Shown piece by piece: positions 1 through 64,000 of a stretch of DNA of 64,000 nucleotides. How positions within the stretch are numbered: the stretch's first letter is position 1; each line of letters opens with the position of its first letter. The DNA is from Corynebacterium glyciniphilum AJ 3170. GTDB lineage: Bacteria > Actinomycetota > Actinomycetes > Mycobacteriales > Mycobacteriaceae. The stretch lies in contig NZ_VDYZ01000001.1 in the NCBI RefSeq assembly GCF_007673095.1, positions 310,001 through 374,000 of the forward strand. Reading direction: 5' to 3'. The position numbers and the translations under genes were made by a program. The notes under the pieces were generated by a model. It ran no database searches and was not told the DNA's origin. It worked only from the letters and a program-made list of their open reading frames with translations.

Positions 1-100
1 GTTCGTCGCCAACCACTCCTTCGCGTGGTTCGCCCTCTGGCGGATCCCGGTGGGTGTCGCCGTGCTGATTCTCCTGGCGACCGGAACCATCAACGCCTGA
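1..100 (+). CDS. uppP: Undecaprenyl-diphosphatase, C-terminal end (partial)
   Basis: Only the last 32 codons and the TGA stop are inside the window. They encode a hydrophobic tail containing FALWRIPVGVAVLILLATG, which fits the last membrane helix of undecaprenyl-diphosphatase, the enzyme that recycles the C55 lipid carrier for cell-wall synthesis. uppP directly upstream of mshC is the usual corynebacterial order and supports the name. With so little sequence, another polytopic membrane protein cannot be excluded. Confidence 0.6.
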   Translation, partial: FVANHSFAWFALWRIPVGVAVLILLATGTINA

Positions 101-138
101 CGGACGGACCGGTGGGCAGGCGCCACCGTTCCGGTGAC

Positions 139-144
139 TAGAAT
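139..144 (+). promoter_or_regulatory. -10 box of mshC promoter, probably leaderless
   Basis: TAGAAT ends eight bases before the mshC ATG at 153, so transcription would start at or within a few bases of the start codon. No clear ribosome binding site precedes the ATG. No convincing -35 box was seen. Confidence 0.5.
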
Positions 145-152
145 CAGGCCCC

Positions 153-1448
153 ATGCGTTCATGGTCCACCCCCGACGTCCCCGCACTGGCGGGTGACGGT
201 GTTCCCCTCACACTCCACGACACTGCCGCCGACCGCGTGCTACCGGTCGACACCGGCCTTCTGACCGGTACGGGGGAGGTGGGGGTCTATGTCTGCGGCA
301 TCACCCCCTACGACTCCACCCATCTCGGTCACGCCGCGACCTACGTCACCTTCGACCTGGTGATCCGTCAGTTGCTCGACAACGGGCACGGCGTGCACTA
401 CGTCCAGAACATCACCGACGTCGACGATCCGCTGTTCGAACGTGCCGAACGCGACGGAGTCGACTGGCGTGACCTCGGGGCGGGTCAGATCGACCTATTC
501 CGCTCCGACATGGAGGCACTCTCCGTCCTCCCACCCCGCGACTACGTCGGCGCGATGGAGTCCGTGGACGAGGTCATCGACATGGTGGACCGGCTACTCA
601 CCGCCGGCGCCGCCTACCGGATGGACGACGAGTTCCCGGACATCTACGTCGACTACACCTTCACCGAGCAGTTCGGGTACGAGTCCCGCTACGACGAGGA
701 GACGATGAGCCGCTTCTTCGCCGAGCGTGGCGGGGACCCGGAGCGTCCCGGAAAACGCCACCCGATGGACGCGCTGGTGTGGCGTGCCCACCGGGACGGT
801 GAACCCGCCTGGGATTCACCGTTCGGCCCCGGGCGCCCCGGATGGCACGTCGAGTGCTCCGCGATCGCCACCAACCGGCTGGGGACGTCCTTCGCGATCC
901 AGGGCGGTGGCAGCGACCTGCGGTTCCCGCACCACGAGTTCTCCGCCGCGCACGCCGAGGCCGCCCACGGTGTCGACCGGATGGCCGGTCACTACGTGCA
1001 CACCGGCATGATCGGTCTGGACGGCACGAAGATGAGCAAGTCGCTGGGCAATCTGGTGTTCGTGTCGCGGTTGACCGCCGACGGCCACGACCCCTCCGCG
1101 GTGCGGCTGGGGCTGTACGAGGAGCACTACCGGCACGACCGCGACTGGTCCGCAGACGTCCTGGAACGGGCTGAACAGCGACTGGACCGGTGGCGTCGGG
1201 CGGCCGTGGCGGCCGGGCAGCTTCCGCAGTCCCGTGTCGAGCACCTTGTCGCCGACGTCCGGTCGGCTCTGGCGGACGACCTGGACACCCCGCGTGCCGT
1301 GGCGTTGATCGACGCCTGGAGTGACAGCGTCACGGCCGGGGACGGTACCGCCACCTCCCGAGGGGGCGCAGACACCGCGCCGGCCGACGGTTCTGCCGGT
1401 GCCACGCTGCGCACCCTGTGCGCCTCCCTGCTGGGGGTGGCACTGTGA
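153..1448 (+). CDS. mshC: L-cysteine:1D-myo-inositol 2-amino-2-deoxy-alpha-D-glucopyranoside ligase
   Basis: MshC joins cysteine to GlcN-inositol in an ATP-dependent step of mycothiol biosynthesis, in the cytoplasm. The 431-residue protein starts with the typical [10 protein letters not shown]. It has the class-I synthetase nucleotide motif [11 protein letters not shown] at 51-61 and KMSKS at 293-297. Candidate zinc ligands are Cys48 (YVCGITPYD), the Cys of [10 protein letters not shown] and the His pair in [10 protein letters not shown]. This cysteinyl-tRNA-synthetase-like fold without the tRNA-binding C-terminus is what separates MshC from CysS. The last bases overlap the next gene in a GTGA coupling. 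Mycothiol is specific to Actinobacteria, so the gene also anchors the taxonomy. Confidence 0.95.
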
Positions 1449-1843
1449 GCGCCTCCGACGACAACAGCTTCGCGGCGGCCACCGACGCCGCCCGGCATGA
1501 GTTCATCGAGAATCTGTCCTCGATGGCCACGGGGAGCTACCTGCGGGACGAGGACAGGGAGTTCTGGGAGGCTCCTTTCCCCACCTCTGCGGTGGACGAG
1601 GCCGCCGAGATCCTCCACCGGCTGGTGTCCGGCGTGCGCGCCGACCCGTCCGGTGAGGTCGTCCTGCAGGTGATCTCCGCACACGACGCACTACGGGCCC
1701 TGAGCGACCGGCATGCCGGCGCCGTCTACGAGGACGAGGAGGTCGGGGACTTCCGCAGCCTGGTCACCGTCCTGTGCGAGGAGGTCGGTGCGGACGCCCG
1801 GCAGGTGCTGGACGACCTCGACCGCATCATCGAACAGGAATGA
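1445..1843 (+). CDS. Conserved hypothetical protein coupled to mshC
   Basis: A 132-residue acidic, helix-rich protein starting at a GTG that overlaps the mshC stop (GTGA, 1445-1448), so it is probably translationally coupled. It has no signal peptide, membrane segment or cysteine pair. The C-terminal half ([20 protein letters not shown]) looks like a small helical bundle. I do not recognise the family. An upstream ATG at 1418 exists, but it would overlap mshC by 31 bases and has no ribosome binding site. The context points to co-expression with mycothiol synthesis, but no function can be assigned. Confidence 0.75.
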
Positions 1844-1856
1844 CCTGCTCCGGCCG

Positions 1857-2678
1857 CTAACCGAACTTCTGGAGCAGGAGCGACTGGTTCGTCGAACCGA
1901 TGGGGCCGCGCTCGTCGCACAGCCGCCCGATCGTGAGCCCGGCGCCGTCGGGACCGAAGTTCGCCTCGGCCCGCACGCCGATCCACTCACTGACAGGAAG
2001 GCGGTGGAGGGACACCGTGAGGTCGGTGTTCATGAACAGCCACTCCTTCGGGTCCAGGACACGGTCCGTCCCGTTGGCGACGTCCGCCACGGACATCAGC
2101 CGGCTCCACGGCGTGTCGTCGACACCGGCCACCACCGACATCCTGCTGCGTACCCACAACTGCCCCGGGGCCGGACGGATGTCGAGTGACGCGGTGTACG
2201 GTCCGGGCCATGCCGTGAGGAACGGTGTGTCCGGGTCCGGGGCACTGGAGTCGCTCAGCGGCACCAGGTCGGCCGCACTGGGCACGTCGGGGTTCTCCAG
2301 TTCCGTGGTGTCGTGGGTACGCACCCACCAGGCGCTGCCACGGACGACTTCACGTCCGGCGTCGTCCCTGACGACAGCTTCGAGGTAGCAGATGCGGCGT
2401 CCGGGCCGCACGATCCGGGCGGTGGCGTGGAGCCGTGCCACCGGCACCGCACCGAACAGCTCGGTGGTCACCCGGACCAGACGACCGCCCTCCGGGGCGA
2501 TGCGTTCGATGGCGTGGGTGACCAGTGCCGACGGGGGAGCGCCGTGCTGCAGGTCCGGTCCCCACGGGCTCACCGTGTGTTCTGTGGCCGTGTATTCGGT
2601 CCACACGGTCCCGGAGTCGTCGGTGGAGGATACGCCCTGCAGGAAGTAGGCGTCGGAGTCGCTGGTGATGAAGCTCAT
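1857..2678 (-). CDS. Acyl-CoA thioesterase family protein (double hotdog, 4HBT_3-like)
   Basis: A 273-residue protein of the TesB-like double-hotdog superfamily, which hydrolyses acyl-CoA thioesters. The N-terminal hotdog carries GPDLQHGAPPSALVTHAIER, and the C-terminal hotdog carries the family pattern SLHRLPVSEWIGV followed by GPDGAGLTIGRL and the terminal QSLLL. The start is the ATG at 2678, eight bases after a TAAGAT box; a longer upstream frame would run through the divergent HAD gene. It converges on the mshC-linked small gene with 13 bases between stops. The substrate is unknown. A second member of the same family lies at 43748-44572. Confidence 0.8.
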   Translation of the reverse strand: MSFITSDSDAYFLQGVSSTDDSGTVWTEYTATEHTVSPWGPDLQHGAPPSALVTHAIERIAPEGGRLVRVTTELFGAVPVARLHATARIVRPGRRICYLEAVVRDDAGREVVRGSAWWVRTHDTTELENPDVPSAADLVPLSDSSAPDPDTPFLTAWPGPYTASLDIRPAPGQLWVRSRMSVVAGVDDTPWSRLMSVADVANGTDRVLDPKEWLFMNTDLTVSLHRLPVSEWIGVRAEANFGPDGAGLTIGRLCDERGPIGSTNQSLLLQKFG

Positions 2679-2686
2679 GGTGTGCG

Positions 2687-2696
2687 ATCTTATCGA
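2687..2696. promoter_or_regulatory. Overlapping divergent -10 elements, thioesterase/HAD
   Basis: The minus strand has TAAGAT (2687-2692) eight bases before the thioesterase ATG. The plus strand has TATCGA (2691-2696), a weak -10 candidate, seven bases before the HAD ATG at 2704. The two start codons are only 25 bases apart, so both transcripts would be leaderless and could interfere with each other. Confidence 0.4.
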
Positions 2697-2703
2697 GCCG
2701 GGC

Positions 2704-3408
2704 ATGATGGCAGGGATGAGGGCGATACTCTGGGACATGGACGGCACACTCGTCGACACCGAACCACGGTGGGGCGAGGCGACATACGCGATGGCTGCGG
2801 CCATGGGACGCGAGCTGACCCCCGAGGTACGGGCGGCGACGGTCGGGGGCACCGCCGACGGGACGGTGCGCCTGTGCGCGGAGTGGGCGGGGCTCGATCC
2901 CACCGATGACGAGGTCGAGGGCTGGATCAGGTGGCTCTACGACCGGGTCTCGGTCCTGTTCGCACAGGGGCTCGAACTGTTGCCCGGCGTCCCGGGCCTG
3001 CTGGCGGAGGGCAGTGCCTCCGGCGTTCGGATGATGGTCGTGACCAACACCTTCCGGTCCCTGACCGACCAGGCTCTCGAGACCATCGGTGCGGACGCGT
3101 TCGTCGGTTCGATCTGCGGTGACGAGGTCTCCGCGGGTAAACCCGACCCCACCTGTTATCTCACCGCCGCTGACCGGCTGGGCGTCGCACCTGACGACTG
3201 CCTGGTGCTCGAGGACTCCACCAACGGCATGACGGCAGCGGTACGGGCCGGGTGCCGGGTCGTCGGGCTCCCCGCCGCCGACACCGAGGTTCCGGCAGGT
3301 GCGGTGCCGGTGACCGCACTGCGTGGGGGATCCACGGGCCTGGACGGTCTGGGCATCGCTGACCTGCAGGGGTTCTGGGAACACCTGGGGCGTAGCCGCG
3401 TAGGGTGA
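2704..3408 (+). CDS. HAD-family phosphatase (beta-phosphoglucomutase-like)
   Basis: A cytoplasmic HAD superfamily hydrolase of 234 residues. Motif I is DMDGTLVDTEP near the N-terminus, motif II is VVTNTF, the motif III Lys is in SAGKPDPTCY, and motif IV is LVLEDSTNGMTAAV with the acidic pair. A helical cap lies between motifs I and II, as in the phosphoglucomutase/phosphatase subfamily. The substrate is unknown; being just upstream of hisE does not make it a histidine enzyme. Starts at 2704, 2707 and 2716 are all possible; 2704 is chosen because it follows a weak -10-like box. The gene runs in the same direction as hisE-hisG. Confidence 0.85.
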   Translation: MMAGMRAILWDMDGTLVDTEPRWGEATYAMAAAMGRELTPEVRAATVGGTADGTVRLCAEWAGLDPTDDEVEGWIRWLYDRVSVLFAQGLELLPGVPGLLAEGSASGVRMMVVTNTFRSLTDQALETIGADAFVGSICGDEVSAGKPDPTCYLTAADRLGVAPDDCLVLEDSTNGMTAAVRAGCRVVGLPAADTEVPAGAVPVTALRGGSTGLDGLGIADLQGFWEHLGRSRVG

Positions 3409-3441
3409 CCGCATCACCGCGTCGGTGCAGGATGTGACAGA

Positions 3442-3714
3442 ATGAGTGCCGTGAAGAACTTCGACTCCCTGTTTGAGGAACTGTCCCAGCGTGCCGCGGA
3501 ACGTCCCGCCGGCTCCGGCACCGTGGAGGCACTCGATGCCGGGGTGCATTTCCAGGGCAAGAAGATCGTCGAAGAGGCCGGCGAGGTCTGGCTGGCAGCG
3601 GAGTACCAGTCCGACGAGGAGCTCTCCGAGGAGATCTCGCAGCTGATCTACTGGCTTCAGGTCGTCATGGTCGGCCGCGGGCTGAATCCGTCCGACATCT
3701 ACAAGTTCCTCTGA
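3442..3714 (+). CDS. hisE: Phosphoribosyl-ATP pyrophosphatase
   Basis: HisE hydrolyses phosphoribosyl-ATP to phosphoribosyl-AMP and pyrophosphate, the second step of histidine biosynthesis. At 90 residues it has the normal length for a stand-alone enzyme. It shows the MazG-like four-helix pattern with the metal-binding [11 protein letters not shown] and a later acidic segment, [14 protein letters not shown]. The start is ATG 3442; a GTG three codons later is an alternative. It lies 11 bases before hisG and is probably in one operon with it, the usual actinobacterial arrangement. Confidence 0.95.
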
Positions 3715-3725
3715 GGGGTCCTGCT

Positions 3726-4619
3726 GTGACTGTGTCTGAATCTTCGTCGTCTGCTGCCGGAAACCAGCCCGACCTGCTGCGTGTCGCCGTCCCGAACAAG
3801 GGCTCACTGTCCGAGACCGCCACGGAGATCCTCTCCGAGGCCGGATACCCGGGCCGTGGCGACTCGAAGTCGCTCACCGTCGTCGACGCCGACAACGGTG
3901 TCGAGTTCTATTTCCTGCGCCCGAAGGACATCGCGATCTACGTGGCCAGCGGCCACCTGGACATGGGCATCACCGGCCGCGACCTCGCCGCCGACACCCG
4001 CGAGGAGACCGAGGAACTGCTCGAACTCGGCTTCGGCGACTCCACGTTCCGTTATGCCGCCCCCGCCGACGAGGACTGGACCGTGGAGGCCCTGGAGGGA
4101 CGCCGCATCGCCACGTCCTACCCGAACCTGGTGCGCCGTGACCTGGCGGCACGCGGTATCGACGCCACCGTCGTGCGGTTGGACGGTGCCGTGGAGATCT
4201 CCATCCGTCTGGGCGTGGCGGACGCCATCGCCGACGTGGTGTCGACGGGACGCACTCTCCGGCAGCAGGGCCTGCGGCCGTTCGGTGATCCGGTGATCAG
4301 CTCCACCGCAGTGGTGGTGGGCCGCCGGGGGGCTTCCGTCGATGAACGCCAGCAGGTGCTGCTCAAGCGGATCGAGGGCATCCTGCACGCACGCAACTAC
4401 GTGATGCTCGACTACAACTGCTCGCGTGACATCCTCGACAGCGTCGCGGCGATCACCCCCGGCCTCTCGGCACCGACAGTCTCGCCCCTGGCCCAGGACA
4501 ACTGGGTGGCTGTGCGGGCGATGGTTCCCCGCCGGGACGCCAACACACTGATGGACAATCTCTCGGCACTGGGTGCCGAAGCCATCCTCGCCAGCGACAT
4601 CCGCATCGCGCGTATCTGA
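3726..4619 (+). CDS. hisG: ATP phosphoribosyltransferase (long form)
   Basis: HisG condenses ATP and PRPP in the first, feedback-controlled step of histidine synthesis. The 297-residue protein is the long form: a periplasmic-binding-like catalytic part starting at [13 protein letters not shown], the PRPP-binding segment [13 protein letters not shown], and a C-terminal ACT-like domain (roughly 215-297) ending in [19 protein letters not shown], which is the histidine-sensing part in this family. The start is GTG 3726, seven bases after a GAGGGG ribosome binding site inside the hisE-hisG gap. No HisZ partner is needed for this form. Confidence 0.95.
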
Positions 4620-4663
4620 GACCACACCACGAGTCGACCACACCACGAAAGGTTCGGACCACC

Positions 4664-6184
4664 ATGACTGTTCCCGAGTACCACCCCGAGTCCACGCCTG
4701 TCACCTCCTCGACGCAGTTGATCACGGCGGCCGAGACCCATTCGCTCAGCGCCCACGCCTCCGACAGCTTCCGTACGGAGGAGGACCTGCTGGGCACGAT
4801 GCAGGTCCCTGAGCACGCCTACTACGGGATCCACGCGTTGCGCGCCGTGGACAACTTCCAGATCTCCCGGACGACCCTCAACCAGCTGCCCGAGTTCATC
4901 CGTGGGATGGTGCAGGTGAAGAAGGCTGCGGCGATCGCCAACCAGCGGTTGCACGCCCTGCCGCGGGAGAAGGCGGAAGCCATCGTCTGGGCCTGTGACC
5001 AGATCCTCGTGGAGCACCGGTGCATGGACCAGTTCCCGATCGACGTCTACCAGGGCGGTGCGGGCACCTCGACGAACATGAACGTCAACGAGGTCGTCGC
5101 GAATCTCGCCCTGGAGTACCTGGGGGAGGACAAGGGCCGCTACGACATCATCAACCCCAATGACGACGTCAACATGAGCCAGTCCACCAATGACGCGTAC
5201 CCGACCGGTTTCCGTCTGGGCATCCACACCGCCTTCCAGGATTTGATCCGCCACCTCAGCGCACTGGAGCGGGCGTTCTCCAACAAGGGCGACGAGTTCC
5301 GCGACGTGATCACCATGGGACGCACACAGCTGCAGGACGCGGTGCCGGTGAGTCTCGGTGACGAGCTCACGGCCTTCGCCCAGAACCTCTCCGAGGAGCA
5401 GTCACAGCTCAACCGGGCCGCGGACTTCATGCTGGAGGTCAATCTCGGCGGTACGGCGATCGGCACCGGAGTGAACGCCCCTTCCGGGTACCAGCAGCAG
5501 GTCGTCGCAGCGCTGCGCGAGGTCACCGAGCTCAAGGTGCTTGCGGCCAGTGACCTGTTGGAGGCCACCAGCGACACCGGTGCATACGTCAACGCCAGCT
5601 CGGTGGTCAAGCGCGTGGCGATGAAGCTGTCGAAGATCTGCAACGACCTGCGGCTTCTCTCGTCCGGCCCCCGCGCCGGACTGAACGAGATCAACCTGCC
5701 GGAACGTCAGGCGGGGTCGTCGATCATGCCGGCGAAGGTGAATCCGGTGATTCCGGAGGTCGTCAACCAGATCTGCTTCAAGGTCTTCGGCAATGACGTG
5801 ACGATCTCGATGGCTGCCGAGGCGGGCCAGCTCCAGCTCAACGTGATGGAGCCGGTCATCGCCCAGTCACTGTTCGAGTCGATCCGTCTGCTCGCCCGTG
5901 CGTGCACCACGTTGCGGACGTTGTGTGTCGTGGGAATCACCGCCAACGAGGAGGTGTGCCGGTCCTACGTGGAGCACTCCATCGGTATCGTGACCTACCT
6001 CAACCCGCTGATCGGGCACCACAACGGCGACCTGGTGGGCAAGGAGTGCGCCCGTACCGGCAAGTCGGTCCGGGAGGTCGTGCTGGAGCGCGGACTGCTC
6101 GATGCGGAGACGGTCGACCAGGTACTCAGCAAGGAGAACCTGCTGCACCCGGTATGGCGCGGAAAGCTGTACGTCGAGTCCTGA
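4664..6184 (+). CDS. aspA: Aspartate ammonia-lyase (aspartase)
   Basis: AspA interconverts aspartate with fumarate and ammonia. The 506-residue protein carries the fumarase/aspartase signature [11 protein letters not shown] at 351-361, the substrate-binding segments [11 protein letters not shown] and [12 protein letters not shown], and a [19 protein letters not shown] start of the conserved core. About 37 extra residues precede the core; a similar N-terminal extension is, from memory, normal in corynebacterial AspA. A GAAAGG ribosome binding site lies upstream of ATG 4664. Fumarase C is the main alternative, but the EEDLLG and [10 protein letters not shown] pattern favours aspartase. Confidence 0.92.
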
Positions 6185-6251
6185 ACGGACATCGGGGGTG
6201 ATCCCCAGGGGTCCCCGGACGAGGGTGGCGTCGCCCGCCCTCCCGCCACCA

Positions 6252-6272
6252 GTTAGTTCATGCAGCTAACAT
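6252..6272 (+). promoter_or_regulatory. Promoter of the DUF1266 gene with a small inverted repeat
   Basis: TAACAT (6267-6272) lies seven bases before the GTG start at 6280, fitting a leaderless transcript. The arms GTTAG (6252-6256) and CTAAC (6266-6270) form a short inverted repeat overlapping the -10 box, which could be an operator. The arms are short enough to arise by chance. Confidence 0.35.
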
Positions 6273-6279
6273 TGTCGGT

Positions 6280-7071
6280 GTGACATATCCTGCCGACACC
6301 GCCGCCATGACTGCCCCCACCTACCGCTCCATTCTGCGGGACATCCCCTCGTCCGGACGTGGTCTCCGACTGACCTGGGAGAGCGGCCGCAGCGATGACT
6401 CATCCCGTTCCTGGGGACTGAGCCTGCCACACGGACTGTCGGACGGCCGGGTCGCCAACGGCCCGGCGGAAGCACACCCCCCGAATGCGGGGTTCCAGAA
6501 ACTCTTCGTCGTGGACCCGGGAGAAGCTCACCGCCACCACCTGGCGCGGGTGTTCGGTATCCGTACCGCCCAGGACGTCCTCGACACCGCGTCCGCCCGT
6601 CTCATGGACGCCGGCGACGCGGACTACCGGGAGCACCGGCCCCTCCTGGAAACACTGTGCAGCACCACGGGCCCGGAGCGTCCCGCAGCCCACACCGTGC
6701 TCGGCCCTGTCGACCCCGCGCATCACCACCTGGTCATCCCGTTCCTCCAGGACGGTGCCTCCACGGCACTCCCGGAGACGCCGCCGCAGGACACGACCGC
6801 CTGGGACATCTCGGTTGCGGCGCACCTGCTGTGGTTAGCTCACGGCGGCGGCCTCGTCACCGAAGACCAGTGCTCCGGGATACTGGCCCGCGCCCTCGAC
6901 CTCGCCCAGGCCTCCTGCCCCACGTGGGAGGATTTCGCCGACGGTGTCGTGGTGGGCCGCGCGGTCGCTGACGGGCGTCTGGACGACTCCTGCATCCGCT
7001 TCGTCCAGGACATCGCCGTGGTGCTGAACCACCCCGACTCCCCGTGGTTCCGGCTGCCCTTGCGGGCGTAA
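6280..7071 (+). CDS. DUF1266-domain protein
   Basis: A 263-residue cytoplasmic protein. The segment from about residue 165 to 230 has the DUF1266 pattern: WDISVAAHLLWLAHGGGLV, an acidic helix, then CPTWEDFADGVVVGRAVAD. The rest of the protein is not recognisable. There is no signal peptide or membrane helix. The GTG start follows a TAACAT box closely. The sirtuin gene begins nine bases after the stop. DUF1266 proteins occur in several bacterial groups without an established biochemical role, so no function is proposed. Confidence 0.7.
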   Translation: MTYPADTAAMTAPTYRSILRDIPSSGRGLRLTWESGRSDDSSRSWGLSLPHGLSDGRVANGPAEAHPPNAGFQKLFVVDPGEAHRHHLARVFGIRTAQDVLDTASARLMDAGDADYREHRPLLETLCSTTGPERPAAHTVLGPVDPAHHHLVIPFLQDGASTALPETPPQDTTAWDISVAAHLLWLAHGGGLVTEDQCSGILARALDLAQASCPTWEDFADGVVVGRAVADGRLDDSCIRFVQDIAVVLNHPDSPWFRLPLRA

Positions 7072-7074
7072 CCT
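7069..7074 (+). promoter_or_regulatory. Possible -10 box of the sirtuin gene overlapping a stop codon
   Basis: TAACCT includes the TAA stop of the DUF1266 gene and ends six bases before ATG 7081. The bases between are GAGGGG, which could instead be a ribosome binding site placed too close to work well. Confidence 0.3.
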
Positions 7075-7080
7075 GAGGGG

Positions 7081-8010
7081 ATGCTCCCTGATCTCGTGGC
7101 TCCGGCCCACCGCTCGGCCCTGCGGTCCATCGCCCGCGTGGTCTCCGAGACCACGACGCCGACGTCGCCGGAGGTCGCGCTGTCGTCGGTCGCCGACCAG
7201 CTCCGTCAGTCACCCGCCCTGGTGGTCACCGGTGCCGGGGTGTCCACGGACTCCGGCGTCCCCGACTACCGTGGCCCGTCGGGGTCACTGACGCGGCACC
7301 GGCCGATGACGTTCCAGGAGTTCCGCCATGATCCGGACGCCTCGCACCGCTACTGGGCGCGGTCCTTCGTCGGGTGGCGCCGAATGGCGGCGGCACGCCC
7401 GAACCTCACGCACTTCATTCTCACCGAACTCGAGCAGGCGGGGCTGGTCACCGGGGTCGTCACCCAGAACGTCGACGGCCTCCACGCCGACGCCGGCACC
7501 CGGAACCTGCTCACCCTGCACGGCGACCTCTCACGGGTGATCTGCCTACGGTGCGGCCACCTCGAGGACCGCCGGTCGCTCGACGCCCGGCTGGTGGAGC
7601 ATAACCCCGGCTACCTCGAGAGCATCGACCTGGACCCGTCCCTGGTCAATCCGGACGGCGACGTCACACTCGACGAGGCCCACGTCCGTGAGTTCTCCAT
7701 GGTGGGGTGCCGGCGGTGCGGGTCCGTACTGCTCAAACCGGACGTGGTCTACTTCGGGGAACCGGTGCCGCAGGAACGCAAACAGCGGGCGTCCCGGATG
7801 CTGGCCGAGGCCTCCAGCCTGCTGGTCGTCGGATCGTCGCTGGCGGTGATGAGCGGCTACCGTCTCGTCCTGGACGCACGGAGACAGGGCAAGACCGTCT
7901 CCGTCATCAACGGCGGTCCGGGACGCGCCGACCCCAAGGCCGATGTCGTCTGGCGGACACCGGTCGCCCCGGCGTTCCTCGACCTCGTCGACACCCTGGG
8001 TATCTCCTGA
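7081..8010 (+). CDS. SIR2-family NAD-dependent protein deacylase
   Basis: Sirtuins remove acyl groups from lysine using NAD. In this 309-residue protein the NAD-binding GAGVSTDSGVPDYRG is at 51-65, TQNVDGLH at 128-135, the catalytic His at 147 (LHGD), and a zinc ribbon is built from CLRCG (155, 158) and the later CRRCG pair. A long insertion between the two cysteine pairs (residues about 160-205) and an N-terminal extension of about 40 residues are notable. SSLAVMSGYR and the late NGGPGRADPKADV complete the Rossmann part. It converges on the RecB-like gene with 14 bases between them. Protein targets are unknown. Confidence 0.9.
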   Translation: MLPDLVAPAHRSALRSIARVVSETTTPTSPEVALSSVADQLRQSPALVVTGAGVSTDSGVPDYRGPSGSLTRHRPMTFQEFRHDPDASHRYWARSFVGWRRMAAARPNLTHFILTELEQAGLVTGVVTQNVDGLHADAGTRNLLTLHGDLSRVICLRCGHLEDRRSLDARLVEHNPGYLESIDLDPSLVNPDGDVTLDEAHVREFSMVGCRRCGSVLLKPDVVYFGEPVPQERKQRASRMLAEASSLLVVGSSLAVMSGYRLVLDARRQGKTVSVINGGPGRADPKADVVWRTPVAPAFLDLVDTLGIS

Positions 8011-8024
8011 GGCACGGCCACCGG

Positions 8025-8831
8025 TCAGGCGAATTCCTCCGGCACGCCCGGGTACTCGGGCGGAGTGCCGTTGAAGGCGGGGCATACAGCCTGGAAGGAG
8101 CACCAGCCGCAGAGTTTCGAGGTCTTCGGTGCGAAGTCTCCGCTGCGGGCGTCCCGACCGATCTTCGTCCAGATGTCCCCGAGATCACGCTCCACGTAGT
8201 TGAGCTCTGTGGGGGTGGGGGAGAGCACCATGTCGTCCCGGACCTTCAGGTACATCAGCCGCAGCTGCTCGGGAATGTGGTCGAACATCCGCCACCACAC
8301 CAGGGCGTAGAACCGCATCTGGAACACCGCCTGCGCAGAGAACCGCGGGATCGGTTTCTTGCCCGTCTTGTAGTCGACCACCCGCACCTGACCGGTGGGC
8401 GCGACGTCGACCCGGTCGATGAAGCCACGGACCGGAACCCCGTTCGGCAGAGTGGTGTCCACGAACTTCTCCACCGACTCGGCGTCGAAGCCGGACGGGT
8501 TCTCCATCTGGAAGTAGCCTTTGACCAGCGACCGGGCCTCGACGAGGAAGTCCGTCGTGGATTCCTCGGGCACCAGCTCCTCAAGCTGCGCGTCGGACTC
8601 CTTCATCGCCGTCCAGTGCGGGGTGAGCATCTTCACCGCGGCGGGGTAGGTGCGCTCCTCCCGCGGCAGGCCGTGCAGGTCCTCCAGGACCGCGTGCACC
8701 AGCGTGCCCTTGACCTGGGCGACGGTACTGGGTTCCGGCAGCCGGTCAATCGCCCGCAGGCGGTAGAGCAGCGGGCACTGCCGGTAGTCACCGACGCGCG
8801 ACGGTGACAGGGCGAGGGGACGGCGGGTCAC
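8025..8831 (-). CDS. RecB-family PD-(D/E)XK exonuclease with Fe-S cysteines
   Basis: A 268-residue stand-alone nuclease domain. The catalytic core is visible as GFIDRVDVAPTG then VVDYKTGKKP (the D...D-x-K pattern). Four cysteines, Cys19 and Cys241, 244 and 250 (KLCGWCSFQAVC), match the iron-sulfur staple of AddB/Dna2-like nucleases. The GTG start at 8831 overlaps the stop of the preceding oxidase gene (GTGA), so this is the last gene of a three-gene minus-strand operon. A homologous nuclease gene near trmI and the proteasome locus is also found in mycobacteria. A role in DNA repair is inferred from the family. Confidence 0.85.
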   Translation of the reverse strand: MTRRPLALSPSRVGDYRQCPLLYRLRAIDRLPEPSTVAQVKGTLVHAVLEDLHGLPREERTYPAAVKMLTPHWTAMKESDAQLEELVPEESTTDFLVEARSLVKGYFQMENPSGFDAESVEKFVDTTLPNGVPVRGFIDRVDVAPTGQVRVVDYKTGKKPIPRFSAQAVFQMRFYALVWWRMFDHIPEQLRLMYLKVRDDMVLSPTPTELNYVERDLGDIWTKIGRDARSGDFAPKTSKLCGWCSFQAVCPAFNGTPPEYPGVPEEFA

Positions 8832-10222
8832 AGGGCCTCCAACATCTTTCCGGGGTTGAGGACGGCGGTCGGGTCGACGGCGTCCTTGATCCTGCGGTGC
8901 AGGCGGCGGTTCGCTTCATCGAGTTCCTGCGGAAGCCATGCCGACTTCAGGGCTCCGACACCGTGTTCGCCGGTGATCGTACCCCCGAGCTCAAGTCCGA
9001 GGCGCATGATGCGGTCGAAGGCCTCGGTTCCTGCGGCCACGGAGTCCTCGTCGGCGAGATCGTAGAAGACCGACGGGTGGACGTTGCCGTCGCCGGCATG
9101 GGCGACGAGAGCGACGGTGGTGCCGGTGTCGTCCCTGATCTCCTCGACGCCGGCGCAGAAGCCGGCCAGCCGACTCCGCGGTACGCACACGTCGTCGATC
9201 ATCTGACCGCCGCCGTGAGCGACAGCATAGCGTTCATTGGCGATCTGCACCGAGCGTCGGGCGGCCACCAGAAGCTCGGAGTCCGCCGGGTTGTCGGCGA
9301 AGGCGACGTCCACGGCACCGTGTTCCTCGGCGACCGCCGCGAACGCCCGGGTGTCGTCCTCCGCGGTAACGGAGTCGGACTGCATGATCAGCACGGCGCC
9401 GACCTCGGCATCGAGGCCGAAGTCCCCGACCTCGGAGAGCAGACCGATGGTCATCCCGTCCATCATCTCCAGCATCGACGGACGTGCCCCCGTGGCCATG
9501 TAGGACGCGACGGTGTCCACCGCACGTCCCACCGTGGGGAAGGTCGCCAACGCGCTCAGCGGGTCCGGCCCCAGGGGCACGACTTCCAACGTGGCCTCGA
9601 CGATGATCCCCAGGGTGCCCTCCGAGCCGGTGAACAGGGAGACCAGATCCAGCCCGGCCACCCCTTTGACGGTGCGGTGCCCCAACCGGGTCACTTCGCC
9701 GTCGGCCAGCACGACGGTGAGCTCGCGAACGTACTCGCGGGTGACCCCGTACTTCACACAGCACATACCACCGGCGTTGGTGGCGATGTTCCCTCCGATG
9801 GAGGAGATCGCGACGGAACCGGGGTCCGGCGGGTACGCCAGTCCGTGAGGTCGCAGCGCGTCCTTGAGGTCCTTGTTGATGATCCCCGGCTCCACGGTGA
9901 CCGTCATGTTCGCCTCGTCGATGTCCAGGACCCGGTTCATCGGCGCCACCGAGAGCAGGATGCAGCCGTGCTCGGCACAGGCTCCGCCCGACAGTCCCGA
10001 GCGCGCACCCTGGGGGACCACCGGGATCCCACGGGAGTGGGCGAACCGCATGGTCACGGCGACGTCCTCCACGCACCCGGCGCGTACCACGGCGAGGGCG
10101 TCACCCGTGCCGGGGTGGACGGATTCATCGGTGGAGAAGGCGGCGATGATGTCCGGGTCGGTACTCAGCGTGCCCTGGAGCAGGGCGGCCAGCGCGGTCA
10201 GGGAATCCGGGACGGTGTTCAC
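8828..10222 (-). CDS. FAD-linked oxidase (GlcD / D-lactate dehydrogenase type), copy 2
   Basis: A 464-residue flavoprotein of the vanillyl-alcohol-oxidase/PCMH family, which oxidises 2-hydroxy acids such as D-lactate or glycolate. The FAD-binding half has VPQGARSGLSGGA, GGNIATNAGGMCCVKYG and GHRTVKGVAGLD. The C-terminal half has HAGDGNVHPSVFYD and the signature TGEHGVGALK. The chosen start is GTG 10222, which overlaps the stop of the upstream paralogue by four bases. A longer frame upstream only runs through that paralogue. It shares long near-identical DNA blocks with the upstream copy. The exact substrate cannot be told from sequence. Confidence 0.85.
   Translation of the reverse strand: MNTVPDSLTALAALLQGTLSTDPDIIAAFSTDESVHPGTGDALAVVRAGCVEDVAVTMRFAHSRGIPVVPQGARSGLSGGACAEHGCILLSVAPMNRVLDIDEANMTVTVEPGIINKDLKDALRPHGLAYPPDPGSVAISSIGGNIATNAGGMCCVKYGVTREYVRELTVVLADGEVTRLGHRTVKGVAGLDLVSLFTGSEGTLGIIVEATLEVVPLGPDPLSALATFPTVGRAVDTVASYMATGARPSMLEMMDGMTIGLLSEVGDFGLDAEVGAVLIMQSDSVTAEDDTRAFAAVAEEHGAVDVAFADNPADSELLVAARRSVQIANERYAVAHGGGQMIDDVCVPRSRLAGFCAGVEEIRDDTGTTVALVAHAGDGNVHPSVFYDLADEDSVAAGTEAFDRIMRLGLELGGTITGEHGVGALKSAWLPQELDEANRRLHRRIKDAVDPTAVLNPGKMLEAL
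9531..9907. repeat. Conserved DNA blocks shared with 10922-11298
   Basis: Within the two tandem oxidase genes, 9819-9907 is identical to 11210-11298 over 89 bases, third codon positions included. 9531-9619 matches 10922-11010 with a single mismatch. Sequence between and outside these blocks is clearly diverged. The pattern fits recent gene conversion between tandem copies. Confidence 0.8.
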
Positions 10223-11637
10223 AGGTGCTCCAGCATCTTTCCGGGGTTGAGGACTCCGGTGGGGTCGACGGCATTCTTGATCTCGCGGTGCAGACGCCGG
10301 TTGCCGTCGTCGAGTTCGGTGGCCAGCCAGCGGTTCTTCAGGTTGCCGACGCCGTGCTCGCCGGTGATCGTGCCCCCGAGTTCCAGCCCGAGGGCCATGA
10401 TGCGGTCGAAGGCGTCCTGGGCTGCTGTCACGGAGTCGTGGTCGGCGGTGTCGAAGAAGACCGAGGGGTGCATGTTGCCGTCGCCGGCGTGACCGATGAC
10501 GGTGACCAGGACACCGGTGTCGTCCCGGATGTCCTCGACCCGGTCGCAGAACTCGGCGATGCGGGAGCGGGGGACGCACACGTCGTCGAGTAGTTGACCT
10601 CCGCCGTGTGCCCGGGCGTAGTGCTCCCAGGCGGGCTGTGCGGAGCGCCGGGCGGCGACGAGGAGTTCGGAGTCTGTGGGGTTGTCGGCGAAGGCGACGT
10701 CGGCCGCGCCGTGCGTTTCGGCGACGCGGGCGAAGGCTTCGGTGTCCTGTGCCGCGGTGACGGAGTCGGACTGCATGATCAGCACGGCACCGACCTCGGC
10801 GTCGAGACCGAAGTCACCGAGCTCGTTGACCATGGCGACGGTGGCGGCATCCATCATCTCCAGCAGGGAAGGGGTGGCCCCGGTAGCCATGTAGGCCGAG
10901 ACTGCTTCGGCGGCAGACCGGACCGTGGGGAAGGTCGCCAACGCGCTCAGCGGGTCCGGCCCCAGGGGCACGACTTTCAACGTGGCCTCGACGATGATCC
11001 CCAGGGTGCCTTCGGAACCGGTGAACAGTCCCGCGAGGTCGAGCCCGGCGACGCCCTTGACCGTGCGATGCCCCAGTCGGGTGACGGTTCCGTCGGCCAG
11101 CACAACGGTGAGCTCGCGGACATACTCGCGGGTGACCCCGTACTTCACGCAGCACATACCACCGGCGTTGGTGGCGATATTGCCGCCGATGGAGCACATG
11201 GCGACGCTGCCGGGGTCCGGCGGGTACGCCAGTCCGTGAGGTCGCAGCGCGTCCTTGAGGTCCTTGTTGATGATCCCCGGCTCCACGGTGACCGTCATAT
11301 TGGCCTCGTCGACCTCGAGGACGCGGTTCATCGACGCCACGGAGAGCAGCAGACAGCCGTCCACGGCGTTCGCGCCCCCGGAGATACCCGACCGGGCGCC
11401 CTGGGGGACCACCGGGATCCCGTGGGCATGGGCGAAGCGCACGGTGGCGACGACGTCGTCCACGGTGGTGGCGCGGATCAACGCAGCGGGCGCCCCCACG
11501 GGACTGTAGAGCGATTCGTCGGTGGCATGGGAGGCGAGGACGTCCGGGTCGGTGGTCAGCGAGCCGGACAACCGCGGACCCAGTTGTGTGGTGATTCCGG
11601 TGACAGCGGGGGTGGTCGGAGACGTCATTGACGCCAC
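10219..11637 (-). CDS. FAD-linked oxidase (GlcD / D-lactate dehydrogenase type), copy 1
   Basis: The 472-residue paralogue of the downstream gene, with the same motifs: VPQGARSGISGGA, GGNIATNAGGMCCVKYG, GHRTVKGVAGLD, HAGDGNMHPSVFFD and GEHGVGNLK. The two proteins stay collinear end to end and both finish in NPGKMLE. The start is either GTG 11637 or ATG 11628 three codons later; the ATG gives the more usual N-terminus. It is the first gene of the operon with the second oxidase and the nuclease, joined by GTGA overlaps, and it is divergent from the DUF255 gene. Why two near-equal copies are kept is not evident; different hydroxy-acid substrates are one possibility. Confidence 0.85.
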   Translation of the reverse strand: MASMTSPTTPAVTGITTQLGPRLSGSLTTDPDVLASHATDESLYSPVGAPAALIRATTVDDVVATVRFAHAHGIPVVPQGARSGISGGANAVDGCLLLSVASMNRVLEVDEANMTVTVEPGIINKDLKDALRPHGLAYPPDPGSVAMCSIGGNIATNAGGMCCVKYGVTREYVRELTVVLADGTVTRLGHRTVKGVAGLDLAGLFTGSEGTLGIIVEATLKVVPLGPDPLSALATFPTVRSAAEAVSAYMATGATPSLLEMMDAATVAMVNELGDFGLDAEVGAVLIMQSDSVTAAQDTEAFARVAETHGAADVAFADNPTDSELLVAARRSAQPAWEHYARAHGGGQLLDDVCVPRSRIAEFCDRVEDIRDDTGVLVTVIGHAGDGNMHPSVFFDTADHDSVTAAQDAFDRIMALGLELGGTITGEHGVGNLKNRWLATELDDGNRRLHREIKNAVDPTGVLNPGKMLEHL

Positions 11638-11701
11638 TCTAGTCGTTGCCGTCCCCCTTCCCGCTCCGCACCGTCCCCTGTGGCCGCCGGGCTCCTCCGG
11701 C

Positions 11702-11707
11702 TACCGT
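11702..11707 (+). promoter_or_regulatory. -10 box of the DUF255 gene
   Basis: TACCGT ends seven bases before ATG 11715, as expected for a leaderless transcript. The GGTGGGC between them could alternatively serve as a ribosome binding site. Confidence 0.4.
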
Positions 11708-11714
11708 GGTGGGC

Positions 11715-13685
11715 ATGAACTCCAACCGTCTCGCCGGATCGACGTCCCCGTACCTGCAGGCCCACGCCGACAACCCGGTGCACTGGCAGCCGTGGGGCCC
11801 GGAGCCTTTCGCCGAGGCACGGGAGCGTGGTGTGCCTGTGCTGGTGTCCGTCGGTTACGCGACCTGCCACTGGTGCCATGTGATGGCCGCGGAGTCGTTC
11901 GCGGACCCGGACACCGCGGCACTGATCAACGACACCATGGTGGCGGTGAAGGTGGACCGGGAGCAGCACCCGGACGTGGACGCATACTACCTGCAGGCTG
12001 CCGTGGCCCTGAGCGGGCAGGGCGGCTGGCCGATGACCGTCTTCACGGACGCCGACGGCCGGCCGTTCTTCGCCGACACCTATTTCCCGCCGGTACCGAA
12101 GCAGGGGCGCCCCTCGTTCCGGCAGGTTCTCGAGGCGGTCTCGCGGACATGGTCGGAGGAACGTGCCAGGGTGGACGAGCTGACCGCCCGGCTCAACGAG
12201 GCGATCGAGAACAGTGGGGAAGAGGACGGGGCCGAGGCGTCCTGGGCCGCCCAGGACGTCACCGCGGAACTGCCGACGCGGATCGTGCAGAAGATGCGGG
12301 CGTCGGAGGACCCCACCGGCGGGTTCGGTGGTGCACCGAAGTTCCCGCCGTCCGCGGCGGTGCTGGGTCTGGTGCGGTGGGCGGAGCGCACCGGGTCCGA
12401 TACGGCGAGGACCCAGGTGCTCGACATCGTCGGCCGCACGACGGCGGCACTGTTGCAGGGCGGGTTGGTCGACCCGGTCGACGGCGGATTCCACCGCTAC
12501 TGCGTGGACGAGAACTGGACGGTACCTCATTTCGAGAAGACCTTGTACGACAATGCGCTGCTGCTCCGCGCCCTGGCCGCCTACAGCGCACGACGACCCG
12601 ACGACGCGCTCGTCGCCGAGGCCGTCGAGCTGACGCGGTCTTTCCTGACCCACGGGTTGGGCACCGGTGAACCGGGACTGCTGGCCAGCGGGCTCGACGC
12701 CGACACCGTCGTCGACGGCACCCGGGTGGAGGGCTACACCTACACCTGGGCCCCCGGTGAGCTGGAGAGTCTGGGGCTCTCAGACGAAGGGGACGTGGAC
12801 GGACGCGTCGTACTCACCCGGCGCGAGGGGCTGCCGCTGTCGCCCGAGCTGCGCGGGGTCCTGCGGCAGGCACGTTCGTCCCGGCCACGTCCCGCGGTCG
12901 ACGACAAGGTGGTCACGGCGTGGAACGCGATGGCCGCGGTCGCCCTCACCGAAGCCGGCGACCCGGAGTCGGGGGCTGCTATCACCGCCGCGCTGTGGGA
13001 CCACGCCGTGACCACCGACGCCGACGGCGGCATCGTCGAGGTGGTGCGGTGCACCGGGTCGCCGCAGGCCCCGGGCACTCTCGAGGACTGTGCCTGGCTG
13101 TTGCTCGCCCTCGTCCGCCTCTGGGAACACCAGGGGTCCGCCTACGGCACGCTGGAGATCCCCGCGGCGGTCTCGGAACTGGTGCGCCACATACAGGTCA
13201 CCTTCCACCGTGGTCCCGGCACCTGGTACGACGCAGCGGCTCCGGTCGCCGGCACCGGGGTGCGCCCGCGCGACCCCTACGACGGGGCGACACCCGCGGC
13301 GGTGGCGGTTCTGGCGGAGGCCCTGAGCATGGCCGGTACGGTGGCGACCTCCCTCGACGACGCGGATGTCCGCACCGTCGGGACCCGGTGGTCGGCCGAG
13401 GCACGCCGGATCCTCGACGCCCACGCCGGTGTCGTCGACCGGCATCTGGCCCAGGCCGGCGGGTGGCTGTGCGCACTGGAGTGCCACCTCGCCGGACCGG
13501 TCGAGGCCACGGTCGCCGCCGCGACACCGGAACAGGTGTCGGCGCTGCGGGCTGAGCTGGGGACGTCCTGTCTCGTCCTGTCCGTGGAAGAGGGTGCCCG
13601 ACTGCTGGGCGGCGACGGCCCGACCGGGGCAGCGGTGGTCCAGGTGTGCCGCGCGGGGGTCTGCGGGGTCCCCACCGCCCTCTGA
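11715..13685 (+). CDS. DUF255 thioredoxin-domain protein (YyaL/SSP411-like)
   Basis: A 656-residue protein of the widespread YyaL family: an N-terminal thioredoxin-like DUF255 domain followed by an alpha/alpha-barrel resembling N-acylglucosamine epimerase or glycosidases. The N-terminus has the diagnostic [31 protein letters not shown] with its CxxC, and [24 protein letters not shown] and [11 protein letters not shown] mark the barrel. The ATG at 11715 is the conserved family start; an earlier in-frame start lacks family similarity. It is divergent from the oxidase operon. The biochemical function of the family is not settled, and a redox or carbohydrate role is only inferred from the folds. 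Confidence 0.85.
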
Positions 13686-13708
13686 GCCCGTGTGCGTCGA
13701 CCGGCCGT

Positions 13709-13714
13709 TACACT
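13709..13714 (+). promoter_or_regulatory. -10 box upstream of trmI
   Basis: TACACT lies 40 bases before the trmI GTG, leaving a short leader with an AAAGGGGAA ribosome binding site. This probably drives trmI, possibly reading on into the pupylation genes. Confidence 0.4.
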
Positions 13715-13754
13715 GATCGGGTCCAACCGCCACACCAACGTAAAGGGGAACACC

Positions 13755-14591
13755 GTGGCCTACTCCGGCCCGTTCCAGCCCGGTGACCGGGTCCAGCTCA
13801 CCGACGCCAAACGCCGTCACTACACCATCACCCTGGAGAGCGGTGGCAGCTACTTCACCCACAAGGGTGAGATCAGGCATGACGACATCATCGGCAGTGA
13901 CGAGGGCACCGTGGTCGTCTCCCACGTCGGTGGCGAGTACCTGTGCTTCCGCCACCTGCTGGTCGACCACGTGCTGTCCATGCCCCGTGGGGCCGCGGTG
14001 ATCTACCCCAAGGACGCCGCACAGATCCTGGTGGAGGGTGACATCTTCCCCGGCGCCACGGTGCTCGAGGCCGGTGCCGGTTCCGGCGCACTGTCCATGA
14101 CCCTGCTGCGCGCCGTCGGCGAGCACGGTCGGCTCATCTCCTACGAGATCCGTGACGACCACCTGGAGTACGCGGAGAACAACGTCGCCGAGTACATGGG
14201 GGAGCACCCGGCGAACTGGGACCTGCGTCTCGGCGACCTCAACGACGTCACCGTGGACGACACCGACGGCCCGGTCGACCGGGTCATCCTGGACATGCTC
14301 GCCCCGTGGGAGTGCCTGGAGACCGTCCGCGACCTGCTGATCCCGGGCGGGGTGTTCATGACCTACGTCGCCACCGTGCCGCAGCTGATGAAGGTCATGG
14401 AGGGCATCCGCGAACTGGGGTGCTTCACCGAACCGAAGGCGTGGGAGTCCCTGGTCCGCGAATGGAAGGTCGAGGGCCTGGCCACCCGCCCCGAGCACCG
14501 GATGAACGCCCACACCGCGTTCCTGGTCTGGGCACGCCGACTGGCCGACGGCACCGTCGCGCCGAAGCCGCAGCGCCGGGCGCGTAAGTAG
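13755..14591 (+). CDS. trmI: tRNA (adenine-N1-)-methyltransferase TrmI
   Basis: TrmI makes m1A58 in the T-loop of tRNAs as a homotetramer. The 278-residue protein has the N-terminal FQPGDRVQLTDAKRRHYTI domain, a HKGEIRHDDIIGSDEG segment, the SAM-binding motif VLEAGAGSGALSMTLLRAVG, and the catalytic-region motif VILDMLAPWECLE. The GTG at 13755 has a good AAAGGGGAA ribosome binding site and gives the conserved N-terminus. The gene lies just before arc, as trmI lies next to mpa in mycobacteria. Its 3' gap of 56 bases contains a separate arc promoter. Confidence 0.93.
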   Translation: MAYSGPFQPGDRVQLTDAKRRHYTITLESGGSYFTHKGEIRHDDIIGSDEGTVVVSHVGGEYLCFRHLLVDHVLSMPRGAAVIYPKDAAQILVEGDIFPGATVLEAGAGSGALSMTLLRAVGEHGRLISYEIRDDHLEYAENNVAEYMGEHPANWDLRLGDLNDVTVDDTDGPVDRVILDMLAPWECLETVRDLLIPGGVFMTYVATVPQLMKVMEGIRELGCFTEPKAWESLVREWKVEGLATRPEHRMNAHTAFLVWARRLADGTVAPKPQRRARK

Positions 14592-14633
14592 CCGTTTTCC
14601 GCGGTACTGGATAGGCTACCTTTCCTCCGCATG

Positions 14634-14639
14634 TAGACT
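14634..14639 (+). promoter_or_regulatory. -10 box of arc, probably leaderless
   Basis: TAGACT ends eight bases before ATG 14648, and no ribosome binding site is visible. It would give arc-dop their own promoter apart from trmI. Confidence 0.45.
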
Positions 14640-14647
14640 GGCCCCCT

Positions 14648-16306
14648 ATGACGCAGCACACCACGGACCAGAATCTCCACGACGGACCGACCGCCCGGGT
14701 CGACTCCGGCCCTGAGTCCTACCGCCAGCTGCAACTGGCCAACCGGACCCTGGGCACACGCAACGCGAAACTCACCGAGATGCTCAAGTCCAGCCGCGAC
14801 AAGCTGGACGAACTGAACTCCCGGCTGGACGCCCTCGCCGAACCTCCGAGCACCTACGGCACCCTGCTGGACACCGGGGACGGTGGCCTGACCGCCGAGG
14901 TCTACACCGCCGGACGGCGGATGCGGCTGGCTGTCAGCCCCCGCGTCTCCCCGGGCGAACTCCACCCCGGCGCGCTGGTGCGTCTGGGGGAGGGCCAGCA
15001 GGTCGTCGAGGTCTGCGGCTACGCCGACGCCGGCGACATCGGCACCGTCGTCGAGGTAGTGGACTCCGACCGCATCGTCGTCGCCGACAAGCTCGGTGAG
15101 GAGGCGTTGATGAAGTGTGCCGGGGCCCTCACCTCGGAACTGGCGGCGAAGCAGGTGGGTCCCGGTGACAGTGTCATCGTCGACCGGCGTGCCGGGTACG
15201 CCTTCGAGGTGATCTCCCGCGCCGAGGTCGAGGACCTGGTGCTCGAGGAGGTCCCGGACGTCTCCTACACCGACATCGGCGGTCTGGAGAGCCAGATCGA
15301 ACAGCTGCATGACGCCGTCGAACTACCCTTCCTGCACCCGGAGCTCTACCGTGACTACGGCCTGCTGCCCCCGAAGGGTGTGCTGCTCTACGGGCCGCCC
15401 GGGTGCGGCAAGACGTTGATCGCCAAGGCGGTGGCGTCCTCGTTGTCCCGCAAGATCAACTCCGACGCGGGTACCCCGGACGCGAAATCCTACTTCCTGA
15501 ACATCAAGGGCCCGGAACTGCTCAACAAGTTCGTCGGCGAGACCGAGCGGCAGATCCGGCTGATCTTCGAACGTGCCCGCAAGATCGCCTCCGCCGGCCA
15601 GCCGGTGATCATCTTCTTCGACGAGATGGAAGCCATCTTCCGCACCCGCGGCACCGGCGTCTCCTCGGACGTGGAGTCCACCGTGGTGCCGCAGCTGCTG
15701 GCGGAGATCGACGGTGTGGAGGGTCTGCGCAACGTCATCGTCATCGGTGCCTCGAACCGCGAGGAGCTGATCGACCCGGCGATCCTGCGCCCGGGGCGTC
15801 TCGACGTGAAGATCCGGGTGGAACGCCCCGACCGTGCCGCCGCCGCCGACATCCTGGAGAAGTACCTCACCGCGGACGTCCCGATGTCGGGTGCGCTCAG
15901 TGCCGCCGCCGGGGGACCAGACGCCGCTGCCGCCCGGCTGCGGGCCCGGGTGATCGACAACCTCTACTCCGATGACCGCCCCTACCTCACGCTGCACTAC
16001 GCCGACGGCACCCACACCGACCTGTTCTTCCGGGACTTCGCCTCGGGCGCGATGCTGGCCAATATCGTCGACCGGGTCAAGAAGCTCGCCATCAAGGACG
16101 TGCTGCGCGGCGACGGCGACGGTGTCACCGAAGCCCACGTGGACACCGCGGTGGACGAGGAGTGCCGCGACAACGACGACCTGCCCGACACCACCAACCC
16201 CGCCGAATGGGCCCGGATCTCCGGGCACTCGTCGCGCCGGGTCGTGGAGATCACCATGGCAGACCGTGGGGCTGGCCGGATCGCCGGCCAGGAGGGCGAC
16301 CAGTGA
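14648..16306 (+). CDS. arc: Proteasome-associated-type AAA+ ATPase ARC (Mpa homologue)
   Basis: A ring-forming AAA+ unfoldase that recognises pupylated proteins. The 552 residues show an N-terminal coiled coil (about 25-66) for Pup binding, the OB-type interdomain (about 70-190), Walker A GPPGCGKT at 249-256, Walker B IIFFDEME at 321-328, and an arginine-finger region ending AILRPGRLDVKIRVERPDR. The C-terminus is RIAGQEGDQ; the QYL-type tail that docks mycobacterial Mpa on the 20S proteasome is missing. That fits a genus that keeps ARC without a proteasome. In C. glutamicum, ARC has been linked to Pup-dependent iron release from ferritin. It overlaps dop by a GTGA. Confidence 0.95.
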   Translation: MTQHTTDQNLHDGPTARVDSGPESYRQLQLANRTLGTRNAKLTEMLKSSRDKLDELNSRLDALAEPPSTYGTLLDTGDGGLTAEVYTAGRRMRLAVSPRVSPGELHPGALVRLGEGQQVVEVCGYADAGDIGTVVEVVDSDRIVVADKLGEEALMKCAGALTSELAAKQVGPGDSVIVDRRAGYAFEVISRAEVEDLVLEEVPDVSYTDIGGLESQIEQLHDAVELPFLHPELYRDYGLLPPKGVLLYGPPGCGKTLIAKAVASSLSRKINSDAGTPDAKSYFLNIKGPELLNKFVGETERQIRLIFERARKIASAGQPVIIFFDEMEAIFRTRGTGVSSDVESTVVPQLLAEIDGVEGLRNVIVIGASNREELIDPAILRPGRLDVKIRVERPDRAAAADILEKYLTADVPMSGALSAAAGGPDAAAARLRARVIDNLYSDDRPYLTLHYADGTHTDLFFRDFASGAMLANIVDRVKKLAIKDVLRGDGDGVTEAHVDTAVDEECRDNDDLPDTTNPAEWARISGHSSRRVVEITMADRGAGRIAGQEGDQ

Positions 16307-17841
16307 ACGACGCACCACGTCGACTGATCGGCACCGAAACAGAGTTCGGCATCATCGCCCCCGACGACCCCCACGCCAGCCCGATCGAGACCTCCACCCA
16401 GGCAGTCGTCGCCTACGCGGGGGCGACGGGGCTCGGTGTGAACCGGCGGACCAGGTGGGACTACAACGCCGAGTCGCCGCTGCGTGACGTGCGTGGCTTC
16501 GACCTGCGCCGCTACCGCACCGCCCCGGTCATCGACCCCAACGCCCTGGGATCGGCCAATGTGGTCACCACCTCCGGCGCCCGGTTCTACGTCGACCACG
16601 CACACCCCGAATACTCCTCGCCGGAGACCACCAACGCCTGGGACGCGGTGATCTGGGACAAGGCCGGCGAGCTGGTGATGCACACCGCCGCCCAGGCCGC
16701 CGGGGAGATCGAGGACCAGCCCACACTGAAGATCCACAAGAACAACGTGGACGGCAAGGGCGCCTCCTACGGATCCCACGAGAACTACCTCTACCCACGG
16801 TCCTACGACACCGAGGCCGTGCAGGCCGCCCTGATCCCTCACTTCGTGACCCGTCAGATCTACACCGGCGCCGGACGTCTCGGCCTCGGGGCGGAGAGCC
16901 AGGCACCGGGATTCCAGATCAGCCAGCGCGCCGACTACATCGAGACGACCGTCTCCCTGGAGACGACGCTGAACCGCGGCATCATCAACACCCGGGACGA
17001 GTCACACGTCGGTGATGACTGGGCCCGGATGCACGTCATCATCGGCGACGCGAACCTCTCGGAGTACGCGACCTTCCTCAAGCTCGGCACCACCGCCCTG
17101 GTGCTCGACGCCGTCGGGGCGGGTGCGGACTTCTCCGACCTGGCCCTGTACGAGCCGGTCGACGCCGTCCACCGGATCTCCCGCGATCTGGAGTGCTCGG
17201 CACCGGTGCGGCTCTACGGCAACGTGGAGCGGACGGCGGTCGACATCCAGCGCGAGATCCGCCGTCGGGTCGCCGACGCCGTGCCCGCCGAGCACCGGCA
17301 CGACAAGGACGACCTGGTGCTCGAGCTGTGGGGGCAGGTCCTCGACGACCTCGACCGGGACCCGATGAGCACCGCCGACCGGCTCGACTGGACGGCCAAA
17401 CTCAGTCTGCTCACCGCCTACCGTGCCCGTGGCCTGGACTGGGACCATCCGACGATGTCGGTGGTCGACATCCAGTACCACGACATCGACCCGGCGAAGG
17501 GGCTGTACAACGCCCTGGTCCGGAAGGGCCGGATGCGCACACTGGTCCCCGCCGGGGATGTCGCCGCCGCAGCGGCGCAGGCACCCACCGACACCCGCGC
17601 CTGGTTGCGCGGTGAGGTCGCCCGACGGTTCTCCGGTGAACTGCTGGCGGCGAACTGGGACACCCTGGTGCTCGACACCCCCTACGGGGCGTCGTCGACG
17701 ACCCGGGTCCTGCTCGCCGACCCGTTGCAGGGGACCGCAGGGCAACTGCAGGAGGCGCTGGCCGACGTCGATGACGCCGCCGGCCTCGTCCGGGTGCTGG
17801 GCGAGCTCATTCCCGGGTCCCTCGACGGTGTCGACTGCTAG
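16303..17841 (+). CDS. dop: Pup deamidase/depupylase
   Basis: Dop deamidates the C-terminal glutamine of Pup to glutamate so PafA can use it, and also removes Pup from substrates. The 512-residue protein belongs to the glutamine-synthetase-like PafA/Dop family: it starts RRLIGTETEFGIIAPDD, has YVDHAHPEYSSPET, NYLYPRSYDTEA, QRADYIETTVS and the NTRDESHVGDD/RMHVIIGDANLSE nucleotide-site block. The start is GTG 16303, overlapping the arc stop; the preceding in-frame ATG lies inside arc. The longer N-terminal region relative to PafA (HASPIETSTQAVVAYAG) distinguishes Dop. The Pup here ends in GGQ, so this enzyme is required. Confidence 0.95.
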   Translation: MNDAPRRLIGTETEFGIIAPDDPHASPIETSTQAVVAYAGATGLGVNRRTRWDYNAESPLRDVRGFDLRRYRTAPVIDPNALGSANVVTTSGARFYVDHAHPEYSSPETTNAWDAVIWDKAGELVMHTAAQAAGEIEDQPTLKIHKNNVDGKGASYGSHENYLYPRSYDTEAVQAALIPHFVTRQIYTGAGRLGLGAESQAPGFQISQRADYIETTVSLETTLNRGIINTRDESHVGDDWARMHVIIGDANLSEYATFLKLGTTALVLDAVGAGADFSDLALYEPVDAVHRISRDLECSAPVRLYGNVERTAVDIQREIRRRVADAVPAEHRHDKDDLVLELWGQVLDDLDRDPMSTADRLDWTAKLSLLTAYRARGLDWDHPTMSVVDIQYHDIDPAKGLYNALVRKGRMRTLVPAGDVAAAAAQAPTDTRAWLRGEVARRFSGELLAANWDTLVLDTPYGASSTTRVLLADPLQGTAGQLQEALADVDDAAGLVRVLGELIPGSLDGVDC

Positions 17842-17900
17842 CCTGTAGGCATCAGAACGTATTTTCACCGAACCCCCATTCGTGAAGGAAGTGGTTCCAC

Positions 17901-18125
17901 ATGACAGCCGGATCAGGCTCGACGGGTGGCTCTGGCCAGGGCCAGGTACACGGGGGCCGTGGGCCCGCCGACGAGGACGCCCCGGGCACCACTGACCCCA
18001 CCGCCTCCGGCCAGGAGCAGCTCAAGGTCAGCGGTACCGACGACCTGCTCGACGAGATCGACGGCCTGCTGGAGTCCAACGCCGAGGAGTTCGTGAAGTC
18101 GTACGTCCAGAAGGGCGGGCAGTAG
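17901..18125 (+). CDS. pup: Prokaryotic ubiquitin-like protein Pup
   Basis: A 74-residue, disordered, Gly/Ser-rich and acidic protein with the conserved Pup C-terminal half (DLLDEIDGLLESNAEEFVKS) and the tail KGGQ. Its helix-forming middle binds the ARC/Mpa coiled coil, and the C-terminal residue, after deamidation by Dop, is linked to substrate lysines by PafA. It is somewhat longer than the typical 64 residues because of the N-terminal Gly/Ser stretch. A GAAGGAAGTGG ribosome binding region precedes the ATG. prcB and prcA would follow here in proteasome-bearing relatives; instead pafA begins 11 bases later. Confidence 0.96.
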   Translation: MTAGSGSTGGSGQGQVHGGRGPADEDAPGTTDPTASGQEQLKVSGTDDLLDEIDGLLESNAEEFVKSYVQKGGQ

Positions 18126-18136
18126 TCACGGCGACC

Positions 18137-19561
18137 GTGTTCACGCGGCGGATCATGGGCCTGGAGACCGAGTTCGGCATCACCAGCGTCCTCGACAGCC
18201 ACCGCCGACTCGGCCCGGACGAGGTCGCCCGGCACCTCTTCGCCCCGGTCGTGGAGAAGTACCGCAGCAGCAACGTCTACTGGCCCAACGCCTCACGGGT
18301 GTATCTCGACGTCGGCGCACACCCGGAGTTCGCCACCGCCGAGTGCGACTCACTGCACCAGCTGGTGACCTACGACCGGGCGGGGGAGCACATCTTCCAC
18401 GGACTGGCCTCCCGGTGCGAGGCATCACTGAATGAGCGGGGGATCGGCGGCAAGGTCTACCTGCTGAAGAACAACACCGACTCGGTCGGCAACTCCTACG
18501 GCTGCCACGAGAACTACCTGGTGGGCCGCGACATGCCGCTGAAGAGCCTGTCCGCCCAGCTACTGCCCTTCCTGGTGACCCGCCAGCTGATCTGCGGGGC
18601 AGGGAAGATCAGCGTGCCCACCGCCGGCGCCCCGAACGAGAACTTCGGCCCCGGCTACTGCCTCTCCCAGCGCGCCGACCATGTGTGGGAGGGGGTCTCC
18701 TCGGCCACCACCCGCTCGCGCCCGATCATCAACACCCGGGACGAACCACACGCGGACTCCTCCCGGTTCCGTCGGCTCCACATCATCGTCGGCGACTCGA
18801 ACATGTCCGAGACCACCACCGCGCTGAAGGTCGGCTCCACCCTGCTCGTCCTGGAGATGATCGAGGCCGGGATCGCGCTGCCGGACTGCGAGCTGTCCAA
18901 CGAGATCCGCTCGATCCGCGAGATCGCCCGCGACCTCACCGGCACCACACCGCTGGCGCTGCGCAACGGCGACACCGCAACACCGCTGGGCATTCAGCGC
19001 GCCTTCCACGCCGCGGCGACGCAGTGGCTCGACGACCGCCCGGAGCCCGCCGACGGTGACACCGGAACCCCCCGCCACCAGCTTCTCCCGGTGGTCGACC
19101 TGTGGGGACGCGTCCTCGACGGCGCGGAGTCCGGTGACTTCTCCGCGGTGGACACCGAGATCGACTGGGTCATCAAGAAGAAGCTCATCGACCGGGTCGC
19201 CGACCGCGGCGGCCTCGACATCACCGACCCCCGGCTGGCCCAGGTCGACCTGACCTACCACGACATCAACCCGCACCGCGGCCTGTTCCACATGCTGGCG
19301 CGCCGCGGGCAGGTCGCCACCCTCGTCGACCCCGCGGACATCGACACCGCCGCACAGACAGCCCCGCCGACCACCCGTGCCGCAGCACGCGGCCGGTTCC
19401 TCACCGCCGCCGAGGCCAGCACCCGCCAGACCACGGTGGACTGGACGCGCCTGAAGGTCAACGGCGACGGCGGTGCCGAGATCGTCCTGCCCGACCCGTT
19501 CGCCCCCGACGCCGACGGACTTGACCAGCTCCTCGAGATCCTGGGGGAGGACCCGCGGTGA
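18137..19561 (+). CDS. pafA: Pup-protein ligase
   Basis: PafA attaches deamidated Pup to lysines through an ATP-dependent phospho-Pup intermediate. The 474-residue protein begins FTRRIMGLETEFGITS and has ASRVYLDVGAHPEFATAEC, NNTDSVGNSYGCHENYLVG, QRADHVWEGVSS, and the NTRDEPHAD/LHIIVGDSNMSE block shared with Dop. The GTG start lies directly after pup, and the gene overlaps pafB by a GTGA, so pup-pafA-pafB-pafC form one transcript or nearly so. It lacks the Dop-specific insertion after the first motif. With no proteasome, the modification must serve unfolding, signalling or recycling rather than 20S degradation. Confidence 0.96.
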   Translation: MFTRRIMGLETEFGITSVLDSHRRLGPDEVARHLFAPVVEKYRSSNVYWPNASRVYLDVGAHPEFATAECDSLHQLVTYDRAGEHIFHGLASRCEASLNERGIGGKVYLLKNNTDSVGNSYGCHENYLVGRDMPLKSLSAQLLPFLVTRQLICGAGKISVPTAGAPNENFGPGYCLSQRADHVWEGVSSATTRSRPIINTRDEPHADSSRFRRLHIIVGDSNMSETTTALKVGSTLLVLEMIEAGIALPDCELSNEIRSIREIARDLTGTTPLALRNGDTATPLGIQRAFHAAATQWLDDRPEPADGDTGTPRHQLLPVVDLWGRVLDGAESGDFSAVDTEIDWVIKKKLIDRVADRGGLDITDPRLAQVDLTYHDINPHRGLFHMLARRGQVATLVDPADIDTAAQTAPPTTRAAARGRFLTAAEASTRQTTVDWTRLKVNGDGGAEIVLPDPFAPDADGLDQLLEILGEDPR

Positions 19562-20559
19562 GCACCCGGAACCGTCCCGCGGAGGTCCACTGGGACCCGG
19601 CCTCCTCCCGCCTGCTCAACCTCGTCCTGGCGCTGACGGACCGGCCCCGCTCCGTCGGATGGATCCGCACCCACGTCGACGGCTACTCCGGCGACGCCGA
19701 GACCGTACGTAAACGCTTCGACCGGGACCTCACCCTGATCGACGATCTCGGCCTGGTCGTCACCGAAACAACCGGCACCGACGCTGACGGACACCCCGAG
19801 CTGCAGTACGGCATCGACCCGACGCCCAGCTTCCTGCCGGACCTCACGGTCACCGACGCCCAGTGGCAGGCGCTCCGCCCGGCCGCACAGTGGGTCCCGA
19901 ACCAGTCCCTGGCCGCACCCGTACGTCACGCACTGCAGAAACTGTCGACCGTGGCACCGGCCTCCGACGCCGACGGGGGTCCGGGCTTCTCCGCCCCGGT
20001 GCCCGACGCCGTCGATCTCACGGACGCCGACATCGAGGCCCTGAACATCGCCCTGGACCGCAACCTGAGCCTGCGGTTCCACTACTGGCCGGCCCTGACG
20101 GAACAACCCCGGCTACGCCACCTGGACCCGTGGGGAGTCGCCGCCGTCGACGGTCGGCTCTACCTCACCGGGTACGACCTCGACCGGGACCAGCAACGCA
20201 CCTTCCGCCTGTCCCGTATCGCCGGGCTGGAAGCCACCGCGACCCTGATCCGTCACCGCGCGCCGGGCCGGCCCGTCGCCGAACTCGTGACCGAGGGCCT
20301 CCGGGCCGCCTCATCCATGGTCACGGCCCGTGTCCGGTTCCTCGGCGACGGTGCGCAGGAGCTACGGGTACTCGCCGGGCCGGCCGACAGTGACGGTGGT
20401 CGCCCGCTCGGACCGGTCGACCGGCAGTGGCTGGTCCGCACGGCCGCGTCCTACGCCACCGACGTCCTCGTGGTTGATCCGCCGGACGTCATCGCCGACA
20501 TCATCACGCACCTGGAGGACGCCGTGCGCACCTTCGGGGGAGAGGAGGACCAGAGGTGA
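19558..20559 (+). CDS. pafB: WYL-domain transcriptional regulator PafB
   Basis: A 333-residue regulator with an N-terminal winged helix-turn-helix (RLLNLVLALTDRPRSVGWIR, GDAETVRKRFDRDLTLIDDLG) and a central WYL domain (about 155-235: LRFHYWPALTEQPRLRHLDPW then GRLYLTGYDLDRDQQRTFRL). PafB acts with PafC; in mycobacteria the pair activates the RecA-independent DNA-damage response. The GTG start overlaps the pafA stop and the stop overlaps the pafC start, so the two subunits are co-translated. Its place in the operon does not imply a role in pupylation itself. Confidence 0.9.
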   Translation: MSTRNRPAEVHWDPASSRLLNLVLALTDRPRSVGWIRTHVDGYSGDAETVRKRFDRDLTLIDDLGLVVTETTGTDADGHPELQYGIDPTPSFLPDLTVTDAQWQALRPAAQWVPNQSLAAPVRHALQKLSTVAPASDADGGPGFSAPVPDAVDLTDADIEALNIALDRNLSLRFHYWPALTEQPRLRHLDPWGVAAVDGRLYLTGYDLDRDQQRTFRLSRIAGLEATATLIRHRAPGRPVAELVTEGLRAASSMVTARVRFLGDGAQELRVLAGPADSDGGRPLGPVDRQWLVRTAASYATDVLVVDPPDVIADIITHLEDAVRTFGGEEDQR

Positions 20560-21611
20560 CCGAGCCTGTTCCCCGTCGACGGAGCGTCGGCTACACCACC
20601 TGGCAGGTCCGCCGCGTCCTGGCGGTCATCGCCTGGTTCCGGCACCATCCGGACGGCTCGTTGATGCGTGCGGCCGCCCAGTTCGGCGTGACCGTGCCCC
20701 AGCTGCGCCACGAACTGACGCAGGCGGCCACCTGCGGGGTGCCGCCGTACCTGCCGGGGTCACTGCTGGAGTTCACGACCTCGGGGATGCATGTCGATGT
20801 CGTGGCCTCACTCGGGCTCGACCGGGCGCCGTCGCTGACCGCAGCAGAGTCCGGGGCCCTGCTGCTCAGCCTGGAGCGTCTGGCGAGTGTCGTGACGGGA
20901 CCGGGCCGGGCTGACGTCGAATCGGCCGCGGGGATGATCCGCGACCTACAGCAGGACGTGCGGGACCGGCGTGACCGGTTCACCCCCGACGAGTTCACCA
21001 CCCCCTCCCGCGCAGGCACCGGCACCAGTTCCGGTGCCGGTCAGGACGGGACGTCCGGTGTACTGGCGGAGAACCTGCCGCCACTGCGTGAGGCGCTCAC
21101 CGCCCGGAGGTGGGTGGAACTGACCTACCGGTCGGCCTCCTCGGATTCGGTGGGCACGCGCACAGTGGTTCCGGACCAGCTGGAGTTCATCGACGGCCAG
21201 GCGTACCTGTGGGCCCGGGACGACGCCGATGTGCAACGGTGTTTCAACGTGTCCCGGATGTCGCAGGTCACCGTCACGGAACGCGGTGCGCCGGAGATCC
21301 GTGAGCGCACGATCGACGCCGACGACCCGTTCGGGTTCGACCGTGACGGACAGCGCTGGGCCGAGATCGACCTGGAGGACGGCGCGGCGTGGATGTTCGA
21401 GTACCTGCCCGTCTGGCAGGTCGATATCCCCGGGACGCTGCGGGCGGCGATACCGGACACCGGCGACTGGCTGGAACGGTTCCTGCTGGCGTATGCCCCG
21501 AGCATCCGCGCGGTGGTACCGCAGTCCACGGAGGACGCACAGTGTGATCTCGCCCACCGCGTGGCCCGCCGCGCCAGCGCTGCGCTGGATGCCTACCGTT
21601 CTCTGGCGTAG
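20556..21611 (+). CDS. pafC: WYL-domain transcriptional regulator PafC
   Basis: The 351-residue partner of PafB, with an N-terminal helical DNA-binding part (RRVLAVIAWFRHHPDGSLMR, AAAQFGVTVPQLRHEL) and a WYL domain in the second half (ALTARRWVELTYRSASSD, FIDGQAYLWARDDADVQRCF). A Gly/Ser/Thr linker at about 150-165 separates the halves. The GTG at 20556 overlaps the pafB stop. The winged-helix motif is less canonical than in PafB, as in mycobacteria. The likely role is a PafBC heterodimer controlling DNA-damage genes. Confidence 0.9.
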   Translation: MTEPVPRRRSVGYTTWQVRRVLAVIAWFRHHPDGSLMRAAAQFGVTVPQLRHELTQAATCGVPPYLPGSLLEFTTSGMHVDVVASLGLDRAPSLTAAESGALLLSLERLASVVTGPGRADVESAAGMIRDLQQDVRDRRDRFTPDEFTTPSRAGTGTSSGAGQDGTSGVLAENLPPLREALTARRWVELTYRSASSDSVGTRTVVPDQLEFIDGQAYLWARDDADVQRCFNVSRMSQVTVTERGAPEIRERTIDADDPFGFDRDGQRWAEIDLEDGAAWMFEYLPVWQVDIPGTLRAAIPDTGDWLERFLLAYAPSIRAVVPQSTEDAQCDLAHRVARRASAALDAYRSLA

Positions 21612-21676
21612 GGTTACCGGTATCTGATCCACACCGTGGAACACACGCTGTATGACCGACGGAAAGGCCGGTACTA

Positions 21677-21937
21677 ATGGGTGGCATAGGCCCCTGGCAA
21701 ATCCTGATCATCGTCCTGATTATCCTGCTCCTCTTCGGAGCGTCGAAGCTGCCGACTCTGGCACGCTCCGCTGGTCGCTCCATGCGCATCTTCAAGTCCG
21801 AGATGACCGAGATGAAGAACGACGGCCAGCCGTCCGTCGAGAGCGCGAAGCCGACCACCGGCACGGACGGTATCTCCGACGACATCAGTGCCGAACCGGA
21901 GTTCCGTCCGAACGACAACCAGTCACAGGAGCGATGA
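21677..21937 (+). CDS. tatA: Twin-arginine translocase subunit TatA
   Basis: An 86-residue TatA: a short N-terminal membrane helix ([17 protein letters not shown]) with a polar Gln at position 8, the hinge FGASKLP, an amphipathic helix ([20 protein letters not shown]) and a charged tail. TatA oligomers form the Tat pore that exports folded proteins with RR signals. A GGAAAGG ribosome binding site lies about ten bases before the ATG. It is followed after three bases by a second tatA-like gene and then tatC. The hinge glycine is normal here, unlike in the next copy. Confidence 0.93.
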
Positions 21938-21940
21938 CAG

Positions 21941-22150
21941 ATGCCCGGCGCCACTGAATGGCTCATCATCGCGCTGGTCGTCGTGCTCTTGTTCAGCGCG
22001 CCGAAACTGCCGACCATGGCCCGGTCACTCGGTCGTTCGATGCGTATCTTCAAGTCCGAGATGACCGAGATGAAGAACGACGGCACACCTGTCGTACCGT
22101 CAGCTGCCCCCGCAACTGAACCGAAGGTCACCCCGCCCAGCAATGACTGA
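21941..22150 (+). CDS. Second TatA-like protein with altered hinge
   Basis: A 69-residue tandem paralogue of TatA: membrane helix EWLIIALVVVLLF with Glu at position 6, hinge FSAPKLP in place of FGxxKLP, and an amphipathic helix nearly identical to that of the first copy ([20 protein letters not shown]). Bases 22046-22084 are identical to 21788-21826 (39 bases). The stop overlaps the start of tatC by eight bases, so it is translated with it. Loss of the hinge glycine may change pore behaviour or give a TatB/TatE-like role. Its short length argues against a classical TatB. Confidence 0.88.
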   Translation: MPGATEWLIIALVVVLLFSAPKLPTMARSLGRSMRIFKSEMTEMKNDGTPVVPSAAPATEPKVTPPSND

Positions 22151-23153
22151 CAGTTCCCCCGACGCTCCTCGGCGAGTCCGTGTGCCGCGTGCACGACGCT
22201 CGCTGAAACGAGGACGTCGTCCCACGGAAGCGGAGATGTCTCTCGTCGAGCATCTCAAGGAGCTCCGTCGCAGGATCCTCATCGCTCTCGCGGCGATCGG
22301 TGTCGGCACGATTCTCGGGTACATGTGGTACGGAAATGGCATCTTCGGCACTCCCAGCCTTGGTGACCTGCTCAAAGACCCGTACTGCGAACTGCCGCCG
22401 GAGTTGCGGTTCGGCGGAGACATCGCCAATGAGTGCCGCCTGTTGGCCACCAGTCCGTTCGAGATGTTCATGCTGCGACTGAAGATCGGCTTCCTTGCCG
22501 GCCTGGTGTTGTCCGCCCCGGTGTGGCTGATGCAGTTGTGGGGTTTCATCACACCGGGGTTGAAGAAGAACGAGAAGATGTGGACACGCACCTTCGTGAC
22601 TGCGGCGACCCTGCTGTTCGTCCTCGGTGCCGTCCTCGCGTACTTCGTGCTCTACTTCGGCCTGGAGTTCCTGCTCACCATCGGTGACGAGACCCAGATC
22701 GCAGCGCTCAACGGTACGGCGTACTTCAGCTTCCTCCTGACGCTCCTCCTCGTCTTCGGGGTGAGTTTCGAAGTGCCGCTGATCACCGTGATGCTCAACC
22801 TGGTAGGGGTGCTCAGCTACAGGACCTTGAAGGACAAGCGCCGCTACATTATCCTCATTCTCTTCGTGCTCGCCGCTTTCGCCACCCCCGGCGGAGACCC
22901 GGTGTCCATGCTGATCCTGGCGCTCTCGATGTGCCTCATGATGGAGATCGCGATCCAGATCGCCCGGATCAACGACAAGCGGCGTGCGAAGAAGGCCGGC
23001 GCCGACGGTCTCGACGCCGTCGCCGATGACCTCGATGATGAGACAGCATCCTCCATCGCTCCCGCCACGCCGATGAACACCCCCCGCACCTCACCGAACC
23101 CCACCCCGACAACACCCAGGATGGACCACAACAATCTCGATGACCTCCTCTGA
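22143..23153 (+). CDS. tatC: Twin-arginine translocase subunit TatC
   Basis: A 336-residue polytopic membrane protein with six predicted helices. The TatC N-terminus EMSLVEHLKELRRRILIALA, the first periplasmic loop ending in ATSPFEMFMLRLKIGFLAGL, and GVSFEVPLITVMLNLVGVL are typical. TatC binds the twin-arginine signal peptide and recruits TatA. The long N-terminal basic stretch (RRVRVPRARRSLKRGRR) and a Pro/Thr-rich C-terminal tail (about 300-330) are extra to the E. coli form. The start overlaps the second tatA; the 3' end overlaps the helicase gene by 14 bases. Confidence 0.94.
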   Translation: MTDSSPDAPRRVRVPRARRSLKRGRRPTEAEMSLVEHLKELRRRILIALAAIGVGTILGYMWYGNGIFGTPSLGDLLKDPYCELPPELRFGGDIANECRLLATSPFEMFMLRLKIGFLAGLVLSAPVWLMQLWGFITPGLKKNEKMWTRTFVTAATLLFVLGAVLAYFVLYFGLEFLLTIGDETQIAALNGTAYFSFLLTLLLVFGVSFEVPLITVMLNLVGVLSYRTLKDKRRYIILILFVLAAFATPGGDPVSMLILALSMCLMMEIAIQIARINDKRRAKKAGADGLDAVADDLDDETASSIAPATPMNTPRTSPNPTPTTPRMDHNNLDDLL

Positions 23154-25869
23154 CCCGGACATCCTCCCGGCACCGGTCGCGGCATTCGCTGCCGCATACC
23201 CTTTCCCGCTGGATGAATTCCAGCTCACCGCGTCCGCCTCCATCGCGGAGGGGCGCGGCGTCCTGGTCTGTGCACCCACCGGCGCTGGAAAGACGGTGGT
23301 GGGGGAATTCGCCGTACACGAAGCGTTCCGGCGTGACGGCACCTGCTTCTACACCACCCCGATCAAGGCGCTGAGCAACCAGAAGTACCACGACCTCGTC
23401 GCCCGCTACGGTGAGGACCGCGTCGGACTGCTCACCGGCGATGTCAGCGTCAACGGTGACGCCCCGGTGGTGGTCATGACCACCGAGGTGCTGCGCAACA
23501 TGATCTACGCCGGGTCAGACCGTCTCGACGCCCTCACCCACGTGGTGATGGACGAGGTCCACTTCCTCGCCGACCCGTCCCGCGGGCCGGTGTGGGAGGA
23601 GACCATCCTCAACCTCGACCCGTCGGTGATCCTGGTCAGCCTCTCAGCGACGGTGAGCAACGCCGAGGAGTTCGGCGCCTGGCTCTCCACGGTGCGGGGT
23701 CAGACCGATCTCGTCGTCACCACCCACCGTCCGGTCCCGCTGCACCAGTCGATGATGGTCGGCTCCCAGATCCTGCCGCTGTACGGGAACGGGAGGGACG
23801 CCGACGTCAACCGCGCGGTCGTCGCCGCAGCCAGCCGTGCGGAGGAGTCGGGACGGCGGCAGGGGCCGAAACGCTCCGACGTCGTCGCCCAGATGCGCGG
23901 TGCATCGATGCTCCCCGCCATCTACTTCATCTTCTCCCGCGCCGGTTGCGACGGGGCGGTCCGTCAGCTCCTCGTCGACCGGGTCCGCCTGACCACCGAC
24001 GCCGAACGCGACGAGATCCTCGCGACCGTCGACAGGGGAGTGGAGGGTATCGCCACCGAGGACCTCGGCGTCCTCGGATTCCGCCAGTGGCGACGGGCGC
24101 TGGGCAACGGCTACGGGGCGCACCATGCCGGTATGCTGCCCGCCTTCCGGCACATCGTCGAAGAGCTGTTCTCCCGCGGGCTGATGAAGGTCTGCTTCGC
24201 CACCGAGACGCTGGCCCTGGGCATCAACATGCCGGCGCGCACCGTGGTGCTCGAGAAACTCGTCAAATTCAACGGTGAGGCCCACGTGGACCTCACACCG
24301 GGCCAGTACACCCAGCTCACCGGACGTGCCGGGCGTCGTGGCATCGACACCGAAGGCCACGCCCTGGTGCTGTGGTCCAAAGGCATCGACCCGTATGCGG
24401 TGGCGAACCTCGCCCAGACCCGCACCTACCCCCTGGACTCGACGTTCCGTCCCGGATACAACATGGCGGTCAACCTGATCTCCACGAAGGGCTACGCCGA
24501 GTCCCACCGTCTGCTGGACCGGTCCTTCGCCCAGTACCAGGCGGCATCCACCGTGGTGGAGCAGGCGGAGCGTGCCAGTCGCCGACGCCGTGACCTGGCC
24601 AGCCTCGAACGGGACCTGTCGAAGACCCTGTCGTCCCTGAAAGGGGCGCAGGTCAGCGCAGACGACGTCATCGAGTACGCGGGGCTGCGCCGCGATCTCA
24701 CTCTGGAGGAGCGACGGGCGAAGAAGGACTCGGCCGCGGACCGTCAGGTCGAGACCGCCCGGTTGCTGTCCAGCCTGTCCGTCGGTGACATCATCGCCCT
24801 GCCGACGGGCCGTCATCCGCAGCTTGCCACGGTCGCCCGCAGCGACTCCGACCACCGTCACCCCCGGCCGTGGATCATCACCGAGGACGGGTGGTGCGGC
24901 CCCGTGACCGCCGAGACATTCGGCAACGTCCCCGTGCCGCTGGGCCATATGTCGCTGCACAAGGGGGTGCAGCGCAGCCCGAAGCGTAACTCCCGCGCTG
25001 TGGCCTCCAACCTTCGGCGACAGAAGGTCGACCGCCCCCGTGTCCTCAAACCGAAGGCGAAGAGCGGCTCGCGTAAAGCCGCCGAGCTCCGGGACAAGGT
25101 GCACGTCCATCCCGTTCATCTTCTGGCGGAGCGCGAGGATCTGGTCCGCCCGGCGGAGCGGGTCGTCGCGGCCCGACGTACCCTCGACCGCGAGATGGAG
25201 ATCGCTGCACCGGAGACCGAGTCACTGTCCCGGACCTTCGACCGGATCCTCGACCTCCTCGGCGAGCTCGATTACGTGGAGCAGGACGGTACTGACGACG
25301 CTGACAATGCTGACGACGCTGTCCCGTCCTCCGACCGGGCCACGACCCACATCACGGCCGAGGGCCGACGACTGGCCCAGGTCCACCACGAGTCGGATCT
25401 TCTCGTCGCCCAGTGTCTGCGGCGCGGTGTGTGGGATGAGCTCGATCCCGCTGAGCTCGCCGCCGTGGTGTCGACGTGCGTCTTCGAGAACCGGCGGGAG
25501 AGCGAGGGGCGGCACGAGGACGGTGTCCCGACCGAGCCGCTGGCCGACGCGGTCACCGCGGTGTTCCGTATCCACGGCGAACTCGTCTCCGACGAGGCAC
25601 GGCACCGCCTGCCGGTGACCCGCGAACCGGACATGGGATTCGCCACGGCTGTGCACCAGTGGGCCGCGGGCGCGCCCCTGGACTACTGCCTGCGTGCTGC
25701 GGAGGCGTCCGGTGCCACACTGAGCGCCGGCGATTTCGTGCGCTGGTGCAACCGCGTCATCGACCTGCTGGAGCAGATCCGCCACACCGGGTACTCGTCG
25801 TCGGTGAAGGCCTCCGCCAGGAAGGCTGTACCGGCGATCCGGCGGGGCGTGGTTGAACTGGGCGCGTAG
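23140..25869 (+). CDS. helY: Ski2/Mtr4-like DEAD/DEAH-box helicase (HelY)
   Basis: A 909-residue superfamily-2 helicase of the HelY type conserved next to tatC in mycobacteria and corynebacteria. Walker A APTGAGKT is at 45-52, the DEVH box at 138-141, motif III LVSLSATVSN follows, and helicase domain 2 carries ATETLALGINMPARTVV and GRAGRRGID. The C-terminal 350 residues resemble the ratchet/helical domain of Mtr4/Ski2 enzymes. By homology it should act on RNA, or on RNA/DNA; its cellular substrate is not known. It begins inside the last codons of tatC (14-base overlap), so translation is probably coupled. Confidence 0.9.
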   Translation: MTSSDPDILPAPVAAFAAAYPFPLDEFQLTASASIAEGRGVLVCAPTGAGKTVVGEFAVHEAFRRDGTCFYTTPIKALSNQKYHDLVARYGEDRVGLLTGDVSVNGDAPVVVMTTEVLRNMIYAGSDRLDALTHVVMDEVHFLADPSRGPVWEETILNLDPSVILVSLSATVSNAEEFGAWLSTVRGQTDLVVTTHRPVPLHQSMMVGSQILPLYGNGRDADVNRAVVAAASRAEESGRRQGPKRSDVVAQMRGASMLPAIYFIFSRAGCDGAVRQLLVDRVRLTTDAERDEILATVDRGVEGIATEDLGVLGFRQWRRALGNGYGAHHAGMLPAFRHIVEELFSRGLMKVCFATETLALGINMPARTVVLEKLVKFNGEAHVDLTPGQYTQLTGRAGRRGIDTEGHALVLWSKGIDPYAVANLAQTRTYPLDSTFRPGYNMAVNLISTKGYAESHRLLDRSFAQYQAASTVVEQAERASRRRRDLASLERDLSKTLSSLKGAQVSADDVIEYAGLRRDLTLEERRAKKDSAADRQVETARLLSSLSVGDIIALPTGRHPQLATVARSDSDHRHPRPWIITEDGWCGPVTAETFGNVPVPLGHMSLHKGVQRSPKRNSRAVASNLRRQKVDRPRVLKPKAKSGSRKAAELRDKVHVHPVHLLAEREDLVRPAERVVAARRTLDREMEIAAPETESLSRTFDRILDLLGELDYVEQDGTDDADNADDAVPSSDRATTHITAEGRRLAQVHHESDLLVAQCLRRGVWDELDPAELAAVVSTCVFENRRESEGRHEDGVPTEPLADAVTAVFRIHGELVSDEARHRLPVTREPDMGFATAVHQWAAGAPLDYCLRAAEASGATLSAGDFVRWCNRVIDLLEQIRHTGYSSSVKASARKAVPAIRRGVVELGA

Positions 25870-25885
25870 GGGACCGGCTCTGGCC

Positions 25886-25891
25886 TACACT
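25886..25891 (+). promoter_or_regulatory. -10 box of pepQ, leaderless
   Basis: TACACT ends eight bases before the ATG at 25900. It gives pepQ and the coupled reductase a promoter separate from the tat-helY run. Confidence 0.5.
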
Positions 25892-25899
25892 GGCTTCCC

Positions 25900-27003
25900 A
25901 TGAGCTTTCCTGTCTCCATCTACACCGCCCGTCTCGACGCCGTCGGGAACCTCCTCGACGAACAGGGCATCACCGCGGCTGTCCTCACCCCGGGTCCGGA
26001 CCTGCGGTTCCTCCTCGACACCGACATCGAGACCCACGAGCGTTTCGCCGCCCTGGTGATCACGCCGTCGGCACGCCGGATCGTCGTCCCCGGCGTGGAT
26101 GCTGCCGCGCTACGCAGTGGCGTGGCGGGGGAGGCCGGAGTCGAGGTGGTCCCCTGGAACGACGGGGAGGACCCGGTGGAGTTGCTCGACCTGCCCGACG
26201 GCGCCACCGTCGCGGTCTCCGGTACCATGACCGCCGACCACCTGCTCACCATCCAGGGCAGGGGAGTGCAGACTGTCAACGCCACCACGGTGCTCCGGGA
26301 CGTGTTCATGGTCAAGGACGACGTCGAGATCGCCGAGCTCACCCGTGCGGGTCACGCCATCGACGCCGTGCACCGGCAGGTTCCTGGCCTGCTGCGCGCG
26401 GGACGTACCGAGCGCGACGTCGCCGCCGACCTCACCACGATGATCCTCGCCGAACACGTCGCCGTGGACTTCGTCATCGTCGGTTCCGGCCCGCACGGAG
26501 CCGACCCGCACCACAGCTACTCCGACCGCGTGCTGGCCGAGGGCGACGTGGTCGTCGTCGACATCGGCGGCACCCTCGACTCCGGTTACCATTCCGACTG
26601 CACCCGTACCTACGTGCTCGGTGCCGCGTCAGAGACACAGCGGGACGCCTATCTCGTCCTGCAGCAGGCGCAGGACGCCGGTCGTGCCGCCGCGCGCCCC
26701 GGCGTCACCGCCGCCGAGCTCGACGCCGTGGTCCGCGACATCATCGAGGACGCCGGCTACGGCAACTACTTCACCCACCGCACCGGACACGGCATCGGCG
26801 TCTCCGGCCACGAGGAACCGTTCATCATCGCCGGAAATGACACCGTACTGACCGAGGGGATGGCCTTCTCCATCGAACCGGGGATCTACGTGCCCGGAGA
26901 GTGGGGTGCCCGGATCGAGGACATCGTGGTCCTCACCGCCGACGGCTGCGAGCCGCTCAACACCACCACACACGACCTCACCACCGTGGAGGTGCCCGCA
27001 TGA
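25900..27003 (+). CDS. pepQ: M24-family Xaa-Pro dipeptidase/aminopeptidase
   Basis: A 367-residue metallopeptidase. An N-terminal creatinase-like domain (about 1-130) is followed by the pita-bread fold with the two-metal ligands: the two Asp in VVVDIGGTLDSGYHSDCTRT, His in HRTGHGIGVSGHEEP, and Glu in FSIEPGIYVPGEWGARIED. Such enzymes cleave X-Pro bonds in the cytoplasm. The start follows a TACACT box closely and no ribosome binding site is seen. The stop overlaps the next start (ATGA). A related peptidase lies in the same neighbourhood of the mycobacterial chromosome. Confidence 0.9.
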   Translation: MSFPVSIYTARLDAVGNLLDEQGITAAVLTPGPDLRFLLDTDIETHERFAALVITPSARRIVVPGVDAAALRSGVAGEAGVEVVPWNDGEDPVELLDLPDGATVAVSGTMTADHLLTIQGRGVQTVNATTVLRDVFMVKDDVEIAELTRAGHAIDAVHRQVPGLLRAGRTERDVAADLTTMILAEHVAVDFVIVGSGPHGADPHHSYSDRVLAEGDVVVVDIGGTLDSGYHSDCTRTYVLGAASETQRDAYLVLQQAQDAGRAAARPGVTAAELDAVVRDIIEDAGYGNYFTHRTGHGIGVSGHEEPFIIAGNDTVLTEGMAFSIEPGIYVPGEWGARIEDIVVLTADGCEPLNTTTHDLTTVEVPA

Positions 27004-27749
27004 GTACTCCGGGATCCCCGGCACGGATCGTCCTGTTCGGCGCCACCAGCGAGATCGGGGAGCAGATCATCACCCGGCTCGCCGCCGGCAATGACCTCGT
27101 CCTGGCCGCCCGACGTCCTGATGCCCTGACAGACCTGGTGACGGCCTGTGAGGAGGCCGGGGCGACGCGGGTGGAGACCGTCTACTTCGACGCGTCCGAC
27201 TGTGCCGGTCAGGCAGGCGTCATCGACACCATCGAGGGGGCCGGCCCGATCGACACCGCAATCGCCGCCTTCGGTGTGCTCGGTGACCAGGATCTCGCGG
27301 AGCAGGACGGTGCGGAGGTGGAGCGCATCCTGCACACCGACTTCACGGCCCAGGCCGTCCTGCTCACCGAACTGTCCGCCCGTATGACGGCCCGCGGTCG
27401 CGGCGACCTGGTCGCCTTCTCGTCGATCGCCGGTGCACGTGTCCGCCGGCCGAACTACGTCTACGGTTCAGCGAAGGCCGGACTCGACGGGTTCTGCCAG
27501 GGCATGCAGGACGCGTTGCGCGGCACCGGGGTACGGCTGACGGTGGTCCGTCCCGGTTTCGTCATCGGACGCATGACGGAGGGGATGGACCCGGCACCTA
27601 TGTCGGTGACGCCGGACGTCGTCGCCGAGGCCACCGTGCAGGCGCTGACCTCACGGCGGTCGGATGTGTGGGTGCCCCGCAAGCTCGCGCTCCTCGCCAG
27701 GATCATGCCCCTGGTCCCGAGAGCCCTGTGGCGGCGGGCACCACGGTAG
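27000..27749 (+). CDS. Short-chain dehydrogenase, DprE2-like
   Basis: A 249-residue NAD(P)-dependent SDR. The nucleotide motif LFGATSEIGEQI, the LAARRPD segment, IAAFGVLGDQ, FSSIAGARVRRPNYVYGSAK (the Ser and YxxxK of the active site), VVRPGFVIGRMTE and the C-terminal WVPRKLALLARIMPLVPR closely follow DprE2, the decaprenylphosphoryl-2-keto-ribose reductase of arabinan precursor synthesis. The usual DprE1 partner is not next to it, so this may be a second copy or an enzyme with a related lipid-sugar substrate. The ATG overlaps the pepQ stop (ATGA). Confidence 0.8.
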   Translation: MSTPGSPARIVLFGATSEIGEQIITRLAAGNDLVLAARRPDALTDLVTACEEAGATRVETVYFDASDCAGQAGVIDTIEGAGPIDTAIAAFGVLGDQDLAEQDGAEVERILHTDFTAQAVLLTELSARMTARGRGDLVAFSSIAGARVRRPNYVYGSAKAGLDGFCQGMQDALRGTGVRLTVVRPGFVIGRMTEGMDPAPMSVTPDVVAEATVQALTSRRSDVWVPRKLALLARIMPLVPRALWRRAPR

Positions 27750-27752
27750 GGT
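27747..27752 (+). promoter_or_regulatory. Possible -10 box of fxsA overlapping a stop codon
   Basis: TAGGGT begins with the TAG stop of the reductase gene and ends seven bases before the fxsA ATG. The intervening GGGGAGC could also act as a ribosome binding site, so the promoter is uncertain. Confidence 0.3.
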
Positions 27753-27759
27753 GGGGAGC

Positions 27760-28242
27760 ATGTCCCGACTGCTGCCCCTGCTGTACATCGTCGCCGAAAT
27801 CCTCGTGTTCTTCCTGCTGGGAAGCTGGATCGGCTTCGGTTGGACGATCCTGCTGGTTCTGGCGACCTTCATCGGCGGCATGATACTCGCCGGGTGGCAG
27901 TTCCGTGAGCTGGTCCGCCGGTCCATGACCGACCGCGCGCACCCGGGGCAGCTCACCGCCGACGCCGCTCTGAGCGCGGTCGGCGCCGTCCTCGTCGCCC
28001 TGCCTGGCCTCGTCACAGCAGTGCTCGGCATCGTCCTGCTCCTGCCGCCGACCCGCTCCCTGGTACGTCGTGGCCTGGGCGGTGCACTGCGTCGCAGGAT
28101 CACCAGCTTCGGCGGTGCATCCTTCACGACGGTCTCCGGTGTGAGCATGCCGCAGACGAAGGACGTCGACGGGTGGGGTGAGGTCATCGACCACCGGGCC
28201 GATGAATTCGACGACCGGGACGACAGGGACGACAGGGCGTGA
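27760..28242 (+). CDS. fxsA: FxsA-family membrane protein
   Basis: A 160-residue inner-membrane protein of the FxsA family: helices at the N-terminus (LLYIVAEILVFFLLGSWIGF and WTILLVLATFIGGMILAG), then SALSAVGAVLVALPGLVTAVLG and the LLPPTRSLVRRGLGG motif typical of the family, with a soluble acidic tail ending in [10 protein letters not shown]. FxsA was named for suppressing phage-T7 exclusion when overproduced in E. coli; its normal role is unknown. The stop overlaps the lnt start by a GTGA, so it is probably co-translated with lnt. Confidence 0.85.
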   Translation: MSRLLPLLYIVAEILVFFLLGSWIGFGWTILLVLATFIGGMILAGWQFRELVRRSMTDRAHPGQLTADAALSAVGAVLVALPGLVTAVLGIVLLLPPTRSLVRRGLGGALRRRITSFGGASFTTVSGVSMPQTKDVDGWGEVIDHRADEFDDRDDRDDRA

Positions 28243-29786
28243 TCCGTTTTCTCCTGCTGACGGCTGCTGCAGCGGCCGCCGGGGTGGCCCAGTTCGCCTC
28301 ATACCAGCCCACCGGCCTGTGGTGGGCGGCCCCGCTGGGCTTCGCGCTCTTCTTCATCGCGGTGGACCGCGCGGTGTCGGGCGCCCCCACGGACGCGACC
28401 GGGCCCCGCAGCATCCGACGGTGGGTGATGTGGCTCAGCTGGGTCCAGGGCCTGGTGTGCTTCCTGTTCCTGTTGCCCTGGGTCGGTGAGTACGTCGGTG
28501 CCATCGCGTGGATCGGGCTGTCCCTCCTCGAATCGCTCTACAGCCTGCTCTTCGGACTGGGCCTGGGGTTGATCTGTGTCATGGCGCGGACGTGGGGCAG
28601 CAGCGGCCGTTCCGCTCTGCTGCTCGTGATGGTGCCTGCCTGGTTCGTGGCCACGGAGTGGCTCCGCGCCTCGTGGCCCTTCGGTGGATTCGGATGGGCC
28701 CGGGTCGCGTGGGGCCAGATCACCGGCCCGCTGGCGGAGTGGTCGACGGTGGCCGGTCCCGCTCTGGTCACCTTCGCGGTGGTACTCACCGGTGTGGCCC
28801 TGGCACTGCTGGTCCGCCGCAGCTACATTACGGCTGCCTCCACCGTGGCGGTGACGGTCGGCGGAGGTCTTGTCCTGGGCGCCGTACCCACGTCGTGGGG
28901 TGGCGAGGTCGATGAGACGCTCAACGTCGTCACGGTGCAGGGCAACGTGCCGCGGCTCGGCCTGGACTTCAACTCCCAACGCAGCGCCGTCCTGAACAAC
29001 CACCTCACGCAGACATTCAAGCTGGCCGAAGAGATCGACAGCGGTGAACGACCGCGCCCGGACCTGGTGATCTGGCCGGAGAACGCCTCGGACATCAACC
29101 CCTTCGTCAATGAGGGTGCCGCCGAGCAGATCAGCGCCGCAGCCCAAGCAGTCGGAGCCCCGTTGCTGGTGGGGACACTCACCCGGGATGAGGAGGGTTC
29201 CCGGAACACGGCCGTGGTGTGGGACCCGGAGACGGGGCCGGGTGACCAGCACGTGAAGAAGTTCCTCCAGCCCTTCGGCGAGTACATGCCCTACCGTGAT
29301 CTACTGCGCCACGTCAGCCCGTATGTGGACATGGCCGGGAACTTCAAGGCCGGCGACGGGGACGGTGTGGTCGACATGGACGGCGTTCCCGTCGGCGTGG
29401 CGACCTGTTACGAGGTGAGTTTCGACGGTGCCTTCCGCGACGCCGTGAATGCAGGCGCCACGTTGTTCGCGAGCCCGACGAACAACGCGACGTTCGGTTT
29501 CACCGACATGACGTTCCAGCAGTTGGCGATCAGCCGGATGCGTGCGATCGAATACGACCGGTCCGTCGTCGTCGCGGCCACCTCAGGGGTCTCGGCGATC
29601 GTGTCGCCGGACGGAGCTGTGACGGACCGGACAGAGATCTTCCGCGCGGGTCTTTTGCAGGAGGACGTTCCGGTGCGCGATACTGAGACGTTGTCAGCAC
29701 GCATCGGCCCCGTCGGCGAGTGGATCCTCGCCGCCGTCGGCGCCGTATTCGTGCTCTATGCAGGTTTCCGGCAGAAGAAGAGGTAG
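28239..29786 (+). CDS. lnt: Apolipoprotein N-acyltransferase
   Basis: Lnt adds the third acyl chain to the N-terminal cysteine of lipoproteins at the membrane. The 515-residue protein has about seven N-terminal membrane helices, ending near residue 215, then a nitrilase-like domain with the catalytic triad Glu281 ([10 protein letters not shown]), Lys340 ([15 protein letters not shown]) and Cys390 ([10 protein letters not shown]), and a last C-terminal helix. The GTG start is coupled to fxsA. Lnt and ppm1 are adjacent but separate here, whereas M. tuberculosis fuses them. Lipoprotein substrates in this window include the PBP at 45922 and the META protein at 48224. Confidence 0.93.
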
Positions 29787-29793
29787 GCAGAGG

Positions 29794-30606
29794 TTGGCTA
29801 CGGGACATTCGACACACCCCAGTGACCGCACCCTGGTCATCATCCCGACCTACGAGGAGTTGGAGAATCTCCCGCTCATCGTGGGTCGCCTCCGCGCGGC
29901 TGAGCCCGACCGCGTGGACATCCTCATCGTCGACGACAACAGCCCGGACGGCACCGGGGAACTCGCCGATCAACTGGCTGCCGCTGACGGGCACATCAAT
30001 GTGCTGCACCGTGAGGGCAAGGGCGGTCTGTGCGGCGCCTATGTCGCGGGGTTCCGGTGGGGGCTCGAGCGCGACTACCAGGTGCTGTGTGAGATGGACG
30101 CGGACGGTTCCCATGCTCCCGAGCAGCTCGACCGGCTCCTGGCCCAGGTCGACGCCGGCTCGGACCTGGTCATCGGCTCGCGCTATGTGCCCGGCGGCAA
30201 GGTCGTCAACTGGCCGTGGAACCGGTGGTTCCTGTCGAAGGCGGGGAACATCTACATCTCCATCGCCTTGGGCGGTGGCCTTTCCGACATGACCGCCGGC
30301 TACCGTGCGTACCGTCGGTCCCTGGTGGAGTCCCTGGACCTCGACGAGCTCTCGAACGCGGGGTACATCTTCCAGGTGGACCTCGCATTCCGCGCGGTCG
30401 AGGGCGGGTTCGCCGTGGACGAGGTGCCGATCACCTTCACCGAGCGTGAGATCGGCGAGTCCAAGTTGGCCGGTAGTTTCATCAAGGACAGCCTGATGGT
30501 GGTGACGACATGGGGGATCCGCCACCGTGCCGCCCAGGTCAGCACTCTTGCCGGGGCGTTCTGGCGGTTGGGCAGGGATTCGGTCAGGCAGAAGATCAGT
30601 CGCTAG
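29794..30606 (+). CDS. ppm1: Polyprenol monophosphomannose synthase
   Basis: A GT2 glycosyltransferase that moves mannose from GDP-mannose to polyprenyl phosphate, giving the donor for lipomannan, lipoarabinomannan and protein mannosylation. The 270 residues include [27 protein letters not shown], the metal-binding [22 protein letters not shown] and [11 protein letters not shown]. The TTG at 29794 is preferred: it has an AGGCAGAGG ribosome binding region and avoids overlap with lnt. An ATG at 29758 inside lnt would add 12 non-conserved residues. The stop shares the palindrome CTAG with the convergent HNH gene. Confidence 0.92.
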
Positions 30607-32069
30607 AACGGCACCTCTTCCGTGCTCGCTCTGCGCGCTGCGGCAAGTACCGCTTGCTGGGTTGCACGTACTGCCTTCCGTCGCTCATTGTGCTCTCGTA
30701 CTGTCCGGTAGCGCCTGGTCGCACGGCTGGCAAAGCTGGTTCTCGCGAATCCGGCGAGGGGCCCCGTCGGTTCAGTGACATAGGTGTGCCCGTCGTCGAC
30801 GCTCGACCACATCACCGCGCCGTCGCTGGCCTTGGTGGCATCGACCCAGCCGAGTGTCTTGAGGAGATGGTGCGAACGGCACAGGGGGTGGAGGTTCCCG
30901 GTGTCGGTCGGCCCACCGGAGTCCGGATCGCCGTGGTAGTAACGGCGCACATGGTCGATGTCGCACTTCGCCGCCGGGACCTCGCACCCGGGGAAGGTAC
31001 AGCTGGTGTACACGCCTTCCAGGAACTCCACCATCCTCCTGGTGGGTGTATAGGCGTCCGTGGCTTCGTGGCCAGGAATCCGGAGGTGGGTGACGCGCTC
31101 CATGAATGCGTCGGTCGCTACCGCGTCGAGCCAGTGCCCACCTGATGTCGCAGCGACCTCGCTGTTGATCTCGCGGTAGATGTTCAGGGTCACGCTGACA
31201 TCTGCGGTACCCCTGACCAGGTGAAGCAGACCGTCCGCACGTGAACAGGACATGTCACGGCAGACCGTATCAAGAACGGCAACCACCTCCTCAGCTTCTG
31301 CGGGCGGGAGTGTTGCGGTGATGACGGTGGCGCAGGGATCATAGGTGTCGACGCTGACGCGTCGCGTGGGTGTACCACAGTCGCGAGGATCAATACCGGC
31401 GGGTGGCTCGACGGTGTCTGCGGTCACGGCCGACTCCGCCGCCCCGATCACCTCCGCACAACTGACGGGTGGTGGTTCAGGATCCGTGTGGTCGACGGGA
31501 CGCGCAAGTTCATCGATCCTGTGCACTGCCTTGAGGATCTTCTTCACCATGGCACGCGGCCCGGGCATCACCTGCTTGTCCCGTCGGGGAGTGAGAACGG
31601 CGATCAGGGCTTTCTCCGCTGTGTCAGTGTCGTCAGGCCGGATGCCGTCCGCGCTACGGGCGAGTAACCGGAGATGGTCGAAGCTCAGCATCCCCCGGAG
31701 CAGGTGGGCTTTGAGCCGGGGCATGCGGGCACACAGCAGCCCGATATCCGTGTAGGTTTCAGCCCTGCACCGCGTCAGCGACAGCCTGGCCTGAAGGCGC
31801 GCATGATGAGCCACAACATCGGCAGTGTCGTGAGGAACGCACTGGACAGCGATCTCGATCATTGCGCGGTTCATCTTTCTGACTGCGACAGCAGCAGTGT
31901 CCGTCGATGTCTCGATCGACCACCGTCGGAACGTAAACGAGGGTTCATACAGTTCACCCCAGTCGATGAGAATTCCGGAAACGAACACGAGATCAGGGTA
32001 CCCCGGCCCGTCCTGTGGAGGATCGTGCTCGGGAGGTGGGGGAGCAGGCTGTGACGATGTGTCATCCAT
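30603..32069 (-). CDS. DUF222/HNH endonuclease domain protein (13E12 repeat family)
   Basis: A 488-residue protein of the actinobacterial 13E12 family: a long helical DUF222 region followed by an HNH nuclease motif, [20 protein letters not shown] then [14 protein letters not shown] (about residues 375-430). These genes are numerous and variably placed in actinobacteria, often linked to mobile DNA, with no proven function. The start is taken as ATG 32069; an upstream ATG at 32111 adds 14 residues. It separates ppm1 from rbpA, which are close neighbours in mycobacteria, so it probably inserted here. Its stop overlaps that of ppm1. Confidence 0.85.
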
Positions 32070-32156
32070 GTCGAACACACTACCGAACCATGCGGACACA
32101 GAATTACACAATCGAAGGAAGATCGAACATATGATCGAAATGAAAGAAAGGAAAGC

Positions 32157-32187
32157 AAAAGCCCTCCGGTGGTACCGGAGGGCTTCT
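32157..32187 (-). terminator. Rho-independent terminator of rbpA
   Basis: A perfect 10-base-pair hairpin with a 3-base loop at 32161-32183 (GCCCTCCGGT / ACCGGAGGGC). On the minus strand it is followed directly by TTTT, so it terminates rbpA transcription before the HNH gene. Confidence 0.85.
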
Positions 32188-32208
32188 ATCAGGCCGTCAT
32201 CGAAAGAC

Positions 32209-32580
32209 TCAGGAGTTCGCGGCCTGCTCTTTCATGAGCTTCATCGCCGTACGACGGCGCTTGCGCAACAGTTCGATGCGCTCCTCAAGCAGGACATCGA
32301 GCTCTTCGAGCGACCGGCGCTCACGGAGCATGTCCCAGTGGGTGCGGGCCGGCTTCTGCGGCTTCGCGTCCTGACCGACACCCTCGATGAGCTGGCCGAG
32401 CTGACCGTTCTTGCACATCCACTCGCTGGGGATCTCCGCGTCGTTGGCGAAAGCGACCTCGAAGATCTCACCGGACTCGGTCTGGTATTTGGTCATCTGG
32501 CGGGGGGCCAGGTCGTGGTCGCGGTCGGTCTCGTAGGACACCGCTCCCATTCGGCTGCCACGCAGTACACGATCTGCCAT
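32209..32580 (-). CDS. rbpA: RNA polymerase-binding protein RbpA
   Basis: An essential or stress-related actinobacterial activator that binds RNA polymerase and group-1/2 sigma factors and stabilises the open complex. The 123-residue protein starts ADRVLRGSRMGAVSYETDRD, has the core YQTESGEIFEVAFANDAEIP, and ends in the sigma-interacting helix (WDMLRERRSLEELDVLLEER). The start at 32580 gives the conserved N-terminus; a longer in-frame start does not. A SigH/SigR-type promoter lies upstream, in line with rbpA control by that stress sigma factor in Streptomyces. It is followed by a strong terminator. Confidence 0.96.
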   Translation of the reverse strand: MADRVLRGSRMGAVSYETDRDHDLAPRQMTKYQTESGEIFEVAFANDAEIPSEWMCKNGQLGQLIEGVGQDAKPQKPARTHWDMLRERRSLEELDVLLEERIELLRKRRRTAMKLMKEQAANS

Positions 32581-32632
32581 CGGTGCATCACCCTTCTCAT
32601 CATGCGGACGTGGTGGATCATTCCTCCGGTAC

Positions 32633-32658
32633 AACGGACGAGACGCCCGGATAATTCC
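32633..32658 (-). promoter_or_regulatory. SigH/SigR-type promoter of rbpA
   Basis: On the minus strand GGAAT (32658-32654) is followed after 18 bases by GTT (32635-32633), matching the ECF sigma-H/sigma-R consensus GGAAT-N18/19-GTT. Transcription would begin about ten bases further on, leaving a leader of about 45 bases before the rbpA ATG. Confidence 0.65.
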
Positions 32659-32706
32659 CGGGCGACACCACAAAGCTCAACCACAACACTCTACCGCAGA
32701 AGTGCA

Positions 32707-33078
32707 ATGATGGACGACATGACCGACCACGCCACCGATGCACAGCGGACGACACCTCACCGGTGCGCATGGTGCAACCGCGAGATCGCCCAGGAAGGGC
32801 CCGGACGACGGCGCCGCTACTGCAGCCAGTCCTGCCGTCAGCGCGCCTACGAACAACGTCAGTCCCTCAAGGACACGACGATTCCCGCGGACTCTGTCAT
32901 CCTCTCGAAAGCAGCTGCAGAAGAACTCACTGACCGTCTTTTCGAGGTCCGTTGTGCAGCAGAAGACATCCGTGAAGCCGTCGCCGACGGCGAACCGTCC
33001 GACAGCGTCCTGGAACTCTGTCAGGAACTGGTCACCCTCGCCAGGGACGCAGAGGGGGTCCGGGGGAGAAGCGAATAG
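32707..33078 (+). CDS. Small zinc-finger-like hypothetical protein
   Basis: A 123-residue protein with a probable treble-clef zinc site, Cys20-x2-Cys23 and Cys39-x3-Cys43 (CAWCNREI ... RRYCSQSCRQRAYEQR), followed by a helical region rich in charged residues (SKAAAEELTDRLFEVRCAAE). The spacing resembles FCS or SWIM-type small zinc modules found near the N-terminus of actinobacterial DNA- or RNA-associated proteins. In-frame ATG codons at 32707, 32710 and 32719 are all possible starts. It is divergent from rbpA, with the SigH-type promoter between them. The function is unknown. Confidence 0.7.
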   Translation: MMDDMTDHATDAQRTTPHRCAWCNREIAQEGPGRRRRYCSQSCRQRAYEQRQSLKDTTIPADSVILSKAAAEELTDRLFEVRCAAEDIREAVADGEPSDSVLELCQELVTLARDAEGVRGRSE

Positions 33079-33098
33079 GGTTCACGGGCAGCGGCGGC

Positions 33099-33104
33099 TA
33101 GCAT
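33099..33104 (+). promoter_or_regulatory. -10 box of the YceI gene, leaderless
   Basis: TAGCAT ends eight bases before the ATG at 33113. Confidence 0.45.
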
Positions 33105-33112
33105 GGACAGAC

Positions 33113-33799
33113 ATGCGGAAAGGTATCGTCACGCTGGTCGTTGTCACCGTCGTCGCACTGGCCATCGCCATTGTCGGCCCGCCGGTGTACAGACTTCTCA
33201 CCAGTGAGGGACTGCAGACCGCATCCATCGCCGACGGAAGCGGCGAGCCGGCCACGGTGGGCGTGGACGGCCACTGGGACGTCGTCAGCGGAGCGGGGGA
33301 GAACTCCAGCGAAGCCGGATACACCTTCGATGAGGTCCTTCCGGGCCAGGAGAAGTCCACCTCCGGCAGGACGTCGTCCGTGAGCGGTTCGCTCGTGGTG
33401 ACCGACGGCATCCTGGAGGAGGGCAGGGTGACTGTCGACGTCGACAGCATCGAGTCCGACATAGAGAAGCGCGACATCCACGTCCGCGACAACATCCTGC
33501 ACACCGACCAGTACCCTGAAGCGACGTTCACCATCTCCGACCCTGTGGATCTGTCGTCTCTCCCTGAGGACGGTAGTGTTGACACGGTAACCGTCGACGG
33601 CGAGCTCACCATGCACGGCAAGACCAATGACGTCACCGCTGAACTGACAGTGCTCAGGACAGGGGAGAATGTGATCGTGGAAGGCCAGGTGCCGGTGGAA
33701 CGGGAAGCCTTCGGGATTGTCTCGCCGGAGTTCGTCGCGTCACAGATCGCCGAAGAAGGCACCGTGGACCTGCTGCTGGTCTTCGGGCTCCAGAGCTGA
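33113..33799 (+). CDS. YceI-family protein, membrane-anchored
   Basis: A 228-residue protein with an N-terminal membrane helix (IVTLVVVTVVALAIAIVGPP) and a YceI-type lipocalin-like beta barrel from about residue 50: GHWDVVSG, SSVSGSLVVTDG, DIEKRDIHVRDNILHTDQYP, ATFTIS, VTVDGELTMHGKTNDVTAEL and VSPEFVASQ. YceI proteins bind polyprenoid lipids in a hydrophobic pocket. The anchored form would sit outside the membrane, perhaps handling isoprenoids of the corynebacterial envelope. It is followed 18 bases later by a small membrane protein, probably in the same transcript. Confidence 0.85.
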   Translation: MRKGIVTLVVVTVVALAIAIVGPPVYRLLTSEGLQTASIADGSGEPATVGVDGHWDVVSGAGENSSEAGYTFDEVLPGQEKSTSGRTSSVSGSLVVTDGILEEGRVTVDVDSIESDIEKRDIHVRDNILHTDQYPEATFTISDPVDLSSLPEDGSVDTVTVDGELTMHGKTNDVTAELTVLRTGENVIVEGQVPVEREAFGIVSPEFVASQIAEEGTVDLLLVFGLQS

Positions 33800-33817
33800 C
33801 CCTGAGAGGACATCACC

Positions 33818-34003
33818 ATGGACAGAGACGTCATGGTCTTCACCCGGTGGATCCGGCTCGTCGCCCTTGTCGTGGCCACGGGGTTCATGGTGTTTACCGG
33901 CGGAACACTCGGATATATCTTCGCCGCCGTCTGTGCGGCGTTCCTCGGACTCACCATATGGCAGTTACTCAAGCTGTACAGGGATGACAGGTACCGTACG
34001 TAA
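33818..34003 (+). CDS. Small two-helix membrane protein
   Basis: A 61-residue protein that is almost entirely two membrane helices (VALVVATGFMVFTGGTL and IFAAVCAAFLGLTIWQLL) with a basic C-terminal end (KLYRDDRYRT). It lies between the YceI gene and mgtE, each gap under 30 bases, with GAGAGGA upstream as a ribosome binding site. No family was recognised. It could assist either neighbour, but that is only positional inference. Confidence 0.65.
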   Translation: MDRDVMVFTRWIRLVALVVATGFMVFTGGTLGYIFAAVCAAFLGLTIWQLLKLYRDDRYRT

Positions 34004-34029
34004 CAGGAGACAAGCCTTCAGGAGGCCCC

Positions 34030-35364
34030 ATGGGACAGGACATCACGAGCCTTCTGGAGCGGCAGGATGTGGCTGCACTACAGGTTGAGCTCAGCGGAAT
34101 GACGACCGTCGCCATCGCCGACGAGATGTCTCGGCGAAGCACCGACGAGCAGGCGGTCATTTTCCGACTCCTCGACAAAGACCGGGCGATCCAGGTGTTC
34201 GAGTACCTGGACGTCGTCCACCAGGCCGACCTCATGACCGGACTGAGAGAGGCACGCTTCGCAGACCTTCTTCTCACTCTGCCGGATGACGACCGCGCCC
34301 AACTGCTCGGCGAGATGCCCGCCGCTGTCGCTGCCCGCATGATGACCGGGCTTCCTGCGGACCGCCGCAAGATCACAGCAGAACTGCTGGGATACCCGGA
34401 TGAGTCAGCGGGCCGCGTCATGACGCCGGTACCGACGGTGATTGACGTCGGTAACAGCAGGGAACAGGCTCTGAAGAAGCTCCGGGGCCGTGAGTTGAGG
34501 AACCGGGATATCGCGGTTCTCGCTGTCACGGATTCCACGCGGCAGCTTGTCGGCGTCGTGAACCTCGCATCGTTGGTCACTGCCGCCGACGGCACTCCGG
34601 TATCCGAGCTGATGAACGTCGAGACCCATGCTGTCAACGCCACCGAGGACCAGGAGGTCGCCGCACGCCTCGTCCAGGAAGCCGACCTGCTCGCACTGCC
34701 GGTCGTCGATGATGAAGGGCGTTTCCTCGGCATGATCACCGTCGATGACGCCATGGAGATCCTCGAGCTGGAGGTGACCGAGGACGTCTATCGCTCCGGT
34801 GGCTCCGAGCCACTGAAGCAGCCGTACCTGACGGCTACGGTCTTCCACCTGGCCCGCAAACGCGGCGTCTGGCTCCTGGTGCTGATTCTGACGGCTGTGC
34901 TGACAGTCAACGTCATGTCTTTCTTCGAGGACACATTGTCGAAAGTGGTTGTGCTGGCGACCTTCGTGCCGATGATCACCGGCACGGGCGGTAACGCAGG
35001 TTCACAGGCCGCGTCGTCCGTGGTTCGTGCGCTCGCCGTTGACGAGGTCCGGCCACGAGACATCTGGCGGGTCATCTGGCGAGAGGTCCGCGTCGGATTC
35101 ATGCTGGGAGTCTTCCTCGGTGCATTGATCTTCCCGTTCATCACGCTGTTCTACGAATGGCGCATCGGTGCGGTGATGGCACTGACGATTGTGGGCATCT
35201 GCACCTGGGCATGCATCGTCGGCGGAGTGCTCCCGCTCGTCGCCCGAAAAATCGGCGTCGATCCGGCGGTGTTCTCGACTCCGGTGGTTTCAACGCTGGT
35301 GGATGCGACCGGTCTGGTCATCTACTTCAGCATCGCCCAGATTATCCTGTCGAGCATGCTCTGA
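34030..35364 (+). CDS. mgtE: MgtE-type magnesium transporter
   Basis: A Mg2+ channel/transporter of 444 residues. The N-terminal superhelical domain (DLMTGLREARFADLLLTLPD, LTG-like repeats) is followed by the tandem CBS domains (SAGRVMTPVPTVIDV to FLGMITVDDAMEILE) that sense cytosolic Mg2+, and five membrane helices with the pore-lining segment MITGTGGNAGSQAASSVVRAL. An AGGAGG ribosome binding site lies five bases before the ATG. No Mg2+ riboswitch is visible in the short upstream gap. A palindrome 26 bases after the stop may end the transcript. Confidence 0.93.
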   Translation: MGQDITSLLERQDVAALQVELSGMTTVAIADEMSRRSTDEQAVIFRLLDKDRAIQVFEYLDVVHQADLMTGLREARFADLLLTLPDDDRAQLLGEMPAAVAARMMTGLPADRRKITAELLGYPDESAGRVMTPVPTVIDVGNSREQALKKLRGRELRNRDIAVLAVTDSTRQLVGVVNLASLVTAADGTPVSELMNVETHAVNATEDQEVAARLVQEADLLALPVVDDEGRFLGMITVDDAMEILELEVTEDVYRSGGSEPLKQPYLTATVFHLARKRGVWLLVLILTAVLTVNVMSFFEDTLSKVVVLATFVPMITGTGGNAGSQAASSVVRALAVDEVRPRDIWRVIWREVRVGFMLGVFLGALIFPFITLFYEWRIGAVMALTIVGICTWACIVGGVLPLVARKIGVDPAVFSTPVVSTLVDATGLVIYFSIAQIILSSML

Positions 35365-35936
35365 GCGCGACTGGCACAAGGGGAAGGTCGCCATCATTAC
35401 GTCACTGTGACGTAATGATGGTTGCCGTCCGTAGGTGCGCGACACGGGGAACAGTATCTCCGTACGGCACCATCCGCCAAGCGGACCGACACACCAAACC
35501 CCGGACGGCCGCCGGCCCATAATGTCACGGCGTCACGACAGTTGGTCGCAAGCCCAACGACATCCAGGGGCCAGGCGCAGCCACGCTGACACAGCCATCC
35601 GGACAACCGGGAGTCATGAACCGAAGTCCAGGGCACACAGCGGAACGTCGACGCGTCAACGTTCGAGGGTGACCGACGGTGCGCGCCGCATTCCCGCTCC
35701 GTCGACCTCAGCTCCTCTTTCGCCGATAATATACATTATGACACTTCGGAGATTCGCAACCCCGCGCGAGCGACGTCGGGTGATCTTTCTCAGCCATCAT
35801 GAGACATTGCGGAATCCCCTTCCCCTCGCAGTCGCCCTGAGATAGCGTCACTAGCAGACGACACATTCAGGAGGCAGGCACATGCCCTTACGACCACAGC
35901 CAGCCCACAGAACTAACAGGATGAGGGATCATTACC
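35365..35936. other. Gene-poor stretch between mgtE and the orphan lipoprotein
   Basis: 572 bases without a convincing gene. It holds the 31-base palindrome at 35391-35421 and an AT-rich spot at 35721-35740 (GATAATATACATTATG) with a short ATAAT/ATTAT dyad. Reading frames here, such as 35435-35845, have no family similarity, no plausible ribosome binding site and Arg/Ser/His-rich composition typical of spurious frames. A GATGAGGGA ribosome binding site for the lipoprotein ends the stretch. Confidence 0.6.
35391..35421. repeat. 31-base perfect palindrome downstream of mgtE
   Basis: Arms CCATCATTACGTCA and TGACGTAATGATGG, 14 bases each, around the 3-base centre CTG. Neither strand has a T-run after it, so it is not a standard terminator. 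It could be a terminator without a U tract, a protein binding site with a TGACGTAA core, or the end of a lost mobile element. Confidence 0.8.
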
Positions 35937-36368
35937 ATGAAAATTGCATCTAAATCACTCTTTGCCACTTTCACCGCCCTCTCCCTTTGTTCCGCATGTA
36001 GCGCCGAAGAAAGCGATCCAGCAGCCCCACACGACGGAGCGGAAGTTACCTTCAGTACATATTCCTATGACGACGAAACGGGCGAAGAGGAAGCATTGTT
36101 CGAAGGGAAACTTCACTATCCTGATGGTGGCGGGAAGGTTTACGGCGAGAGGCACGAGGGAACGCAGTTTGGCATCGTCCTTCCCGAGGGAACAACATAC
36201 TCAGCAGATGGTGACGTTCTGGAGTCCCCCAACAAGGTTGAAATACCAATCGACGAAGATGTATCCCTCGGAGGCGGGTACCACAATCCTTCAACTGGAG
36301 ATGACAATCAAGATGATTTCGATGAGTACTTCCACGTTAATTCAATAGACGGAGAGTCGATACGTTAA
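35937..36368 (+). CDS. Orphan putative lipoprotein, AT-rich
   Basis: A 143-residue acidic secreted protein with a short signal peptide (MKIASKSLFATFTALSLC) and a cysteine cluster (LCSAC) that could act as a lipidation site, although the lipobox is not canonical. The mature part is rich in Asp, Glu and Gly (TYSYDDETGEEEALFEGKL ... GDDNQDDFDEYF) and looks like a small beta-sheet domain. No family is recognised. By eye its GC content is about 45-50 percent, well below its neighbours, and codon use includes rarely used AT-ending codons, which suggests horizontal acquisition. A GATGAGGGA ribosome binding site precedes the ATG. Confidence 0.65.
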   Translation: MKIASKSLFATFTALSLCSACSAEESDPAAPHDGAEVTFSTYSYDDETGEEEALFEGKLHYPDGGGKVYGERHEGTQFGIVLPEGTTYSADGDVLESPNKVEIPIDEDVSLGGGYHNPSTGDDNQDDFDEYFHVNSIDGESIR

Positions 36369-36527
36369 TGCTCGAGTCGGTTAGGGCGTACGGCTTCCGA
36401 GGACCTCACCATCCTGACATCATCTCCGGCATACTCCTGAGACCGGCTCGGCGGCACCGAAATGGACACAACTGACAGTTGCGGAACCGACAGATCAAAT
36501 GAGAACGGTCAGGTGCCGTCGGCCTCG

Positions 36528-37049
36528 CTACCGTCTGCCGCCGCTTCCCGTCTCAGTCCCCAGCACGTATGCCGCCTGGCCAAGGTGTATCACCGCGTCA
36601 TGCAGGATACTGATGAGACGGACACCTCTGGTGACGGGCGGATCCCAGGCATCGTCGATGACCTTGTCGAGGTCCGCTTCACCCAGCGTCGAGAGATAGG
36701 CGTCCACTGCGTCACAGACGGCAGTCACGTAGTCGATGACAGGGCCCACCTCAGCGGCAGTCACTTCTTGCGCCTGAACAGGTGACTGTCCAAACCCCAT
36801 CGACTCACCTGCACCCCGAACGCCTGAGGAACTGTCGTATTCCTCGGACGTCCAGACCTGCTCGTCGGACGTCAGCCCGGACAACTGGACATCGAGTTCC
36901 CGTCCGGTGTGCCACAACAGCCAGACCAGTGAATTCGGGTGGCCCGCCGGATGCGCATTGACTATCTCTGCAGGTAGGTCCCGCGGAATCTCTCCCGCGG
37001 CATCGCGCACGCGACCGGCAAGATCCTTCAGAATATCTGTCGCCTTCAT
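36528..37049 (-). CDS. DinB-like (mycothiol-dependent-type) domain protein
   Basis: A 173-residue four-helix-bundle protein of the DinB/MDMPI superfamily (TIGR03086-like). The N-terminal MKATDILKDLAGRVRDAAGE helix, HPNSLVWLLWHTGRELDVQL with the first metal His, and SILHDAVIHLGQAAYVLGTE with the last His pair give the usual three-His metal site. In Actinobacteria many such proteins use mycothiol as a cofactor, which this organism can make. The start at 37049 begins at the first conserved helix; longer in-frame starts add an unrelated Arg-rich stretch. It is 26 bases downstream of the DUF952 gene, probably co-transcribed. The substrate is unknown. Confidence 0.75.
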   Translation of the reverse strand: MKATDILKDLAGRVRDAAGEIPRDLPAEIVNAHPAGHPNSLVWLLWHTGRELDVQLSGLTSDEQVWTSEEYDSSSGVRGAGESMGFGQSPVQAQEVTAAEVGPVIDYVTAVCDAVDAYLSTLGEADLDKVIDDAWDPPVTRGVRLISILHDAVIHLGQAAYVLGTETGSGGRR

Positions 37050-37075
37050 ACCCGTCCACCGTACGCGCAGCGGAC

Positions 37076-37423
37076 TCACCAGACGAAGCGACCGTCTGTT
37101 CCGAACTCCCCCGGGTGCACCGTGATGACCCACTCCGGATCCAATGCTCCGTAAATGTGCGGGTACCACTGCCCGTTGTCTCCGCTTTCCTCGCGGATCT
37201 CAGTTCCCGAATGTTGGACGGCTGACTCATCAATGGCCAGGACACACAGCGGGACGGTCTCATCCTGATAGAAACGTTCCGCGGTTGGCACGACCTGCGC
37301 TGCCGTAGAAGCATGAACGTACCCGACCTCATCCAAGGACATACCTGATGTCGAGACGCGGTACTCCCCTTCCCTCTGTGCATTGGTCCAGTCGGGAACG
37401 CGGGCGATGTGGTAGATCGGCAT
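37076..37423 (-). CDS. DUF952-domain protein
   Basis: A 115-residue cytoplasmic protein with the DUF952 layout: PIYHIARVPDWTNAQREGEY, then EVGYVHASTAAQVVPTAERFY, LCVLAIDE, and PHIYGALDPEWVITVHPGEF near the end. The family resembles ADP-ribosyltransferase-like small domains, but its activity is not established. The ATG at 37423 is the conserved start; longer frames overlap the divergent ridA promoter. It is divergent from ridA, and the DinB-like gene follows it closely. Confidence 0.8.
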   Translation of the reverse strand: MPIYHIARVPDWTNAQREGEYRVSTSGMSLDEVGYVHASTAAQVVPTAERFYQDETVPLCVLAIDESAVQHSGTEIREESGDNGQWYPHIYGALDPEWVITVHPGEFGTDGRFVW

Positions 37424-37473
37424 TCCTCCACTCTGCCGTAGACCGAACCGCTGCGTGGCATGTCCCGTCGGTT

Positions 37474-37479
37474 TAAGCT
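37474..37479 (+). promoter_or_regulatory. -10 box of ridA, leaderless
   Basis: TAAGCT ends eight bases before the ridA ATG at 37488, with no ribosome binding site. Confidence 0.45.
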
Positions 37480-37487
37480 GAATCGCC

Positions 37488-37874
37488 ATGGACCACTTCT
37501 TCAGCGCCACGCTCCATCAGTCCTCGGCACCGTTCTCTCACCTGACCACGCACAACGGGGTCGCATACACCGCCGGGATCATCGGTCAGGACCGTTCGAC
37601 CGGCGAGCTCACATCGAACAATGTGAGTGAGCAGTGCGAACTGATGATGGAGAACCTCGGCGTGCTCCTCTCCGAGAATGAACTCACCTGGTCCCAGGTC
37701 ATGAGAACGACGGTCTACCTGACCTCCTACGACGACTTCAATGCCGTCAACGAGGAGTACGCCCGGTGGCTCACAGAGCCGTATCCGGCACGGACAACCA
37801 TTCAGGTCGCTGCACTCCCCCTCGGCGCATCCGTCCAGATCGAGGCCATCATCGCGACCGACGACAGCGCCTGA
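37488..37874 (+). CDS. ridA: RidA-family enamine/imine deaminase
   Basis: RidA proteins hydrolyse reactive enamine/imine intermediates released by PLP enzymes. The 128-residue protein has the standard trimer-forming fold: SHLTTHNGVAYTAGIIGQD, SEQCELMMENLGVLLSEN, RTTVYLTSYDDFNAVNEEY, and YPARTTIQVAALPLGASVQI with the substrate-binding Arg. It lies 73 bases upstream of a PLP-dependent class-V aminotransferase, a sensible partner for imine clean-up. Some family members have other hydrolase roles, so the exact substrate is open. Confidence 0.88.
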   Translation: MDHFFSATLHQSSAPFSHLTTHNGVAYTAGIIGQDRSTGELTSNNVSEQCELMMENLGVLLSENELTWSQVMRTTVYLTSYDDFNAVNEEYARWLTEPYPARTTIQVAALPLGASVQIEAIIATDDSA

Positions 37875-37947
37875 CCACGTCGAATCGCCCGGGACAGTTG
37901 TCACCCCTCATGCTGAGAGACAGATCACTCTGTGGGAGAATAAGAGC

Positions 37948-39078
37948 ATGAACCTCCCACACAATGATATCGACCCCGATGGACTGCTCGAATACTCCGT
38001 CGTCTTCACGGACCGGTCCCTCAACCACATGTCGGCCCGGTTCACGAAGGTCATGCAGGATATCCGCGACATTCTGACAACAACCTACGACGCCGCCACC
38101 GTCGCCGTCGTGCCCGGCGGCGGCAGCTACGCCATGGAGGCTGTCGCGCGCCAGCTCGTCACGGGGAAACGCGCACTGATCGTCCGCAACGGTCTATTCT
38201 CCTTCCGCTGGTCACAGATCATCGACGCAGGCAGGATCACCGACGATGTGACCGTCCTCAAGGCCCGGCAGACCGGCGACGAGCCGACCTCCACCTGGGT
38301 CCCCGCCCCGATCAAGGACGTCACCGCCGCGATCCGTCGCGAACGCCCTGAGGTGGTCATCGCCCCGCATGTGGAAACCGCCGCAGGTATCCAGCTGACC
38401 GACAGCTACATCACCGCCATGGCCAAGGCAGCCCACGAGGTCGACGCACTGGTCGTCCTCGACTGCGTCGCCTCCGGTGCCTCCTGGGTCTCCATGACGG
38501 ACACCGGCGTCGACGTACTGGTCAGCGCCCCACAGAAGGGATGGAGCGGCACCCCCTGTGCCGGCTACGTCATGCTCAGCGAAGCAGGACGCGACGCCGT
38601 GAACGACTCCACCTCGACCAGCTTCGCCGTCGACCTCAAGAAGTGGCTGTTCATCACCGACGAATACGGCGAGGGTCGTACCCCCTACCACGCCACACTG
38701 CCGACCGACGGGCTGGCGCACAACGCTGAGCTGATGGCCGAGGCACGCGACCGCGGGTTGGAGAACCTGCGCGCGGCACAGATCGACCTCGGCACCAAGG
38801 TCCGTGCTCTGCTCGCCGAGCACGGCATCACCACGATCTCCAGCGGAGAGTTCGCCGCCCCCAGCGTCGTCGTGGCCTACACCGATGACCCGGCCGTGAA
38901 GTCCGGCGCGAAGTTCAAGGAGGCCGGTGTGCAGGTCGCAGGTGGTGTCCCCCTGCAGTGCGGTGAGCCGGAGGACTTCTCCACGTTCCGTCTGGGCCTG
39001 TTCGGTCTCGACAAGCTGGCCGACGTCGACGGCACCGTTGAGCGTCTGCGGACGGCCCTGGAGAAGCTGGGAATGTAG
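37948..39078 (+). CDS. Class-V PLP aminotransferase (alanine-glyoxylate/serine-pyruvate type)
   Basis: A 376-residue fold-type-I aminotransferase. VVPGGGSYAMEAVARQLVTG binds the cofactor phosphate, VVLDCVASGASWVSM includes the Asp to the PLP nitrogen, and VSAPQKGWSGTPCAGYV holds the Schiff-base Lys. The C-terminal PLQCGEPEDFSTFRLGLFGL includes the substrate-carboxylate Arg. GGGAG lies a few bases before ATG 37948. The enzyme resembles alanine-glyoxylate or serine-pyruvate transaminases, but the amino donor is not certain. RidA upstream would remove imine by-products. The stop TAG is part of the -10 box of the next gene. Confidence 0.85.
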   Translation: MNLPHNDIDPDGLLEYSVVFTDRSLNHMSARFTKVMQDIRDILTTTYDAATVAVVPGGGSYAMEAVARQLVTGKRALIVRNGLFSFRWSQIIDAGRITDDVTVLKARQTGDEPTSTWVPAPIKDVTAAIRRERPEVVIAPHVETAAGIQLTDSYITAMAKAAHEVDALVVLDCVASGASWVSMTDTGVDVLVSAPQKGWSGTPCAGYVMLSEAGRDAVNDSTSTSFAVDLKKWLFITDEYGEGRTPYHATLPTDGLAHNAELMAEARDRGLENLRAAQIDLGTKVRALLAEHGITTISSGEFAAPSVVVAYTDDPAVKSGAKFKEAGVQVAGGVPLQCGEPEDFSTFRLGLFGLDKLADVDGTVERLRTALEKLGM

Positions 39079-39081
39079 GCT
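39076..39081 (+). promoter_or_regulatory. -10 box of the thiamine-binding gene overlapping a stop codon
   Basis: TAGGCT starts with the TAG stop of the aminotransferase and ends seven bases before ATG 39089. A leaderless start is plausible. Confidence 0.35.
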
Positions 39082-39088
39082 GGCCGGT

Positions 39089-39394
39089 ATGTTGTTCGCG
39101 TTCTCCATAGCCCCGGCGACGACCCCCGAGCCCGACGGCTCCATGGCCCACATCGTGGCCAAGGCAGTCGACGTCATCCGGGAGTCCGGTCTCCCCCACG
39201 AGACAACGTCGATGTTCACCACCATCGAGGGCGAGTGGGACGAGGTGATGCCGGTCGTCAAGCGTGCCTGCGAGGCGGTCGGTGAGTATTCCCCTCGCGT
39301 CTCACTCGTCCTGAAGGCGGACCTGCGCCCCGGGCGCACCGGGGAAATCAGTGGAAAGGTCGAACGGCTGGACGCGCACCTCGGCGAGCAGTAA
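39089..39394 (+). CDS. Thiamine-binding protein (MTH1187/YkoF-like)
   Basis: A 101-residue protein of the MTH1187/YkoF family, small ferredoxin-like domains that bind thiamine or related pyrimidines. Features are FAFSIAPATTPEPDGSMAH near the start, VIRESGLPHETTSMFTTIEG in the middle and SLVLKADLRPGRTGEISGKV near the end. It lies ten bases after the aminotransferase stop on the same strand. No TPP riboswitch is visible in the short gap. A role in thiamine handling is inferred from the family only. Confidence 0.75.
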   Translation: MLFAFSIAPATTPEPDGSMAHIVAKAVDVIRESGLPHETTSMFTTIEGEWDEVMPVVKRACEAVGEYSPRVSLVLKADLRPGRTGEISGKVERLDAHLGEQ

Positions 39395-39420
39395 CGGGGC
39401 CGGCGGGAGCACCGGACTGA

Positions 39421-40709
39421 TTACTCGGTGGACATCAGATGCAGCAGCCAGTTTCGGCTGTCGTCATTCATCCGTGCCCGGATCAGGGAGAACTTCTGAG
39501 GTTCCCCGCCGAGTCCTCCGTTCTGTCGCCCGTACAGCGTCACGACGATCTCGTCGTCCTGCCATTTCTTGAGGCTGTAGAACCCCGCGTCCCAGATATC
39601 CACGGTGCCGGCGCCGGGGCTGCCCGCGTCGATCCTGCCCTCGAATCCACCGTAACTGAGCGGATGATCCTCCGTCTGCACCGCCAGCCGGTTGATTCCG
39701 GAGTCCCGTGGCACCCCTTTCGGCAGTGCCCAGGACACCAGCACACCGTCATGCTCCAGGCGGAAGTCCCAGTGCAGGTGCGATGCATCATGTTCCTGGA
39801 TGACGAAGGACGGTCCGCCGTCACCGGGCCCCAGCAGGACATCCAACGGATCACCGCGGCTGAGCAGCCGGTCGGCGACCTGCCGGAAGCCGAGCTGGCG
39901 GACGTCACTGTCGATTTCGTCCCAGGTACGGGCCCTGCGACCGTCGGCCGCGCCCGTCCGCGCAGTGAATAGGGTACGCACGTGGTCTTCACCCCGTCGT
40001 TCTGGCTCCAGTCAATCAGGACTTTTCCTCGACGCTCTTCCCTGGCCATCGTGGACACCACGAGATCCGGGTGTTTCTCGGCGATATCATCGGCAATGCG
40101 ATGGACGGTATCCCGGACGACGGACGGACGGTGGCCTGAGGCCACCTCCGCGTAGACATGGATCCCGCTGCTGCCGGTAGTCACGGGTACTGACAGGAGG
40201 TCGCGCGCATCGAGTTCTTCCCGGACGAGGTGTGCAACGTCCGCGCACTGCGCCAGGCTTGCCCCCTCACCAGGGTCAAGGTCGAAGACCATCCGGTCAG
40301 GTCCGTGAATCCCGCCGCGCGGCCCGTAACGCCACTGGGGCGTGTGGATCTCGAGCGCGTCCAACTGGGCCAACCAGACCAGCGTGGCCGCATCGTTGAC
40401 CAACGGATAGCGGGTCAGCCGGGTCTGGTGCTCGAACCGCCGCGTCGTCACCCAGTCCGGCGCACTGCCCGGACGCAGATTCCGTTCAAAGAAGAACTGC
40501 CCAGGGTGTTCGGCGGTCCCCACCCCGTCGACCCACCGCTTACGGGTGGCTGGTCGGTCATGCGCATGGCCCACCAGCCATGGGGCGACTGTGCGCAGAT
40601 AGTCGATGACGTCCCGTTTGGTGGTCCCGGTTGACGGGTACATCACCTTGTCCGGGTGCGTGACCCGCACAGAACGTCCGTCGACCTCAACTGTCTCGGC
40701 AGTACTCAT
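39421..40709 (-). pseudogene. ligD: LigD-type primase/polymerase plus 3'-phosphoesterase, frameshifted
   Basis: Bacterial NHEJ enzyme parts in the mycobacterial order polymerase then phosphoesterase, but with no ligase domain. The polymerase part (40709 to about 39935, some 258 residues) has the metal motif MVFDLDPGEG, SSGIHVYAEV and KVLIDWSQND. At 39930-39935 the run GGGCCC lacks one base compared with the expected VAGP-RTWDEI reading, and the frame shifts by one. The phosphoesterase part (to 39421, about 170 residues) continues with RTWDEIDSDVRQ, FVIQEHDASHLHWDFRLEHD and SWALPKGVPRDSG. A GTG at 39981 might start the second part alone. A sequencing error in the GC run is the main alternative. 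No ku gene is in the window. Confidence 0.8.
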
Positions 40710-40736
40710 GCCGCCAGTGTGGCACGGTCAGGGAAG

Positions 40737-41744
40737 TCACGGAAGGCCTCCCACGGTCGCGGCCGCGTTGCGTTCGCTGAAGTACTCCGCAGCGCGCACC
40801 GGCGTGTAGTCCGCTCCCCCTCCAACCGGCGGGGCGAGGGGTTCAACCACCTGTGTCATGTCAGGCTCCATGAACGCGATGATGCTGTACAGCTCCTCAG
40901 ACGGCGCATCCTCACTGGGCGCCAGAACGCGGTGACGGGTGGAACGCCACCGGTCCCCGGTCCAGCGCGCCAGCAGGTCGGCGATGTTGATCGTCAACGC
41001 CCCCTCGACATAAGGCGCATCCTGCCACTCTCCGTCGGCGGTCTGGACCTGCAGTCCGCCGTAACCGGGTTCACGGTCGAGGATCGTCACCAGTCCCCAG
41101 TCCGTGTGCGGAGCTATCCGGTACTGGCCCTGCTTGGCACGCCCCACCACGGAGAGCGCCGGGTACCGGTTGATGTTGAAGGTGTGCGGCGAGTTTTCCG
41201 CGCGGTCGACGAAGAAGCGCTCGTCCAGCCCCAGTGCGGTGGCGAGCATTTCCAGCAGGTCGCGGTAGAGATCACGGGCTGCTCCTGCCCAGCGGCTGAC
41301 CAGCGCCTCCAGCGACGGAACCTCGTCGGGGTACACGTTGGGACGGAAGTACACCACGTCGATGTCCTGGTCGCCGGTGCGGTGCTCACGGCCGAACGTC
41401 AGGGTCTCCTTGAGGTCGGCCGTGTCCGGGTCGACCTCCTCACCGTAGTAGGCGTTGGCTTCGTCGCCGGTGCGTATCCAACCGCGACCTCCGACGACGG
41501 TCCGATACTTCTCCTTGGTGGCGTCCGGCAGGTGGAAGAACTCCGCCGCCGCGGTACGGAGTTCGGCCGACCATGTGTCATCGATACCGTGCCCACTGAC
41601 CATGAAGAACCCGGAGTCCTGCATGGCGCGGTCCAGACGGTCGGCGAGTTCTCCACGTCGTTCCACCGGTGCGGTGCGCCATTCCGCGACATCGATCAGA
41701 GGGATATCCAGCATCGTGCCCGTCAAAGGTTTGCCTTTCTTCAT
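40737..41744 (-). CDS. 2-oxoglutarate/Fe(II)-dependent oxygenase (IPNS family)
   Basis: A 335-residue dioxygenase with the non-haem DIOX_N and 2OG-FeII domains of the isopenicillin-N-synthase family. The iron ligands are His213 and Asp215 (RIAPHTDWGLVT) and His271 (RWRSTRHRVLAPS), and the following Arg/Ser binds 2-oxoglutarate. The N-terminal part has LIDVAEWRTAPVE and SGFFMVSGHGIDD. The ATG at 41744 follows a GCAGG site. The next gene on this strand, ligD, starts 27 bases after the stop. The substrate could be a small metabolite; the family spans many reactions, so none is claimed. Confidence 0.85.
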   Translation of the reverse strand: MKKGKPLTGTMLDIPLIDVAEWRTAPVERRGELADRLDRAMQDSGFFMVSGHGIDDTWSAELRTAAAEFFHLPDATKEKYRTVVGGRGWIRTGDEANAYYGEEVDPDTADLKETLTFGREHRTGDQDIDVVYFRPNVYPDEVPSLEALVSRWAGAARDLYRDLLEMLATALGLDERFFVDRAENSPHTFNINRYPALSVVGRAKQGQYRIAPHTDWGLVTILDREPGYGGLQVQTADGEWQDAPYVEGALTINIADLLARWTGDRWRSTRHRVLAPSEDAPSEELYSIIAFMEPDMTQVVEPLAPPVGGGADYTPVRAAEYFSERNAAATVGGLP

Positions 41745-41775
41745 CCTGCGGTGTGGGCAATATCGTACACGCCCG

Positions 41776-42354
41776 TCACACTGCCGCCAGGATCTCCTTC
41801 AGCACTGCACGCATCGTCTCGCGTTGTTCGGCAGACACCATGCCGGAGACGGTGAGCGTCACTGTCACCCGCGTCTGATTCTTCGGTGCCACCGCGACCT
41901 CGAGTGAGGTTCCGTCCTCGAGCGAGCACCGCCAGTAGGACCGTTTCGGGGTGTCAGAGACACGCGGTTCGCCGCGCAGCCGGACAGGCTCGTCGGCGAC
42001 GATCCTCGCGCCCACCCTGTCGCGGACTGTCGCCGGACCGTCGTCCCCTTCCGGTCCCTCGGGCCCTGCATCCACGGTGCGTGACGCCGCCACCTGGAAA
42101 TCCCCCGCGCTCGACTGCCCGGTGACGCGACGACCGATCTGCTTCTCGTAGGCCACTGTGGCCCCCTGCCCCCACCACCCCGGGTTGTCGACCCCGGAAG
42201 CGACCATCAGGGGATGCACCGCAGCCGCCAGGTCTGCGTGGGGTGACTCCGCACCACCGGCAGCCTCAAATGCGCGGACCATGCTGTCCCAGTCCACTCC
42301 GGTGGCCTGTACCACCCGGGTGATCTCACCGTCTACAGCTGACGTCCGCGGCAT
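41776..42354 (-). CDS. DUF4287-like conserved hypothetical protein
   Basis: A 192-residue protein. Its N-terminal part has the pattern WWGQGATVAYEKQIGRRVTG and an upstream acidic helix, which recurs in actinobacterial proteins of the DUF4287/SRPBCC-associated type. The C-terminal half (KRSYWRCSLEDGTSLEVAVA, TVTLTVSGMVSAEQRETM) looks like an alpha/beta START-like fold. There is no signal peptide. A GGACAGGAGGGG ribosome binding region lies just before ATG 42354. It stands upstream of the oxygenase gene with 31 bases between. No activity is known. Confidence 0.7.
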   Translation of the reverse strand: MPRTSAVDGEITRVVQATGVDWDSMVRAFEAAGGAESPHADLAAAVHPLMVASGVDNPGWWGQGATVAYEKQIGRRVTGQSSAGDFQVAASRTVDAGPEGPEGDDGPATVRDRVGARIVADEPVRLRGEPRVSDTPKRSYWRCSLEDGTSLEVAVAPKNQTRVTVTLTVSGMVSAEQRETMRAVLKEILAAV

Positions 42355-42378
42355 TGTCCCCTCCTGTCCCGGCTCCCC

Positions 42379-42939
42379 CTACCTCACGCGGGCGGACTCG
42401 ATACGTGTCGGCGCCACATAGGCCGTACCTGCCGTGCACAGGATCGCACCGAGGGTCAGCAGTGTATTCCAGTCCCCGTCCAGCAACCCGCCGAGCAGGA
42501 CGTACACCACACCTGCGGCAATGGCCAGGGCGAGGATCGCGGCGCCGAAGAGGTTCTCGTTCCCGGTGCCGACCACCGGGATGTACAGCAGACCGGCGAG
42601 GACACCGACAATGCCGGCGATCGCCCCGTAGACGACCGCGGCACCCGGCCCCTGCGCGGCCCAGCCGGTCACGGCGGAGACGATGAGGTCGATCACCAGC
42701 AGGACGGCGAAGGAGATCACCGCGCAGAGCACACCGAGGATCACCAGGTTGATGATGACCTTCTTGGTGTCGAACCGCCCTGCCAGCAGGTTCTCGGGCC
42801 TAGGCGACTGGGGCGACTGAGACTGCTGCTGGTAGCCCTGGTTCTGCCGCGGCTGTTGCGGCGCATACTGCCGCGTCGGCTCGTACTGCTGGCCGTAGCC
42901 ACGGTTCGGATCCTGACGGTAGGGCTGCTGGTTACTCAT
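42379..42939 (-). CDS. Membrane protein with Gln-rich N-terminus
   Basis: A 186-residue protein: a cytoplasmic, disordered Gln/Pro/Tyr-rich segment of about 50 residues (QQPYRQDPNRGYGQQYEP), followed by four membrane helices (IINLVILGVLCAVISFAVLL, the AVVYGAIAGIVGVLAGLLY region, AILALAIAAGVVYVLLGG and a last one). The ATG at 42939 is chosen as the first with a plausible position after the upstream gene; an in-frame ATG eight codons earlier is possible. It lies 20 bases downstream of the methyltransferase and may belong to the same transcript. No family with known function was recognised. Confidence 0.75.
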   Translation of the reverse strand: MSNQQPYRQDPNRGYGQQYEPTRQYAPQQPRQNQGYQQQSQSPQSPRPENLLAGRFDTKKVIINLVILGVLCAVISFAVLLVIDLIVSAVTGWAAQGPGAAVVYGAIAGIVGVLAGLLYIPVVGTGNENLFGAAILALAIAAGVVYVLLGGLLDGDWNTLLTLGAILCTAGTAYVAPTRIESARVR

Positions 42940-42959
42940 GTGACCAGTCTTCCATCCGG

Positions 42960-43745
42960 TCACACCCGGATCAACAACTCACCGTGCGGCATCACGAAGA
43001 CCGCTGCCTCATCCTCGCTCCAGGTCCGCCATCCGGCACAGATTCGGTCGGTGGCATCTGCAGGGACGGCACCGGACTCACGGGTGCGGCGGGTCCAGTT
43101 GTCCGCCAACCACGAGGCCCCCGCCCCGGCACTGTACTGCCATGTCGTCGTGCTGAAGGTGAGCTGCCCGGGGCCGAATCCGGCGGCCCGGGCCCACTCC
43201 GGCAGGCGGCGTCCGGCATCGGGTTCTCCGCCGTTGGCCCGTGCCCGACGCCGGTAGTCGCGCTGCCATTCCAGCATTCCCTCCGGCTGCGGATGGAAGA
43301 ACATGCCGTCGTAGTCGGCGTCCCGTACCGCGACGACGCCGCCGGGGGCGGCGACACGTGCGCATTCGCGTAGAGCGCCGACCGGGTCACCCAGGTGCTG
43401 GAGCACCTGGTGCGCGACGACGACGTCGAAGGTCCCGTCCTGGAACGGCAGTGCCTGTGCGTCACCGGTCATGAACACCGCACCGATACCGCGGCGACGA
43501 GCCAACTCCCCGGCGGCGGCCACAGGTGCCGGGGTGTTCTCCACACCGATGACCTGGGACGCCGCCCCACCCTCACCAGCGATGGCAGCTGCCAGGTCCA
43601 GGGTGATCGATCCGGGACCACACCCCACATCGAGGACCCGCGAGTCGCGGTGCAGGTACGGGAGGACGAACGCCATGGAGTCCTGTGCGGTGCGCGTCAC
43701 GTGGTTGGCGAGGACCGCCGGACCGTGTCCGTGGGTGTACTTCAT
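42960..43745 (-). CDS. SAM-dependent class-I methyltransferase
   Basis: A 261-residue methyltransferase of the UbiE/Methyltransf_11 type. SAM-binding motif I is DSRVLDVGCGPGSITLDLAA (residues about 35-54), motif II has an acidic VIGVENTP, and motif III-IV are FQDGTFDVVVAHQVLQHLGD and ALRECARVAAPGGVVAVRD. The C-terminal part carries substrate-specific helices (YRRRARANGGEPDAGRRLP). The start ATG 43745 is two bases after the stop of the thioesterase gene, so the two are probably co-translated. The substrate is unknown. Confidence 0.85.
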   Translation of the reverse strand: MKYTHGHGPAVLANHVTRTAQDSMAFVLPYLHRDSRVLDVGCGPGSITLDLAAAIAGEGGAASQVIGVENTPAPVAAAGELARRRGIGAVFMTGDAQALPFQDGTFDVVVAHQVLQHLGDPVGALRECARVAAPGGVVAVRDADYDGMFFHPQPEGMLEWQRDYRRRARANGGEPDAGRRLPEWARAAGFGPGQLTFSTTTWQYSAGAGASWLADNWTRRTRESGAVPADATDRICAGWRTWSEDEAAVFVMPHGELLIRV

Positions 43746-43747
43746 GG

Positions 43748-44572
43748 TCAGGAGAACCGGATCCCGGCGAACTGATGGGACTGGGCGACGAGTGTTCCTG
43801 CCGCATCCCACACGGTCGCAGACTCGTCGACCCGGTCGCCCTGGATGAGATTGGCCTTCAACAGGACGTTCACCGGTCCGGGCGCGGGCACCGCCCGGAC
43901 ATATGTCGACAGCTCGATGGTCGGTACCCACCCGCCGGGCTGGACGTCGAACGTCGCCGGCGGGAGCACGTCGGCGGCAAGCAGCAGGGACTCCGGGGTG
44001 AAGTTCTCCCCGTCCGGCAGCTCGACCCATGCCCGTACCTCGCCGTATCCGCGGGGTTCACCGGCGGTGAAGGCGGTCTGCCCGGGGTGCAGGTACAGCC
44101 CGGCGTGGTGGAGGATCTCCACGGGAAACTGCTCGGGCGGCGGCGTGAACCGGACGCACTCGGCGAAGGGAGCTCCCGGCGCGGGGAGGTCCGCCGTGGA
44201 CCAGTCGACGTCGGCGTCACCGAGTGCTCCGAGGGTGAACAGTGATTCGCCGGTGATCTTCCCCTGCTGGCTCATCCGGACGCGGACCTGTGTGGTGGTC
44301 CTCCCGCTGCGCAGGAGTTCAGAGCTCAGATCCACTGCTCCCGGGCGTGGTGACCGTAGGAAATGGGTGGAGGCGGCGACGGTATGGGGGTGGACGTTGG
44401 CGTCGGTGGACTGTTCGGCCTCGGCCACTGCCGCCCGTGCCATGACCGTCTGCAGGTAGCCGCCGTTCGGGTTGCCCAGGATGGTCCATCCCGGGTCGAT
44501 CTCTGCGCTCCAGAGGTGGTCGCCGCTCGGTGTGACGGCACTGACGTCTGCGTATTCGCTCACCCGGATCAT
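43748..44572 (-). CDS. Acyl-CoA thioesterase family protein (4HBT_3-like)
   Basis: A 274-residue double-hotdog protein like the one at 1857-2678. The N-terminal hotdog has IDPGWTILGNPNGGYLQTVM and AASTHFLRSPRPGAVDLSSE, the second has GWVPTIELSTYVRAVPAPG and VAQSHQFAGIRFS at the end. The ATG at 44572 overlaps the stop codon of a LuxR-type remnant upstream. It is the first gene of a probable thioesterase-methyltransferase transcript. The natural acyl-CoA substrate is not known. Confidence 0.8.
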   Translation of the reverse strand: MIRVSEYADVSAVTPSGDHLWSAEIDPGWTILGNPNGGYLQTVMARAAVAEAEQSTDANVHPHTVAASTHFLRSPRPGAVDLSSELLRSGRTTTQVRVRMSQQGKITGESLFTLGALGDADVDWSTADLPAPGAPFAECVRFTPPPEQFPVEILHHAGLYLHPGQTAFTAGEPRGYGEVRAWVELPDGENFTPESLLLAADVLPPATFDVQPGGWVPTIELSTYVRAVPAPGPVNVLLKANLIQGDRVDESATVWDAAGTLVAQSHQFAGIRFS

Positions 44573-44664
44573 TGTACCCGGTGTTCCCGGTGCCACAGGG
44601 CGGCTTGGAGCCGCGAGACCGCACCGATTTTGGCGAACAGGTTACCCAGGTGGGTTTTCACCGT
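44569..44664 (-). pseudogene. Remnant of a LuxR-type response regulator (HTH C-terminus)
   Basis: Thirty-one in-frame codons before a TGA read TVKTHLGNLFAKIGAV then SRLQAALWHREHRVQ. This is the recognition helix and C-terminal end of a LuxR/NarL-family HTH domain. Upstream the frame goes into Gly/Pro/Arg-rich sequence without the earlier HTH helices or a receiver domain, so only the tail of a lost regulator is left. Its stop overlaps the ATG of the thioesterase gene, which suggests the intact regulator was once the upstream gene of that operon. Confidence 0.7.
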
Positions 44665-44723
44665 GGGGCCATTCCTACCTCTCGAGTGAGTCTCCCCGGG
44701 GCCGGGGCGTGTGCGGGGGCTGT

Positions 44724-45773
44724 TCAGCGGGAAAACAGGTCTGTGAGGTTCGCGTCGATCTGACTCATGTAGCCCGGGCTGATGTTGAACAGCCCGAGGT
44801 GTCCCGCGTCATCAGTGATGACCCGCAGTTCGCTGCCGGGAATCAACTCCTGTTCTGCAGCGCAGTCACGGACCGGGAAGAACATGTCTTCGCTGATCGG
44901 CATCACGAACGTCGTGGCCCGTATCCGGGCAAGTGCTGCGGTAAGGTCGCCGCCGGTGTGCCGGGCCACGTCGCCTCTCTGCCATTTCCATGCATTGTTC
45001 AGCAGTGTGTTCGGGTCCATCGACATGAACAACGGATCCAGGAAGTCAGACAGAACCGCCTCAGGAGCGTCGAAGCCGAGACCGCGCCAGGCCTCCTTCT
45101 TCCACCAGGTCGTCGAGAACCCCATGACGGCCCACAGGTGGGACTGGCGTCGCAGGCCGTCGGCAACATCGGTGTGGGAGGTGTACTCGCCCCCGGCGAA
45201 CCCGGGATCGGATTCGATGGTTTCGTTGAGAGTCTGGGTGAACAGGAAGTCGTGCGGGGTGTTCTGTGCGGTTCCGGCGATGGCCGCGGCACGGTGGACC
45301 CTGTCCGGGAAACGCACGATCCACTCATAGGTCTGTTGGGCGCCCATTGACCCGCCCACGACCGCGAAGAGTTCCTCGATGCCGAATTCCTGATGGAGCA
45401 GCCGCTGCTGAGCCACGACGTCGTCGCCGATCCTCACCTTCGGGAATGCCGACATCGCGATGGAGTCGTCGTCGGTGTTCCTCGGGGACACGGACATTCC
45501 GTTACCGATCTGGTTGACGCAGATGATGAAGTACTTCGACGGGTCCAGTGCATGGCCCGTGCCGATGTACTCCTGGAACCATGTCCCGTGGGTGCCGGAA
45601 TACCAGGTCGGGATGAGGATCGCGTTCGTTCTGTCAGCATTGAGGGTGCCGGCGGTGGCGTAGGCCAGCCAGCAGTCGTCGATCACTCCCCCGTCCTCGA
45701 GTTCGAGCCGACCGATGGAGGCGGTCTCGTAGGGACCCTGGGTTTCTGCGGTGTAGAAGTTGTTCTCGATCAT
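44724..45773 (-). CDS. MetX-like alpha/beta hydrolase (homoserine acetyltransferase family)
   Basis: A 349-residue alpha/beta hydrolase of the homoserine O-acetyltransferase family. The nucleophile elbow is VVGGSMGAQQTYEW; the later PISEDMFFPVRD holds the Asp and DDAGHLGLFNISPGY the His of the triad. The oxyanion region ILIPTWYSGTHGTW and CVNQIGNGMSVSPRN fit the family. True MetX usually has GGSMGGMQ and is longer, so another acyltransferase or esterase activity is as likely. A strong AGGAGGT ribosome binding site lies before ATG 45773. It is divergent from the PBP gene. Confidence 0.8.
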   Translation of the reverse strand: MIENNFYTAETQGPYETASIGRLELEDGGVIDDCWLAYATAGTLNADRTNAILIPTWYSGTHGTWFQEYIGTGHALDPSKYFIICVNQIGNGMSVSPRNTDDDSIAMSAFPKVRIGDDVVAQQRLLHQEFGIEELFAVVGGSMGAQQTYEWIVRFPDRVHRAAAIAGTAQNTPHDFLFTQTLNETIESDPGFAGGEYTSHTDVADGLRRQSHLWAVMGFSTTWWKKEAWRGLGFDAPEAVLSDFLDPLFMSMDPNTLLNNAWKWQRGDVARHTGGDLTAALARIRATTFVMPISEDMFFPVRDCAAEQELIPGSELRVITDDAGHLGLFNISPGYMSQIDANLTDLFSR

Positions 45774-45921
45774 GTCCGGTTACCTCCTGGAACAGTGCGG
45801 AATAAGGCGGAACAAAGGGGCGAGACAGGACCGGATTCCCGGCATTCCCATTCTCCTGCAAAACTACCCTGTTTTCCCTCGCACCTTGCATCCGTGGGCC
45901 CGGAACGGTGAACTTGGACCC

Positions 45922-47727
45922 ATGAGAACTCTCACCCGTCGTACCTGTCTGCCCGTGACAGGGGCTCTCCTGTCCACCGCTGTCCTGCTCGGCGGGTGTT
46001 CGGCGCCGTGGAGCGACTCCCCCACCGACGAGTTCATCAACCTGGTCAACGAGGGTGACTGGGCCGGCGCCGCCGCGCACACCGACGACCCCGACACCGC
46101 GGAGCGCTATCTCACCGAGCTGGACGACTCCACCGGTGACACCTCCGTGCACCTGGACATCGAGGACGGTACGACGACAACGACCTGGACCGTCCCGTCG
46201 GGCGACGAGGTCACCTCCGAGGGAGCACTGTCGACGACGGACGGTGACGGCGACCCGGTCACCTGGGACCCGCGGATCTTCGCCTCGGCGCTGACCCCCG
46301 AAACCACGGTGTCCTACTCCGATGACCGCACCTACGACCTTCCCGTCCTCGACGCCCGTAACGACACACAGATGTCCTGGACCACGGTGACCGTTTTCTC
46401 GGCGAGCACCACCGAGGAGATGGCACCGGAGCAGCAGGCCTCTGCCATCGCCGACGCGGCCCGTCCGGCGATCGACGACATTGACGCCGGCGAGATTGCC
46501 GCGCAGATCGCCGACGCCGACGAGAACGGCGAGGACGCGACCACGTTGTTCTCACTCCGGCCTGAGGACGCCGAGAAGGTCACAGGTGCCCTCGACGACG
46601 TCGCCGGAGTGAGCTCACGGGAGGAGGGACGACTGCTGTCCTCCGACGGGACGTCGTCCCCGGTGGACGGTGATGTGCGTGCGTACTGGGAGGAACGTCT
46701 CGATGACACGGCCGGGTGGACGCTGACCACCACCGGTGACGAGGAGCAGGGCCTCGAGGGTGAGATTCTGGGACAGGAGAAGCCTGAAAGCTCCGACCCG
46801 ATCCGGACGACGATGGACATGGGGGTCCAGGCCGCCGCACAACGGGTCCTGGACTCAGAAGACCGCGCGGCGTCCATCGTGGCGCTCAATCCCTCCACCG
46901 GGGGCCTCGTCGCCTCCGCCCAGAACGCCGCAGCGGACAGTCAGGGCACCCCTGCAATGACCGGCCAGTTCCCTCCCGGCTCCACGTTCAAGACCGTGAC
47001 CACCGCCGCAGCGCTCGCCCGGGGGACGGTCAGTCCGGACGAGGAGGTCGAGTGCCCCGCCAGTGTCGACGTCGACGGCAGGGTCATTCCCAATGACAAT
47101 GACTTCGACCTGGGGACCGTGCCGATGCACACCGCGTTCGCCGAGTCCTGCAACACCACCCAGGCGTTGATCTCCCGCGGCCTCGAACCGTCGGACCTCA
47201 AGGACACCGCGGCCCGGCTGGGACTGGGCGTCGACTTCAATGCGCCCGGGATGACGAGCATGACCGGCTCCGTCCCTGTCACCGAGCCCGGTGCCGCGCG
47301 GGTCGAGTCGGCGATCGGCCAGGGCGAGGTACTGGCCTCTCCGTTCGGCCTGGCACTCATGGAGGCATCGGTCGCCCATGACGGCAGGATGGTCACCCCG
47401 TCGGTGATCCAGGGTGAAGAGACGACCAGCGACCTGGAGGACACCTCCCCCGATCCCCTCGATCCTGACGTGGTCGGGGCCCTGCGGTCGATGATGCGCG
47501 AAGCAGTGACCTCCGGTACAGCCTCGTCACTCAGCGACATCGACGGGTTGGGCGGGAAGACCGGTACCGCCGAAGTCGGCGACGGCGACGCCCACGGGTG
47601 GTTCGTCGGCAGTGTCGGTGACCTCGCATTCTGCGTGTTCATCGAGGGGGCAGACTCCTCTGGACCGGCTGTCGAGATGGCGGGCGACTTCCTGCGTGAC
47701 GATGCCCTGGACGAGATCACCGGTTAA
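45922..47727 (+). CDS. Penicillin-binding protein, lipoprotein, transpeptidase type
   Basis: A 601-residue cell-wall transpeptidase anchored as a lipoprotein: the signal peptide ends in LLGGC, with lipidated Cys26. An NTF2-like domain (about 35-140, EFINLVNEGDWAGAAAHTDD) is followed by a dimerisation region and the penicillin-binding transpeptidase domain with Ser354-x2-Lys357 (PGSTFK), Ser409-Cys-Asn411 and Lys546-Thr-Gly548 (GGKTGTAEV). This resembles the class-B lipoprotein PBPs of Gram-positive bacteria. The start is ATG 45922; an earlier in-frame ATG at 45760 lies inside the divergent gene. It would cross-link peptidoglycan on the outer side of the membrane. Confidence 0.92.
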   Translation: MRTLTRRTCLPVTGALLSTAVLLGGCSAPWSDSPTDEFINLVNEGDWAGAAAHTDDPDTAERYLTELDDSTGDTSVHLDIEDGTTTTTWTVPSGDEVTSEGALSTTDGDGDPVTWDPRIFASALTPETTVSYSDDRTYDLPVLDARNDTQMSWTTVTVFSASTTEEMAPEQQASAIADAARPAIDDIDAGEIAAQIADADENGEDATTLFSLRPEDAEKVTGALDDVAGVSSREEGRLLSSDGTSSPVDGDVRAYWEERLDDTAGWTLTTTGDEEQGLEGEILGQEKPESSDPIRTTMDMGVQAAAQRVLDSEDRAASIVALNPSTGGLVASAQNAAADSQGTPAMTGQFPPGSTFKTVTTAAALARGTVSPDEEVECPASVDVDGRVIPNDNDFDLGTVPMHTAFAESCNTTQALISRGLEPSDLKDTAARLGLGVDFNAPGMTSMTGSVPVTEPGAARVESAIGQGEVLASPFGLALMEASVAHDGRMVTPSVIQGEETTSDLEDTSPDPLDPDVVGALRSMMREAVTSGTASSLSDIDGLGGKTGTAEVGDGDAHGWFVGSVGDLAFCVFIEGADSSGPAVEMAGDFLRDDALDEITG

Positions 47728-47801
47728 CACCCCGATAGCCCGGGGCGATGGGACAGATAACAGAAGCGAGCCTCACCGACCCCACCAAGGAGTGGAACGT
47801 C

Positions 47802-48224
47802 ATGACCCTCACACGCAAAGTTCTCACCGGAGCAGTCGCCGCGCTGGCCGTCGTCGGTCTGGCCGGCACCCCGGCCGCTGCCGCCCAACCGGAGCTCCCT
47901 GGGTCGTCCCTGCCCTCCCTGCCCTCCCTGCCTGCAGTTCCGTTCACGGGCACCTGGGTCGACGCGAACCCGGCCGGCGGCGCGAAGGTCACGTTCGACC
48001 AGGGGCGGATCTCCGGCACGGACGGCTGCAACGGCGTCGGTTCGTCGTACACGGTCAACGGCAATGTCGCCGAGGTCGATCCCTTCATCTCCACGATGAT
48101 GGCGTGCACCGGACCGTGGAGCCAGTGGCTGCAGGGGGTGTCCACCATCCACCACTACGGTGCGGTACTGGTGGTCCACGGTGACGACGGTGGCGTCCTC
48201 GGCGTCCTGCGTCCGGCCTTCTGA
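47802..48224 (+). CDS. Secreted META-domain protein
   Basis: A 140-residue exported protein. A signal peptide (LTRKVLTGAVAALAVVGLAG, cleaved after AAA) is followed by a Pro/Ser/Leu repeat stretch (GSSLPSLPSLPAVPF) and a small HslJ-like META domain with ISGTDGCNGVGSSYTVNG and ISTMMACTGPWSQW, where the DGCN and MMAC motifs hold two cysteines that could pair. AAGGAGTGG is the ribosome binding site. The stop codon shares a base with the start of the next gene, a second META protein. The META function is unknown; in other bacteria these proteins are linked to envelope stress or heat-shock loci. Confidence 0.8.
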   Translation: MTLTRKVLTGAVAALAVVGLAGTPAAAAQPELPGSSLPSLPSLPAVPFTGTWVDANPAGGAKVTFDQGRISGTDGCNGVGSSYTVNGNVAEVDPFISTMMACTGPWSQWLQGVSTIHHYGAVLVVHGDDGGVLGVLRPAF

Positions 48225-48670
48225 TGCGGGCAGGACGCCCGGCCACGGCGCTTGCCGCGGTCCTGCTCGCCGTGGGGCTGACGGCATGCGGCGGTTCCGA
48301 TGATCCCGACCGACCCCAGACAACGGAGGCCAGCACCGTTCCTGACACATCGCCCGACTCACCGACCGACTTCACCGGCACCTGGGTGGATCCCGACGGG
48401 AAAGGCTACCTGAGCTTCGACGGCGACGGCGGCATCACCGGCAGTGACGCCTGCAACGGCATCACCACGACCTATTCTGTCGACGGCACTACCGCGACGG
48501 TGGAGCCGTTCCCCACCACGATGATGGCCTGCGGGGACGGCTGGTCGCAGTGGCTGCTCGGGGTGAGCACCGTGGAGCTGGGCGACGGAGCGCTCACAGT
48601 ACTCGGACGTGACGGTGAAGAACTCGGCACCCTCGTCCCCGGTAGCGAGCCCGGCGACAAGCCGGAATGA
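48224..48670 (+). CDS. META-domain lipoprotein
   Basis: A 148-residue lipoprotein, the paralogue of the preceding gene. The lipobox LTAC is followed by an Asp/Ser/Thr-rich linker (about 22-48) and a META domain: FTGTWVDPDGKGYLSFD, ITGSDACNGITTTYSVDG, FPTTMMACGDGWSQWLLGV. The start ATG overlaps the previous stop by one base (TGATG), so the pair is co-translated: one soluble and one membrane-anchored META protein. The function is unknown. It lies downstream of the lipoprotein PBP. Confidence 0.8.
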   Translation: MRAGRPATALAAVLLAVGLTACGGSDDPDRPQTTEASTVPDTSPDSPTDFTGTWVDPDGKGYLSFDGDGGITGSDACNGITTTYSVDGTTATVEPFPTTMMACGDGWSQWLLGVSTVELGDGALTVLGRDGEELGTLVPGSEPGDKPE

Positions 48671-48677
48671 CACCGGC

Positions 48678-49547
48678 ATGACCCCCGTCCGGCTGATCGC
48701 CACCGACCTGGACAACACGCTGCTGCGGAGTGACAAGACCGTCAGCGCCCGCACCGTCGCCGCTCTCGAGACGGCGCGTACGGCCGGTGTCCGGATCATC
48801 CCCGCCACCGCCCGCAATGTCCGTGGGGTCGTGGCGGTCAACGGGCGCACGGGTTTCTCGGACTGGGCCGTCTGCGGCAACGGTGCCTGTGGCGTCCACC
48901 TGGGCAGCGGCGAGGTGCTTTTCTCCGTCGAGGCCGCCCCGGTGTCCCTTGCGCAGGTGGTCGAGACTGTGCGTGACCGCGTCCCCGGCACCCGTTTCGC
49001 CGCCGTCCGGGATCTCGGCGCGCGCTTCGTCGCCGAAAGCGGGTACGCCGACCTGGCGTCCACCTCGGACCACAGCCGTGACCCGGCGTCCATGGAACGG
49101 GTTGATGCCGGGGAACTCGTCGCGGTGCCGGCGGGAAAACTGGTGTTCCGTCACCCGTCGATCCCCGCTGAGGACCTGTTCGCCGCCGTGTCCGACGAGG
49201 TGATCCGACTCGGAGGGGTAGAGGTCACACTGTCTGGTGCCCCGTTCGTGGAGGTGATGGCTGCCGGAGTCTCCAAGGCCGCCGGACTGGCGCGGTTGTG
49301 CTCCCATCTGGGGATCGCCCCGCAGGAGGTGCTGGCCCTCGGCGACGGTTTGAATGACATCGACATGCTGCAGTGGGCAGGTCGGGGTGTGGCGGTCGCC
49401 AATGCAGATCCTGCAGTCCTGGCCATCGCCGACGAGATCACCGCGGGTGCGGACGATGACGGGGTCGCGGAGGTACTCGAGCAGATCAGCGGCCATCTCA
49501 GCAGACACCTCAACAACAGCGTGACAGGACCTCGGCGACTGTCCTGA
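48678..49547 (+). CDS. Cof-type HAD phosphatase
   Basis: A 289-residue HAD hydrolase of the Cof/YbiV class. Motif I is LIATDLDNTLLRSD, then IIPATARNVRGV, the C2 cap (about 85-205), motif III GVSKAAGLARLCSHLGIAP and motif IV LALGDGLNDIDMLQWAGRGV. These enzymes dephosphorylate sugar phosphates and pyridoxal phosphate. The ATG at 48678 lies eight bases after the META lipoprotein stop. The 3' end overlaps the convergent MocR gene by 38 bases. The substrate is not known. Confidence 0.88.
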   Translation: MTPVRLIATDLDNTLLRSDKTVSARTVAALETARTAGVRIIPATARNVRGVVAVNGRTGFSDWAVCGNGACGVHLGSGEVLFSVEAAPVSLAQVVETVRDRVPGTRFAAVRDLGARFVAESGYADLASTSDHSRDPASMERVDAGELVAVPAGKLVFRHPSIPAEDLFAAVSDEVIRLGGVEVTLSGAPFVEVMAAGVSKAAGLARLCSHLGIAPQEVLALGDGLNDIDMLQWAGRGVAVANADPAVLAIADEITAGADDDGVAEVLEQISGHLSRHLNNSVTGPRRLS

Positions 49548-50955
49548 CCGCCGGGTCGAACCGACCGGGGTCGGGTCCGGCGAAGTTGAGTCGGATGAAT
49601 TTTCCCGTGGGTTCCGCAGGGAACAGGCCGTCGCCGGAGGCGATCATCACCCCGGCGCGTTCGCACTCGATGACCAGCCGGTGCAGGTCGGTCGTGGCGG
49701 GCAGTCGCACCCACAGGTTCAGTCCCCCGCCGGGCACCCCGGAGAGCGCCGCTTCCGGAAGGTGGGTGTGGACCGCGTCGACCAGGAGGTCTCGTCGGGA
49801 GCGCAGCTGGCCCCGTAGTGACGCCCGGTGTGTCCGCCAGGCCGGTTGGCTGACGACGTCCAGGGCCGCCGCCTGGAGCAGTGGGCTGACGTACATTGCC
49901 GATGCCGTGACGTTGGCACGGATCCGTTCGCCCACAGGGCCCCGGGCGATGACGGCGCCCACCCGTAACGCCGGGGAGACGCTCTTGGTCAGGGAGCGTA
50001 GGTAGATCACCCTCCCCGCGTCATCCTGGGCGGCCAGTGGTGCCAGCTCGGGGTGGTCGGTCATACCAAAATCGTGCGCCCAGTCGTCTTCGATGAGGAA
50101 GGCACCGTGGCGTGCGAGAACGTCGCTGATCTCGCGGCGCCGGCTCGGTGACCAGGTGACTCCGGTGGGGTTGGCGTAACGCGGTTGGGCGTAGAAGGCG
50201 CGGGCGCCGGTGCGGGCGAGTGTCCTGTCGAGTTCGACGGGGTCCGGACCGTCGTCACCGCCCACCGCCGGAACCAGCCGGACCCCGGATTCACCGGCGG
50301 CGAGGATTGCGCCCCAGTAGGTGGGTGACTCGATGACCACCGGGTCTCCGGGTGCGGCAACCGCGCGGAAGATCGCCGCGAGGCCGGACTGGGTACCGGG
50401 AAGGACGGTGACATCGGCAGCTGCGGCCGGTGGAGTCCCGGCGGGGGTGTACTGACCGAGTTCGTGGGCGAACCATTGGCGGAGTTCGGGGACCCCTGCG
50501 CGCGGGGCCGCCGTGACCGCGGCGTCGCTCCGTGCGGCGCGGGCCAGGGACTGACGTACGAGTTTCTCCGGTAACAGCCTGCGGTCGGGGTAACCGTTGT
50601 GCAGACTGACGGCATCTTCGGGGGTGGGACGCAGTGGTCCGTCCTCACTGCCGCCGGAGGCGGCTGTCGTCGCTCCGACAGAGGTGGCGGCACCGAGCGC
50701 ACCGGCCTGCCAGGAGTAGTCGGCGGGGTGGAGTCGACGTCCGGACGGCCCTGCGGCGACGAAGGTGCCGACACCGGGTCGGGTCTCCACCAGGCCTTCG
50801 GCGGTGAGGACACGCAGTGCTGTCTGGACTGTACCGGGCCCGACCCCGTGGTCGCGGACGAGCACTCGGGTGGCGGGCAGTTTCGTTCCGGCCGTGCGGC
50901 CCTCGATCCACTGCCGGAGTTCCGCCACCAGCCGGGCACTGCTACTCTGAGACAT
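49510..50955 (-). CDS. MocR/PdxR-type GntR regulator with aminotransferase domain
   Basis: A 481-residue regulator: an N-terminal GntR winged helix (LVAELRQWIEGRTAGTKLPA, VGPGTVQTALRVLTAEGLVE) and a fold-type-I aminotransferase-like domain (GYPDRRLLPEKLVRQ, VTVLPGTQSGLAAIF, YAQPRYANPTG, and SLTKSVSPALRVGAV with the PLP Lys). Such proteins sense PLP or amino compounds and control neighbouring genes. The ATG at 50955 overlaps the ATG of the divergent EamA gene, the likely target together with alaT. A strong TATTAT box lies five bases before this start. Confidence 0.85.
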   Translation of the reverse strand: MSQSSSARLVAELRQWIEGRTAGTKLPATRVLVRDHGVGPGTVQTALRVLTAEGLVETRPGVGTFVAAGPSGRRLHPADYSWQAGALGAATSVGATTAASGGSEDGPLRPTPEDAVSLHNGYPDRRLLPEKLVRQSLARAARSDAAVTAAPRAGVPELRQWFAHELGQYTPAGTPPAAAADVTVLPGTQSGLAAIFRAVAAPGDPVVIESPTYWGAILAAGESGVRLVPAVGGDDGPDPVELDRTLARTGARAFYAQPRYANPTGVTWSPSRRREISDVLARHGAFLIEDDWAHDFGMTDHPELAPLAAQDDAGRVIYLRSLTKSVSPALRVGAVIARGPVGERIRANVTASAMYVSPLLQAAALDVVSQPAWRTHRASLRGQLRSRRDLLVDAVHTHLPEAALSGVPGGGLNLWVRLPATTDLHRLVIECERAGVMIASGDGLFPAEPTGKFIRLNFAGPDPGRFDPAVRTVAEVLSRCC

Positions 50956-50966
50956 GAAAGATAATA
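50943..50966. promoter_or_regulatory. Divergent overlapping leaderless promoters, mocR/eamA
   Basis: The two ATG codons share CATG (50953-50956). For EamA, TACTCT (50943-50948) lies five bases before its ATG, inside the mocR coding sequence. For mocR, TATTAT (plus-strand ATAATA, 50961-50966) lies five bases before its ATG, inside the EamA coding sequence. The palindrome GTAGCGCTAC directly beyond (50967-50976) could be the MocR operator. Confidence 0.55.
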
Positions 50967-51919
50967 GTAGCGCTACTGCTGATAGCGGTCCACCGATACT
51001 GCCGTCGGGCCTGTGGTGGGGAGCACTCGGCGTCCTCGCCTTCTCCTTGACTGTCCCGCTCACCCGAATCGCCGTCACCGGAGGACTTTCCCCGGTGTTC
51101 ACGGGCACCGGACGGGCTGTCGTCGCCGGAGTTCTGGCAGGTGCCCTCCTCCTGGTGACCGACCAGTTCCGCCGACTCCCCCGCGCCCGGCAGTGGCTGC
51201 GACTCAGCCTGGTCACCGGCGGTGTGGTGGTCGGATTCCCCGTATGCACCTCCCTGGCATTGCAGGACGTCCCGGCAGCCCACGGCGCCGTGGTCATCGC
51301 GGCACTGCCCGCAGCCACCGCTACCGTCACCGTCCTACGTACACGTGAACGTGCCGGAGCCCGGTTCTGGTGCGCCGCTGCGCTGGGAGCGGTCGCGACC
51401 GCCGCCGCCGGTGTCCTGCACGGCGGCGGAATTGGAGGAGGCCCCCACGCTGCAGACCTTCTTCTGCTCGCCGCCGTCGCCACCGGCGCTGTCGGCTACG
51501 CAGAAGGAGGACTGCTCTCGCGGGGCCTCGGCTCCTGGCAGACCATCTGCTGGGCCCTGGTACTCGGGCTACCGGTGATGACAGTCCTCGCCGTGACGAG
51601 TGCACCTGACTCCTGGGGCACATGGCTGGCGATCGACACCGACGCCTGGGCTTCGTTCAGTTACCTCAGCATAGTGAGCATGTTCCTTGGATTCTTCGCC
51701 TGGTACCGCGGCCTCGCACTCGGCCCCATGCTCCAGGTCAGTCAGGTCCAGTTGATTCAACCACTGTTGAGCATCGCCTGGGCCGCGCTACTGCTGAGGG
51801 AAAACGTCACCCTTCCCACCCTGCTCAGTGGACTACTCGTCATCGTCTGCGCGACAGCGGCCGTACGCGCACGGACAACACCGTCCCGATTTCACCCCGA
51901 CTTGGAGGAAACACCGTGA
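50954..51919 (+). CDS. EamA/DMT-family transporter
   Basis: A 321-residue membrane protein with ten predicted helices in two EamA repeats (first GLWWGALGVLAFSLTVPLTR, second ADLLLLAAVATGAVGYAEGG). Members export amino acids and small metabolites. The ATG at 50954 overlaps the divergent MocR start; a later start near GLWWG is possible but would lose only a short polar segment. The end is coupled to alaT by a GTGA with a strong ribosome binding site (TTGGAGGAAA). Regulation by the MocR protein is likely from the arrangement. Confidence 0.85.
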   Translation: MKDNSSATADSGPPILPSGLWWGALGVLAFSLTVPLTRIAVTGGLSPVFTGTGRAVVAGVLAGALLLVTDQFRRLPRARQWLRLSLVTGGVVVGFPVCTSLALQDVPAAHGAVVIAALPAATATVTVLRTRERAGARFWCAAALGAVATAAAGVLHGGGIGGGPHAADLLLLAAVATGAVGYAEGGLLSRGLGSWQTICWALVLGLPVMTVLAVTSAPDSWGTWLAIDTDAWASFSYLSIVSMFLGFFAWYRGLALGPMLQVSQVQLIQPLLSIAWAALLLRENVTLPTLLSGLLVIVCATAAVRARTTPSRFHPDLEETP

Positions 51920-53160
51920 ACCACACCAGAAAGACCGTCCGTCAGTCCTCAAAACTCCGCAACGTTCTCTACGAGATCCGCGGCCCCGTCGCTGCCCGTG
52001 CCGCAGAGATGGAACGCTCCGGGATAGACGTCCTGAAGCTCAACATCGGCAACCCGCAGCCCTTCGGCTTCACCGCTCCCCCGCTGATCACCGCAGAGAT
52101 GTCACGGAGACTGTCCAACTCCCACGGGTACTCGGACTCCCACGGTATCCCCGCCGCGCTGGATGCGGTGGCCGCACGCTACGGCGCGGTCCCGGATTTC
52201 CCCGAGCTACGACGGGACGACGTCTACCTCGGCAACGGTGTCAGTGAACTGATCACCATGACCTGCCAGGCCCTCGTCGACAACGGTGACGAGATCCTCA
52301 TCCCCGCACCCGACTACCCGTTGTGGACTGCGATGGTCACTCTCGCCGGCGGCGCCCCCGTGCACTACACCTGTGATGAGCATGACGGCTGGAACCCGGA
52401 CCTGAGTGACATGGAGTCCCGCATCACCGGGCGCACCACGGCGATCGTGGTGATCAACCCGAACAACCCCACCGGTGCGGTCTACCCACGGCGCATCCTG
52501 GAGGGCATCGCCGACATCGCCCGGCGGTACAGCCTCACACTGCTGGTCGACGAGATCTACGACGAGATCACCTACGACGGGACCGCCCACACCCACCTCG
52601 CCGCCGTCGCACCGGACGTACTGACATTGTCGTACTCCGGCCTGTCGAAGAGCAGCCGTCTGGCCGGCTACCGCGCCGGGTGGATGGTGGTGACAGGGCC
52701 GAAGGACCATGCCACGGACTTCCTGCACGGACTGGAACTGATGGCATCAACACGCCTGTGCCCTAATGTTCCCGGCCAACACGCGGTGGTCGCGGCACTG
52801 GGTGGCGGGGGCCTGAACGCCGACCACTCCATCGCCGAACTCACCGGGCCCGAAGGGCGGCTCACCCGGCAGCGGGACGTCGTGGACAAGTCGCTGAACT
52901 GCATGGACGGCGTGAGCTGTGTGACACCGCGTGGCGCACTGTACGCCTTCCCCAGCCTGGACCCGAGCGTCCACGACATCCGCGACGACGAGAGACTGGT
53001 CATGGACCTGCTGGAACGCGAGCACATCCTGCTGGTCCACGGCACCGGCTTCAACTGGCCGACCCCGGACCATCTGCGCATCGTCCTGCTACCGGAGGAG
53101 AAGGTGCTCGCCACAGCGATGGAGAGGATGGGGAACTTCCTGGCGGGTTACCGGCAGTAG
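51916..53160 (+). CDS. alaT: Alanine aminotransferase (AlaT type)
   Basis: A 414-residue fold-type-I aminotransferase. LNIGNPQPFGF, SDSHGIPAALDAVAARYG, LVDNGDEILIPAPDYPLWTA, INPNNPTGAVYP, VDEIYDEITYDG and YSGLSKSSRLAGYRAGW (PLP Lys) identify the class-I AlaT group, which transfers amino groups between alanine/glutamate and pyruvate/2-oxoglutarate. The start is GTG 51916, overlapping the EamA stop with a strong upstream site; the longer upstream frame is only the EamA gene in another frame. With the exporter it may form an alanine or aromatic-amine balancing unit; that is inference. Confidence 0.88.
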   Translation: MNHTRKTVRQSSKLRNVLYEIRGPVAARAAEMERSGIDVLKLNIGNPQPFGFTAPPLITAEMSRRLSNSHGYSDSHGIPAALDAVAARYGAVPDFPELRRDDVYLGNGVSELITMTCQALVDNGDEILIPAPDYPLWTAMVTLAGGAPVHYTCDEHDGWNPDLSDMESRITGRTTAIVVINPNNPTGAVYPRRILEGIADIARRYSLTLLVDEIYDEITYDGTAHTHLAAVAPDVLTLSYSGLSKSSRLAGYRAGWMVVTGPKDHATDFLHGLELMASTRLCPNVPGQHAVVAALGGGGLNADHSIAELTGPEGRLTRQRDVVDKSLNCMDGVSCVTPRGALYAFPSLDPSVHDIRDDERLVMDLLEREHILLVHGTGFNWPTPDHLRIVLLPEEKVLATAMERMGNFLAGYRQ

Positions 53161-53183
53161 GTGCGGACGGTCAGTGTCAGTCC

Positions 53184-54158
53184 TCAGGACATCCTCCGGA
53201 AATTACGTCGGTATGCCGTCGGGGTGACTCCTACCTGAGCCAACACGTGTCGACGCATGTTCGTAGCCGAACCGAGCCCGGTTCGCCGGGCGATCGCATC
53301 GACGGTGAGATCGCTGACCTCAAGGAGCCGCCGAGCCTCCGTCACGCGTTGGCGGTTAAGCCACGCAGCGGGCGGCTCCCCGAATTCGACCGTGAACCGT
53401 CGCTGGAAATGCCGCAAGGACATCCCTGCCTCGTTGGCGCAGTCGGCGACCGTCAGCGGTTCGGCCAGATGCTCGGTCATCCACTGGACCACCGGTGACA
53501 TACCGACACCCGGTTTCGGGGTCGGATGCTCGATGAACTGGGCCTGACCGCCGGTCCGGTGCGGTGCCACCACCATCCTCCGCGCGATACGCGCACCAAC
53601 GTCTTCTCCCATGTCACGGCGCACCAGGTGCAGACAGAGATCGATTCCGGCAGCGACACCGGCGCTGGTGGCGATGTCGCCGTGGTCGATGTACAGGACT
53701 CCAGGATCGACCGTGAGCGCAGGGTAGCTTTTCTGCAGTTCCCCGGTACGGCACCAGTGTGTGGTCGCAGACCGACCGTCGAGCAGGCCCGCAGCAGCAA
53801 GCGCAAACGCCCCAGTGCAGATCGACACAACCCGGATCCCGTGCTCGGAAGCGTGTCGCAGCAGGTCGAGCACTCGCGTCGTCGCCGGATCAGCAACATC
53901 AAGACGACTGTTGAACCCCGGGACGATCACGGTGTCCGCATGCAGGATCTCCTCCGGGCCCGCTACACCCCCGATACTGAAGCCGGTGGAGGTCGATACC
54001 TCGCCCGGCGCAGCTCCGACGACCGTGGCCTGGTATTCATCTTCATCCCGGAACCCGAAGATTTGCGCCGCAGTCGACAGATCGAAAGCTACTACCTCGG
54101 GAAAGGCCAGGATCACCACCTGATGGGCACGAGAGTGCTGGCGTGAATTGTTCGACAC
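53184..54158 (-). CDS. GlxA-type AraC regulator with DJ-1/PfpI domain
   Basis: A 324-residue regulator: an N-terminal DJ-1/PfpI-like domain ([38 protein letters not shown] with the family Cys, SATTHW) and a C-terminal AraC HTH ([60 protein letters not shown]). The start is GTG 54158, just after an ATAAAT-like box. It is divergent, with 53 bases between starts, from a DUF1348 gene and a DJ-1 enzyme gene, which are likely targets. The ligand sensed by the DJ-1-like domain is unknown. Confidence 0.85.
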
Positions 54159-54198
54159 AGGTCATTTATGCCACTCGACCGCGACGAAGTCCACACCG

Positions 54199-54204
54199 TA
54201 GCGT
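54199..54204 (+). promoter_or_regulatory. -10 box of the DUF1348 gene, leaderless
   Basis: TAGCGT ends seven bases before ATG 54212, inside the short gap to the divergent GlxA-type gene. Confidence 0.4.
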
Positions 54205-54211
54205 GAATCTT

Positions 54212-54670
54212 ATGACGTCCGAGACAAAAGACCTGGTGAGACCGCCAGCCCCTCCATTCACGAGAGAAAATGCAGTCGCCAAGGTGCAGGCAGCTGAAGA
54301 CGCATGGAATACCCGTGACCCGGAGCGTGTGGCACTGGCCTACACACCTGATACCAGCTGGCGGAACCGCAGTGAATACATCGTCGGCCGTGACGCGGTC
54401 GTCCACTTTCTCACCGAAAAATGGAACCGGGAACTGGACTACCGGCTCCGCAAGAATCTATGGGCGTTCGACGGTGACAGAATCGCCGTACGATTCCAGT
54501 ACGAGTGGCACGACGGCAACGGTCAGTGGTGGCGGTCCTACGGCAACGAGTTGTGGGAGTTCGACGCCCACGGCCTGATGCGGCGCCGCGAGGCCAGCAT
54601 TAACGATCTCGCCGTCGTCGAATCTGACCTGCGCGTCACACCAGGAAAAGGGGTGATCCCGCCATGGTAA
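54212..54670 (+). CDS. DUF1348 / NTF2-like small protein
   Basis: A 152-residue protein of the NTF2-like superfamily, DUF1348 branch. The pattern [60 protein letters not shown] and [20 protein letters not shown] is characteristic. The start is ATG 54212; an in-frame start at 54143 would add a non-conserved segment reading across the divergent promoter. It overlaps the DJ-1 gene by seven bases and is probably translated with it. The biochemical role of the family is unknown. Confidence 0.82.
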
Positions 54671-55323
54671 ATCCGGTCAAAACCGCACCGCGAAGGACAG
54701 TGACGGTGATCCTCTACGAGGGGTTCGAGATCCTCGACGCCTTCGGTCCGGTCGAACTGTTCGGCCATGTCCCGGGGTGGACGGTGGAGTTCGCCGGAGT
54801 ATCCGCAAAGCGCCTGGTCCGCAGTGCACAGGGCGCGCAAGTGCAGACGGATGTGAGCTTCACCGATCTACGGGACAGGCAGGGTGGCATCGACGTTGTG
54901 ATGATCCCTGGAGGTTTCGGTAACCGCACGTTGATCCATGACTCGGTTTTTCTCGGCGACATCGCGGCGATCTGCCAATGCGCCTCGGTGGTCACCTCGG
55001 TGTGCACCGGCTCCGCAGTGCTCACCGCCGCTGGCGTACTGGACGGGCGTCGGGCGACATCGAACAAGAAAGCGTGGGCCTGGATCACATCCCAGAGAGA
55101 ACAGGTCGACTGGGTTCCGCAGGCACGATGGGTCGTCGACGACGATGCCGAAATACCGGTATGGACGTCATCTGGGGTCGCTGCGGGAATGGACATGGCA
55201 CACGCACTGGTCACTGCGCTGGCAGGTGCATCTATAGCCGAGGAGATCGCAGACAATATCGAGTTAGAGGTTCACCGGGATCCCACCTGGGACCCGTTCG
55301 CCGCCGTGCACGGTGCGGTCTGA
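54664..55323 (+). CDS. DJ-1/PfpI-family protein
   Basis: A 219-residue protein of the DJ-1/PfpI superfamily. [20 protein letters not shown] is the first strand-helix pair, [13 protein letters not shown] and [20 protein letters not shown] hold the nucleophile elbow with its Cys, and [12 protein letters not shown] follows. Members include glyoxalase III, deglycases, proteases and isonitrile hydratase-like enzymes; the exact activity is not clear. It is coupled to the DUF1348 gene and opposite a regulator that itself contains a DJ-1-like domain, so the three look like one small stress or detoxification unit. Confidence 0.83.
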
Positions 55324-55372
55324 CGAGCCGCGCCGACCTCGCTCAGTCCCTTTTCTCCAGTTCGTCCGGTCA

Positions 55373-55451
55373 GATATCGCACTACTTAAGCAGCGTATGT
55401 AAAATCGACCAGGCCTTTTATGAACATTAGCAAATTATGGGGTGCGATATC
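55373..55451. repeat. 10-base inverted repeat in an AT-rich gap
   Basis: GATATCGCAC (55373-55382) and GTGCGATATC (55442-55451) enclose 59 AT-richer bases between the DJ-1 and pdxK genes. This 244-base gap holds no gene. It may be a remnant of a small mobile element or a distant operator pair. Confidence 0.4.
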
Positions 55452-55554
55452 CGAGTACGCCCTGAGGCTTACGTTCCCCGTCGAGAAGTCGCCCACTGAC
55501 TGATCGTCCTTCGTACTACGAAACCCACGCTGCCATAGACCAGGAACCCTCCCT

Positions 55555-55560
55555 TACCAT
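55555..55560 (+). promoter_or_regulatory. -10 box of pdxK, leaderless
   Basis: TACCAT ends seven bases before ATG 55568. It overlaps an earlier in-frame ATG at 55559, which is therefore not the preferred start. Confidence 0.4.
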
Positions 55561-55567
55561 GGTCTCC

Positions 55568-56371
55568 ATGAACACACCTCCCATCGCATTCGTCATCGCG
55601 GGCTCCGAAGCCACCGGCGGCGCCGGCATCCAGGTCGACCTGAAGACCTTCCAGCAACTGGGTACCTACGGTGTCGGTGCACTGAGCTGCATCGTCGCCT
55701 TCGACCCGAACAACAACTGGGGTCACCGCTTCCACCCGGTGGACCCCGACATCATCGCCGAGCAGTTCGAGGCGGCTCTGGCCACCCACCCGGTCGAGGC
55801 GATGGATACGGCGAAGGTCGGGATGCTGGGAACCCCCCAGACCATCGACGTCGTCGCCGAGAAGCTCGCCGAGCGCAGCTGGAAGAACCTCGTCGTCGAC
55901 CCCGTCCTGATCTGCAAGGGCCAGGAGCCCGGCGCGGCGTTGGACACCGACAACGCCCTGCGGGAGAAGATCCTGCCGCTGGCGACGGTAGTGACGCCGA
56001 ACGTCTTCGAATCCCAGACCCTGTCAGGCATGGCGAACATCGAGACCGTCGAGGACCTCGAGGAAGCTGCCCGGCGTATCGGTGAACATGTCCCTTACGT
56101 CCTGGCCAAGGGCGGAGTCGAACTTCCCGGCGACGACGCCGTGGACGTGCTGTGGGACGGCGAGAAGATCACCCGCTTCAGCGCCCCGAAGATCGGTGAG
56201 CAACGGGTCTCCGGTGCCGGCTGCACCGTAGCCGCTGCGCTGACCGCCGAGCTGGCCAAGGGGACGGATATCGTCGAAGCCGTTCAGCGTGCCAAGGACC
56301 TGGTCACCCGCGGTATCGAGCACCGGGTCACCGCCAACACCCCCTTCGACACCGTGTGGCAGGGGGCTTGA
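55568..56371 (+). CDS. pdxK: Pyridoxal/pyridoxine kinase (CC-PLK type)
   Basis: A 267-residue ribokinase-fold kinase that phosphorylates the 5'-hydroxyl of B6 vitamers. It is of the ThiD-like PdxK group: GSEATGGAGIQVDLKTFQQL at the start, DPVLICKG with Cys116 in the lid, and VSGAGCTVAAALTAE where Cys219 stands in the place of the usual catalytic Asp of the GAGD motif. This paired-cysteine arrangement defines the CC-PLK pyridoxal kinases, rather than a hydroxymethylpyrimidine kinase. The start follows a TACCAT box. It feeds PLP to the aminotransferases and the MocR protein of this region. Confidence 0.87.
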   Translation: MNTPPIAFVIAGSEATGGAGIQVDLKTFQQLGTYGVGALSCIVAFDPNNNWGHRFHPVDPDIIAEQFEAALATHPVEAMDTAKVGMLGTPQTIDVVAEKLAERSWKNLVVDPVLICKGQEPGAALDTDNALREKILPLATVVTPNVFESQTLSGMANIETVEDLEEAARRIGEHVPYVLAKGGVELPGDDAVDVLWDGEKITRFSAPKIGEQRVSGAGCTVAAALTAELAKGTDIVEAVQRAKDLVTRGIEHRVTANTPFDTVWQGA

Positions 56372-57426
56372 GCCACCCGCTACGGCCGTCACGCGCCTCA
56401 GTCAGGGCGACAGCCCGCAGCATGCTCACGCTCGGGCCTGCGCAGGCCGATCTGGTGCCGGCGGTCCGTGTGGCGCTGTCGTTGGCCGTGCCGGTCGTCG
56501 TCCTGCTGCTCACCGACCGGATCGAATGGTCGTTGTTCGCCTCATTCGGAGCGTTCACCTCAATCTACGGCCGGTACACCCCGACCCGCACCCGGGTGCG
56601 TCAGCAGGTCCTCGTCGGCGCCATGCTCACCGCGTGTGTGGGGCTTGGGGCACTGATCGCCCGGCTGGCAGTGAACTGGGCTGACGCGACCCATGCCGTC
56701 GTCACCGTCGTGGCCGGTGCCTTCGTCGCCGCCGTGACAGCGACGGTGATCATGGTGCGGGACCTGAAGCCCTCCGGCGCGGTGTTCACTGTTTTCGCCA
56801 GCACCGCCGTCGCCTCCGCGCCGGTCACCGCGTCCCCGTGGGTCGCTCTGGCCATCGCCGCGGCGTCGGCGTCCTGGTGCATTCTGCTGAGCTATCTGTC
56901 GCGGTGGACCGGTGAAGCCAACACCCGGGCCCACGTCCCTTCTCCCCCGACGTTCCCGCGGGCCGAGAAAGTCCGGCAGTTCAGCCGCTACGGTGTCGCC
57001 GCGCTGCTCGGCGGTGCCATCGCTTCATTCACCGGCATCGCCTCGCCGTACTGGGCCCAGGTTGCCGCCGTCGTGCCCCTTTCTGCGCCCCGGCACCGCC
57101 AGCAGGTGGAGCGTGGGCTGCACCGCATCGTCGGCACGGTCCTGGGAGTGGGTGTGGCGGCGTTCCTGTTGTCGTTTCCCAGCCAACCGTGGCAGATCAT
57201 CGTCTGGGTCGTGGTGATGCAATTCCTCGCCGAGCTTTTCGTCCTGCGGAACTACTCCCTGGCGCTGGTGTTCATCACGCCCCTGGCACTGCTCATGGTC
57301 TTCCTCGCTCATCCGCAACCTGTCGGGACGCTGCTGGGGGCCCGTATCGCCGAAACGGTGATCGGATCGGTGGTCGGTATCGCCGTGGTCCTGTCCTCCG
57401 TGGCGATCGCACGACGGACCCGCTGA
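56356..57426 (+). CDS. FUSC-family membrane protein (aromatic acid exporter-like)
   Basis: A protein of up to 356 residues with about ten membrane helices in two halves, as in the FUSC/YccS family (first half ALSLAVPVVVLLLTDRIEW and SLFASFGAFTSIYGRYTPT; second half FSRYGVAALLGGAIASFTG and HRIVGTVLGVGVAAFLLSF). Members export aromatic acids and similar compounds. The start is uncertain: the GTG at 56356 inside pdxK, a TTG at 56368 or an ATG at 56422 are all possible, and none has a good ribosome binding site. It shares its direction with, and overlaps, pdxK. Confidence 0.75.
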   Translation: MAGGLSHPLRPSRASVRATARSMLTLGPAQADLVPAVRVALSLAVPVVVLLLTDRIEWSLFASFGAFTSIYGRYTPTRTRVRQQVLVGAMLTACVGLGALIARLAVNWADATHAVVTVVAGAFVAAVTATVIMVRDLKPSGAVFTVFASTAVASAPVTASPWVALAIAAASASWCILLSYLSRWTGEANTRAHVPSPPTFPRAEKVRQFSRYGVAALLGGAIASFTGIASPYWAQVAAVVPLSAPRHRQQVERGLHRIVGTVLGVGVAAFLLSFPSQPWQIIVWVVVMQFLAELFVLRNYSLALVFITPLALLMVFLAHPQPVGTLLGARIAETVIGSVVGIAVVLSSVAIARRTR

Positions 57427-57538
57427 ACGGACTCTTCCACTTTTCCGGAACACGTCCCGTAACATGACCCGGCGAACTGACACCTACCCCGTCCGGCACC
57501 ACTGCCCAGCAACCCCGGTCGGAGAACGGAAAGACTCC

Positions 57539-59497
57539 GTGCCGGAATCCCCGGAACCCACGTCGCCCGACGGGCACACGCCCGTCGTCGACTCTCCCAC
57601 CCCATCCCCTGCGTCAGAGCCAGGGCGTTACCCGGACGACATGCACCCGGGACTTGTACCGGGCATCAGTGTCGACGACCAGCGTAACCGCTTCGGTCTG
57701 GACAAGGTGGTGTTCTTCATCACCGCGGTGCTCATCCTCTCTTTCATCGCCTGGGGCGTCACCAGTCCTTCATCGGTGTCCGACGTGTCCTCGACGATGT
57801 TCGCCTGGGCGATCAAGAACGTCGGCTGGCTTCTCAACGCGGTGATGGTCTCCGCCGTCGTCCTCATGCTCTATCTCGCGTTCTCGCGGTTCGGGCGGAT
57901 CAAACTGGGCACCGACGACGAGAAGCCCGAGTTCTCACGGTTCGCCTGGATCGCCATGATGTTCGGTGCCGGTCTCGGTGTGGGCATCTTCTTCTTCGGG
58001 CCATCCGAACCGTTGACCTACTACATGGACCCGCCGCCGCACACCACCGACCCGGAGACCCCCGAAGCTCTGCACCGTGGCCTGGCACAGGCCCACTTCC
58101 ACTGGGGTCTGGCCATCTGGGGCCTCTACGCCATGGTCGGTGGTGCCCTGGCCTACAGCTCCTACCGCCGCGGACGGGTGTCACTGTTCAGCTCGGCGTT
58201 CCGCTCACTGTTCGGAGAGCGACAGAGCTCCGGCATCGCGGGCAGGCTCGTGGACATGATGGCGATCATCGCCACCCTCTTCGGCACCGCTGCGACCCTG
58301 GGGCTTTCTGCACTGCAGATCAGCGAGGGCATCCAGATCGTCTCGGGCGCCTCGCGCATCACCAACACGGTGTTGATCATGATCATCGCCGTACTGACCC
58401 TCTGCTTCATCCTCAGTGCCGTATCCGGTGCCGCCCGCGGTATCCGGTACCTGTCCAACCTCAACATCAGCCTGACGCTCGGTCTGGTGTTGTTCACCTT
58501 CATCCTCGGGCCGACACTGTTCCTGCTGAACCTGGTGCCCTCGGGCATCATGGCCTACGCCGACAACATGCTCGACATGATGAGCAGGTCGCTGTCCTGG
58601 GGTGATGACACGCTGGAGTTCCAGTCGGTGTGGACCGCGTTCTACTGGGCCTGGTGGATCGCCTGGACGCCCTTCGTCGGCTTGTTCATCGCCAGGATCT
58701 CCCGTGGTCGGACGATCCGTGAATTCGCACTGGTGACGACTCTGGCACCGACATTCATCCTGATCCTCGCCTTCACGATCTTCGGCGGTACCGCGATCAG
58801 TTTCTTCCGGGACGGTCGAGAAGGTGTTGACGGCGACTCCTCTCCCGAACAGGTGTTGTTCGCCCTGTTCGACAATCTGCCGTTGAATTCGATCACCCCG
58901 TTCATCATCGTGTTCGTCCTCGCCGTTTTCTTCATCACCTCGGCAGACTCCGCGTCCCTGGTGATGGGGACGCTGTCCGAGAAGGGCAACCCGTCCCCGA
59001 GAAAGCTTGTGGTTGTCTTCTGGGGCCTGTGCATGATGGGTGTCGCGGTGGTCATGCTGCTCACCGGCGGTGAAACCGCTCTGACCGGACTGCAGAACCT
59101 CACGATTCTCATCGCCATACCTTTCTCTGTGGTGCTCATCGTTCTTGCTGTCGCATTCGTGAAAGACCTCTCCACTGACCCGGCGGCGATCCGGCGCGAC
59201 TACGCACGCTCCGCCATCCAGAACGCCGTGGTCAAGGGGATGCAGGAACACGGCGACGATTTCGAACTCTCCGTCTCCCGGACCGAGGGAGGCGCAGGCG
59301 CGGGAGCCCACTTCGATTCCACCGCGGAGAAGGTCACCGACTGGTACCGGCGCACCGACGAAGACGGCAATGACGTCGGCTACGACTACGGCTCCGGGGA
59401 ATGGGCTGACGGGTGGACGCCGGACAGGCGTGCCGATGACGTCGGCGACGAGGACGCGGACGGCGATCCGGCGACTCCGGAACGTAACCGGGACTAG
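57539..59497 (+). CDS. BCCT-family osmolyte/carnitine-type transporter
   Basis: A 652-residue Na+- or H+-coupled transporter for quaternary amines such as glycine betaine, ectoine or carnitine. It has twelve membrane helices and the BCCT signature WTAFYWAWWIAWTPFVG (near residue 365), MFGAGLGVGIFFFGPSEPL and ITSADSASLVMGTLSEKGNP. Both N- and C-terminal cytoplasmic tails are long and acidic (the C-terminal one about 90 residues), typical of the osmosensing corynebacterial carriers. The start is GTG 57539 with GGAAAG just upstream; an ATG at 57464 would overlap a TAACAT promoter-like element. The substrate is not decided by sequence alone. Confidence 0.88.
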   Translation: MPESPEPTSPDGHTPVVDSPTPSPASEPGRYPDDMHPGLVPGISVDDQRNRFGLDKVVFFITAVLILSFIAWGVTSPSSVSDVSSTMFAWAIKNVGWLLNAVMVSAVVLMLYLAFSRFGRIKLGTDDEKPEFSRFAWIAMMFGAGLGVGIFFFGPSEPLTYYMDPPPHTTDPETPEALHRGLAQAHFHWGLAIWGLYAMVGGALAYSSYRRGRVSLFSSAFRSLFGERQSSGIAGRLVDMMAIIATLFGTAATLGLSALQISEGIQIVSGASRITNTVLIMIIAVLTLCFILSAVSGAARGIRYLSNLNISLTLGLVLFTFILGPTLFLLNLVPSGIMAYADNMLDMMSRSLSWGDDTLEFQSVWTAFYWAWWIAWTPFVGLFIARISRGRTIREFALVTTLAPTFILILAFTIFGGTAISFFRDGREGVDGDSSPEQVLFALFDNLPLNSITPFIIVFVLAVFFITSADSASLVMGTLSEKGNPSPRKLVVVFWGLCMMGVAVVMLLTGGETALTGLQNLTILIAIPFSVVLIVLAVAFVKDLSTDPAAIRRDYARSAIQNAVVKGMQEHGDDFELSVSRTEGGAGAGAHFDSTAEKVTDWYRRTDEDGNDVGYDYGSGEWADGWTPDRRADDVGDEDADGDPATPERNRD

Positions 59498-59524
59498 CCT
59501 GTCCGGTCCGCGTGCCGCACACGA

Positions 59525-59530
59525 TACGAT
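59525..59530 (+). promoter_or_regulatory. -10 box of gpt, leaderless
   Basis: TACGAT ends eight bases before ATG 59539, with no other ribosome binding site. Confidence 0.45.
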
Positions 59531-59538
59531 GAGAAGCT

Positions 59539-60048
59539 ATGAGCCCCACGAGCACTGAACGCGAGATCCTCACCTACGACCTCTTCGGCACCGCCATCAA
59601 GGAGCTGGCACAGACGGTCGTGGACGACTACAAGCCCGACCTGATCCTCTCCATCGCCCGTGGCGGGCTTCTCATCGGTGGGGCCCTCGGCTACGCGATG
59701 GGTATCAAGAACGTCTCGGTGATCAACGTGGAGTTCTACACCGGCGTCGGTGAGACCCTGGACCAGCCGGTGATGCTTCCCCCGACCCCTGAGGCCGTCG
59801 ACCTGTCCGGCATGAAGGTCCTCATCGCCGACGACGTCGCCGATTCCGGCAAGACCCTGGAGCTGGTCCAGGAGTACTGTGCCGAGACCGTCGCTGAAGC
59901 GCGCACCGCGGTGATCTACGAGAAGTCGCGTTCGATCATCAAGCCGGACTACGTGTGGAAGAAGACCGACCAGTGGATCGACTTCCCCTGGTCGGATTTC
60001 CCGGTCATCACGCCTACCGGGGCCCCGACCGGCGGCGAGGCCTCCTAG
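59539..60048 (+). CDS. gpt: Purine phosphoribosyltransferase (Gpt-like)
   Basis: A 169-residue phosphoribosyltransferase. The PRPP loop is VLIADDVADSGKTLELVQEY, preceded by LILSIARGGLLIGGALGY, as in xanthine/guanine phosphoribosyltransferases, which salvage purine bases to nucleotides. The C-terminal WKKTDQWIDFPWSDFPVI matches the Gpt/HGPRT-like group with an added Pro-rich end. Xanthine versus hypoxanthine preference cannot be read from the sequence. Its stop shares CTAG with the convergent FAD dehydrogenase gene. Confidence 0.82.
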   Translation: MSPTSTEREILTYDLFGTAIKELAQTVVDDYKPDLILSIARGGLLIGGALGYAMGIKNVSVINVEFYTGVGETLDQPVMLPPTPEAVDLSGMKVLIADDVADSGKTLELVQEYCAETVAEARTAVIYEKSRSIIKPDYVWKKTDQWIDFPWSDFPVITPTGAPTGGEAS

Positions 60049-61748
60049 CTGCCGCCTGGTGTCCTGTTTCCGGCTCTGCCCAGCGCCTCTCCGACGCGCT
60101 TGCCGCTGTGGATGCAGCCGCCGAGGAACGTGCCCTCCAGCGCGTTCTTCCCGTGCATGCCGCCACCGCCGAAACCGGCTACCTCACCGGCAGCGTACAG
60201 CCCCGGGAGGACGGTGCCGTCCGACCGCAGACACCTGCCTGACAGGTCAGTCTGGATCCCTCCGAGGGTCTTACGTGTCACCATCCGCAGTCGCACAGCG
60301 ATCAGCGGACCGTGGGCCGGGTCGAGGATCTTGTGCGGTTTCGCGGCCCGCACGATCTTGTCGCCGAGGAACTGACGTGCCGTCCCCAGATAGTTGACCT
60401 GGGCGTCCTTCGAGAATTTGTTGTCGAGCTGACTGTCGCGGTCCTCGATCTGCCCGCGGAGTTCCGCTGCGTCGATCACCGGTGCGGAGTCGTCCGTCAG
60501 GTTGTTCATCCCCTCCACGAGCGACTCCAGGTCGTCGGCGATGACCCAGTCCTCGCCGTGGTCCATGAAGTTACGTACCGCGACGTGCGTTCCTGGGCCG
60601 ACCTTGCCGAGCAGCTTGCGCAGGGACTTGTCGGTGAGGTCAGGGTTCTGCTCGGACCCGGAGAAGATGAACTCCTTGTCGGCGATGGTCTGGTCGAGGA
60701 CGAACCAGCTGTAGCCGTGTCCGGTGCGTCCGATGTGCTCCAGTGAGGCGAGGTTGTCGGAGCCGGGGAAGATGTTGGTGGGCAGTCGTTGCCCCGCCGC
60801 ATCGAACCACAGGGTGCTGGGGCCAGGGATGATGCGGATCCCGTGATCGGGCCAGATCGGGTCCCAGTTGGCCATTCCCTCGGTGTAGTGCCACATCCGG
60901 TCGGTGTTGACCGTCGTCGCACCGGCGGCGGTCGAAATGCCGATCATCCGTCCGTCGACGTGCGCCGGCACCCCTGCCACCAGGTCAGTGGGACACTCCC
61001 CCCACCGCTCTGTCGGCCACGAACGACGCACCAGGTCGAGGTTGCCTCCGATACCACCCGAGGTGACAGCCACCGCCGCGCCGCGGTACTCGAAGGTGTC
61101 CACCACATCGCGCGATGAGGCGACACCCCGCCCCAGGTCATCGCAGGGGGCCAGAATGCTCCCCCGTACGCCGACCACTGCGCCGTCGTCGACGATCAGT
61201 TCGTCGACCCGGTGGCGGAACGCGAAGCGGACCGTGCCCCGCCGCTCCGCGTCAAGCAGTGGCTCCCGGAAGACACGGACGACCTCCGGCCCGGTACCCC
61301 AGGTCAGGTGGAACCGTGGCACCGAATTCCCGTGCCCGGAAGCGTTCCCGCTGCCCCGTTCCGCCCACCCCACCGTCGGCAGGACGTTGAGCCCGAGGCC
61401 GCGCAGGTAGTCACGTTTCTCCGTCGCTGCGAAGTGGACGTACGCCCGGCCCCACTCCCGTGGCCAACGGTCATTGTCGGACTCGTCGTAGCCTGCAGAG
61501 TTCCGCCAGTCGCGCCAGGCCAGATCCTCGGAATCGTGGATCCCCATGAACTTCTGTTCCGGGCTGCCGACGTAGAAGAGCCCGCCGAGCGACCAGTAGG
61601 CCTGACCTCCGAGATTGGCACGGTTCTCCTGGTCGAGAACGAGCACCTCCCGTCCTGCCTTCTCCGCCTCATAGGCTGCGACGAGGCCGGCGAGGCCGGC
61701 CCCGACGATGATCACGGTGCTGTCTGTACTTCCTCGACTCTCTCCCAT
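60045..61748 (-). CDS. FAD-binding dehydrogenase (KSTD/fumarate-reductase-like)
   Basis: A 567-residue flavoprotein. The N-terminal dinucleotide fold is VIIVGAGLAGLVAAYEAEKA with LVLDQENRANLGGQAYWSL, and the C-terminal FAD contact is LPGLYAAGEVAGFGGGGMHG. The long interior domain (about 200-480) is the 3-ketosteroid-dehydrogenase or fumarate-reductase-like substrate cap. This group of actinobacterial FAD-binding dehydrogenases has no assigned substrate; a steroid is not implied. The ATG at 61748 follows a TAGACT-like box. Its stop overlaps that of gpt. Confidence 0.85.
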   Translation of the reverse strand: MGESRGSTDSTVIIVGAGLAGLVAAYEAEKAGREVLVLDQENRANLGGQAYWSLGGLFYVGSPEQKFMGIHDSEDLAWRDWRNSAGYDESDNDRWPREWGRAYVHFAATEKRDYLRGLGLNVLPTVGWAERGSGNASGHGNSVPRFHLTWGTGPEVVRVFREPLLDAERRGTVRFAFRHRVDELIVDDGAVVGVRGSILAPCDDLGRGVASSRDVVDTFEYRGAAVAVTSGGIGGNLDLVRRSWPTERWGECPTDLVAGVPAHVDGRMIGISTAAGATTVNTDRMWHYTEGMANWDPIWPDHGIRIIPGPSTLWFDAAGQRLPTNIFPGSDNLASLEHIGRTGHGYSWFVLDQTIADKEFIFSGSEQNPDLTDKSLRKLLGKVGPGTHVAVRNFMDHGEDWVIADDLESLVEGMNNLTDDSAPVIDAAELRGQIEDRDSQLDNKFSKDAQVNYLGTARQFLGDKIVRAAKPHKILDPAHGPLIAVRLRMVTRKTLGGIQTDLSGRCLRSDGTVLPGLYAAGEVAGFGGGGMHGKNALEGTFLGGCIHSGKRVGEALGRAGNRTPGGS

Positions 61749-61797
61749 ACAAAAGGAGTCTAGGTGCTACAGACCCGGCGGGCGCACAAGCGAGATA

Positions 61798-61833
61798 TCC
61801 CACACAGCGGACAGTTGCGTTCGTTGTGTGGGA
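61798..61833. promoter_or_regulatory. Inverted repeat upstream of the MHS transporter
   Basis: TCCCACACA (61798-61806) and TGTGTGGGA (61825-61833) form a 9-base inverted repeat with an 18-base centre in the 151-base divergent gap. The size and place fit an operator for a dimeric regulator acting on the transporter or the FAD dehydrogenase. Confidence 0.5.
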
Positions 61834-61899
61834 AGGGTAGTTTTCCACACCGTCCTGCAGACACATCCACGTTCCCGAAGAGAGACTCGCAGCCACGCC

Positions 61900-63276
61900 A
61901 TGACCACACCCCTCACCGATCATTCCGGCCCACCGCCGGAGACCACTACCGCGCAGACGACCGGCAACAAGAAGAGCCGGGTGATCTTCGCTTCGACGAT
62001 CGGCACGACGATCGAGTTCTACGACTTCTACGCCTACGCCACGGCCGCGATCATCGTCTTCCCGCACCTCTTCTTCCCGGAGAACGAGAACTCCACCGTC
62101 GGCCTTCTCGCCTCCCTCGCCACCTTCGGCCTGGCCTTCGTCGCCCGCCCGGTCGGCTCAGTGCTCTTCGGGCACTTCGGCGACCGGGTCGGACGCAAAG
62201 CCACGCTGATCGGCGCCCTGCTGACCATGGGCATCGCCACCTTCATCATCGGCCTGCTCCCGACCTACGAGCAGATCGGCCTGTGGGCACCGGCACTCCT
62301 CGCGCTGATGCGCTTCTGCCAGGGACTCGGACTCGGCGGGGAATGGTCCGGAGCCGCACTCCTGGCCACCGAAAACGCCGAGGAAGGCAAGCGCGCCCGT
62401 GCCGCGATGTGGCCTCAGCTCGGCGCCCCCTTCGGCTTCATCCTGGCCAACGGCCTGTTCCTCATCCTCGTCCTGGGGATGGACCACACCCACGGCGAGC
62501 CCGGCGGCGCGTTCATGACCTGGGGATGGCGGGTGCCGTTCCTGCTGTCCTCGGTGATGGTGATCATCGGGCTCTACGTGCGCTTCAAGCTCGAGGAAAC
62601 CCCGGTCTTCCAGGACACGCTGGACAAGGGCGAGGACGTCAAGGTCCCCACCCTCGAGGTCTTCCGCACCGCCTGGCGCCCGGTCCTGCTCGGCACCTTC
62701 GTGATGGTCTCGACCTACACCCTGTTCTACCTGGTGACGACCTGGTTCCTCTCCTTCGGTATCGGTGACCGCGACGCCGGTGAAGGGCTGGGGATCCCCT
62801 ACAACCACTTCCTCGTCATCCAGCTGATCACCGTGCTGTTCTTCGTCATCGGCATCCCCCTCGCCGGCTACCTGTCCGACACCGTGGGTCGCCGCCGCTA
62901 CCTCACCGTGGTCTCCGTCCTGGTGCTGGCGTACTCCTGTGCCTTCCAGGCGTTCCTCGACCCGGCGACCTCCGGTGAGGTCAAGGCCGGCATCTTCCTC
63001 GGCATCGGCATGTTTCTGATGGGCCTGATTTTCGGCTCCATGTCCGCCGTCCTCCCGGAGATGTTCCCCACCAATGTGCGCTACACCGGCTCCGGAATCT
63101 CCTACAACGTCTCGTCCATCCTCGGTGCGGCCGTCGCGCCGTTCATCGCCGTGGCGCTGGCCACCACCTACGGCCCCTGGGCAGTCGGCGTCTACCTGGC
63201 CGTCGTCGTGCTGATCAGCCTGGTGGCCATCCGTCTGATGCCGGAGACCAGGGACACCGACCTCTACACCGTGTAG
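61900..63276 (+). CDS. MFS transporter, metabolite:H+ symporter (MHS) family
   Basis: A 458-residue protein with twelve membrane helices. The motif FGHFGDRVGRKATLIGA between helices 2 and 3, and RFCQGLGLGGEWSGAALLA, identify the MHS branch of the major facilitator superfamily, whose members carry citrate, 2-oxoglutarate, shikimate, proline/betaine or similar compounds. SDTVGRRRYLTV is the repeat motif in the second half. The start at 61900 gives the usual short N-terminal tail. It is divergent from the FAD dehydrogenase, with an operator-like palindrome between, so the two may share an inducer. The substrate is unknown. Confidence 0.87.
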   Translation: MTTPLTDHSGPPPETTTAQTTGNKKSRVIFASTIGTTIEFYDFYAYATAAIIVFPHLFFPENENSTVGLLASLATFGLAFVARPVGSVLFGHFGDRVGRKATLIGALLTMGIATFIIGLLPTYEQIGLWAPALLALMRFCQGLGLGGEWSGAALLATENAEEGKRARAAMWPQLGAPFGFILANGLFLILVLGMDHTHGEPGGAFMTWGWRVPFLLSSVMVIIGLYVRFKLEETPVFQDTLDKGEDVKVPTLEVFRTAWRPVLLGTFVMVSTYTLFYLVTTWFLSFGIGDRDAGEGLGIPYNHFLVIQLITVLFFVIGIPLAGYLSDTVGRRRYLTVVSVLVLAYSCAFQAFLDPATSGEVKAGIFLGIGMFLMGLIFGSMSAVLPEMFPTNVRYTGSGISYNVSSILGAAVAPFIAVALATTYGPWAVGVYLAVVVLISLVAIRLMPETRDTDLYTV

Positions 63277-63279
63277 ACC

Positions 63280-64000
63280 TCAGAACCGACGGAACACGAA
63301 CTGCTCGCAGTCCAGTGCTCCGGCGCGGGCGAGCGCCTCGTGCAGTGCGAACTGGTAGTTCCACAGCCGTCGGTAGACGGCGTCGAAGCCCGCCGCAGCT
63401 GCGGCACGCTCCCGGGAGTTGAACGCCGAGCGCCACAGTGCCAGCGTGGTCGCGTAGTGCGAACCCATCCGGTTGCGTGCCGTGAGACGGAGGCCCGCCC
63501 GGTTCGCGCGCGAGAGCACGTGCTCGGCGGTGGGGTACTCGACGGCGGGCCACACATAGGCGCGCATCACGTCGAGACTCTCACCGACAGTCTCGTCCGG
63601 CAGGCCGGAATCCGGCACACGCACCACCGACTGGATCACCGCGATCCCGTCGGACGCCAGCATGCGCTCGACGGCCCGGAGGAAGTGGATGGTGCCGTCG
63701 TCGCCGAGGGTCTCCATGCGTTCCACGCTGAAGATCGCGTCGTAGGTACCCGACCACTGCCGGGGTGAGGGGACCGGCCCGCGAATCGTCTGCACACGCA
63801 CGGCACCACCGACGCCGGCATCATGCGCATAGGCCCTGACCCGTTCCGCATGCTCGACGTCCGAGGTCAACACGTCGACATGCGCGCCCCGTTGGGCCGC
63901 CATGACCGGGAGTGCACCACCGGAGGACGGCAGCTCCAGGACCCGGTGGCCCGGGCCGACCTGTGCTTCGTCGAGCATGGCGTTGATGCGGTGGCGTTGC
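63280..64000 (-). CDS. Cyclopropane-fatty-acid-synthase-like methyltransferase (partial)
   Basis: The C-terminal 239 residues of a CFA/mycolic-acid-methyltransferase-like protein; the 5' end lies outside the window. QRHRINAMLDEAQVGPGHRV matches the region before SAM motif I. Motif I itself reads VLELPSSGGALPVMAAQRGA instead of the usual EIGCGWG, so the glycine-rich SAM loop is changed. DAIFSVERMETLGDDG, RMLASDGIAVIQSVV and YVWPAVEYPTAEHVL follow the family order. The C-terminal FDAVYRRLWNYQFALHEALA is typical. It may be a divergent methyltransferase or a member with lost activity. Its stop is three bases from the convergent MHS gene. Confidence 0.75.
   Translation of the reverse strand, partial: QRHRINAMLDEAQVGPGHRVLELPSSGGALPVMAAQRGAHVDVLTSDVEHAERVRAYAHDAGVGGAVRVQTIRGPVPSPRQWSGTYDAIFSVERMETLGDDGTIHFLRAVERMLASDGIAVIQSVVRVPDSGLPDETVGESLDVMRAYVWPAVEYPTAEHVLSRANRAGLRLTARNRMGSHYATTLALWRSAFNSRERAAAAAGFDAVYRRLWNYQFALHEALARAGALDCEQFVFRRF

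Follow-up and report, generated by a model that had tools for sequence, protein, structure and literature searches.

Regarding the regulatory systems closest to the locus described here, three-box MocR motifs spaced by whole helical turns have been described by Suvorova and Rodionov (2016, PMC5320631), and GabR, a well-studied relative, is presented as an activator of its target (PMC4944035). As for leaderless transcription, 33% of the mRNAs of C. glutamicum are reported to be leaderless, with the motif TAnnnT located 3-11 nt before the start sites (PMC3890552). Divergent start-start overlaps are strongly under-represented in prokaryotes, a deficit ascribed to the need for upstream regulatory DNA (PMC2174442); they account for ~1% of the overlaps that are well characterised, and in one study all 75 of the long cases inspected turned out to be misannotations (PMC2478687). 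These published statistics served as the background for divergent spacing; a crude gene call on the 413-kb contig gave 42 divergent pairs, none less than 51 bp apart, and it was discarded for this purpose because it missed EamA altogether.

Gene layout and conservation of the overlap

The window is a stretch of 64,000 nucleotides from Corynebacterium glyciniphilum AJ 3170, and the features considered are as follows:

49510..50955, minus strand: mocR, open reading frame and translation; GntR winged helix and aminotransferase-like regulator, 481 aa
50954..51919, plus strand: EamA (DMT) family transporter, open reading frame; 321 aa, Pfam EamA 9.2e-25
51916..53160, plus strand: class I/II aminotransferase, 414 aa, GTG start
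50953..50956, no strand: CATG with both start codons, a 2-bp start-start overlap kept in 183/184 distinct junctions
50940..50948, plus strand: predicted EamA promoter, extended -10 TGCTACTCT, 5 nt before the ATG, within mocR codons 3-6
50964..50969, minus strand: predicted mocR promoter, -10 TACTAT, 8 nt before the ATG, within EamA codons 4-6
50961..50966, minus strand: TATTAT, the mocR box of the initial annotation, 5 nt before the mocR ATG; present, unconserved
50966..50977, no strand: putative palindromic operator AGTAGCGCTACT, two boxes, within EamA codons 5-8
50941..50946, minus strand: putative third operator box, AGTAGC, within mocR codons 4-5

The mocR product matches the Pfam families GntR (PF00392, residues 7-66, 6.4e-12) and Aminotran_1_2 (PF00155, residues 133-471, 2.1e-20), both above cut-off, and it belongs to the MocR/GabR subfamily, with an N-terminal GntR winged helix and a fold-type-I aminotransferase-like domain. 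It stays below the curated NCBIfam cut-offs of PdxR (203 vs 320), YczR (184.6 vs 487.4), rhizopine MocR (149.8 vs 650), EhuR (131.4 vs 480), PtsJ (120.7 vs 573) and GabR (41.2 vs 600). On the other side of the junction, the GTG start of the aminotransferase and the EamA stop share 4 bp (GTGA), and the two genes likely form one operon. The 414-aa aminotransferase is labelled AlaA-like, and its best NCBIfam match, PRK08363, falls below its cut-off. As for the genus, the nearest named match is in C. variabile, at 67%.

The mocR ATG is the complement of 50953-50955 and the EamA ATG occupies 50954-50956, so the two start codons overlap in CATG, exactly as the initial annotation had stated. By itself, such a site is only weakly unusual, since ~0.35 are expected in 413 kb with the locus itself counted in: the contig holds 1518 CATG, of which 177 have at least 100 open codons each way, three have a TANNNT on each side at 4-9 nt, and one combines TANNNT with the open frames. 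The conservation of the site in the class is instead far above chance, and a chance origin was rejected. The combined pattern occurs in 82/394 class genomes, one copy each, and the reversed pattern in none; 79 of the 82 matches lie at a mocR (the window's own and 78 of 81 others) and three elsewhere, while 18 of the 78 relatives found with the pattern have a partner frame of just 27-59 codons.

Conservation in related genomes, which the initial annotation had named as a check on its reading, is also clear from the orthologs: CATG is present in 52 of 55 full-length ones, own included, from 197 class genomes (the three without the head are L232-L234, and G091, which matches in part, contains a stop codon and has E 8e-101, was left out of the count), and at 79 of the 80 named loci L031-L110, the exception being L037, with CATA and an ATA for mocR. 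Among other departures, L014, where the divergent gene is PdxS, has TATG and a pdxS frame that begins ~95 bp away, and in L231 the mocR box has decayed to TTTCCT. A layout kept nearly letter for letter across the class looks like a real control device and not an accident. Of 12 annotated plasmid regions, four show the 2-bp overlap in the NCBI annotation; in the remaining eight, one or both starts are placed elsewhere or the partner is absent. If true, a leaderless overlap would fix the start codons of both proteins where genome annotations now disagree.

Promoter elements and operator boxes

The initial annotation had placed a -10-like box five bases before each ATG, inside the opposite gene, and a palindrome next to the mocR box; overlap, boxes and palindrome are all present, and the part that did not hold is TATTAT as the mocR -10. 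For EamA, the hexamer TACTCT at 50943-50948 lies 5 nt ahead of the ATG, within mocR, as described. For mocR, TATTAT exists 5 nt before the ATG; however, TANNNT occurs at that spacing in 37 of the 184 distinct junctions vs 183/184 at 8 nt, so the conserved -10 is TACTAT, and TATTAT was rejected for that role. In the window the two hexamers overlap, so either could serve. On the partner side, TANNNT stands 5 nt before the ATG in 184/184 junctions. It should be noted that 76 of the 184 were filed under a pattern search that itself fixes several of the scored bases; in the 108 junctions outside that search, TANNNT is found in 108/108 on the partner side and in 107/108 on the mocR side. The TG of the extended -10 is kept on the EamA side in 175/184 junctions vs 2/184 on the mocR side, the two -10 centres are 21 bp apart, and the predicted promoters are face-to-face. 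A sigma-70 consensus scan of 50400-51600 returned 0 sites; the scan requires a -35 hexamer, and is therefore blind to an extended -10 without one.

The palindrome measures 12 bp in full (AGTAGCGCTACT), where the initial annotation had given the inner 10 bp; RRTAGCGCTAYY occupies this position in 164/184 junctions, and one arm has the TACT of the mocR -10 in common. The third box, which the initial annotation had missed, fits RRTAGC in 167/184 junctions. The three RRTAGC boxes run forward, inverted, forward, with 31 bp, ~three helical turns, between the third box and the matching palindrome arm. The repeat in the window reads GATAGC/GCTATC. Both -10 elements are embedded in boxes, the TA of each within the box and the final T outside, and at the level of sequence the elements of the two promoters are interleaved under one putative operator. 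A repeat region near mocR -45 to -37 was considered as an extra box and rejected; it is weakly conserved, and the EamA codons may explain it. As for further copies of the operator in the same genome, the pattern TAGCGCTAN{15,27}TAGC had one match, the locus itself, vs 18 for the reversed control, and so that single pattern gave no sign of a wider regulon.

Proposed mechanism and alternative readings

The locus is probably an autoregulated divergent unit of the MocR family with no intergenic DNA, in which facing, leaderless or nearly leaderless promoters have their -10 elements inside the MocR boxes and are repressed jointly. RNA polymerase would begin each transcript at its AUG or no more than ~2 nt from it; given the 8-nt gap, a leader of 0-2 bases is possible on the mocR mRNA. 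The facing promoters would then overlap, so that only one could be occupied at a time, and the mutual exclusion proposed by the initial annotation may be inferred from this geometry. MocR presumably binds the boxes; a dimer placed there would cover both -10s and switch both genes off, combining autorepression with repression of the transporter, and the position of boxes that embed both -10s next to mocR, as in 79 of the 82 matches, suggests autoregulation. Formation of an adduct between PLP and an amino compound would then alter MocR and release the partner operon, and the partner should win the competition upon release because it has an extended -10 and mocR has none. An output made of EamA and the aminotransferase suggests a role in amino-acid or B6 homeostasis.

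An unlikely alternative keeps the same anatomy and gives MocR a GabR-like behaviour: repression of its own gene and, in the presence of PLP and an amino compound, activation of the partner operon from the same boxes. GabR, PdxR and TauR are indeed described as activators (PMC4944035, PMC5320631), and the weaker repeat region upstream of mocR could add a contact; however, the boxes coincide with both -10s, so that a protein bound there should stand in the way of polymerase, and a partner promoter that already has an extended -10 needs less help.

The facing leaderless promoters of the preferred reading also have to be weighed against conventional leadered genes, with transcription beginning further upstream in the opposite gene and TANNNT being a mere part of the MocR operator. 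Zero spacing, which the initial annotation took to force leaderless mRNAs, does not decide the matter by itself, because the starts could lie deeper in the opposite gene; moreover, the TA of both -10s falls within a box, and the rhizobial heads discussed below retain the boxes without TANNNT. What makes leadered genes improbable, more so than the GabR-like scheme, is the behaviour of the bases outside the boxes. In all 184 junctions, each -10 ends in an invariant outermost T (mocR -9 and +8), whereas the equivalent base beside the third arm (-24) is A in 76, G in 55, T in 30 and C in 23; since this base varies, the outermost Ts appear to be held by promoter function and not by operator symmetry. 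Their invariance imposes NAN at mocR codon 3 and at partner codon 4, as seen in 184/184 junctions and in 163/163 with partners longer than 200 codons. In addition, the distances to the ATG hold in 184/184 and 183/184 junctions, although a shift of 3 nt would keep the frame, and SD-like motifs (GGAG, GAGG, AGGA, AAGG or GGGA, at -17 to -5) are missing in 183/184 mocR and 184/184 partner junctions. With TANNNT ~12 bp before the start and SD-like motifs in one and none of the 184, both genes have the traits of TA-led genes, and that they are leaderless or nearly so is well supported by these counts. Overall, the reading of the initial annotation is supported in part: leaderless transcription is, zero spacing as a sufficient cause is not.

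Codon choice in the junctions shows that conservation acts on the DNA rather than on the protein sequence: Asp-4 of mocR is GAT in 131/131 vs a frequency of 0.119 in gene bodies, codon 6 of mocR is AGT in 125/184 vs 0.048 of Ser, and codon 7 of the partner is GCT in 152/163 vs 0.045 of Ala. The N-terminal peptides are themselves highly conserved, MSxDSS in MocR and MxxxSSAT in EamA, but the idea that they are kept for protein function, with the DNA pattern as a by-product, is hardly credible, because synonymous codons are fixed against the genes' own usage and the identical peptide head is also carried by PdxS, by aminotransferases and by short ORFs.

Partner variety and comparison with known systems

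The same head precedes EamA in 160 junctions, a short ORF in 19, a class V aminotransferase in three, and PdxS and a class I/II aminotransferase in one each; partner identities at L157, L012 and L031 were checked with Pfam. On its 38 bp, the same bases hold two starts, two -10 elements, three MocR boxes and two N-terminal peptides. A variant head with GATAAC is found ahead of EamA in a Deinococcus and of MFS genes in rhizobia; it is carried by a Rhodococcus and a Prescottella plasmid, and it was found in 0/197 Actinomycetes genomes. Among the GATAAC variants, TANNNT is missing on the mocR side in 6/6 (L256, L257, L258, L261, L262, L266) and on the partner side in 3/6 (L257, L261, L262), so that the leaderless reading is not transferable to them. 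In one relative, a Microbacterium plasmid (L267), EamA, an FMN-binding regulator, a quinol monooxygenase and PhzF stand in line.

Tentatively, and with slightly less than even confidence, the 38-bp head can be regarded as a portable control cassette, inherited as a unit with MocR-type regulators and capturing new targets (EamA, MFS, PdxS, aminotransferases, short leader ORFs) in Actinomycetota, Deinococcota and Alphaproteobacteria. If so, it would represent a class of switch that has no intergenic DNA and is leaderless on both sides, with two RNA polymerases, one repressor and two start signals for ribosomes competing over the same few turns of DNA. The 2-bp divergent overlap is kept in relatives across a bacterial class, and its regulatory DNA lies within the coding sequences of the two genes. 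It offers a natural system for the study of mutual exclusion between facing leaderless promoters, and of the way in which a single run of bases can serve polymerase, repressor, ribosome and two proteins; for engineers of actinobacteria, it provides a minimal switch.

Overlapping promoters of divergent genes under joint control, as proposed here, occur in scbA/scbR and in E. coli bioA/bioB, and reportedly in the conjugation switch of pLS20. In these three systems, untranslated leaders are present and control DNA lies between the genes; there is none here.

A literature search for a zero-gap divergent leaderless architecture, mostly at listing level and with the best 20 of 330 results for one query, found no description. 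In PMC5320631, the terms 'start codon' and 'overlap' are absent from the main text, and the sections examined contain no zero-spacing or leaderless architecture. The MocR regulons of that study, notably the PdxQ group with its DMT transporters, share with this locus a GntR and aminotransferase-like regulator, whole-turn box spacing, and DMT transporter and aminotransferase targets. A PdxQ-type regulon joins the DMT transporter to PLP-metabolism genes or PhzF; the window operon consists of EamA and an aminotransferase. The MocR-YczE pairs (PMC4944035), described mainly in Actinobacteria and Gammaproteobacteria, share the layout of a MocR divergent from a membrane-protein gene; however, the membrane protein family differs from EamA, and the window MocR fails the YczR cut-off. 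Finally, the leaderless 'TA-led' genes of Actinobacteria have TANNNT ~12 bp upstream and no SD (PMC3160421), and here the distances from the first T are 11 and 14; unlike the genes described in PMC3160421 and PMC3890552, two of them share one start site head-to-head, the -10 of each being coding sequence in the other gene.

The shared start of mocR and the EamA gene

The start codons of mocR, which encodes a regulator with a GntR winged helix and an aminotransferase-like domain, and of the EamA transporter gene overlap in one CATG, as the initial annotation had read it. Domain searches confirmed the identity of both genes; in the NCBIfam search, no MocR equivalog reached its cut-off for mocR. 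The features are:

49510-50955, minus strand: mocR
50954-51919, plus strand: EamA gene
50953-50956: CATG with the overlapping start codons
50943-50948: -10-like TACTCT, 5 nt before the EamA ATG
50961-50966, minus strand: TATTAT, 5 nt before the mocR ATG
50964-50969, minus strand: TACTAT, the conserved -10 element of mocR
50966-50977: perfect 12-bp palindrome, AGTAGCGCTACT

The own 413-kb contig holds 1518 CATG sites, 177 of them open for 100 codons or more in each direction and three with TANNNT 4-9 nt off on both sides; only the mocR/EamA site has both properties. About 0.35 such sites are expected by chance, so this single site is weak proof alone.

As for the surroundings, the 3' end of mocR shares 38 bp (49510-49547) with that of a gene for a HAD-like hydrolase (Pfam Hydrolase_3; 48678-49547, plus strand). 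The EamA stop shares 4 bp with the start of an aminotransferase gene, which is adjoined by that of an FtrA-like DJ-1/AraC regulator (53184-54158, minus strand; 328/425 bits in NCBIfam, below cut-off).

Conservation across relatives

Named genomes were searched with a profile built on ten orthologs (A1), and the best 80 of 521 matches were kept; these come from Corynebacterium variabile, the nearest named match (67%), and from Arthrobacter, Nocardia, Rhodococcus, Streptomyces, Micromonospora, Glycomyces, Nocardioides, Actinomadura and others. Among these best 80 of 521, both fixed positions carry TANNNT in all 80, and CATG lies at the mocR start in 79. The partner frame, divergent from mocR, encodes EamA in 78, never shorter than 305 aa; in L101 this frame runs off the contig, and L031 is without EamA. 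The one locus with CATA, L037 of Pseudarthrobacter enclensis, has an ATA start for mocR (3001-3003) and an intact partner ATG, either a sequencing error or a natural weak start.

To avoid best-match bias, the profile was also applied to an even sample of 197 genomes from the class. It gave 55 full-length orthologs, counting the own one, all with E of 1e-149 or lower; after a clear gap come a partial match with a stop (8e-101) and then 1e-70. The head, that is, both ATGs, the two -10 elements and three putative MocR boxes, is present in 52 of the 55; the other three (L232-L234) match from residue 10 onward only, with no such head near their start. Conservation of the overlap, a check proposed in the initial annotation, is borne out in both samples.

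An independent DNA pattern search of 394 class genomes with GCTANNNTN7CATGN6RRTAGC gave matches in 82, one copy per genome, 79 at a mocR (own and 78 others) and three unrelated; the reversed pattern, as a control, gave none in the 394. On plasmids, CATG and the box at mocR codons 4-5 occur in 12 of the 14 loci examined, the two exceptions being L260 and L255 (below). The NCBI annotation has the 2-bp overlap in four of 12 annotated plasmid regions (two Arthrobacter strains, a Microbacterium and a Rhizobium); in the other eight, one or both starts are placed elsewhere or the partner is missing, and three further regions carry no annotation.

Fixed bases and changing partners of the head

The anatomy of the head was defined on 184 distinct 120-nt junctions out of 210 loci, of which 76 are listed as finds of the pattern search and 108 are not. 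TANNNT stands exactly 5 nt ahead of the partner ATG in all 184 (108/108 outside the pattern search) and exactly 8 nt ahead of the mocR ATG in 183 (107/108; the exception is L231). The TACTCT claimed for EamA is thus in place; the TATTAT claimed for mocR is also present, but the conserved element is TACTAT, and a 5-nt spacing on the mocR side is found in just 37/184. TG precedes the element, as in extended -10 promoters, in 175 partner and two mocR promoters, and SD-like motifs (GGAG, GAGG, AGGA, AAGG or GGGA at -17 to -5) lie upstream of one mocR and no partner in the 184. The palindrome reported near the mocR box is real, and is retained as RRTAGCGCTAYY in 164 junctions; an RRTAGC box lies in mocR codons 4-5 in 167. 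The middle box is inverted, the outer two are forward and lie 31 bp apart, and the start of both -10 elements falls within a box (GC-TANNNT).

Three tests were used to tell promoter, operator and protein conservation apart. The last T of each -10, two bases beyond its box, is invariant on each promoter arm (184/184; the T was specified in the search pattern beside mocR and unspecified beside the partner), and its counterpart next to the third arm varies (A76 G55 T30 C23); the T is therefore kept by promoter function and not by operator symmetry. These T's force NAN at mocR codon 3 and partner codon 4 in 184/184, and in 163/163 partners longer than 200 codons. Judged from codon counts, the synonymous choices in the head are fixed and run counter to usage in the rest of the genes: Asp-4 of mocR reads GAT in 131/131 (0.119 of Asp in gene bodies), mocR codon 6 is AGT in 125/184 (0.048 of Ser), and partner codons 7 and 8 are GCT in 152/163 (0.045 of Ala) and ACT in 89/163 (0.036 of Thr).

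The head stands before EamA in 160 junctions; its other partners are short ORFs (19, 27-59 codons long), class V aminotransferases (3), PdxS (1) and a class I/II aminotransferase (1); the partner families of L157, L012 and L031 were checked individually. In L031 (1722-3002, a Corynebacterium variabile NBRC 15286 contig), which has no EamA, the head peptide MRNHDSATVNSAKPLLGPV forms an in-frame fusion with the aminotransferase found downstream of EamA in the window, an apparent target swap with the control head retained. In family f32 (L118-L127 and L129-L136; n = 18), the head opens just a 27-59 codon ORF, which may encode a leader peptide that is itself leaderless and translationally coupled; in several of the 11 loci inspected, its end overlaps or abuts another small frame, often one containing a GPDTRD-like stretch. 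L014 has a PdxS frame (467-1393, minus strand) with an N-terminus (MTAEDSAT) similar to the head peptide; it starts ~95 bp off the mocR ATG, with no CATG overlap.

Outside Actinomycetota, the CATG overlap and box positions are kept, with a GATAAC mocR box, in Deinococcus sp. QL22 (L256; partner EamA) and in a Mesorhizobium and two Rhizobium plasmids (L257, L261, L262; partner MFS); in these four, TANNNT is not at the same places, save on the partner side of L256 (TATCAT), and therefore the operator and the overlap have a wider range than the precise promoter elements. L260 (Streptantibioticus) has CATG and the palindrome, with GGTATC as third box; L255 (Deinococcus aetherius) retains the boxes with CACG at the overlap and annotated starts elsewhere, and may exemplify how the overlap is lost. 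In Rhodococcus and Prescottella plasmids (L258, L266), MocR adjoins BenE, and a GATAAC head variant has a 28-29 codon ORF and no direct target start. A decayed copy on Rhizobium tropici CIAT 899 plasmid b (L263) holds a relative of the rhizobial MocR in pieces, with no MFS gene annotated alongside.

Proposed regulation and known systems

Transcription would start at the AUG for EamA and within 0-2 nt of the AUG for mocR; with the promoters facing and their predicted start sites 1-3 bp apart, two polymerases could not bind simultaneously, and each transcript would exit through the opposite promoter. A MocR dimer on the boxes is predicted to cover both -10 elements, which favours joint repression of mocR and EamA, presumably lifted by an adduct of PLP and an amino compound; the main rival is that MocR works as a GabR-like activator. 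Gene content, EamA with the aminotransferase, suggests a possible role in amino-acid or B6 homeostasis.

MocR divergons are known, and so are leaderless genes and overlapping divergent promoters; in the literature searched, mostly below full-text level, no description was found of two start codons that overlap while both promoters and the operator lie within the two coding sequences, with conservation in relatives across a class. Divergent overlaps are reported to be strongly under-represented (PMC2174442) and to make up ~1% of well-characterised overlaps (PMC2478687). For C. glutamicum, PMC3890552 gives 33% leaderless mRNAs, with TAnnnT 3-11 nt ahead of the start site and an extended -10 in many promoters, and PMC5320631 describes three-box MocR motifs with whole-turn spacing. 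Finally, bacterial TA-led genes have TANNNT ~12 bp ahead of the start codon, according to PMC3160421; here the first T lies 11 and 14 bp from it.
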